This document shows, in pieces, positions 1 through 26,096 of a DNA stretch of 26,096 nt. How positions within the stretch are numbered: position 1 is the first letter of the stretch; each line of letters starts with the position of its first letter. The notes beneath the pieces are model-generated. The model was not told the origin of the DNA and searched no databases. It was given only the letters and a program-made list of their open reading frames with translations. Made by a program: the position numbers and the translations under genes. This stretch comes from a virus: positions 1 to 26,096 of IMG/VR virus record IMGVR_UViG_3300007542_000163, one strand, 5' to 3'.

Positions 1-2
1 AA

Positions 3-152
3 AATTGTAAATCTAATAATGAAATTGATATGGTAAAAGAATATATTAATTCTGAAATAGAAGAAGATTGCACAATATATTCAATATTTGAAAGAGTAAT
101 TATTAACAATTTAATTGAAAAACAACTTAAAACTTTAAAAAATGAAATTTGA
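3..152 (+). CDS. C-terminal fragment of an unknown protein (5' end outside window)
   Basis: Reading frame 3 is open from the window edge to a TGA at 150-152 and encodes 49 residues. They are rich in Glu, Ile, Asn and Lys, with an amphipathic helical look. The frame runs 11 bases into the next gene, which starts at 142 in another frame; such overlap is usual among the tightly packed genes here. I do not recognise the protein. Only the tail is visible, so no function can be given. Confidence 0.5.
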   Translation, partial: NCKSNNEIDMVKEYINSEIEEDCTIYSIFERVIINNLIEKQLKTLKNEI

Positions 153-381
153 TTTATTAACTTGGATTTGTATTATAACAATAGTTGTTATGATATACAG
201 AATTATTGTTTATATTATTCGTAAGATTAGATTAGGAACTTTGACAGGTAGTTATGTTCATTATAAAACTTCTCGTGGTAATATATTTGAAGTTGAGCAT
301 AAAATAAATGGTAAAAAATTATTTTCTGAAGCTACTGAAAAAGAAATTAAAATATTGAAATATTATAAACTTTTAAATTAA
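142..381 (+). CDS. small single-pass membrane protein, unknown function
   Basis: Encodes 79 residues. One strongly hydrophobic segment at about residues 5-27 (Ile/Val/Trp rich) is followed by a basic RKIR patch and then a soluble tail of about 45 residues with many Lys and Glu. The hydrophobic segment followed by positive charge suggests a membrane anchor with the C-terminal part in the cytoplasm. The start overlaps the preceding reading frame by 11 bases. No family is recognised. Small membrane proteins of this kind are common in phage early regions, but the role cannot be deduced. Confidence 0.6.
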   Translation: MKFDLLTWICIITIVVMIYRIIVYIIRKIRLGTLTGSYVHYKTSRGNIFEVEHKINGKKLFSEATEKEIKILKYYKLLN

Positions 382-383
382 TC

Positions 384-457
384 AAGATGTGTCTCGAACT
401 GTCTATAATAGACTGAAGAAAGTGAGTATAGTAAGTTTTCGTTCTCACCACATTTTT
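384..457 (+). ncRNA. possible structured RNA or leader between two genes
   Basis: The 89-base gap can fold into a three-way junction. The closing stem is AAGATGTG (384-391) with CACATTTT (449-456), 8 pairs including one G-U. Inside are a hairpin GTCTA/TAGAC (401-405/409-413, 3-base loop) and a stem GTGAG/CTCAC (422-426/444-448). The 3' strand of the closing stem contains a T run, so a terminator or attenuator is also possible. It does not fit a tRNA: there is no 7-base T-loop and no proper anticodon loop. The fold was drawn by eye only. Confidence 0.3.
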
Positions 458-470
458 AAAATAAAAATAT

Positions 471-1118
471 ATGAAAAAATATTTATCAGCAGGTTTTGAA
501 GCTAGAAGGTTTAAACGAGCAGTTCAAACAATGTATTATATGTCTTCACATTGTAAAAGTAATGTTACAATGTTATGTGGACCAGCTACAATACCTCATC
601 TAAATGATGGTTTACTTGTTACAACTAATCAAGCTTTTGCTACTATCTTTATATATGAATTAGATAGAGATATATATTTAAAAAATAAAGCAGATATTAA
701 AACTTTTAAATGTGCATCTAAAATAAAACTATTTAATGATGATATATTAAATTCTAAACTTAGTAGAGTATTTGATTTTGATGGTTGTCTTACATTAACA
801 CAAAGTATTGAATCATTTATGTTTTTATTTAATAGATTATATAAAGCTAAGACTAAAAGAGTAAAACATGCTATGTTTACATTTACTTCACGTGATCGTA
901 ATGGAAGTACAACAGAAGATAATATTCAATTATTATGTGATAGAATAGGTATACCTAATAATTTTAAAAGAGATATATCTGTACCTAAATTAAGAAAGTA
1001 TGACCAACAGTTTGAAAATACATTAGTAAGTTATACAACTTATTGTGATAAACAACCAATGGTATCTTTTAGTATTCAATGGAATTTAACTAAAAAAATG
1101 ATATTATGCCAAAATTAA
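471..1118 (+). CDS. putative class I SAM-dependent methyltransferase-like protein
   Basis: Encodes 215 residues without clear whole-length identity. The pattern of strands resembles a Rossmann methyltransferase. A glycine-containing strand-loop MLCGPAT lies at about 34-40. A strand ending in acidic residues, IYELDRD, lies at 61-67, where a ribose-binding acid is expected. Then come IKLFNDDI at 85-92, the strand VFDFDGCLT at 100-108 in the motif IV position, and a hydrophobic strand MFTFTSRDR at 135-143. The order and spacing are suggestive, but the classical GxGxG is absent. Target and activity are unknown. It lies alone between two foldable gaps upstream of the polymerase, and no partner restriction enzyme is visible. 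A non-enzymatic relative is also possible. Confidence 0.4.
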   Translation: MKKYLSAGFEARRFKRAVQTMYYMSSHCKSNVTMLCGPATIPHLNDGLLVTTNQAFATIFIYELDRDIYLKNKADIKTFKCASKIKLFNDDILNSKLSRVFDFDGCLTLTQSIESFMFLFNRLYKAKTKRVKHAMFTFTSRDRNGSTTEDNIQLLCDRIGIPNNFKRDISVPKLRKYDQQFENTLVSYTTYCDKQPMVSFSIQWNLTKKMILCQN

Positions 1119-1216
1119 GATATGTTGAGTTTCCATATATGAGTTGTGATGGGCTCACTATTCTCTACCATCGAATCTATTATTAATCAATTAAATAAAC
1201 AATAAATAACAAACGT

Positions 1217-1753
1217 ATGAAAAAATTATTTTTAACACTGATGATTTCTTTAACATTTATATTAAGTATAAATGCTACAACAATTGATTCTACAGCAGTA
1301 GATAACTTTCCAAAAACAGATGAAGTATTATCTGTTATGGTTCAAAAAGCTATGATTGTTGCAAAACAAACAGGAGATTTTATTATTGAACAAAGTCCAT
1401 TATTATTACAAGAATTTTATAATTGGAATATAACTAAATATATATCTTTAATATTATTTGGTATATTACTACTTATTCTTGGATTCAATATTTATTATTT
1501 TTTTGGAAAAAGAAATTCATTTGAATATGAATATTATGATAGTTATCACGATAAAACTAAAACAAGAATTAGTATACCTTATAAAAATATATTTATTAAA
1601 TATGATTGGTCTGATGCTATTCAAACATGGGATATTGTATTAAAAATAATCTTTATAATAACTGGTTCAATAATAGTATTTATTAATTTATATTATTTAA
1701 TATTTATATTAGTTGCACCTAAACTATATTTAATAAATTATTTTATAAATTAA
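1217..1753 (+). CDS. exported/membrane protein with signal peptide and two transmembrane segments
   Basis: Encodes 178 residues. The N-terminus MKKLFLTLMISLTFILSINA is a textbook signal peptide (basic start, hydrophobic core, Ala-Thr region near residue 20). A periplasmic-looking stretch of about 50 residues follows. The first transmembrane helix is at about 75-96, a charged, tyrosine-rich loop at 98-137, and a second helix at about 140-167. The topology places residues 21-73 outside and the 98-137 loop inside. I do not recognise the family. Possible roles include membrane remodelling, superinfection exclusion or a holin-like function, but nothing in the sequence decides. The start at 1217 is favoured because it creates a clean signal peptide. 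Confidence 0.6.
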   Translation: MKKLFLTLMISLTFILSINATTIDSTAVDNFPKTDEVLSVMVQKAMIVAKQTGDFIIEQSPLLLQEFYNWNITKYISLILFGILLLILGFNIYYFFGKRNSFEYEYYDSYHDKTKTRISIPYKNIFIKYDWSDAIQTWDIVLKIIFIITGSIIVFINLYYLIFILVAPKLYLINYFIN

Positions 1754-1788
1754 TTACAAATTCCGAAATGACTCAAAGAGGTTAATGA

Positions 1789-1809
1789 AATAGGTAAGGC
1801 AAGCCTATT
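1789..1809 (+). promoter_or_regulatory. hairpin upstream of the polymerase start
   Basis: AATAGG (1789-1794) pairs with CCTATT (1804-1809) around a 9-base loop, ending 17 bases before the polymerase ATG. No T run follows, so it is not a terminator. It is followed by a 4-codon mini-ORF, ATG ATA GAA TGA (1812-1823), 3 bases before the gene start. A role in translation control is possible but unproven. Confidence 0.25.
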
Positions 1810-1826
1810 AAATGATAGAATGAAAA

Positions 1827-3788
1827 ATGAAAGAAATATATGTTTATGATTTAGAAACATATCCTAATTTCTTCTTAGCTGTATTTAAAAATATCACAAC
1901 AAAAGAAATAACACAATTTGAAATAAGTGATAGATTTAATCAATTAGATGAACTTAGACAGTTTCTAAAAAAACCTGGATTAAAATTAATAGGATTTAAT
2001 AATCTTAATTTTGATTATCCAGTATTACACAATTCTATATTATCTAACAATAATATATGGACTGCAGAACAAATATATGTTGAAGTAGTAAAGATTATAA
2101 AAAATAAATATTCTTCTATATGGGCTAATCAAATAAAAGTACCTCAACTAGATTTGTATAAAATATGGCATTATGACAATAAGAATAAAAGTACATCTCT
2201 TAAATGGCTTGAATTTGCTATGAGATTACCAAATGTTGAAGACTTACCTTATAAACCAGGTACAATTCTTACATTTGAACAAATGCAACACGTTTGTGAT
2301 TATTGTGTTAATGATATTGAAGCAACTGAAAAGTTTTTTTATAAGTCATTGAAACATATTGAGTTAAGACAATTTTATACAAATCACGAAGGGTTAGATT
2401 TGATTAATGCTTCTGAAATTAAGATGTCAAAAGAGATATTTGGTAAGTATCTATCAAAAGAAATGAATATATCTACGAAAGATGTTCAATCACTACGTAC
2501 ATATAGGGACCAAGTAGAAATTAATGATATCTTATTTAATTATTTAGAATTTAATGACCCAACTAATCAACAATCTTTAAATATATTTAAGAATCATATT
2601 TGGAGAAATGATAATCCAGAAGGTATTAGTTTTAGAACATCATATAAAAATGTTGTAAGAGAATATGCTGAAGGTGGATTACATAGTTTTGGAAAGACAG
2701 GAGTATATCAATCTGATGATGAATATATATTGGTAGATGTAGATTTTGCTTCATTTTATCCTCATATATCATTTAGAAATAAATTACATCCTGAACATAT
2801 ACCTGAAAAGGTGTTTAGTGAAATTTATGAAGGTTTTTATACTGAAAGAAAAAACTATCCAAAGAGTGATCCAAGAAACTATGTATTAAAGATTATATTA
2901 AATGGAAGTTATGGTTTATCTAAAGATGAGTATTCCTTTTTATATGATCCTAAATGGCAATTAGCTATTTGTATTAATGGTCAATTAATCTTAACATTAT
3001 TAACAGAGCGTGTATTTGAAAAATTACAAAAAGATATTACTATAATTTTTGAAAACACAGATGGTGCGATGTATCATATTCATAGGTCTGATTATGATTT
3101 ACTAGAAGAAGCTTGTAAAGAAGTTGAAAAGATAGTAAATATACCATTAGAGATACAAATATGTGAAAAGATTATTGCTAAAGATGTTAATAATTATATT
3201 AATGTGATTAAAGGTGATTATATTAAATTCAAAGGGGTATTTGAAATTGATAGAGATTACCATAAAAATCATAGTAAGAGAATTATATCAATAGCTTTGG
3301 CTAATTATTTTATTTATAATATATCTGTTGAAGATACAATTTATAATCATTTAAGTAATAGTGATTATCCTTTTTGTGATAATTATGGAATTTATGATTT
3401 CTGTTTAGGTGCAAAAATGAAAGGTGATAATTTATTATATAGAAGATTTATTAAAGATTTTGAAGTTGTAGATGAAGAAGTCAGTAAGATGACACGTTAC
3501 TATGTTAGTAATGATGGATTTGAATTGATTAAGAAACTACCACCATTAGAAAAGAATAAATTAACTGATACTGATAAATATAAATTAAGCACAGATTCAA
3601 ATCAATTAAATATTTTTGATATAATTGAAGATGTACAAATTGACCCAAAAGATAGAGAATCTAACATTGAAGCAAGTTGGAAATGTACTATTTTTAATAA
3701 TTTTGAATCAAAGCCAGAAGTAGAATATAATATTAATTACGAATATTATATTAATGAATGTAATAAAATAATTAAAATATTTAAATAA
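1827..3788 (+). CDS. family B DNA polymerase with 3'-5' exonuclease domain
   Basis: Encodes 653 residues; the likely replicative polymerase of the phage. The exonuclease domain shows Exo I YDLETYP (D8, E10), Exo II GFNNLNFDYP (about 56-65) and Exo III YCVNDIEAT (159-167). The linker motif EGGLHSFGK (282-290) precedes the palm. Motif A is DVDFASFYP (304-312), motif B KIILNGSYG (355-363) and motif C ENTDGAM (409-415), where the usual first Asp of DTD is Asn. At 653 residues it is compact compared with cellular family B enzymes. All motifs are present, so it is probably active. Its stop overlaps the next ATG (TAATG at 3786-3790), indicating translational coupling. Whether it is protein-primed is uncertain; a primase is encoded downstream, which favours RNA priming. 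Confidence 0.93.
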   Translation: MKEIYVYDLETYPNFFLAVFKNITTKEITQFEISDRFNQLDELRQFLKKPGLKLIGFNNLNFDYPVLHNSILSNNNIWTAEQIYVEVVKIIKNKYSSIWANQIKVPQLDLYKIWHYDNKNKSTSLKWLEFAMRLPNVEDLPYKPGTILTFEQMQHVCDYCVNDIEATEKFFYKSLKHIELRQFYTNHEGLDLINASEIKMSKEIFGKYLSKEMNISTKDVQSLRTYRDQVEINDILFNYLEFNDPTNQQSLNIFKNHIWRNDNPEGISFRTSYKNVVREYAEGGLHSFGKTGVYQSDDEYILVDVDFASFYPHISFRNKLHPEHIPEKVFSEIYEGFYTERKNYPKSDPRNYVLKIILNGSYGLSKDEYSFLYDPKWQLAICINGQLILTLLTERVFEKLQKDITIIFENTDGAMYHIHRSDYDLLEEACKEVEKIVNIPLEIQICEKIIAKDVNNYINVIKGDYIKFKGVFEIDRDYHKNHSKRIISIALANYFIYNISVEDTIYNHLSNSDYPFCDNYGIYDFCLGAKMKGDNLLYRRFIKDFEVVDEEVSKMTRYYVSNDGFELIKKLPPLEKNKLTDTDKYKLSTDSNQLNIFDIIEDVQIDPKDRESNIEASWKCTIFNNFESKPEVEYNINYEYYINECNKIIKIFK

Positions 3789-4000
3789 TGAGAAAAATAT
3801 TCAATTCAACAACTTTTCTTATCGATATGATAGTAGATTCTAAAAAGTTAACAGATCCTGCGGAAATAGTAGAGTATGCGACTGAAGTTTTAGAAGAACC
3901 ACTAACAATATCACAAGTAAAGGATTATTTTAATTATACAGAAGATTACGAAAAAGAAAGTTGGACAATACAATTAACTGATATATTTGATTATGAATAG
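3788..4000 (+). CDS. small acidic protein of unknown function
   Basis: Encodes 70 residues, acidic, with predicted helices and no recognisable motif. Its ATG overlaps the polymerase stop codon by one base, so it is probably translated by re-initiation from the polymerase message. It ends with a TAG, and the following zinc-finger ORF starts inside its last codons. The position suggests a replication-associated accessory role; this is inference from neighbours only. Confidence 0.6.
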   Translation: MRKIFNSTTFLIDMIVDSKKLTDPAEIVEYATEVLEEPLTISQVKDYFNYTEDYEKESWTIQLTDIFDYE

Positions 4001-4157
4001 AAAATCTGTAGAATGCCCAAGTTGTATTGGGGCAGGTGAAGTTCTAAAACATGGTAAGTATCTAAAACAATGTAGATATTGTGAAGGTACTGGTGTAGTA
4101 GATATTGAAATTGCAAATGCATTTCTTCATGAAAAGTTATATGATGAAGAAATATAA
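3993..4157 (+). CDS. 54-residue DnaJ-type zinc-finger protein
   Basis: A short ORF overlaps the previous gene by 8 bases: ATG at 3993, TAA at 4155-4157. The product carries two Cys pairs in the arrangement C-P-S-C-x-G-x-G (residues 8-15) and C-R-Y-C-x-G-T-G (about 27-34). This is the CxxCxGxG repeat known from the DnaJ central zinc-binding domain, so it should bind one zinc ion. The tail is helical and acidic. Such mini zinc-finger proteins are frequent in phage genomes. The partner is unknown, but the position between polymerase and helicase genes suggests protein contacts in the replisome or nucleic-acid binding. The regular Cys spacing makes chance unlikely. Confidence 0.75.
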   Translation: MNRKSVECPSCIGAGEVLKHGKYLKQCRYCEGTGVVDIEIANAFLHEKLYDEEI

Positions 4158-4177
4158 TTAAAAACAAAAATAGAAAT

Positions 4178-4789
4178 ATGAATAAATATCTAGTAATTAA
4201 TCTAGAGATTTTACTAAGTAAACATATTTCTATAGCAGAATTGTTATATTTATATAGTATTTATACAAACAATAAACAATATATAGATATAAACATAGAT
4301 TTAGCTAAATTGGAAAAGCAACAATATATAAAAATAATAACAATAGAGAACAATGAAAAGACAATTTTACTAAGAGACAAATCTATTAAGCTAATAGAAT
4401 TCTTAACTATAGAAATGAATAATTCTTTAGAAGAAAATGTTAAAACAATTAAAAAATCAGAACGTATTATCAATATTGATTTAGAAAGAATTGATGAATT
4501 TAGATTTAAATGGAAAGGACTAAAGTCTGGAGCAATGGGAAGTGCTCAAGCCTGTAAAGATAAATTAAATAGATGGATGAAAGAAAATCCACAATATTCT
4601 TTTGATGATATATTAAAAGCATCTGATATGTATATTAACAGTTTAAATGGTGATTATAGATTTTTGCAACGTGCAGATTATTTTATTTATAAACAAGAAA
4701 ATAATCGTGAAGAATCTTCTAGATTATCTGCACATATAGATGAGATTGACTCATTTATGAAAGATGACTGGACAACTAATTTAAAATAA
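4178..4789 (+). CDS. probable replication accessory protein (candidate helicase loader)
   Basis: Encodes 203 residues. The N-terminal half (about 1-90) is helical and could be a winged-helix-like domain. The C-terminal part contains a compact conserved-looking block from about 108: FRFKWKGLKSGAMG, then CKDKLNRWMKENPQYSFDDI, then a helix ending in the aromatic stretch DYRFLQRADYFIYK, and an acidic tail. Similar blocks occur in phage proteins encoded beside replicative helicases. Lying 8 bases upstream of the split helicase gene, it is a natural candidate for helicase loading or primosome assembly. No ATPase motif is present, so it would not be a DnaC-type ATPase loader. The function is inference. 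Confidence 0.5.
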   Translation: MNKYLVINLEILLSKHISIAELLYLYSIYTNNKQYIDINIDLAKLEKQQYIKIITIENNEKTILLRDKSIKLIEFLTIEMNNSLEENVKTIKKSERIINIDLERIDEFRFKWKGLKSGAMGSAQACKDKLNRWMKENPQYSFDDILKASDMYINSLNGDYRFLQRADYFIYKQENNREESSRLSAHIDEIDSFMKDDWTTNLK

Positions 4790-4797
4790 TATATATA

Positions 4798-4962
4798 ATG
4801 AGCTTATTTAATAGAGTATTTGAAAATTTAATTGAAAGAAGAGATAGGTTACTATCAGGGAAAATAAATTGTATTCCTTGGGGGTTACCTAGATTTGAAA
4901 ATGAATTACCTGGAATAGAGAAAGGTAAATATTACTTGTTAACAGCAAATAGTAAAGTGGGT
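4798..4962 (+). CDS. dnaB: DnaB-type replicative helicase, exon 1 (residues 1-55)
   Basis: The first exon encodes 55 residues ending with LLTANSKVG, the first part of the Walker A loop. The unspliced frame continues only six codons (RICPYN) to a TAG at 4981-4983. The missing Lys-Thr of the P-loop is found at 7311, where the frame reads KTQITDWLFF. Joining after GGT (4960-4962) restores ANSKVGKTQ. The exon ends in GGGT, which pairs with GCCC at 4970-4973 to form P1, with the conserved U-G pair at the splice site. The encoded part matches the linker and start of the RecA-like core of phage DnaB proteins lacking the N-terminal domain. Confidence 0.85.
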
Positions 4963-5060
4963 AGAATTTGCCCCTATAATTAGTAATAATTATAGCAAAC
5001 TCAGAATCCTAGAAATAGGGGTTAATTAAAATTAGCTAACGGGGAAAACCTTTAATACTT

Positions 5061-5360
5061 ATGAAAAAAACAACCACAGCCTGTTGTGCATTATGTCAAT
5101 TAAATGATGTAAATGATGCAACCACACTTGAGCATTTTGAATATGCTCTTGCTAAACTTAAAAAACAAAAGGAATCAAATACTGAAGTTGGTATTACTAC
5201 AGGTAATGGTCAAACAGCAGTATTTGTGATTGCATCTCCTGGAGAAAATATTTTAAAATCAAATCTTAAAAAATTAGGATTTGAAGCTAAACATGTTTTT
5301 GAAAGAAGAAAAGGATATCCAACAACAGGAGATTTACAAATGTATATTAAAAATCTATAA
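5061..5360 (+). CDS. phage-like protein of unknown function inside intron P5
   Basis: Encodes 99 residues. An N-terminal Cys cluster (about residues 8-12) precedes a helix rich in Lys and Leu. The C-terminal half reads VFVIASPGENILKSNLKKLGF, then FERRKGYPTTGDLQMYIKNL. This looks like a small alpha/beta protein of the kind scattered through phage genomes rather than an intron-borne endonuclease. The ATG sits in the 5' strand of intron stem P5 (5056-5062), directly after the core segment CGGGGAAAACC. It precedes the next gene by one base. No function can be given. It may be cargo captured by the intron, translated from unspliced RNA or from a separate transcript. Confidence 0.65.
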   Translation: MKKTTTACCALCQLNDVNDATTLEHFEYALAKLKKQKESNTEVGITTGNGQTAVFVIASPGENILKSNLKKLGFEAKHVFERRKGYPTTGDLQMYIKNL

Positions 5361-5361
5361 A

Positions 5362-5922
5362 ATGAGAGAACATTTAAAATGGGCAGATGTATCATATACC
5401 GTAATAAAGGAAGATGGTAAATCAAGAAGTAAATTTCATGAGTCTTGTTTTGGATATATTAGAGATTATAAAGGTAGATCAAAACTTGCATCAATTATAC
5501 TAAATGATATAAATTGTGCTATAACTATGGAATATAGAGATTTCTATCTTCAATATATTAGTGATATGTTATGTCTTGAAAGTAAAATTTTAGAAAATGG
5601 ATTTAAATTTAAAGCATCAGATATAAATCATAAAAACTTATTAGTATTAAGTTTATTAAGATTTTTATTTGAAAATATGGGGTGTTTAAATCCTCATCTT
5701 GATGTAGTAAATTTGTTTTTAAAACCATTAAGAGATGATGAATGTCCATATACAGATAAACTTGAAAGATATTGCTATTTTTATAGTTTAATACCTCAAG
5801 ATGGTTATTGGCATGATAGTCATTGTTGGAAACCTAAAAGAACTGCAATTAAATCTACAAAAGATTATTTAGAATGTAAAGAATTGTGGAATGTTAATTC
5901 ATTTTTTGAAAAACAACAATAA
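5362..5922 (+). CDS. unknown protein inside intron P5, weakly similar to the 8589 gene product
   Basis: Encodes 186 residues from the ATG at 5362, chosen because it lies one base after the preceding stop; an earlier in-frame ATG at 5281 would overlap that gene extensively. The protein starts MREH and contains an FGYIRDYKG segment, a hydrophobic helix NLLVLSLLRFLFENMG and a Cys/His/Trp-rich C-terminal part (YWHDSHCWKP). The product of the gene at 8589 also starts MREH and has a comparable IRD segment and NLVLLNFIRMIW helix, so the two may be distant paralogs. No catalytic motif is recognised. It lies in the loop of intron stem P5. Confidence 0.65.
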   Translation: MREHLKWADVSYTVIKEDGKSRSKFHESCFGYIRDYKGRSKLASIILNDINCAITMEYRDFYLQYISDMLCLESKILENGFKFKASDINHKNLLVLSLLRFLFENMGCLNPHLDVVNLFLKPLRDDECPYTDKLERYCYFYSLIPQDGYWHDSHCWKPKRTAIKSTKDYLECKELWNVNSFFEKQQ

Positions 5923-5923
5923 T

Positions 5924-6094
5924 ATGAGTAATAAAGAAAATCCCGTGCCGTCACTTGATAATATAATAAAAGCTGCAATTTATACACTTAATAATATACC
6001 TAATACTCCTAATGTAGGACCAAAAGGTGAATCAAGTTATGAAGTTATAAAAAGTTTAGAAATATATTTACAAAACGGTGTAGAGACTAAATAA
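5924..6094 (+). CDS. 57-residue ORF overlapping intron core elements P5', P4', P6 and P7
   Basis: Encodes 57 residues (ATG at 5924, TAA at 6092-6094) with a protein-like composition: an amphipathic helix, an NTPNVGPKGESSYEV turn region and a second helix. The same bases supply intron pairings: 5924-5936 for P5', 5941-5946 for P4', 5947-5951 and 6075-6079 for P6, and 6085-6089 for the 5' strand of P7. Coding and ribozyme constraints would therefore coincide, as known for some T4 intron ORFs that run into the core. At this AT content a chance open frame of this length is uncommon but not impossible. Function is unknown. Confidence 0.5.
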   Translation: MSNKENPVPSLDNIIKAAIYTLNNIPNTPNVGPKGESSYEVIKSLEIYLQNGVETK

Positions 6095-6110
6095 AATTAA
6101 AATATATACA

Positions 6111-6734
6111 ATGAAAAAGAAATATATGGGAAAATATACCAAAAAACAATTATCAATAATAATTGGAATGGTATTAGGAGATAGTTATATAACTAAATTT
6201 AGAGAAAAAAGAACAAATTCATATTTAAGTACACAACATTCTATAAAACAATTAGATTACGTAGAATATAAAATGAATTTACTTAAATCATTAGGATTTG
6301 AAATATCAAAATTATATGATGTTTCTATAATATTTAAATCTATTAGATTTGATTGTAGAAATCCTCATCTATTTAATCAATTGCGTAAAACTTTATATCC
6401 TTGTAATAATAAAATCATTAAAAGAAAATGGTTAAATTATTTAGATGAAAAAGGATTAGCAATATGGTTTATGGATGATGGTTCTTTAACAAAAAGAGGT
6501 AAAAGTGGTTATATGTCATTACATACTAATTCTTTTAATAAAAAAGAACATTATATAATTATAAAATATTTTAAACAACAATGGAAACTTAATCCTATTT
6601 TGAGGGTAGTTAAAAGAAAAGACCAAAAACAATCTTATTTTTTAACATTTAATCCTAATGAAACTCGAAATTTAATTAATATAATTAAGCCATATATTTG
6701 TAAATCAATGTTATATAAGGTAGATTTTATGTGA
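6111..6734 (+). CDS. LAGLIDADG homing endonuclease, intron-encoded
   Basis: Encodes 207 residues with two LAGLIDADG helices: IIIGMVLGDSYI at about 16-27 (catalytic D24) and GLAIWFMDDGSL at about 115-126 (D122). Basic, aromatic-rich beta segments between and after them would contact DNA. The size fits a single-chain two-motif enzyme. It should cut intron-lacking helicase alleles near the insertion site so that repair copies the intron. It lies between the P7 5' strand and P3', enclosed by a stem ATAAAATT (6091-6098) with GATTTTAT (6723-6730); group IA introns carry extra stems at this place. The P3', P8 and P7' segments follow directly after the stop. Both acidic residues are intact, so it is probably active. 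Confidence 0.93.
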   Translation: MKKKYMGKYTKKQLSIIIGMVLGDSYITKFREKRTNSYLSTQHSIKQLDYVEYKMNLLKSLGFEISKLYDVSIIFKSIRFDCRNPHLFNQLRKTLYPCNNKIIKRKWLNYLDEKGLAIWFMDDGSLTKRGKSGYMSLHTNSFNKKEHYIIIKYFKQQWKLNPILRVVKRKDQKQSYFLTFNPNETRNLINIIKPYICKSMLYKVDFM

Positions 6735-6815
6735 AAAGAGTTTCCAATTTATATTGGAAAATGAGATAGTCCGAACTATATGGTGACATATAGAGTTAAA
6801 CAGAAATGATTTAAC

Positions 6816-6832
6816 TTATCAAATAAATTAGA
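6816..6832 (+). repeat. left arm of 17-bp perfect inverted repeat (intron P9.2)
   Basis: TTATCAAATAAATTAGA is the exact reverse complement of 7282-7298. The two arms enclose the ORF 6844-7311 and the right arm ends 12 bases before the 3' splice site. The first base may instead close P9.1. This position and length fit an extended P9.2 stem of the group I intron. Confidence 0.85.
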
Positions 6833-6843
6833 AATTTAAAAAT

Positions 6844-7311
6844 ATGAAAAAAAAGGATATTAAAAAACAAATAGAACCAGCTAAACTTATTATTTTATCA
6901 TATTTAAATGCTAAGTATTTAAAAATTCTTGATACAGACATTAGATATGATAATGAAAGTTACGATTTATTACCTCGTCAACAAGATAAAATATTTATAA
7001 AAGGATATACTGGTGTAACAGTAGATTATATTCGTAAATATTTATTTAATAATAAAGTTAATAAAGATATATTAATATCAATATTAATGGATTTATTAAA
7101 AGAAGAAAAAATTAATGTAATTTATTGTCATAATGTTAAAAGATTAGTATTTGAAAATAGAAAATATACTAGACATTCTTTATTTACTTTAAAATATTTT
7201 ATAGATTATATGGTAAATAATGAAGGATATAACTATTATGATGAAGCTAAAAAGTTTTATAAAGTATATAGTATTTTAAAATCTAATTTATTTGATAATA
7301 ACAATGATTGA
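6844..7311 (+). CDS. unknown 155-residue protein in intron P9.2; its stop spans the 3' splice site
   Basis: Encodes 155 residues, basic at the N-terminus (KKKDIKKQ) and mostly helical, with Tyr-rich helices in the C-terminal half. There is no LAGLIDADG, GIY-YIG or HNH motif, so it is not an obvious homing endonuclease. A maturase-like RNA-binding role would be conceivable because of its basic charge. The ORF is bracketed by the arms of a 17-bp perfect inverted repeat. Its TGA (7309-7311) uses the last two intron bases and the first exon 2 base, so the ORF is complete only in unspliced RNA. A helix YIRKYLFNN with a following leucine-rich helix vaguely recalls the unknown proteins encoded at 5362 and 8589. 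Confidence 0.6.
   Translation: MKKKDIKKQIEPAKLIILSYLNAKYLKILDTDIRYDNESYDLLPRQQDKIFIKGYTGVTVDYIRKYLFNNKVNKDILISILMDLLKEEKINVIYCHNVKRLVFENRKYTRHSLFTLKYFIDYMVNNEGYNYYDEAKKFYKVYSILKSNLFDNNND
7282..7298 (+). repeat. right arm of 17-bp perfect inverted repeat (intron P9.2)
   Basis: TCTAATTTATTTGATAA pairs without mismatch with 6816-6832. It lies inside the last codons of the ORF at 6844-7311 and immediately upstream of the terminal intron sequence ending in G7310, bringing the 3' splice site close to the core. Confidence 0.85.
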
Positions 7312-8252
7312 AAACACAAATAACCGATTGGTTATTTTTTCTCAATACTATTCAACAAGTAATAGATAATAAATTAAATATTAAACTTAAAATATTTTAT
7401 TTTTCTTTAGAAATGTCAAAAGAAGAGAAAATGTTGGCTGCATTCTCAAACATCCTCTATATAAAAGAAGGAGTTAGAATTGCACCAAAAGATCTTCGTA
7501 GTACTAAAGCTGATAAAATTTTAAGTGAAGAACATTTACAACTAATATCAAAATATCAAGATTATTTCGCTAGAATAGAAGAAATAGTATTATTTATAGA
7601 TGATATTAGAAATCCTACAGGAATATATAAATTTGTAAGAGAATATGCTTATGCCAATGGCACTCAGCATAGAAAAAGCATAGAAATGAATGGGTCGACT
7701 ATAGAAATCGATGATTACTATGAAGCAAATGATCCAGAAGAATATGTTATGATTATGATTGACCATATAAGTTTAATTTCCACAGAAATGCAAGGTGGAA
7801 AACAAATGAACTTACATGAATCAATTGTAAAACTATCTTCTGATTATCTTATAAAACTTAGAAATAAGTATAATTATATTCCTGTAGTGATACAACAACA
7901 AGCATCATCTCAAGAATCTGTAGAAAATATGAAAGTCGGTAGATTAAAACCTACAATGGATGGCTTAGGTGATTGTAAACTCACACAGAGAGATGCTAAT
8001 GTTATATTAGGATTGTTTAGTCCTTTTAGACATGAAATAAAAGAATACTATGGATATGATATTACTTTCTTTAAAGATAATATTAGATTTTTAGAAATTC
8101 TAGGTGGTAGAGAAGGTGGTGGTGGAACAACTTGTCCATTATATTTTGATGGAGCAGTTAATTATTTTACTGAATTACCTCTACCAAGTGATGATAAAAG
8201 TTTAACAAAATTTGTTAATTTTATTAAAACAATAATAAGAAAAGACATATAA
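7311..8252 (+). CDS. dnaB: DnaB-type replicative helicase, exon 2 (residues 56-368)
   Basis: Encodes 313 residues beginning with KTQ, which completes the Walker A loop begun in exon 1. The spliced product has 368 residues, essentially a RecA-like C-terminal domain of the SF4 helicase family without the DnaB N-terminal domain. Visible motifs are H1a FYFSLEMSKEE, Walker B VMIMIDHISLIS, the H3-like IPVVIQQQASSQ and the H4-like RDANVILGLFSPFRHE. It would form the hexameric ring that unwinds the fork. A frame from TTG at 7308 is open, but it would begin inside the P-loop and give a nonfunctional enzyme, so splicing is needed. The stop is 2 bases before the next ATG. Confidence 0.92.
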   Translation, partial: KTQITDWLFFLNTIQQVIDNKLNIKLKIFYFSLEMSKEEKMLAAFSNILYIKEGVRIAPKDLRSTKADKILSEEHLQLISKYQDYFARIEEIVLFIDDIRNPTGIYKFVREYAYANGTQHRKSIEMNGSTIEIDDYYEANDPEEYVMIMIDHISLISTEMQGGKQMNLHESIVKLSSDYLIKLRNKYNYIPVVIQQQASSQESVENMKVGRLKPTMDGLGDCKLTQRDANVILGLFSPFRHEIKEYYGYDITFFKDNIRFLEILGGREGGGGTTCPLYFDGAVNYFTELPLPSDDKSLTKFVNFIKTIIRKDI

Positions 8253-8254
8253 TT

Positions 8255-8575
8255 ATGTTAGGAAATAGATTTAATAATAACAAATTAAAATGGTCTTTAG
8301 TCAGTTGGAAAGCATTAGAACCTTTAGTACAGGTTCTAATGTTCGGAGCTGAAAAATATGATGACCATAATTGGAAAAAAGGGTTAAAATATACAGAAAC
8401 TTGTGAAAGTTTACAACGTCATTTAAATTCTTTTTTAGAAGGAGAAGATAATGATAAAGAAAGTAAATTATCACACGTGGGACATATTTTATGTAATGCA
8501 ATGTTTCTATCATATATGACTTTATTTAGAAAAGATTTAGATGATAGATATATAGATAAAAATTTTAAAAAATAA
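8255..8575 (+). CDS. dATP/dGTP diphosphohydrolase-like protein (DUF5664 family)
   Basis: Encodes 106 residues with the family pattern: KWSLVSWKALEPLVQVLMFGAEKY, DDHNWKKG, then ESLQRHLNSFLEGEDNDKES and LSHVGHILCNAMFL. The EGED motif with the following D and the conserved His residues form the metal and nucleotide site in this MazG-like all-alpha family. Relatives in phages with 2-aminoadenine DNA (MazZ) hydrolyse dATP or dGTP to the monophosphate. Many ordinary phages also carry the family, and no PurZ is seen in this window. It probably adjusts the dNTP pool together with the ribonucleotide reductase encoded further on. Length and motifs are intact. Confidence 0.8.
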   Translation: MLGNRFNNNKLKWSLVSWKALEPLVQVLMFGAEKYDDHNWKKGLKYTETCESLQRHLNSFLEGEDNDKESKLSHVGHILCNAMFLSYMTLFRKDLDDRYIDKNFKK

Positions 8576-8588
8576 TAATTAAATAAAA

Positions 8589-9218
8589 ATGAGAGAACAT
8601 AGTGATTATCATTGCTATTATTTTATTGATATTGGTAAAAAAGATTTAGTACAAATTAGTAATACTGCTTGTTGGGCTGGAATAAGAGATCCAAAAGACT
8701 ATTATTATTATTCAAATACTAAAATAGATCATTGGGGTAGTCGTGAAAGGGTTCATTATAAAGAATCTATTCCTTATATTTATATTGATTTTTTTAGAAC
8801 TAAACATAATTCTTTAATTAATACAAAAGTATTATTAAAATTTATTAATGAAATAACAGAATGTAAAATTGTAACTATAAATAAAAAAAGTTATATAAAA
8901 TATAAATTAATAAATGATAATCATTATTATAGTAATTTAGTATTATTAAATTTTATTAGAATGATTTGGTATAAACCACCTCTTTTTAATCATGAACAAT
9001 TTTTTAAAGATATTAGAAAAAAAGATATTACTATAGAGGATGCATTATATTTTTTAATGGATATGACTAAAATCAATGTTTTACCTCCTGGCAGAGGTTA
9101 TGCAAATTATTTAGATCATTCTTTAATAACACCTGGAATAATACCAAAACATTCTAAATTATTATTTGAATATAGAGGTGAACGTATGGATCAATTTTTA
9201 ATACAAAAAATAGAATGA
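8589..9218 (+). CDS. unknown 209-residue protein, possible paralog of the 5362 gene product
   Basis: Encodes 209 residues, Tyr/Asn/Lys/Ile rich, without a recognised domain. It begins MREH and contains CWAGIRDPKD at about 28-37 and a hydrophobic helix NLVLLNFIRMIW. A PPGRGYANYLDHS segment follows in the C-terminal third. The intron-borne protein from 5362 shares the MREH start, an IRD segment and a similar helix in the same order. Its stop overlaps the next gene start by 4 bases (ATGA at 9215-9218), so translation is probably coupled. Function is unknown. Confidence 0.65.
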   Translation: MREHSDYHCYYFIDIGKKDLVQISNTACWAGIRDPKDYYYYSNTKIDHWGSRERVHYKESIPYIYIDFFRTKHNSLINTKVLLKFINEITECKIVTINKKSYIKYKLINDNHYYSNLVLLNFIRMIWYKPPLFNHEQFFKDIRKKDITIEDALYFLMDMTKINVLPPGRGYANYLDHSLITPGIIPKHSKLLFEYRGERMDQFLIQKIE

Positions 9219-9604
9219 GATATAAACAATTAAAAAAGATTTATTTAGCTATATCATATACAGGAATGTGTGAAAATAGTTATAAACAAGCTAATAAAGC
9301 ATCTGTATTAATATTAAACCAAAGATTAAATGTATTTAGTCCAATTACTCATTCACATCCATTAACTTTATTGGAAGGATATACAGTACCTCATACATGG
9401 GATTATTGGCAACATATAGATTATCAATTTATAGATTGGTGTGATGAATTATGGGTATTAATACCAAAAGAAGGTATAGAAATGCTACGCAAATCAACTG
9501 GAGTAAATGCAGAGATTAAATATGCTAAAGAATATAATAAAGATGTAAGATTTATTGAAATTAAAGATAATAAATTATATTTCAATATATCTATAAAATG
9601 GTAA
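9215..9604 (+). CDS. DUF1937-family protein (nucleoside deoxyribosyltransferase-like fold)
   Basis: Encodes 129 residues with YLAISYTG near the N-terminus, then an AN..SV helix, VFSPITHSHP, a TWDYWQHID segment and CDELWVLIPKEGIE. STGVNAEIKYAKE completes the pattern. This series fits DUF1937, a phage-common family thought to adopt the flavodoxin-like fold of nucleoside 2-deoxyribosyltransferases. The acidic residues in WQHID and the EI..A segment would sit at the active site. A role in nucleotide or small-molecule turnover is likely from fold and context, but the substrate is not known. It begins inside the stop of the previous gene. Confidence 0.75.
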   Translation: MRYKQLKKIYLAISYTGMCENSYKQANKASVLILNQRLNVFSPITHSHPLTLLEGYTVPHTWDYWQHIDYQFIDWCDELWVLIPKEGIEMLRKSTGVNAEIKYAKEYNKDVRFIEIKDNKLYFNISIKW

Positions 9605-9621
9605 AGTAAAAATTTAAAACA

Positions 9622-10092
9622 ATGAATAAACAAGAAGTAAACAGTTTAGAAAAATTAGAATTATATTATAATAAATGTAGAAAAATAAGACTTGAGAATA
9701 CTACTTATAATGATATTCAAAAAGTTATTGATCAAGTTATTGAAGGTAAAGAAAAAACTTATTTTTCTAAAGGTGGTCATCAATGTGGACATGGTCATTA
9801 TAGATCATTAGATGATGTTATTAAAGTTTGTAAATATTATTTTCCAGAATATTCTCTTAAACAAATATTAATAGAAATTTTAAATTATTCAACTAGTAAA
9901 TCTAATATTGCTAAATATCCAAGACCTTTATATTTACAATTTTGTTATTGTGCAAATATAAGAAAAGATAATTTTAGAGGGTTTGCTACTTGGAATTATG
10001 ATAGTTTTGAAAAAAGTTTACATAGAATTAATATATTAGATCAAGGTTTTATAAATTATAATATTACTTTACAAGAAATAATAAATAATTAA
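9622..10092 (+). CDS. unknown 156-residue protein with a Cys/His-rich loop
   Basis: Encodes 156 residues. A helical N-terminal third leads into the loop GGHQCGHGHY (about 52-61), whose His and Cys residues could bind a metal ion. A helix RSLDDVIKVCKYYF and a second aromatic part (LYLQFCYCANIRKDNF) follow. The general make-up (a helix after a polar loop, then a Cys/aromatic segment) recalls the unknown proteins encoded at 5362 and 8589, though similarity is weak. No known family is recognised. It is the last gene before a short G-rich gap leading to the Sak4-like gene. Confidence 0.6.
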   Translation: MNKQEVNSLEKLELYYNKCRKIRLENTTYNDIQKVIDQVIEGKEKTYFSKGGHQCGHGHYRSLDDVIKVCKYYFPEYSLKQILIEILNYSTSKSNIAKYPRPLYLQFCYCANIRKDNFRGFATWNYDSFEKSLHRINILDQGFINYNITLQEIINN

Positions 10093-10123
10093 ATAGTGGG
10101 GGTATAGGTCGGATGATGATGAA

Positions 10124-10900
10124 ATGATAGAATTACCAATAAAAAGAACAGATGCAATTAGGGTTAATCCTAAAACAATGGTCATATTTAGTCAACCAAA
10201 AATGGGTAAAACCACAGTGGTATCAGGTTTAGATAATTGTTTAATGATTGACTTAGAAAAAGGTAGTGATTTTGTTAATGCTTTAAAATATGATGTAGTT
10301 AGAACAGCAGAAGCTGAAGGTAAACTACCTATAATTATATTAAAAAAATTAATTGACACTATCAAAGAAGCAAATGCTAAAAAAGGAGATTATGTATATA
10401 AATATATAGCAATAGATACAGTAACAGCCCTTGAGGACATTGTATTACCTTTAGCAAATAAAACGTATAGAGATACTCCAATAGGACGTAATTGGGTAGG
10501 AGATGATGTTACAACTCTACCTAATGGTGCAGGATATAGATATACAAGAGAAGCATTAAAGACAGTTTTAAATGAACTAGAAAATATATGCGATACTCTA
10601 ATTATTTTAGGTCATACTAAAGATAAACTAATCGAAAGAGAAGGCAAAGAAATGAATGAACGAGGCTTAGACCTAACAGGCAAAATGGCTGGTATTTTAT
10701 GTTCAAAAGTAGATGCTATAGGTTATCTTTATAGACATGAAAATGAAACAATTATTAATTTTCAAGCATCTGAAAGTTTATTATGTGGAGCACGTAGTGA
10801 ACATTTAAAAGGTGTAGAAATAGTAGTTGCAAAGTCTGATGAGGCAGGACAAATTAAAACAGATTGGTCTCAAATATTTATAAATAATAAAAAACAATAA
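10124..10900 (+). CDS. Sak4-like RecA-fold ATPase (putative recombinase)
   Basis: Encodes 258 residues. Walker A is FSQPKMGKTT (about 22-31, K29), lacking the first Gly as is common in this family. Acidic IDLEKGSD follows at about 42-49. The Walker B strand YIAIDTVTAL (about 94-103, D98) is typical of the phage ATP-binding family PF13479, to which Sak4 single-strand annealing proteins belong. Later strands end in LIILGHTKDK and DAIGYLYR. Sak4-type ATPases work with the phage SSB in recombination, and the very next gene is SSB, 8 bases downstream. This arrangement is frequent in phages and strengthens the call. The start gives MIELPIKR; the 5' gap of 31 bases is unusually G-rich. Confidence 0.85.
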   Translation: MIELPIKRTDAIRVNPKTMVIFSQPKMGKTTVVSGLDNCLMIDLEKGSDFVNALKYDVVRTAEAEGKLPIIILKKLIDTIKEANAKKGDYVYKYIAIDTVTALEDIVLPLANKTYRDTPIGRNWVGDDVTTLPNGAGYRYTREALKTVLNELENICDTLIILGHTKDKLIEREGKEMNERGLDLTGKMAGILCSKVDAIGYLYRHENETIINFQASESLLCGARSEHLKGVEIVVAKSDEAGQIKTDWSQIFINNKKQ

Positions 10901-10908
10901 TATAAAAG

Positions 10909-11472
10909 ATGTTTGATTTAAACGAAAAGAAATTTGGAGGAACTGTTATTTTTAATAATGGTCAAGGTGGTAAAGTTGATAATGTAATGATTTCTGTGGA
11001 AAAGAAAAAGGCTGAAGATCCTGATACTTATCCAAGTTATAAATTAATTGTTGAAGATTCTAATGGTGGTAAGCTTAATGGTGGATTTTATTATCCAAAA
11101 GCAGACCCTAATAAATCTGATGATGATAATGCAAAAAGAGAAGTTAGAGAAGTAGGTAGAGTTGTAAGTATTGCTAAATCAGTAATGGGTGCAGACTATG
11201 ATTTCCCTAAAGTAGGTAGTTCAAAAGAAGCTTTTGATGTTCTTTTTAAACTAATTAATGATAATGCAGGTGCTAAAAAGTATAATGTATTTGTTACCTA
11301 TGGTACAACAGGTTATGCTAAAAAATATATGGAATTAAGATATTTTGATTTCATTGAAGATGCCTCTACATCAATTAGTAGATTAAGATCTAAGCCAGGT
11401 GATTTATTAGAAAGAATTGAGCAAGATGCTCCTTCTTCTGATTCAGCATCAGGTAATAATGATTGGGTATAA
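10909..11472 (+). CDS. ssb: single-stranded DNA-binding protein
   Basis: Encodes 187 residues. The N-terminal half is rich in short beta segments (GGTVIFNNG, YKLIVEDSNGG), compatible with an OB fold. The C-terminus is a flexible, Ser/Asp/Gly-rich tail ending in NNDWV, resembling the acidic tails by which SSB proteins recruit partners. Position directly after a Sak4-like ATPase and before the primase agrees. It would coat single-stranded DNA at the fork and during recombination. The sequence is far from bacterial SSB, so the call rests on features and context. An intrinsic terminator follows 7 bases after the stop, suggesting that it ends a transcription unit. Confidence 0.72.
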   Translation: MFDLNEKKFGGTVIFNNGQGGKVDNVMISVEKKKAEDPDTYPSYKLIVEDSNGGKLNGGFYYPKADPNKSDDDNAKREVREVGRVVSIAKSVMGADYDFPKVGSSKEAFDVLFKLINDNAGAKKYNVFVTYGTTGYAKKYMELRYFDFIEDASTSISRLRSKPGDLLERIEQDAPSSDSASGNNDWV

Positions 11473-11479
11473 TATTAAT

Positions 11480-11504
11480 AGGGGGCAGAAATGTCCCCTT
11501 TTTT
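11480..11504 (+). terminator. intrinsic terminator after ssb
   Basis: AGGGGGC (11480-11486) pairs with GTCCCCT (11493-11499), seven pairs including one G-U, around the loop AGAAAT. A run of six T follows (11499-11504). This is the only classical GC-rich stem with T run noticed in the window. It separates the Sak4/SSB pair from the primase. Confidence 0.85.
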
Positions 11505-11531
11505 AAACCTTAATTAATATACTATAAAATT

Positions 11532-12563
11532 ATGAACTTAAATAAAAAATTAGTAACAAAAGAAGGATTATTACAACACATTCAAGATATAGATGTTTTT
11601 AGATTTTATAGTGGTAGAGAAGTAGAATTAAAAGTAGCTATTCATTCACCAATAAAAGCTGAAGAAGCTCCATCATTTGGATATTTCATAGGAGAAAGTG
11701 GTGAAATATGTTTTAAAGATTTTAGATTAGGTGCAGGTGATTTTGTAAAACTTGTACAATTAAAATTTGGTTTAAATTATTTTGAAGCATTAAGTAAAAT
11801 AGCAATAGATTTTGATTTAAGAGATGAATTTATTGTTAAAGATTTAGAAAAATCTTCTGGAACTTATGATCCAGATAATTTTAAAAATAAGAGTGAGATT
11901 CTAAAAGATATCCAACAACATAATCTAGGTAAAAAAAGAAGAGCATGGACAGCTCAAGATTATGCTTTTTGGTTACAATTTGGTATTGATCAAGAAACCT
12001 TATCAAAATATCATGTAGATCCAATTGATTATATTTTTATAAATCAGAAACCAATTTATGCCAATAAATACGCATACGCCTTTACTGAGAATAAAGATAA
12101 AACAGAGACCTACAAAATTTATCAACCTTTTAATAAAGATTATAAATGGTTAAATAATCATAATGATTCAATATGGCAAGGATGGGAACAATTACCTGAA
12201 AAAGGAGAACTATTAATCATTACAAAATCTTTAAAAGATGTAATGGCAATTGATAGTCTATTAGGTATACCTTCTGTTGCTTTACAATCTGAATCAATTA
12301 AACCAAAACCATATGTTGTTAATGAATTAATAGATAGATTTGAAAATATTCTTCTATTATATGATAATGACTTTGATAGTGATATTAATTGGGGCAGGCA
12401 ATTTGGAGAGAAATTATCATCTGAATTTAATTTTCGTCAAATAGAAATTGATGAAAAATACAAATCAAAAGATTTTAGTGATTTAGTTAAAAATAAAGGA
12501 ATTAAAGAATCAAAACTTATACTAAATAGTATGATAGAAGATGCTTTAGACTGTCCTTTTTAA
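11532..12563 (+). CDS. DnaG-like DNA primase with Toprim domain
   Basis: Encodes 343 residues and would make RNA primers for the helicase-bound replisome. The N-terminal 100 residues resemble a CHC2-type domain (SPIKAEEAPSFGYF, FKDFRLGAGDFVKLVQ), but the zinc-binding Cys/His set is missing. The Toprim region lies at about 226-285: LLIITKSLKDVMAID stands where the EGxxD motif is expected, and ILLLYDNDFDSD supplies the DxD acids. The usual motif Glu is thus replaced by Lys or Ser, a change I associate with several phage primases of this type. The gene begins 28 bases after a terminator, so a promoter should lie in between; ACTATAAA is the only visible candidate. Confidence 0.82.
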   Translation: MNLNKKLVTKEGLLQHIQDIDVFRFYSGREVELKVAIHSPIKAEEAPSFGYFIGESGEICFKDFRLGAGDFVKLVQLKFGLNYFEALSKIAIDFDLRDEFIVKDLEKSSGTYDPDNFKNKSEILKDIQQHNLGKKRRAWTAQDYAFWLQFGIDQETLSKYHVDPIDYIFINQKPIYANKYAYAFTENKDKTETYKIYQPFNKDYKWLNNHNDSIWQGWEQLPEKGELLIITKSLKDVMAIDSLLGIPSVALQSESIKPKPYVVNELIDRFENILLLYDNDFDSDINWGRQFGEKLSSEFNFRQIEIDEKYKSKDFSDLVKNKGIKESKLILNSMIEDALDCPF

Positions 12564-12575
12564 AAATATAAAAAT

Positions 12576-12962
12576 ATGTTAGTAGCAGTATATGGTAGTT
12601 TAAGAAAAACATTATCTAATCATAGAGTATTAGATGGTGCAAAATATATGGGTAATTACGAAAGTGAACCTATTTTTAGTATGTTTGATGTTGGAGCTTA
12701 TCCTGCAATCAAAGAAAGTGGTAATACTTCTATAGTATTGGAAATTTATAGAATTACTGATGATATATTATCACGTTTAGATACATTAGAAGGTTTTGAT
12801 GTAGATGAACCAGATAGTTGTTATTATGTAAGAACAGTAATTGAAACTCCATTTGGAGAAGCTTATATTTATACTTTTCCTCATTCTACAGATCATTATA
12901 AACAAGTACAAAACGGAGATTGGACTGAATACACAACAACAAAAGAATTTATAAATGTATAA
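12576..12962 (+). CDS. gamma-glutamyl cyclotransferase-like (AIG2/GGCT) protein
   Basis: Encodes 128 residues of the BtrG/GGCT fold. The substrate-binding loop VYGSLR is at 4-9, and the catalytic Glu is expected in LDTLEGFD (about 68-75). Later elements are YYVRTVIETPFGEAYIYTF. Members cleave gamma-glutamyl amines to release pyroglutamate and a free amine; BtrG does so to remove a gamma-glutamyl protecting group in an antibiotic pathway. It opens a six-gene run of amide-forming and amide-breaking enzymes and overlaps the ATP-grasp gene by 8 bases. I infer that it removes a gamma-glutamyl group made by the cluster. Length and motifs look complete. Confidence 0.87.
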   Translation: MLVAVYGSLRKTLSNHRVLDGAKYMGNYESEPIFSMFDVGAYPAIKESGNTSIVLEIYRITDDILSRLDTLEGFDVDEPDSCYYVRTVIETPFGEAYIYTFPHSTDHYKQVQNGDWTEYTTTKEFINV

Positions 12963-13785
12963 ATATTTTAGACCTAATATTAGAAGTAGACATCCTTCAC
13001 ATGCACCTTTAAAACAAAGAGGTACATTTCCATTATTTCCATTTAAATCTGTAGTAAGATTTGGTTCTTTAACAGAGTTTAATGATGGTAGAATAGAACT
13101 TAATACAGTTGAAGCTATTAAAAATTCATCTAGTAAATTATTAATGAAAAAATGTTTTACTAATAATATGGTTAAAACTGCAGATTGGTGGTTATATAAT
13201 ACTGATGAAGGTATTTTTAATTTACCAAATGAAGAAGGTGTAGAAATGTCTCAATTACCTTTTCCTATTATATCTAAATCTTATTTTGGTAGTAGAAATC
13301 AAGGTAATAAAAAACACGATAACAAAGAATCTTTAGAAGCTTGGTTAGTAGGTAAAAACTTAGATAATTATCTTTTTGAAAAATATTATAATTATGCAAG
13401 AGAATATAGATTACATATCAGTAAAAATGGTTGTTTCTATACTTGTAGAAAAATGATTAAAGAAGATACGCCTCAAGAAGACAGATGGTTCAGAAATGAT
13501 GAACATTGTGTATGGATATTAGAAGAAAATGAAACTTTTGATAAACCTATAAATTGGGATAAAGTAATTGAAGAATCAGTAAAAGCATTACAATCTGTTG
13601 GTTTAGATTTTGGTGCTGTAGATTTAAGAATACAGTCTTCTAGAGATAAAAATGATGAAATTAGAAAAGATCCTGATTTTATCATTGTAGAAATTAATTC
13701 AGCTCCATCATTTGGAGATGTAACATTAGGTAAATATAAAACAGAATTAACAAAATTATTAACACAAAAATATAATGGAGAATAA
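12955..13785 (+). CDS. ATP-grasp ligase
   Basis: Encodes 276 residues. The N-terminal part carries an SVVRFGSLT segment (32-40). The central region FEKYYNYAREYRLHI (about 141-155) provides the strand pair around ATP. The C-terminal half shows the metal-binding signature: DFGAVDLRI (218-226) and IIVEINSAPS (243-252, E246 and N248). These are the ATP-grasp catalytic elements, which activate a carboxylate as acyl phosphate for attack by an amine. The substrate is unknown. The gene overlaps its neighbours by 8 and 11 bases, a strong sign of coupled translation. A phage cluster combining ATP-grasp, COOH-NH2 ligase and amidotransferase was described by Iyer and colleagues (2009). Confidence 0.82.
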   Translation: MYKYFRPNIRSRHPSHAPLKQRGTFPLFPFKSVVRFGSLTEFNDGRIELNTVEAIKNSSSKLLMKKCFTNNMVKTADWWLYNTDEGIFNLPNEEGVEMSQLPFPIISKSYFGSRNQGNKKHDNKESLEAWLVGKNLDNYLFEKYYNYAREYRLHISKNGCFYTCRKMIKEDTPQEDRWFRNDEHCVWILEENETFDKPINWDKVIEESVKALQSVGLDFGAVDLRIQSSRDKNDEIRKDPDFIIVEINSAPSFGDVTLGKYKTELTKLLTQKYNGE

Positions 13786-14440
13786 AAGAAAATTAAAAAT
13801 AGGAGTGGATCGTGGTTTTTCTAGTGCATATAAATCTTTTTTAGAAGAAATATTTGAAATAGAAGCTGTCCCTTTTAAAACTTTATTAAAAACTGGTGAA
13901 AATGTATCTCTATTAGTATTTACAGGTGGAGAAGATGTAACACCTGCATATTATAATGAAGATGCAGGTAGTAAAACATTTTCTAACAATACTAGGGACA
14001 AAGAAGAATTTGATATAGCACGTATGTATAATCATTTACCTAAATTAGGTATTTGTAGAGGTTCACAATTTTTAACTGTTTTAGCAGGTGGTAAACTTGT
14101 TCAACATGTTAATGGTCATGCTAATGGAAATCATTTAATTGAAACCTCTAATAGACAAACTTTTGAAATTACATCTACTCATCATCAAATGATGTTTCCT
14201 TATATATTACCTTATACAAGTTATGAAGTAATAGCATGGGCAGATACTTTTAAAAGTGATACATATTTAAATGGTGCTAATCAAGAAATGGAAATTCCTG
14301 AAATGTTTTTAGAACCAGAAATTATATATTACAAAAATAAAAGAGCATTAGCTATTCAAGGTCATCCTGAAGCTTCTAATTGCCCAAATAGTACAAAAAA
14401 GTATATTTTAAAATTAATAGAACAATATTTAACAAAATAA
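13775..14440 (+). CDS. class I glutamine amidotransferase-like hydrolase (peptidase C26)
   Basis: Encodes 221 residues. The nucleophile elbow is LGICRGSQ (91-98, C94), and the remaining triad is in IQGHPEA (194-200, H197 and E199). The oxyanion part FTGGEDVTP lies at 49-57 and the STHHQMM segment at about 134-140. This pattern fits gamma-glutamyl-gamma-aminobutyrate hydrolase relatives (PuuD) more than synthetase-bound glutaminases. It could either cleave a gamma-glutamyl amide or supply ammonia. It overlaps the ATP-grasp gene by 11 bases and lies 12 bases before the COOH-NH2 ligase gene. All catalytic residues are present. Confidence 0.88.
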   Translation: MENKRKLKIGVDRGFSSAYKSFLEEIFEIEAVPFKTLLKTGENVSLLVFTGGEDVTPAYYNEDAGSKTFSNNTRDKEEFDIARMYNHLPKLGICRGSQFLTVLAGGKLVQHVNGHANGNHLIETSNRQTFEITSTHHQMMFPYILPYTSYEVIAWADTFKSDTYLNGANQEMEIPEMFLEPEIIYYKNKRALAIQGHPEASNCPNSTKKYILKLIEQYLTK

Positions 14441-14452
14441 AAATAAATAGAC

Positions 14453-15262
14453 ATGGTAAAAAATATTCTTATAGGAGCTGATCCAGAATTATTCTTAGAA
14501 AAAGATGGAGAAATTATATCAGCAGAAGGTTATATCGGTGGAACTAAAAATGAACCTATCCCAATTAGTGATGAAGGACATGCAATACAAGAAGATAATG
14601 TTTTGGTAGAATTTAATATTCCTGCATCTGAATCAGCAGAGGATTTTATAGCCAACATTAATTTTGTTAAAGATTATTTAAACGCCTTAGTAGAATTACA
14701 AGGTTGTAAATTGAATAATAGTGCTTCAGCAGTTATAGATAAAAAATATCTACAAACTGCACAAGCTAAATTATTTGGTTGTGAGCCAGATTATAATGTA
14801 TATTTAAGAGCTATGAATGAACCACCAAAAGCAGGTGGTCAATTAAGAACTTGTGGTGGTCATATTCATATTGGATATGAAAATCCATCACAAGAAGTTA
14901 GTGAAAAAATCATTTATGCTATGGATGCAGTTCTTGGTTTAGGATCTTTATTATTAGATAAAGATGATAGAAGAAAAGAAATGTATGGTAAAGCAGGTTG
15001 TTTCAGATTTAAAGATTATGGTGTTGAATATAGAACTTTATCTAATTTTTGGGTAAAAGATGATGTATCAATGGCTTGGGCATTTAATAAAACAATTGAA
15101 GCTATTGAATTAGTTAATTCTGGAATTATTGATGAATTAATTAAAAACTATGCAGATGTTATTAGAACTACTATTAATTCTAATAACAAACAAATGGCTC
15201 AAGAATTACTTTCTAAATTTGAAGTAATAAAACAAGAAAAAAAATTAATTACAAAAAACTAA
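14453..15262 (+). CDS. COOH-NH2 ligase, phiEco32-type amidoligase
   Basis: Encodes 269 residues of the glutamine-synthetase-like amidoligase group (Pfam COOH-NH2_lig type). Motifs in order: IGADPELF (7-14), GGTKNEPIP (29-37), QEDNVLVEFNIP (46-57), RTCGGHIHIGY (132-142) and EYRTLSNFW (192-200). The Glu and His residues in them would bind metal and ATP, as in glutamine synthetase. The enzyme should join a carboxyl to an amino group using ATP. It stands between the two glutamine amidotransferase genes. In phiEco32 and related phages, the same ligase family accompanies ATP-grasp and class II amidotransferase genes. Substrates are not known. Confidence 0.88.
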   Translation: MVKNILIGADPELFLEKDGEIISAEGYIGGTKNEPIPISDEGHAIQEDNVLVEFNIPASESAEDFIANINFVKDYLNALVELQGCKLNNSASAVIDKKYLQTAQAKLFGCEPDYNVYLRAMNEPPKAGGQLRTCGGHIHIGYENPSQEVSEKIIYAMDAVLGLGSLLLDKDDRRKEMYGKAGCFRFKDYGVEYRTLSNFWVKDDVSMAWAFNKTIEAIELVNSGIIDELIKNYADVIRTTINSNNKQMAQELLSKFEVIKQEKKLITKN

Positions 15263-15268
15263 AATAAA

Positions 15269-17170
15269 ATGATCAATATAATACTAAGTATACTAATAAT
15301 TCATATGTTTAGGATAATAGTGTTTAAAGTACAATATACCACATTAAATTGTGGTATATTTGCTTGGGCAGGAAAAGATCCTAAACAATTTAATAAAAAT
15401 AAATTAGATATTTTAGGAATATTTAATGAATCAAGGGGAACACATTCTTGTGGAATTTCTAAAGATGGTGACATTGTTATAGGAATTGATAAAAATAAAG
15501 TGTATAAAGATTTCTTATCTAATACAAATTATGATGCTCCTACTAAAATTCCAGTAGTTATTGGTCATACAAGATTAAGTACTTTTGGTGAACATACTCT
15601 TGATAATGCTCATCCATTTGGATATGGTGAATTAAATAAACATTATGAATTTGTTGGAGTTCATAATGGAACTTTATTAAACCATTTAGAACTTGCTAAA
15701 TTAAATAATGTATCTAATATAGCTACTGTTATTGAAAATAATATTACAAAAACTAGAAATAAAATAGATAGTGAAGTATTATTAGAATGTATCTTTAAAA
15801 GTAAAAATTTTAATGTATTATCTCAATATAATGGTGCTGCTGCAGTTGTATTTACTAATTTACAACAACCAAATGTTATTTATTGTTTTAGAGGAGAATC
15901 TAGAAAAATTAATACATTAGAAGCAACATCTGATGAACGACCTTTATTTTATTATAAAGAAAACAAAAATAGTTTATTTATATCATCTATGGAAAATAGT
16001 TTATATGCTATAGGTGGAACTAAAAAAACTGTATTTGAATTTGAAACTAATAAAGTATATAAGATTACAGATGGTGATATTACAACAGTTATTAAATATA
16101 AAATAGATAGAAAAGATAATTATCAAACTTATTCTAGTTATACTCCATGGAAAAAACCAGAATATAATGAATATTTAGATGATGATGATTGGGAAGATTA
16201 TCGTGGTTATAAAAATAACCTTCCAATAAATCGTGCAAAATTACCAGAACAAAAAGAATTTGTATTTGATAAAATTAATGCAATAAATCTAAATAAAGAA
16301 GTATATTTTACAAAATCTAGTAATTTTGAAAGTAATGTATATTTTAATAAATTAAGATATTGGAGAAATGGACATTTAATTACTGGATGTTTTACTTTTG
16401 TACCTCAATTTGGATTTTATTTCTTAGGACACGGTTTGAAAGAAAGTGATGATACATTTTATGGACTTGTTAATAAAATGTTTTTTGGAAAAGATTTTGT
16501 TAATCATGCAAATCTTTTATCTCCAGAAAATATTGCAAAATCAACGGTTCCTTTTAAAAGTAATGCTAAACATGAAATTAAATTTCCAAGTGTATATTAT
16601 TTTTATAAGGGAGTAAGATTGCAAACAGCTTCTGATTATATTGCTTGTTTACAAATGGATAAAGAATTTGAAGCACCTTTTGATTGGAGATCCTTATCTC
16701 AATGTGCAGCTCATCCTATTATTGAAATTTCTGAAGATAAAGGTAGTAATGCTGGTAATATTGTATTAAAATTAGATAAACCAGTTACAGATATAGTATG
16801 TCCATTAGGTTCTGAAAAAATATATTCTTTTGAAGATGGTAGATGTATTAAAATTACAGCAGTTACTAAAAATACAAAAAGTTTACAAGAAGTAGCAGAT
16901 GCTATAATAGCTCATGAAAATAAAGTTATAGAAACAGAATTTTCAATAGAAGATGAAGAGGATACTAAAATTATCACTCTTAATCTAGATGATGATTTAT
17001 TGGAAAAAGATTTTAATGATATCTTTAAAGATAATTTAATGAAATTTCCAATGTATATTAAAAGATTAGAAAAATATAAAGATAATCCTAAAGCAAAAGA
17101 TGCTTTACTAATTTTGGAAAAGTTTTTATGTAAATCAACAAAATTAATGGCTTACGATTTAAAAGAATAA
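15269..17170 (+). CDS. class II glutamine amidotransferase with N-terminal extension
   Basis: Encodes 633 residues from the ATG at 15269. The Ntn-type glutaminase domain begins at CGIFAWAG, with the nucleophile Cys at residue 28. It continues with GHTRLST (99-105), NAHPF (113-117) and HNGTL (132-136). It should release ammonia from glutamine for an amide-forming step. In this family Cys must become the free N-terminus, normally by removing Met alone. Here no start codon stands immediately before it (the codon is AAT), so 27 residues from 15269, or 15 from the alternative ATG at 15305, would have to be cut off, as in PurF propeptides. The C-terminal 350 residues carry no recognised synthetase domain and end in an acidic helical region. 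It lies 6 bases after the ligase gene. Confidence 0.85.
   Translation: MINIILSILIIHMFRIIVFKVQYTTLNCGIFAWAGKDPKQFNKNKLDILGIFNESRGTHSCGISKDGDIVIGIDKNKVYKDFLSNTNYDAPTKIPVVIGHTRLSTFGEHTLDNAHPFGYGELNKHYEFVGVHNGTLLNHLELAKLNNVSNIATVIENNITKTRNKIDSEVLLECIFKSKNFNVLSQYNGAAAVVFTNLQQPNVIYCFRGESRKINTLEATSDERPLFYYKENKNSLFISSMENSLYAIGGTKKTVFEFETNKVYKITDGDITTVIKYKIDRKDNYQTYSSYTPWKKPEYNEYLDDDDWEDYRGYKNNLPINRAKLPEQKEFVFDKINAINLNKEVYFTKSSNFESNVYFNKLRYWRNGHLITGCFTFVPQFGFYFLGHGLKESDDTFYGLVNKMFFGKDFVNHANLLSPENIAKSTVPFKSNAKHEIKFPSVYYFYKGVRLQTASDYIACLQMDKEFEAPFDWRSLSQCAAHPIIEISEDKGSNAGNIVLKLDKPVTDIVCPLGSEKIYSFEDGRCIKITAVTKNTKSLQEVADAIIAHENKVIETEFSIEDEEDTKIITLNLDDDLLEKDFNDIFKDNLMKFPMYIKRLEKYKDNPKAKDALLILEKFLCKSTKLMAYDLKE
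15333..15360 (+). repeat. 11-bp perfect inverted repeat over the amidotransferase nucleophile codon
   Basis: AATATACCACA (15333-15343) and TGTGGTATATT (15350-15360) are exact reverse complements around TTAAAT. The second arm begins with the Cys codon TGT. In RNA this would be a stable hairpin near the start of the gene. It could act as an operator, an attenuator or a translation brake, or mark an alternative start architecture. Confidence 0.6.
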
Positions 17171-17181
17171 ATAAGATAAAT

Positions 17182-18921
17182 ATGGACGAAAATAAAGTTA
17201 TTACCGTTGATGGTAGCGAAGAACTACGTGTTAAATGTAGAAATATAAAAGGAATCTTTTATAGAATAGGAGATTTATCTATAGAGAATTCAGGTCACTG
17301 TTATCTTATTAATGATAAATTTTATAAATTTGATACAGGATATATTGTTTTTGATCATTATTTAGGACAATATGTTATTAAAAATAATAATAATTTATCA
17401 GAAGGAGTTGTTTCTTTTGAAGATAAAAATACTCCAGTAATTGGATTCTTTTCAAACATTAATGCTAATTTTACTAGAATTAATCATAAAGGGTCAGAAT
17501 GGAATTGTATTAATGATGATATATTATTAAATACTAATTTTATTGAAGATTTGAAATCAGGAGTATTTCATCATAGACAGTCTTTACCAAGTATGAGATT
17601 CATTAATATTGGAAATGTACCACAAGGTTTAAAAAATACATTACAATATGATTCACGTAATTTAACTAAAGATAGAAGTCTTATATATGATAAATTATAT
17701 AATCCAAAATATAGTCAACAAATTGAAGACTATGGTGATGTAGTTAAAGATTTAAGTTTTGGATTAGAATTTGAAACTATTAATGGTTTTGTACCAACAA
17801 GAATCTGTGATAGATTAGGATTAATTCCTCTAAAAGATGGTAGTATTCCAGGATTAGAGTATGTAACTATTCCATTATCAGGTAAAAAAGGTATGCAAAC
17901 TGTTATAGATAGTGTAAAAGAACTGTCAAGAAGAACTACTTATAATGATGATTGTTCTTTACATCTTCATATTGGTAATATTCCAAGAACAGAAGAGTTT
18001 TTCTTAGCATTATATAAAATATTAGTATTAATGGAACAACCAATGTATGAATTATTTCCAGTTTATAAGAAATATAATTATGGTGTTAAAAGAAAACATT
18101 ATACTAAACCTTTTTCATTGAATGAAACTATTTATTTAATGGACCCAGTAATTAATAAATCAAATATCAAAAAGAATTTTGGTATATTGTATAATTATTT
18201 ATCAATGGGACAAGATTATGCTAATGTTGATAATGATCTAAAAAATGTTCATAGCCATCCATCTGATCCAAATGGTGATAGTAAATGGAATATTAGAACA
18301 AGATATCATTGGGTTAATATGATTCCTCTATTATTTGGAAACAAACAAACAATAGAATTTAGATTGCATACGCCTACTTACGATATTAATAAAATTATGA
18401 ATTATTTAGTAATTTGTACATCTTTAATTAATTATGTTAAAGATAATACAGATAAAATATTGACAGATTTTAAATCTGTTAGTACACTAAATTTAACTGA
18501 TTTATTATATGGTAGTATACCAAAAGATACAAGAGGTGATAATAAATATGCAAGACTTCTAAATAGTGTATATGGTTACATAAATGATCGTCGAGATTTT
18601 ATGTTTAATAATGCTAAAAGAGGTAATATTAAAGCTAATGAAGATGAATTTGTAGTTAGAAAAGGTATTTGGGATACAAATATGATTATAATTAAAAATC
18701 CACAACTTAAAATTATAAATGAAGATTTAGGACGTATTAATATATGGGATGTTCCTAGACCAGCATATAGACACGTACAAGCTGGACGAGGAGGTTTAGA
18801 ACAATATCTTAATGGATTAGATCCAGTTAATGAGCTCCTTAGACAACAAATAGATAATCTTGAAATAGAAGAACCTATTTTTCATGATGACGATGATGAT
18901 GATGAAAATGAAGGATTTTAA
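17182..18921 (+). CDS. amidoligase (Amidoligase_2 family) with long N-terminal domain
   Basis: Encodes 579 residues. The glutamine-synthetase-like core starts near residue 190: LSFGLEFET (191-199), DGSIPGLEYVTIPL (219-232), CSLHLHIGN (258-266) and QTIEFRLHTPT (389-399). These are the signature motifs of Pfam PF12224, whose Glu and His residues bind metal and ATP. The N-terminal 185 residues are separate and contain Cys/Trp-bearing strands without a known domain; they may bind the substrate. The C-terminus ends in an acidic tail HDDDDDDENEGF. It is the third ligase of the cluster, 11 bases after the class II amidotransferase. It may use the freed ammonia or join a second amine. Substrates are unknown. 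Confidence 0.87.
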   Translation: MDENKVITVDGSEELRVKCRNIKGIFYRIGDLSIENSGHCYLINDKFYKFDTGYIVFDHYLGQYVIKNNNNLSEGVVSFEDKNTPVIGFFSNINANFTRINHKGSEWNCINDDILLNTNFIEDLKSGVFHHRQSLPSMRFINIGNVPQGLKNTLQYDSRNLTKDRSLIYDKLYNPKYSQQIEDYGDVVKDLSFGLEFETINGFVPTRICDRLGLIPLKDGSIPGLEYVTIPLSGKKGMQTVIDSVKELSRRTTYNDDCSLHLHIGNIPRTEEFFLALYKILVLMEQPMYELFPVYKKYNYGVKRKHYTKPFSLNETIYLMDPVINKSNIKKNFGILYNYLSMGQDYANVDNDLKNVHSHPSDPNGDSKWNIRTRYHWVNMIPLLFGNKQTIEFRLHTPTYDINKIMNYLVICTSLINYVKDNTDKILTDFKSVSTLNLTDLLYGSIPKDTRGDNKYARLLNSVYGYINDRRDFMFNNAKRGNIKANEDEFVVRKGIWDTNMIIIKNPQLKIINEDLGRINIWDVPRPAYRHVQAGRGGLEQYLNGLDPVNELLRQQIDNLEIEEPIFHDDDDDDENEGF

Positions 18922-18936
18922 TTAAAAATAATATAT

Positions 18937-19653
18937 ATGGTAGTCAAAAATAAAAAATTAGATAAACTAGTTTTAGATCATGATGCTATAGTAGGAAAAG
19001 ATTGGGCAAAGGTATTAAAACCTTTGCTTGATTCTACTTATATGAAAAATTTACTTTATTTTTTAAATGAAAGTTATCAAATCAAATCTATTCAACCAAA
19101 GCAAAAACATATTTTTAAACCTTTTATTGACTGTACAGTTGATGAAACTAAAGTTGTTATAATAGGTAAAGAACCTTATAATAATGATGAAAATACAGGA
19201 CTTGCATTTGGAAATCATGATAAGTATGGTAAATTATTCACTGCAGAATTATTAAAAATTATGAATACAATCATCAAAACAGTTTATGATGGTTGTAAAA
19301 TACCAATTGATTGTACTTTAGAGTATTGGTCATATCAAGGTGTTTTATTATTAAATTCAGCATTAACTGTTGAAGAAGGAAGTGAAGAATCTCATTTAAA
19401 TTATTGGAAAGATTTTATAAGACAAACTGTAAAAATAATTTCTAAAGAAAAACCAGGAACAATATTTTGTTTATGGGGAGAAGAAGCACAATATTTTAAA
19501 AAATATATAGATACAAAAACTTGTTTTATATTAGAATGTGAACACCCATCTACTGCTATAGCAGAAAAAAGAGAGTGGCGATGTGATCATTTTAATGAAA
19601 TAAATGACTTGATATCAAAACATATGGGAGAAAATAAATGTATAGAATGGTAA
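18937..19653 (+). CDS. ung: uracil-DNA glycosylase, family 1-like, with altered motif 1
   Basis: Encodes 238 residues. Recognisable elements are VVIIGKEPYN (73-82), GLAFG (88-92), a GVLLLNSALTVEEG block (about 135-148), FCLWGEEAQ (177-185) and EHPSTA (202-207). In canonical UNG, motif 1 is GQDPYH with Asp activating water and motif 2 is HPSPLS. Here Q, D and H of motif 1 are K, E79 and N, while the His of motif 2 is retained (H203). The enzyme may be slow or have other specificity, or Glu may replace Asp. It would excise uracil from phage DNA, fitting between the amidoligase cluster and RusA in the replication module. The start at 18937 leaves a typical length. Confidence 0.85.
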   Translation: MVVKNKKLDKLVLDHDAIVGKDWAKVLKPLLDSTYMKNLLYFLNESYQIKSIQPKQKHIFKPFIDCTVDETKVVIIGKEPYNNDENTGLAFGNHDKYGKLFTAELLKIMNTIIKTVYDGCKIPIDCTLEYWSYQGVLLLNSALTVEEGSEESHLNYWKDFIRQTVKIISKEKPGTIFCLWGEEAQYFKKYIDTKTCFILECEHPSTAIAEKREWRCDHFNEINDLISKHMGENKCIEW

Positions 19654-19665
19654 AATGAAAAAATA

Positions 19666-20133
19666 ATGATATGGATACCAGGTTCAGTACCTAGTCTAAA
19701 AAATAGTAAAGTTAAAACTAATAGAGGGATATTCAGTTCTCCTACGGTAAATAAATATCTTAGGAGTATTGGTATCCAATCTTTTAGTTCTAAACATAAA
19801 ATAGTAAAAGGATATGTTGATAAATCACGTCCTAATCAGATTGAACTTATTAGAGAACAATTTGAACAAATGAAAGTAGGAAAAGAAAACCCAATATTTA
19901 TAGGTTATCATCAAGTTAGAAAAACAAAAGCTTTATTTGATTTTAGTAATAGTGTAGAAATAATACAAGATTTATTAACTGCACATGATTTAATAGAAGA
20001 TGATAATGTACAATTTGTATTTCCAATACCAATGTCTATAACTGGAGAATTACCTACTTTACAAAATTTAAGAACAAAACAATGGTACTCTGTTGATAAA
20101 GAAAATCCTGGTGTGTGGCTAAAGGTGTTCTAA
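19666..20133 (+). CDS. RusA-type Holliday junction resolvase
   Basis: Encodes 155 residues. The N-terminus IWIPGSVPSLKNSK resembles the IPGxPxSKNS opening of RusA proteins. The catalytic acidic residues appear in LFDFSNSVEIIQDLL (90-104; D92 and D102) and LIEDDNVQ (109-116; D112 and D113), the usual D-x-(D/S)-N ... D ... DD pattern of this family. The enzyme would be a dimeric nuclease that resolves four-way junctions arising in recombination-dependent replication, in line with the Sak4-like ATPase and SSB. Its stop lies 4 bases inside the end of the antisense homing endonuclease gene, which may mark the insertion point of that element. Confidence 0.8.
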   Translation: MIWIPGSVPSLKNSKVKTNRGIFSSPTVNKYLRSIGIQSFSSKHKIVKGYVDKSRPNQIELIREQFEQMKVGKENPIFIGYHQVRKTKALFDFSNSVEIIQDLLTAHDLIEDDNVQFVFPIPMSITGELPTLQNLRTKQWYSVDKENPGVWLKVF

Positions 20134-20732
20134 ATAAACTTTAATATATTTTTAGTAAACATTATTAATTCTTCTTTTGATGCAGAATTTTTCATAGAAT
20201 TAGCTAGATAAGATATAATCATTACATTTCCAGATATATAACCTTTGGAGTTATCTATTCTGTCTAGTGATGCTGTATTTTTAGTAGTTCCAATTGAGAA
20301 ATAATCTAACTTAATATTAAGAATAGGACAATAAATGGGTAATGTAAAATCTTCAATGGTTAAAGAGAAATTAATATTTCTTTGTTTTGCTCGACTTCTA
20401 CTTCTTATTATTATTCTGGATTTTAATTTTTGTTCAGATGTATTATATTCTATTCTTTTATAAGGAGAGCTAGGTATTCCTAATTCCCTCCTGATTGTAC
20501 AAATATGTACATTACTTATTGGAAGAAGATTAGAAATTTGTTTATTAGACATATTATTAGATACCATATCCTTTATTTGAATATGATATCTATCAATTAG
20601 TTTATTAACATTTAAGTTATTCATTCTTCTCCATTTACCAACGGTATATGGTTTAGAATTAGTTTCTAAGGCTATTGATTTATCATTATAGCCTAGGTCA
20701 TAAAATTTTTGGAATAGTTTTATATTTTTCAT
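20130..20732 (-). CDS. HNH-type homing endonuclease, free-standing, antisense
   Basis: Encodes 200 residues and is the only gene on the minus strand. The N-terminal half has two helix-turn-helix-like repeats: LGYNDKSIALETNSKPYTV and a second around NKQISNLLPISNVHICTIRRELG. A basic linker RIIIRSRSRAKQR follows. The C-terminal nuclease part reads YCPILNIKLDY (134-144) and ASLDRIDNSKGYISGNVMII (154-173), the pattern of phage HNH endonucleases of the SLDRI-D-GY-GNV type. The orientation opposite to all neighbours and its own promoter-like element suggest a mobile gene that entered between RusA and the 20814 gene. It could cut cognate sites in related phages. Catalytic residues look intact. Confidence 0.85.
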   Translation of the reverse strand: MKNIKLFQKFYDLGYNDKSIALETNSKPYTVGKWRRMNNLNVNKLIDRYHIQIKDMVSNNMSNKQISNLLPISNVHICTIRRELGIPSSPYKRIEYNTSEQKLKSRIIIRSRSRAKQRNINFSLTIEDFTLPIYCPILNIKLDYFSIGTTKNTASLDRIDNSKGYISGNVMIISYLANSMKNSASKEELIMFTKNILKFI

Positions 20733-20736
20733 ATTA

Positions 20737-20744
20737 CAAATATA
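20737..20744 (-). promoter_or_regulatory. Bacteroidota-type -7 element for the antisense HNH gene
   Basis: On the minus strand the sequence reads TATATTTG, matching the Bacteroidota -7 consensus TAnnTTTG, and ends four bases before the ATG. A clear TTTG at -33 is not seen. If used, the transcript would be nearly leaderless. Confidence 0.35.
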
Positions 20745-20813
20745 CGAAAAATAATTAACATATCCTAATATTTTTATACCTAAATTATAAAATGATATTA
20801 AAATATTTTAAAA

Positions 20814-21158
20814 ATGAGTTTTAACATAAATATAGAAGAATATCTAAGTGAAGATGAAATTAAACAAGCTTGTGTAGAAGCAGTTAAAGACCACTCTAAG
20901 AGATTACTAGGAGTTAATGAATCTGCTATTTGTACTAAAATAGCTAGACAATTAGTTAAAGAAGAACACCAAGTATATATACAAAAGCATAAAGATTTAC
21001 TTGATGAAAAAATAGTTGAATCTATTAATAAAATTAATTTAGGTTCTTTATTTTTTACAGCATTTGGTTGGGCTAATGAAGGACATAAACTATTATCAGG
21101 TTTATTAGTAAAGCATAGAGATTTATTAGAGAAAAAATTAATGAAAACAATAAAATAA
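20814..21158 (+). CDS. unknown 114-residue helical protein
   Basis: Encodes 114 residues. The N-terminus INIEEYLSEDEIKQACVEAV is acidic and helical, followed by a long charged helix with Lys, His and Glu (KIARQLVKEEHQVYIQKH), a short hydrophobic turn LGSLFFTAFGWANEG and a final basic helix. No family is recognised. It resumes the + strand gene order after the antisense homing endonuclease, with an 81-base AT-rich gap upstream that may contain a promoter. The next gene is 6 bases downstream. A structural or DNA-binding accessory role is possible but cannot be shown. Confidence 0.6.
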   Translation: MSFNINIEEYLSEDEIKQACVEAVKDHSKRLLGVNESAICTKIARQLVKEEHQVYIQKHKDLLDEKIVESINKINLGSLFFTAFGWANEGHKLLSGLLVKHRDLLEKKLMKTIK

Positions 21159-21164
21159 ATAAAA

Positions 21165-21419
21165 ATGAATAAACAAATAAGAAATCAAATATTAAATTTA
21201 TCTAGACTTATATTTAATGAAGAAGAATTCAATAAAATACTATATTATTTAGATGGTAATTTATTAGTTGATTTGAGATTATTTATAGATGAAAAAGTAG
21301 ATTTATTATCAGCTATCTCAGAAATGGATAATTGTAATAATGAATTGAATCAACAAATCACATTGTGTAATGAATTAGAAGATATTGTAATTGATGCTTA
21401 TTTAGAAAAAACAATGTAG
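21165..21419 (+). CDS. unknown small coiled-coil-like protein
   Basis: Encodes 84 residues, acidic and almost wholly helical with regular Leu/Ile spacing (KILYYLDGNLLVDLRLFIDEKVDLLSAI). This is compatible with a short coiled coil or a small dimer. It ends with TAG, 7 bases before the PD-(D/E)XK nuclease gene. No family is recognised. Context suggests an accessory to DNA metabolism; this is inference only. Confidence 0.55.
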   Translation: MNKQIRNQILNLSRLIFNEEEFNKILYYLDGNLLVDLRLFIDEKVDLLSAISEMDNCNNELNQQITLCNELEDIVIDAYLEKTM

Positions 21420-21426
21420 ATTATTT

Positions 21427-22440
21427 ATGGATGATGAAGATTTGAAAGAGCTTTTTGGCTCGAATGAAATATTAGATATTGCGTTAAGCTATAGTAGAAT
21501 ATCAGATTATGATAGGAATGGACCTAGAGCTCTAAATACGCGAACAGAAGTAGGTGGAGAAGGTGTAAAAATAGGATCAATAACAGATGATTGGTTATTT
21601 GATAAAGAAAATTTTGAAGATAAATATTTTATCTATGAAGGAGAAAAACCTACTGCAACGTTAGGTAAATTAGTAGATATAATTCTAAAAAATTACAACG
21701 CCCCACCAACTAAAGATGAAGTATTAATTATTATAGAAGCTAATGAATTCTGGAAAAGAAGTAAATTAGAAACATTATTAACATATTTTGATATACCAGA
21801 ATTTTGGGAATATTTAGAAGCACAATATAAATCAAGAGTTAAAAACTTAGTTACAACAAGTGAACTTGATTTAGGTAAAGAATTAGCTTCTGTATTAGAA
21901 ACTCATAGTTTCTCAAAATATATTTTTGAAAATAATAATAATATTGAAAGAATAAATCAATATAAGTTTGAATATTTTTATAATAATATTAAACTAAGAG
22001 GAATAATAGATATAGTAGTAATAAACCATACTAATAAAACAGTACAGCTTATAGATCTTAAAACAGGACAAGATAATGCTGAAAATTTTATGAATAGTTT
22101 TATTAAATATAGATATTATTTTCAAAGTTTAATATATCAAAATAGTTTCGATGTTATATGTAAAGAATTAAAATTAGTAGATTATAAACTACTACCTTTT
22201 CAGTTTTTATACATAGGAAGAAAACAAAAGATGCCATTAGTATATACAGTAACAGATAAATGGTTTAAAGGTGCTCAATTTGGCTTCAAAACAGCAGGTG
22301 GGTATACTTATAAAGGTTTAGATGTATTACTTGATGAAATTAAATGGCATTGGGATAATAAAGTATTTGAAATGACAAAAGATATATTTACGAATAAAGG
22401 TAATATATTTTTAGAAGATCAATTTATAAATGTAGAATAA
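21427..22440 (+). CDS. PD-(D/E)XK nuclease, RecB/Cas4-like
   Basis: Encodes 337 residues. The N-terminal part has the GSITDDWLF helix (50-58), placed like the first conserved motif of RecB nucleases. The catalytic centre is RGIIDIVVI (191-199, D195) and LIDLKTGQD (208-216, D210 and K212). The helix YRYYFQSLIYQ (228-238) carries the downstream Q/Y motif. Together these identify the PD-(D/E)XK exonuclease family. No Cys cluster typical of Cas4 iron-sulfur domains is seen. It probably trims DNA ends in recombination with the Sak4-like ATPase and SSB. The region between 70 and 180 is helical and unassigned. Confidence 0.85.
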   Translation: MDDEDLKELFGSNEILDIALSYSRISDYDRNGPRALNTRTEVGGEGVKIGSITDDWLFDKENFEDKYFIYEGEKPTATLGKLVDIILKNYNAPPTKDEVLIIIEANEFWKRSKLETLLTYFDIPEFWEYLEAQYKSRVKNLVTTSELDLGKELASVLETHSFSKYIFENNNNIERINQYKFEYFYNNIKLRGIIDIVVINHTNKTVQLIDLKTGQDNAENFMNSFIKYRYYFQSLIYQNSFDVICKELKLVDYKLLPFQFLYIGRKQKMPLVYTVTDKWFKGAQFGFKTAGGYTYKGLDVLLDEIKWHWDNKVFEMTKDIFTNKGNIFLEDQFINVE

Positions 22441-22444
22441 AAAT

Positions 22445-22996
22445 ATGAGTAAACTTAGATATAATAAATCTAAAACATATTTACTACCTTTATTGTATGA
22501 CTTAATAGGAATGGACATTAGATTTTTTAATCATATAGATAATGTATATATTTATGATGACTTAGATAAGTATCAAAATTGTATATTTATTGAACATGAT
22601 TTTTCTTTTAAAGATCCAAATTTTACAGCTTACGAAAATAAAATAACAAAAAGTCAATATTTTGTTGACTTAATAGATATAGATAATCAAGTATTATATA
22701 TATTTAAATTTCCTGAAGAATATATGAAAGAATATAATAATTTTATATTAGGAAAATATTCACAATTTGGTACTGATGCTAAAAAATTAATTTTAGAGTT
22801 CTTTACAAAAGTATATCAGGGAAATCTAAACGCTGTAGATTTTTTATTAAAGACTAAACAAATATTATTTAAAGATAAAAGACTTAAAGAAAAAATAGAA
22901 AAAGATTTAAATGTAATTCTTTCAGATGAAGCTGAATTAGCTGATATTATATTGAAAGAAAATGAAACATTTAAATTATCAGAAACAATAAAATAA
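22445..22996 (+). CDS. unknown 183-residue protein
   Basis: Encodes 183 residues. The N-terminal two thirds alternate strand and helix (LRYNKSKTYLLPLLYDLIGM, VYIYDDLDKY, CIFIEHDFSF, YFVDLIDIDNQVLYIFKFPEEY). The last third is a charged helical region with a FKDKRLKEKIEKDLNV segment and an acidic end. The composition is that of a soluble protein, and no catalytic motif is visible. It lies 4 bases after the PD-(D/E)XK gene and 59 bases before the ribonucleotide reductase, so it is probably co-transcribed with both. I have the impression of a protein common in Bacteroidota phages, but cannot name the family. Confidence 0.6.
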   Translation: MSKLRYNKSKTYLLPLLYDLIGMDIRFFNHIDNVYIYDDLDKYQNCIFIEHDFSFKDPNFTAYENKITKSQYFVDLIDIDNQVLYIFKFPEEYMKEYNNFILGKYSQFGTDAKKLILEFFTKVYQGNLNAVDFLLKTKQILFKDKRLKEKIEKDLNVILSDEAELADIILKENETFKLSETIK

Positions 22997-23055
22997 ATTA
23001 TAATATTTATTAAAAGAATAAGAGTAGGAATTGTTTTAAAAACAAAAATGATAGA

Positions 23056-25650
23056 ATGAATAAAAAATTATTAAATTATTTTAATGGTGATAACCTTGCT
23101 GCAAATGTGTGGCAAGGTAAATACCAACAAAAAAGTGAAGAAACACCTGATGATATGCATCATCGAATGGCAAAAGAATTTGCTAAAATAGAATACGATT
23201 ATATAATTGAAGAAAGAGAGAAATTTAGTATTTTAGATAATAAAGAATTTCAAAAAGAAGTCAGTAAATTGTCAAGTTATGGTGAAGATAACCTATTATT
23301 AAATGATGAGGAATTACCCGATGAGAAATTATTAGATTACTTAGAAAATAAAATATATAAATTATTCAAAGATTTCAAGTATGTAGTCCCACAAGGTTCA
23401 ATTATGTCTCAATTAGGATCTGAATCTATTGGAAGTTTATCAAATTGTGTAGTTATAGGGCAACCAAAAGACTCATATGGTGGTATATACCAGAAAGATG
23501 AGGAAATGGCTCAACTATTTAAACGTAGATGTGGAGTAGGTATTGATTTATCAACTTTAAGACCATCTGGTGTAGCAACATCAAATGCTTCAAAATCATC
23601 AACAGGTGCTGTCTCATTTATGCATAGATTCTCTAATACAACAAGAGAAGTAGCACAAAATGGTAGACGAGGTGCTTTGATGATATCTATGGATATTAAT
23701 CATCCAGACATTTTAGATTTTATTAAGATTAAAAGAGATTTAACACAAGTAACAGGTGCTAATATTTCAGTTAAACTTAATGATGAATTTATGAAAGCTG
23801 TAGAAAATAATGAAGATTATATTCTTAGGTTTCCTTGTAATTTATCTATAGAAGAAGTAATGCAAGATAAAGCTAGTTTTGTAAGAAAAATTAAAGCTAA
23901 AGAATATTGGAATGAAATTATCAAATCTGCACATAGTGTAGCTGAACCAGGTTTAATGTACTGGGATAGTATGATAGAGAACTCTCCTGATGGTGTTTAT
24001 CCTCAATATAAGGCTATAACTACCAATCCTTGTAGTGAAATAGGTATGCAAGCTTATGATGCTTGTAGACTCATTGCAGTGAATCTATTTAGTTTTGTAA
24101 AACATCCTTTTACTGATAAAGCTATATTTGATTCTGAAAAATTCTATCAAAAGAATTATCAAGCTATGAGATTAAGTGATAACTTAATTGATTTAGAGAT
24201 ACAACATATAGATAGAATTATTGAGAAAATTAAAAATGATCCAGAAGATAATGAAATTAAAGCTAGAGAATTAATTCTTTGGTTAAAAATTAGACAAACT
24301 GCAATATCAAGTAGAAGAACAGGATTAGGTTTTACAGCTTTAGGAGATACTTTAGCAGCTTTAAATTTAAAATATGACTCTAAGGAAGCATTAGATATTA
24401 TAGAGCATATAATGAGGGTTAAAATGAAATCAGAATTAGATTGTACTATTGATTTAGCTATACTTAGAGGTACATTTGAAGGATGGAATAATAAACTTGA
24501 ATTTCCTAATGAAGAAAGTTCTTATGAAGACCAAGGTGCAAATAATTATTATACTTTTATAATTAAGGAATTTTTTCCTCAATTTAAAAGAATGTATAAA
24601 TATGGAAGGCGTAATGTTTCATTCTCTACTGTAGCACCAACAGGTACTGTTAGTTTACTAACACAAACTACATCAGGTATTGAACCATTGTTTCAACCCT
24701 TCTATACAAGGCGTAAGAAAATTAATCCTTCAGAAGTTGTCAAAGTTGACTTTGTTGATGAAAATGGAGATTCTTGGCAAGAGTTTTCAGTATTACATCC
24801 TAAATTTAAAGAATGGTTAAAAATAACACATAAAGTTAATGATGAAAGAATTGATAATGCATCTGCAGAAGAATTAAATATTTTATTTAAAGATTCACCT
24901 TGGTATGGTAGTACTGCAAATGATATAAATTGGGATAAACGAGTACAAGTACAAAGTTTAATTCAAAAATATATTAGTCATAGTATTTCAAGTACAATTA
25001 ATTTACCTAGTACAGTAACTGAAAAAGAAGTTTCTGATATCTATATGAATGCTTGGAAACAAGATATTAAAGGAATTACAGTCTATAGAGACGGGTCAAG
25101 AAGTGGTGTTTTAATTTCAAATGAGGATAGTTCTAAAAAAGAACAGCAATTTGAATATAAAGATGCATCTAAAAGACCAAAATGTTTACCTGTAGATATA
25201 TTTACTATTAATAATCAAGGTAGTAAATGGAATGTAATTGTTGGACTAGTTGATAAAAAACCATATGAAGTCTTTGCAATACCTTATTTTACTAATAAAA
25301 CTTCTATGGAGTTATGTAAACAAGGTAAAGGTAAGTATGATTTAATTAATCTTGGGGAAGTATATTCCGAAGACATCACTTCAGGCATGAATGATGAACA
25401 AGAAGTAGTAACTAGATTAATATCAACATCATTAAGACACGGAACTGATATAAAATTTATTGTAGAACAACTCTCTAAAACAAATGGAGATATGTTTACT
25501 TTTGCGAAAGTAATTACAAGAGTTTTAAAGAAATATATTAAAGAAGGTGCTAAATCAACTGTAACATGTAAGAATTGTGGTAGTAGTAATGTAATTTTCG
25601 AGGAAGGATGTTCTAAATGTCTTGACTGTGGAGATTCTAAATGTGGATAG
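23056..25650 (+). CDS. nrdJ: adenosylcobalamin-dependent (class II) ribonucleotide reductase
   Basis: Encodes 864 residues and should reduce ribonucleotides to deoxyribonucleotides with host-supplied B12. The conserved sites are present: the first redox Cys in SNCVVIG (C131), NPCSEIG with the thiyl radical Cys (C326) and Glu (E328), and the partner Cys 11 residues later in DACRL (C337). Further core motifs include RRCGVGIDLS (158-167), RRTGLGFTALGD and APTGTVSLL. The C-terminus ends in a Cys-rich region (CKNCG, then CSKCLDCGDSKC) that likely includes the redox shuttle Cys pair and a zinc ribbon. No intein or intron interrupts it. A mini-ORF encoding MIE overlaps its start by ATGA. Confidence 0.95.
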   Translation: MNKKLLNYFNGDNLAANVWQGKYQQKSEETPDDMHHRMAKEFAKIEYDYIIEEREKFSILDNKEFQKEVSKLSSYGEDNLLLNDEELPDEKLLDYLENKIYKLFKDFKYVVPQGSIMSQLGSESIGSLSNCVVIGQPKDSYGGIYQKDEEMAQLFKRRCGVGIDLSTLRPSGVATSNASKSSTGAVSFMHRFSNTTREVAQNGRRGALMISMDINHPDILDFIKIKRDLTQVTGANISVKLNDEFMKAVENNEDYILRFPCNLSIEEVMQDKASFVRKIKAKEYWNEIIKSAHSVAEPGLMYWDSMIENSPDGVYPQYKAITTNPCSEIGMQAYDACRLIAVNLFSFVKHPFTDKAIFDSEKFYQKNYQAMRLSDNLIDLEIQHIDRIIEKIKNDPEDNEIKARELILWLKIRQTAISSRRTGLGFTALGDTLAALNLKYDSKEALDIIEHIMRVKMKSELDCTIDLAILRGTFEGWNNKLEFPNEESSYEDQGANNYYTFIIKEFFPQFKRMYKYGRRNVSFSTVAPTGTVSLLTQTTSGIEPLFQPFYTRRKKINPSEVVKVDFVDENGDSWQEFSVLHPKFKEWLKITHKVNDERIDNASAEELNILFKDSPWYGSTANDINWDKRVQVQSLIQKYISHSISSTINLPSTVTEKEVSDIYMNAWKQDIKGITVYRDGSRSGVLISNEDSSKKEQQFEYKDASKRPKCLPVDIFTINNQGSKWNVIVGLVDKKPYEVFAIPYFTNKTSMELCKQGKGKYDLINLGEVYSEDITSGMNDEQEVVTRLISTSLRHGTDIKFIVEQLSKTNGDMFTFAKVITRVLKKYIKEGAKSTVTCKNCGSSNVIFEEGCSKCLDCGDSKCG

Positions 25651-25653
25651 AAT

Positions 25654-25764
25654 ATGGATGAAGCTATTAATAGATTAAACAGTTTATTAAACTGGAGTGA
25701 CAGACTAGGAAGTGATGAACTTACAGAAATAAAAATTATAATTAAAATATTAGAAAGTGAATAA
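25654..25764 (+). CDS. 36-residue helical ORF between the reductase and helicase genes
   Basis: A short ORF, ATG at 25654 and TAA at 25762-25764, begins 3 bases after the reductase stop. The product is a charged amphipathic helix (SLLNWSDRL, LTEIKIIIKILESE) without known motifs. It overlaps the next gene by 8 bases, filling the otherwise unexplained gap with the tight spacing seen across the window. Coding status rests on position and composition alone. Confidence 0.45.
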   Translation: MDEAINRLNSLLNWSDRLGSDELTEIKIIIKILESE

Positions 25765-26096
25765 CCTTCTAAAAGATAAAATACAACAAGAAGCTTTAGG
25801 GGAGTGGATTAAAAATGGTAAAGTCGGGACTTGTGAGATAATCACAGGTCTTGGCAAAACCTTTATTAGTTTACACGCTCTATATACTATGCCAAAGGAT
25901 GACGTTGTTCATTTATTTTTAGCTGAAACAACAAGTAGAGAATTAGATTTAATAGAAGATATTAAAAAATATAATAAATTTTTTAAAAGAGATGTCTTTA
26001 AAGATTATAATTTAAAATTTTATTGTTATCAAACAGTTTATAAATGGAAAGATAAAACTTTTGGTTTAATAATAGCTGATGAAATTCAAGATTCAC
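25757..26096 (+). CDS. SF2 (SNF2/DEAD-like) helicase, N-terminal part, cut by the window end
   Basis: The open frame runs past the window edge. A TAG at 25751-25753 bounds it upstream, so the GTG at 25757 is the only plausible start before the ATPase motif. The visible 113 residues show motif I EIITGLGKTFISLHAL and motif II FGLIIADEIQDS (DEIQ box), spaced as in superfamily 2 ATPases. The Ia-like VHLFLAETTSRELDL segment lies between. Domain 2 is outside the window. The family includes phage helicases used in recombination and fork remodelling, and type III-like restriction subunits; context favours the first. Confidence 0.82.
   Translation, partial: MNNLLKDKIQQEALGEWIKNGKVGTCEIITGLGKTFISLHALYTMPKDDVVHLFLAETTSRELDLIEDIKKYNKFFKRDVFKDYNLKFYCYQTVYKWKDKTFGLIIADEIQDS

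Follow-up and report, generated by a model that had tools for sequence, protein, structure and literature searches.

The question raised by positions 4798-8252 of the window (the whole analysed stretch of 26,096 nucleotides) is how a replicative helicase can be made from a gene that is split within its Walker A codons, and how the five open reading frames of the insert, only one of which encodes a LAGLIDADG endonuclease and four of which do not encode endonucleases, came to lie there.

A helicase gene interrupted in its Walker A codons

The in-frame join of 4798-4962 (55 codons) to 7311-8252 gives a 368-residue protein without stops, and the GKT of Walker A is created where the two exons meet. 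The parts of the locus are as follows:

4798-4962, + strand: helicase exon 1, 55 codons, the last encoding the G of the Walker A GKT; joins in frame and is uninterrupted in intron-less relatives
4963-7310, + strand: predicted group I intron of 2348 nt, with P1-P9 placed, covariation and a conserved site
7311-8252, + strand: helicase exon 2, from the KT of Walker A onward, 313 codons and a stop; PF03796 is found on the joined protein

A Pfam search assigned a DnaB_C domain to the joined protein (PF03796, E 2.5e-11), which shares 43-49% identity with crAss-like replicative helicases across 99-100% of the length; the best GenBank matches of the helicase are cr108_1 (49%) and Cellulophaga phage phi14:2 (56% over 81% of the query). 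Both exons are conserved at the protein level, with up to about 86-91% identity to the relative L043. The exon coordinates given in the preliminary description are exact and the helicase that it reconstructed has full-length homologues. Therefore, 4798-4962 and 7311-8252 are a single DnaB-type helicase interrupted in Walker A, and the source of the window is, as judged from its sequence, a crAss-like phage, a virus of bacteria.

We compared the locus with 50 IMG/VR relatives of the helicase (L-numbers denote their loci). The preliminary description had proposed an alignment with intron-free relatives, and in more than 20 of these loci the helicase indeed continues uninterrupted through residues 55/56. 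In about 20 others it is broken at this point or a few bases away by inserts of 0.76-2.9 kb. Thus the insert is present or absent at one site among relatives, as is characteristic of mobile introns, and it encodes a homing endonuclease (LAGLIDADG_2, E 3e-34). The interrupted loci include the cultured Cellulophaga phage phi14:2 (L053; NC_021806.1 12988-16665), whose helicase is interrupted by 2616 nt at the site seen in the window, its exons being annotated in GenBank as separate genes, g024 and g029; genes that are split or nested in these phages can hence be annotated as unrelated proteins. The insertion site lies about 4 nt upstream in L014, cr111_1 and cr112_1.

Six relatives, L001 (3300-3619), L005, L006, L020, L021 and L032, have two tandem group I introns in the Walker A codons, separated by a micro-exon of 9 nt, AAA GTN GGT (KVG). 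In five of these loci the first intron contains an ORF of a GIY-YIG endonuclease family, and the first intron of L001 measures only 302 nt and scores 99.5 bits with RF00028. Other breaks in the helicase body, with LAGLIDADG or GIY-YIG-like ORFs, were seen in L043 (4876-6000), L044 (3185-4213) and L047 (2111-3110).

Ribozyme core strands between large loops

The insert is, on the strength of its predicted structure, a group I intron of the IA type. The following elements were placed:

4959-4973, + strand: P1, exon GGGT paired with GCCC of AGAATTTGCCC, with U.G at the 5' splice site; conserved in relatives
4974-4995, + strand: P2, a perfect 9-bp hairpin with a GUAA tetraloop; 62 of 63 pairs kept, several of them compensatory
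4997-5002, + strand: P3 5' strand AAACUC, partner GAGUUU at 6738-6743; covariation
5036-5053, + strand: P4 5' strand (CGGG) and P5 5' strand (CUUU); covariation in relatives
6075-6091, + strand: P6 3' strand and P7 5' strand (GACUA), the P7 partner UAGUC lying in 6765-6772
6091-6098, + strand: 5' strand of the endonuclease-closing stem, AUAAAAUU with GAUUUUAU at 6723-6730, in the P7.1 position; same in L005
6738-6772, + strand: P3 3' strand, P8 and P7 3' strand (GAUAGUCC); partial RF00028 match, covariation
6776-6815, + strand: P9 hairpin (GUGA loop) and P9.1; placed by sequence, fold score and blastn

The U.G pair of P1 at the 5' splice site (U4962) and the terminal G (G7310), which group I splicing calls for, occur in the window and equally in relatives, and a P10 is possible between the TTT just 5' of GCCC and the AAA of exon 2. 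The preliminary description had pointed to P1, P10 and G7310 as fitting group I splicing; all are present and, additionally, P2-P8 covary. The P4 5' strand (CGGG), P4' (CCCG), P7, P3, P8, P9 and terminal G follow each other in the window in canonical order, so that the P3-P8 and P4-P6 parts of the core with P7 are complete. P4 and P4' are separated by 901 nt and P7 and P7' by 683 nt; the core segments are ordered alike in every intron of this type, at very different spacings.

The strands of P2-P8 are 94-100% paired, better than permuted strands (P 0.025 or less; up to ten introns), P values that serve as a guide only, since the sequences are related and the strands were put together manually from anchored segments. 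One pair of P7 appears as A-U, G-C and U-A, with GACUG/CAGUC and GACUU/AAGUC in relatives; P3 occurs in relatives in four sequence types (CUCA/UGAG, UUCC/GGAA, CUCC/GGAG and CAUC/GAUG), and P4 as CGGG/CCCG, CGGU/GCCG and CGGU/ACCG. Core pairing is preserved in the window, as it is in 10 relatives that carry other cargo. For the endonuclease-closing stem no covariation was found between the window and its relatives. The window core is a manual assembly backed by these relatives. A MAFFT alignment of the joined cores displaced the window's P3' strand by one or two bases, and pairs were therefore counted on anchored strands; an initial placement of P3 beside P4 was dropped, as covariation puts its 5' strand beside P2.

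A search of the whole window with Rfam, suggested in the preliminary description, gave no group I match on the intact intron, which is expected because the loops are large. However, the 3' core gave a partial match to RF00028 at 6700-6793 (25.2 bits, E 7e-5, in a searched stretch of 161 nt), and the compact intron that L010 has at this site of the helicase reaches 67.1 bits (gathering threshold 50). The P9 region matches by blastn the annotated Intron_gpI of Staphylococcus phage 110, and the fold z-score of 6735-6843 is -4.8. The group IA2 core of the T4 td intron has CGGGGAA, CCCGTGC, ATAGTC and a P9 hairpin with a GUGA-type loop, and is of the same kind as the core in the window.

Genes in the loops and genes beside the helicase

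The five reading frames of the insert are distributed over the structure in this way:

5061-5360, + strand: cargo orf1, 99 aa, family g16, in the P5 loop
5362-5922, + strand: cargo orf2, 186 aa, family g7, in the P5 loop
5924-6094, + strand: orf3, 56 aa, whose codons include the core P5', P4', P6 and P7 5' strands
6111-6734, + strand: LAGLIDADG homing endonuclease gene (PF03161, E 3e-34), between the P7 5' and P3' strands
6844-7311, + strand: cargo orf5, 155 aa, family g18, in the P9 loop, with a stop codon that overlaps the 3' splice site

The endonuclease gene would occupy P7.1 of a group IA intron, and this joining region between P7 and P3' is an uncommon place for an endonuclease; the homologue in L005 (83%) has the same position. 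The dN/dS values (NG86) of the endonuclease (0.23) and of orf1 (0.14 and 0.31) imply purifying selection on both, while those of orf2 and orf5 are near saturation and uninformative.

The preliminary description regarded all four remaining frames as ordinary phage genes. This holds insofar as the intron does carry non-endonuclease cargo, but not for orf3, which is no independent insertion because its codons include core strands. In 11 of 11 introns the spacing between P4' and P7 is divisible by 3, and a frame spanning the core is open from P4' to P7 in the window (5924-6094) and in L001, L003, L004, L006, L007, L014, L025, L043 and L053. This frame often extends through P8, and in several relatives it contains CxxC pairs resembling a zinc ribbon. 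The ribozyme core thus probably doubles as codons; a reading frame that runs into an intron core has been documented for I-TevI (PMC2988022).

No Pfam family was assigned to orf1 above threshold, and its structure model weakly resembles part of the acetyltransferase fold. We rejected orf5 as a PD-(D/E)XK nuclease (Pfam E 0.002), as its model is winged-helix-like with weak matches only. No cargo gene matched a known defence gene in PADLOC. Single-sequence searches of viral_contigs returned no relatives of orf2 or orf5, which were found only via the helicase loci; homologues of orf5 (g18) occur both inside and outside introns.

The cargo content differs between the introns of relatives, and gene order places intron-borne families beside the helicase in relatives that lack the intron. 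The family of orf2, g7, follows the helicase immediately downstream in 14 loci without an intron, and another family, g13, lies directly upstream of it in L036, L039 and L046 and one gene off in L016. We scanned 20 whole records, counting g13 as close below E 1e-60. In each of 11 records g7 is present in a single copy, twice in the intron and nine times downstream, where six copies adjoin the helicase, two are one gene away and one (L025) is further along. Close g13 is likewise single in each of nine records, five times in the intron and four times upstream, with weaker relatives (E 1e-14 to 1e-24) elsewhere in four records. The family of orf1, g16, is in the intron in four records and in a fifth, L025, downstream beside g7. 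Furthermore, the intron-less L016 has the order g1a-g13-g1b-helicase, and L045 and L033 have exon 1-[g1a]-[g33]-[g13, g1b]-exon 2; g1a, g13 and g1b are reciprocal best hits between L016 and these two loci (about 50, 36 and 32-35%) and stand in the same order.

Given the single-copy location and the collinear orthologues, neighbours of the helicase appear to have been nested in the intron, or un-nested from it, with little duplication left. The idea of the preliminary description, of extra phage genes being moved into the helicase by a mobile ribozyme, is thus not borne out as it stands: g7 and close copies of g13, two of the cargo families best sampled here, occur once per genome and are local. 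On the exon-2 tree, from which L013, L029, L041 and L044 were left out (the label 'no intron' was wrong or uncertain for these, exon 1 being off the contig), the intron needs four changes, the location of g13 one and that of g7 two. Neither simple homing nor precise intron loss can interconvert the nested and flanking states. A paralogous family, g1, is repeated around and inside the helicase intron (the window copy lies at 9622-10092, profile E 8e-10); its repeats could serve as recombination homology, and recombination through them is one idea of the route of nesting.

Proposed pathway, alternatives and known systems

We propose, with a probability of about 0.88, that a group IA intron splits the DnaB helicase gene, that its gene-filled loops hold separate cistrons and a homing endonuclease, and that local genes have been nested in it or freed from it. 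The insert lies between the G and K of the Walker A GKT. In the primary transcript the short core strands, spread over 1.8 kb, would meet across the gene-filled loops; guanosine would attack after U4962, and exon 1 would then attack after G7310 to give a joined mRNA for the 368-residue helicase. The loop genes would be expressed as separate cistrons. The LAGLIDADG endonuclease may home the intron into intron-less alleles, and most of the other loop genes belong to phage families. Some of these families adjoin the helicase in relatives, and recombination would have put them into the loops or released them. A further and more tentative proposal, which we consider somewhat less probable than its negation, is that the intron is a long-lived nesting site of part of the helicase operon: single-copy replication-region genes would be held in several loops, sometimes overprinted on the core, and helicase splicing and cargo translation would compete and be coupled.

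One would argue that the helicase acts as two separate polypeptides and that the insert is intergenic DNA with genes, since translation of unspliced exon 1 would terminate at 4983 and a TTG at 7308 could serve as a start for exon 2. However, the break falls inside Walker A, relatives have the exact join at this very codon, and a covarying group I core, a conserved internal guide sequence and a conserved 3' end bracket the break, which makes this explanation highly improbable. Hardly better are the prospects of a degenerate intron, in which inserted genes have disrupted the ribozyme and the helicase has lost its function or been superseded. Distances of up to 900 nt between core strands and an endonuclease in the P7-P3' joining region would suit such decay, yet the core pairs have survived alongside differing cargo in 10 relatives, the exons are as well conserved as described above, and the position of the endonuclease is common to L005. 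Somewhat less remote, although still unlikely, is an origin of the cargo as foreign DNA that the mobile intron acquired and spread. The presence of an endonuclease and the variation of cargo between introns are in its favour; however, g7 and close g13 are single-copy genes in the intron or in the helicase-flanking cluster, collinear orthologues exist in both states, and most introns of this type in the relatives have no recognisable endonuclease.

The proposed intron with local genes in its loops departs from what is described for phages. Reviews describe intron ORFs as endonucleases, and phage group I introns are generally portrayed as a ribozyme that carries an endonuclease at most; T4 td with I-TevI has one endonuclease in one loop, whereas the intron of the window has five ORFs, which lie within or span three or four places. 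In the part available to us of a 2025 survey of Bastillevirinae introns, the intron-encoded proteins listed are endonucleases only (PMC11878797). According to Crassvirales reviews and a 2021 genome survey, group I introns are numerous in core genes, among them those for MCP, PolB, primase and an ATPase (Yutin et al., 2021; PMC7886860). These belong to the same phage order as the window and were detected via endonuclease domains; the available portion of that paper has no description of the DnaB site or of cargo genes. The human-gut crAss-like phages cr111_1 and cr112_1 in GenBank have the same Walker A region interrupted by about 0.9 kb, but at their site upstream of ours and with one GIY-YIG-type endonuclease gene and no other cargo; the cr112_1 insert scores 50.1 bits with RF00028.

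The nearest precedent is organelle introns with rps3: a fungal mitochondrial rnl group I intron hosts this ordinary gene (for example, PMC7781985), which is however one gene in an organelle rRNA, in contrast to several genes of variable content in several loops within a phage protein gene. Phage HEG-islands link endonucleases to useful phage genes (PMC10448857), but those genes are bracketed by free-standing endonucleases, without a ribozyme or nesting in a split gene; the cargo of the window has no such brackets, its one endonuclease being inside the intron. A search of the open-access literature, incomplete in coverage, did not turn up any phage intron described as carrying several non-endonuclease genes in separate loops. 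Here a whole lineage, a cultured phage included, keeps several such genes in loops, and the same genes flank intron-less helicases. Ribozyme tolerance of insertions, the coupling of splicing and translation, and the entry of genes to introns or their exit are now directly testable questions.

Elsewhere in the window, a run of genes at 12576-18921 encodes a gamma-glutamylcyclotransferase, a GATase/peptidase C26, a COOH-NH2 ligase, a class II GATase and an amidoligase, possibly a peptide- or glutamyl-modification pathway. The sole long minus-strand ORF (20130-20732) has no Pfam match; on visual inspection, its end is similar to HNH-type homing endonucleases.
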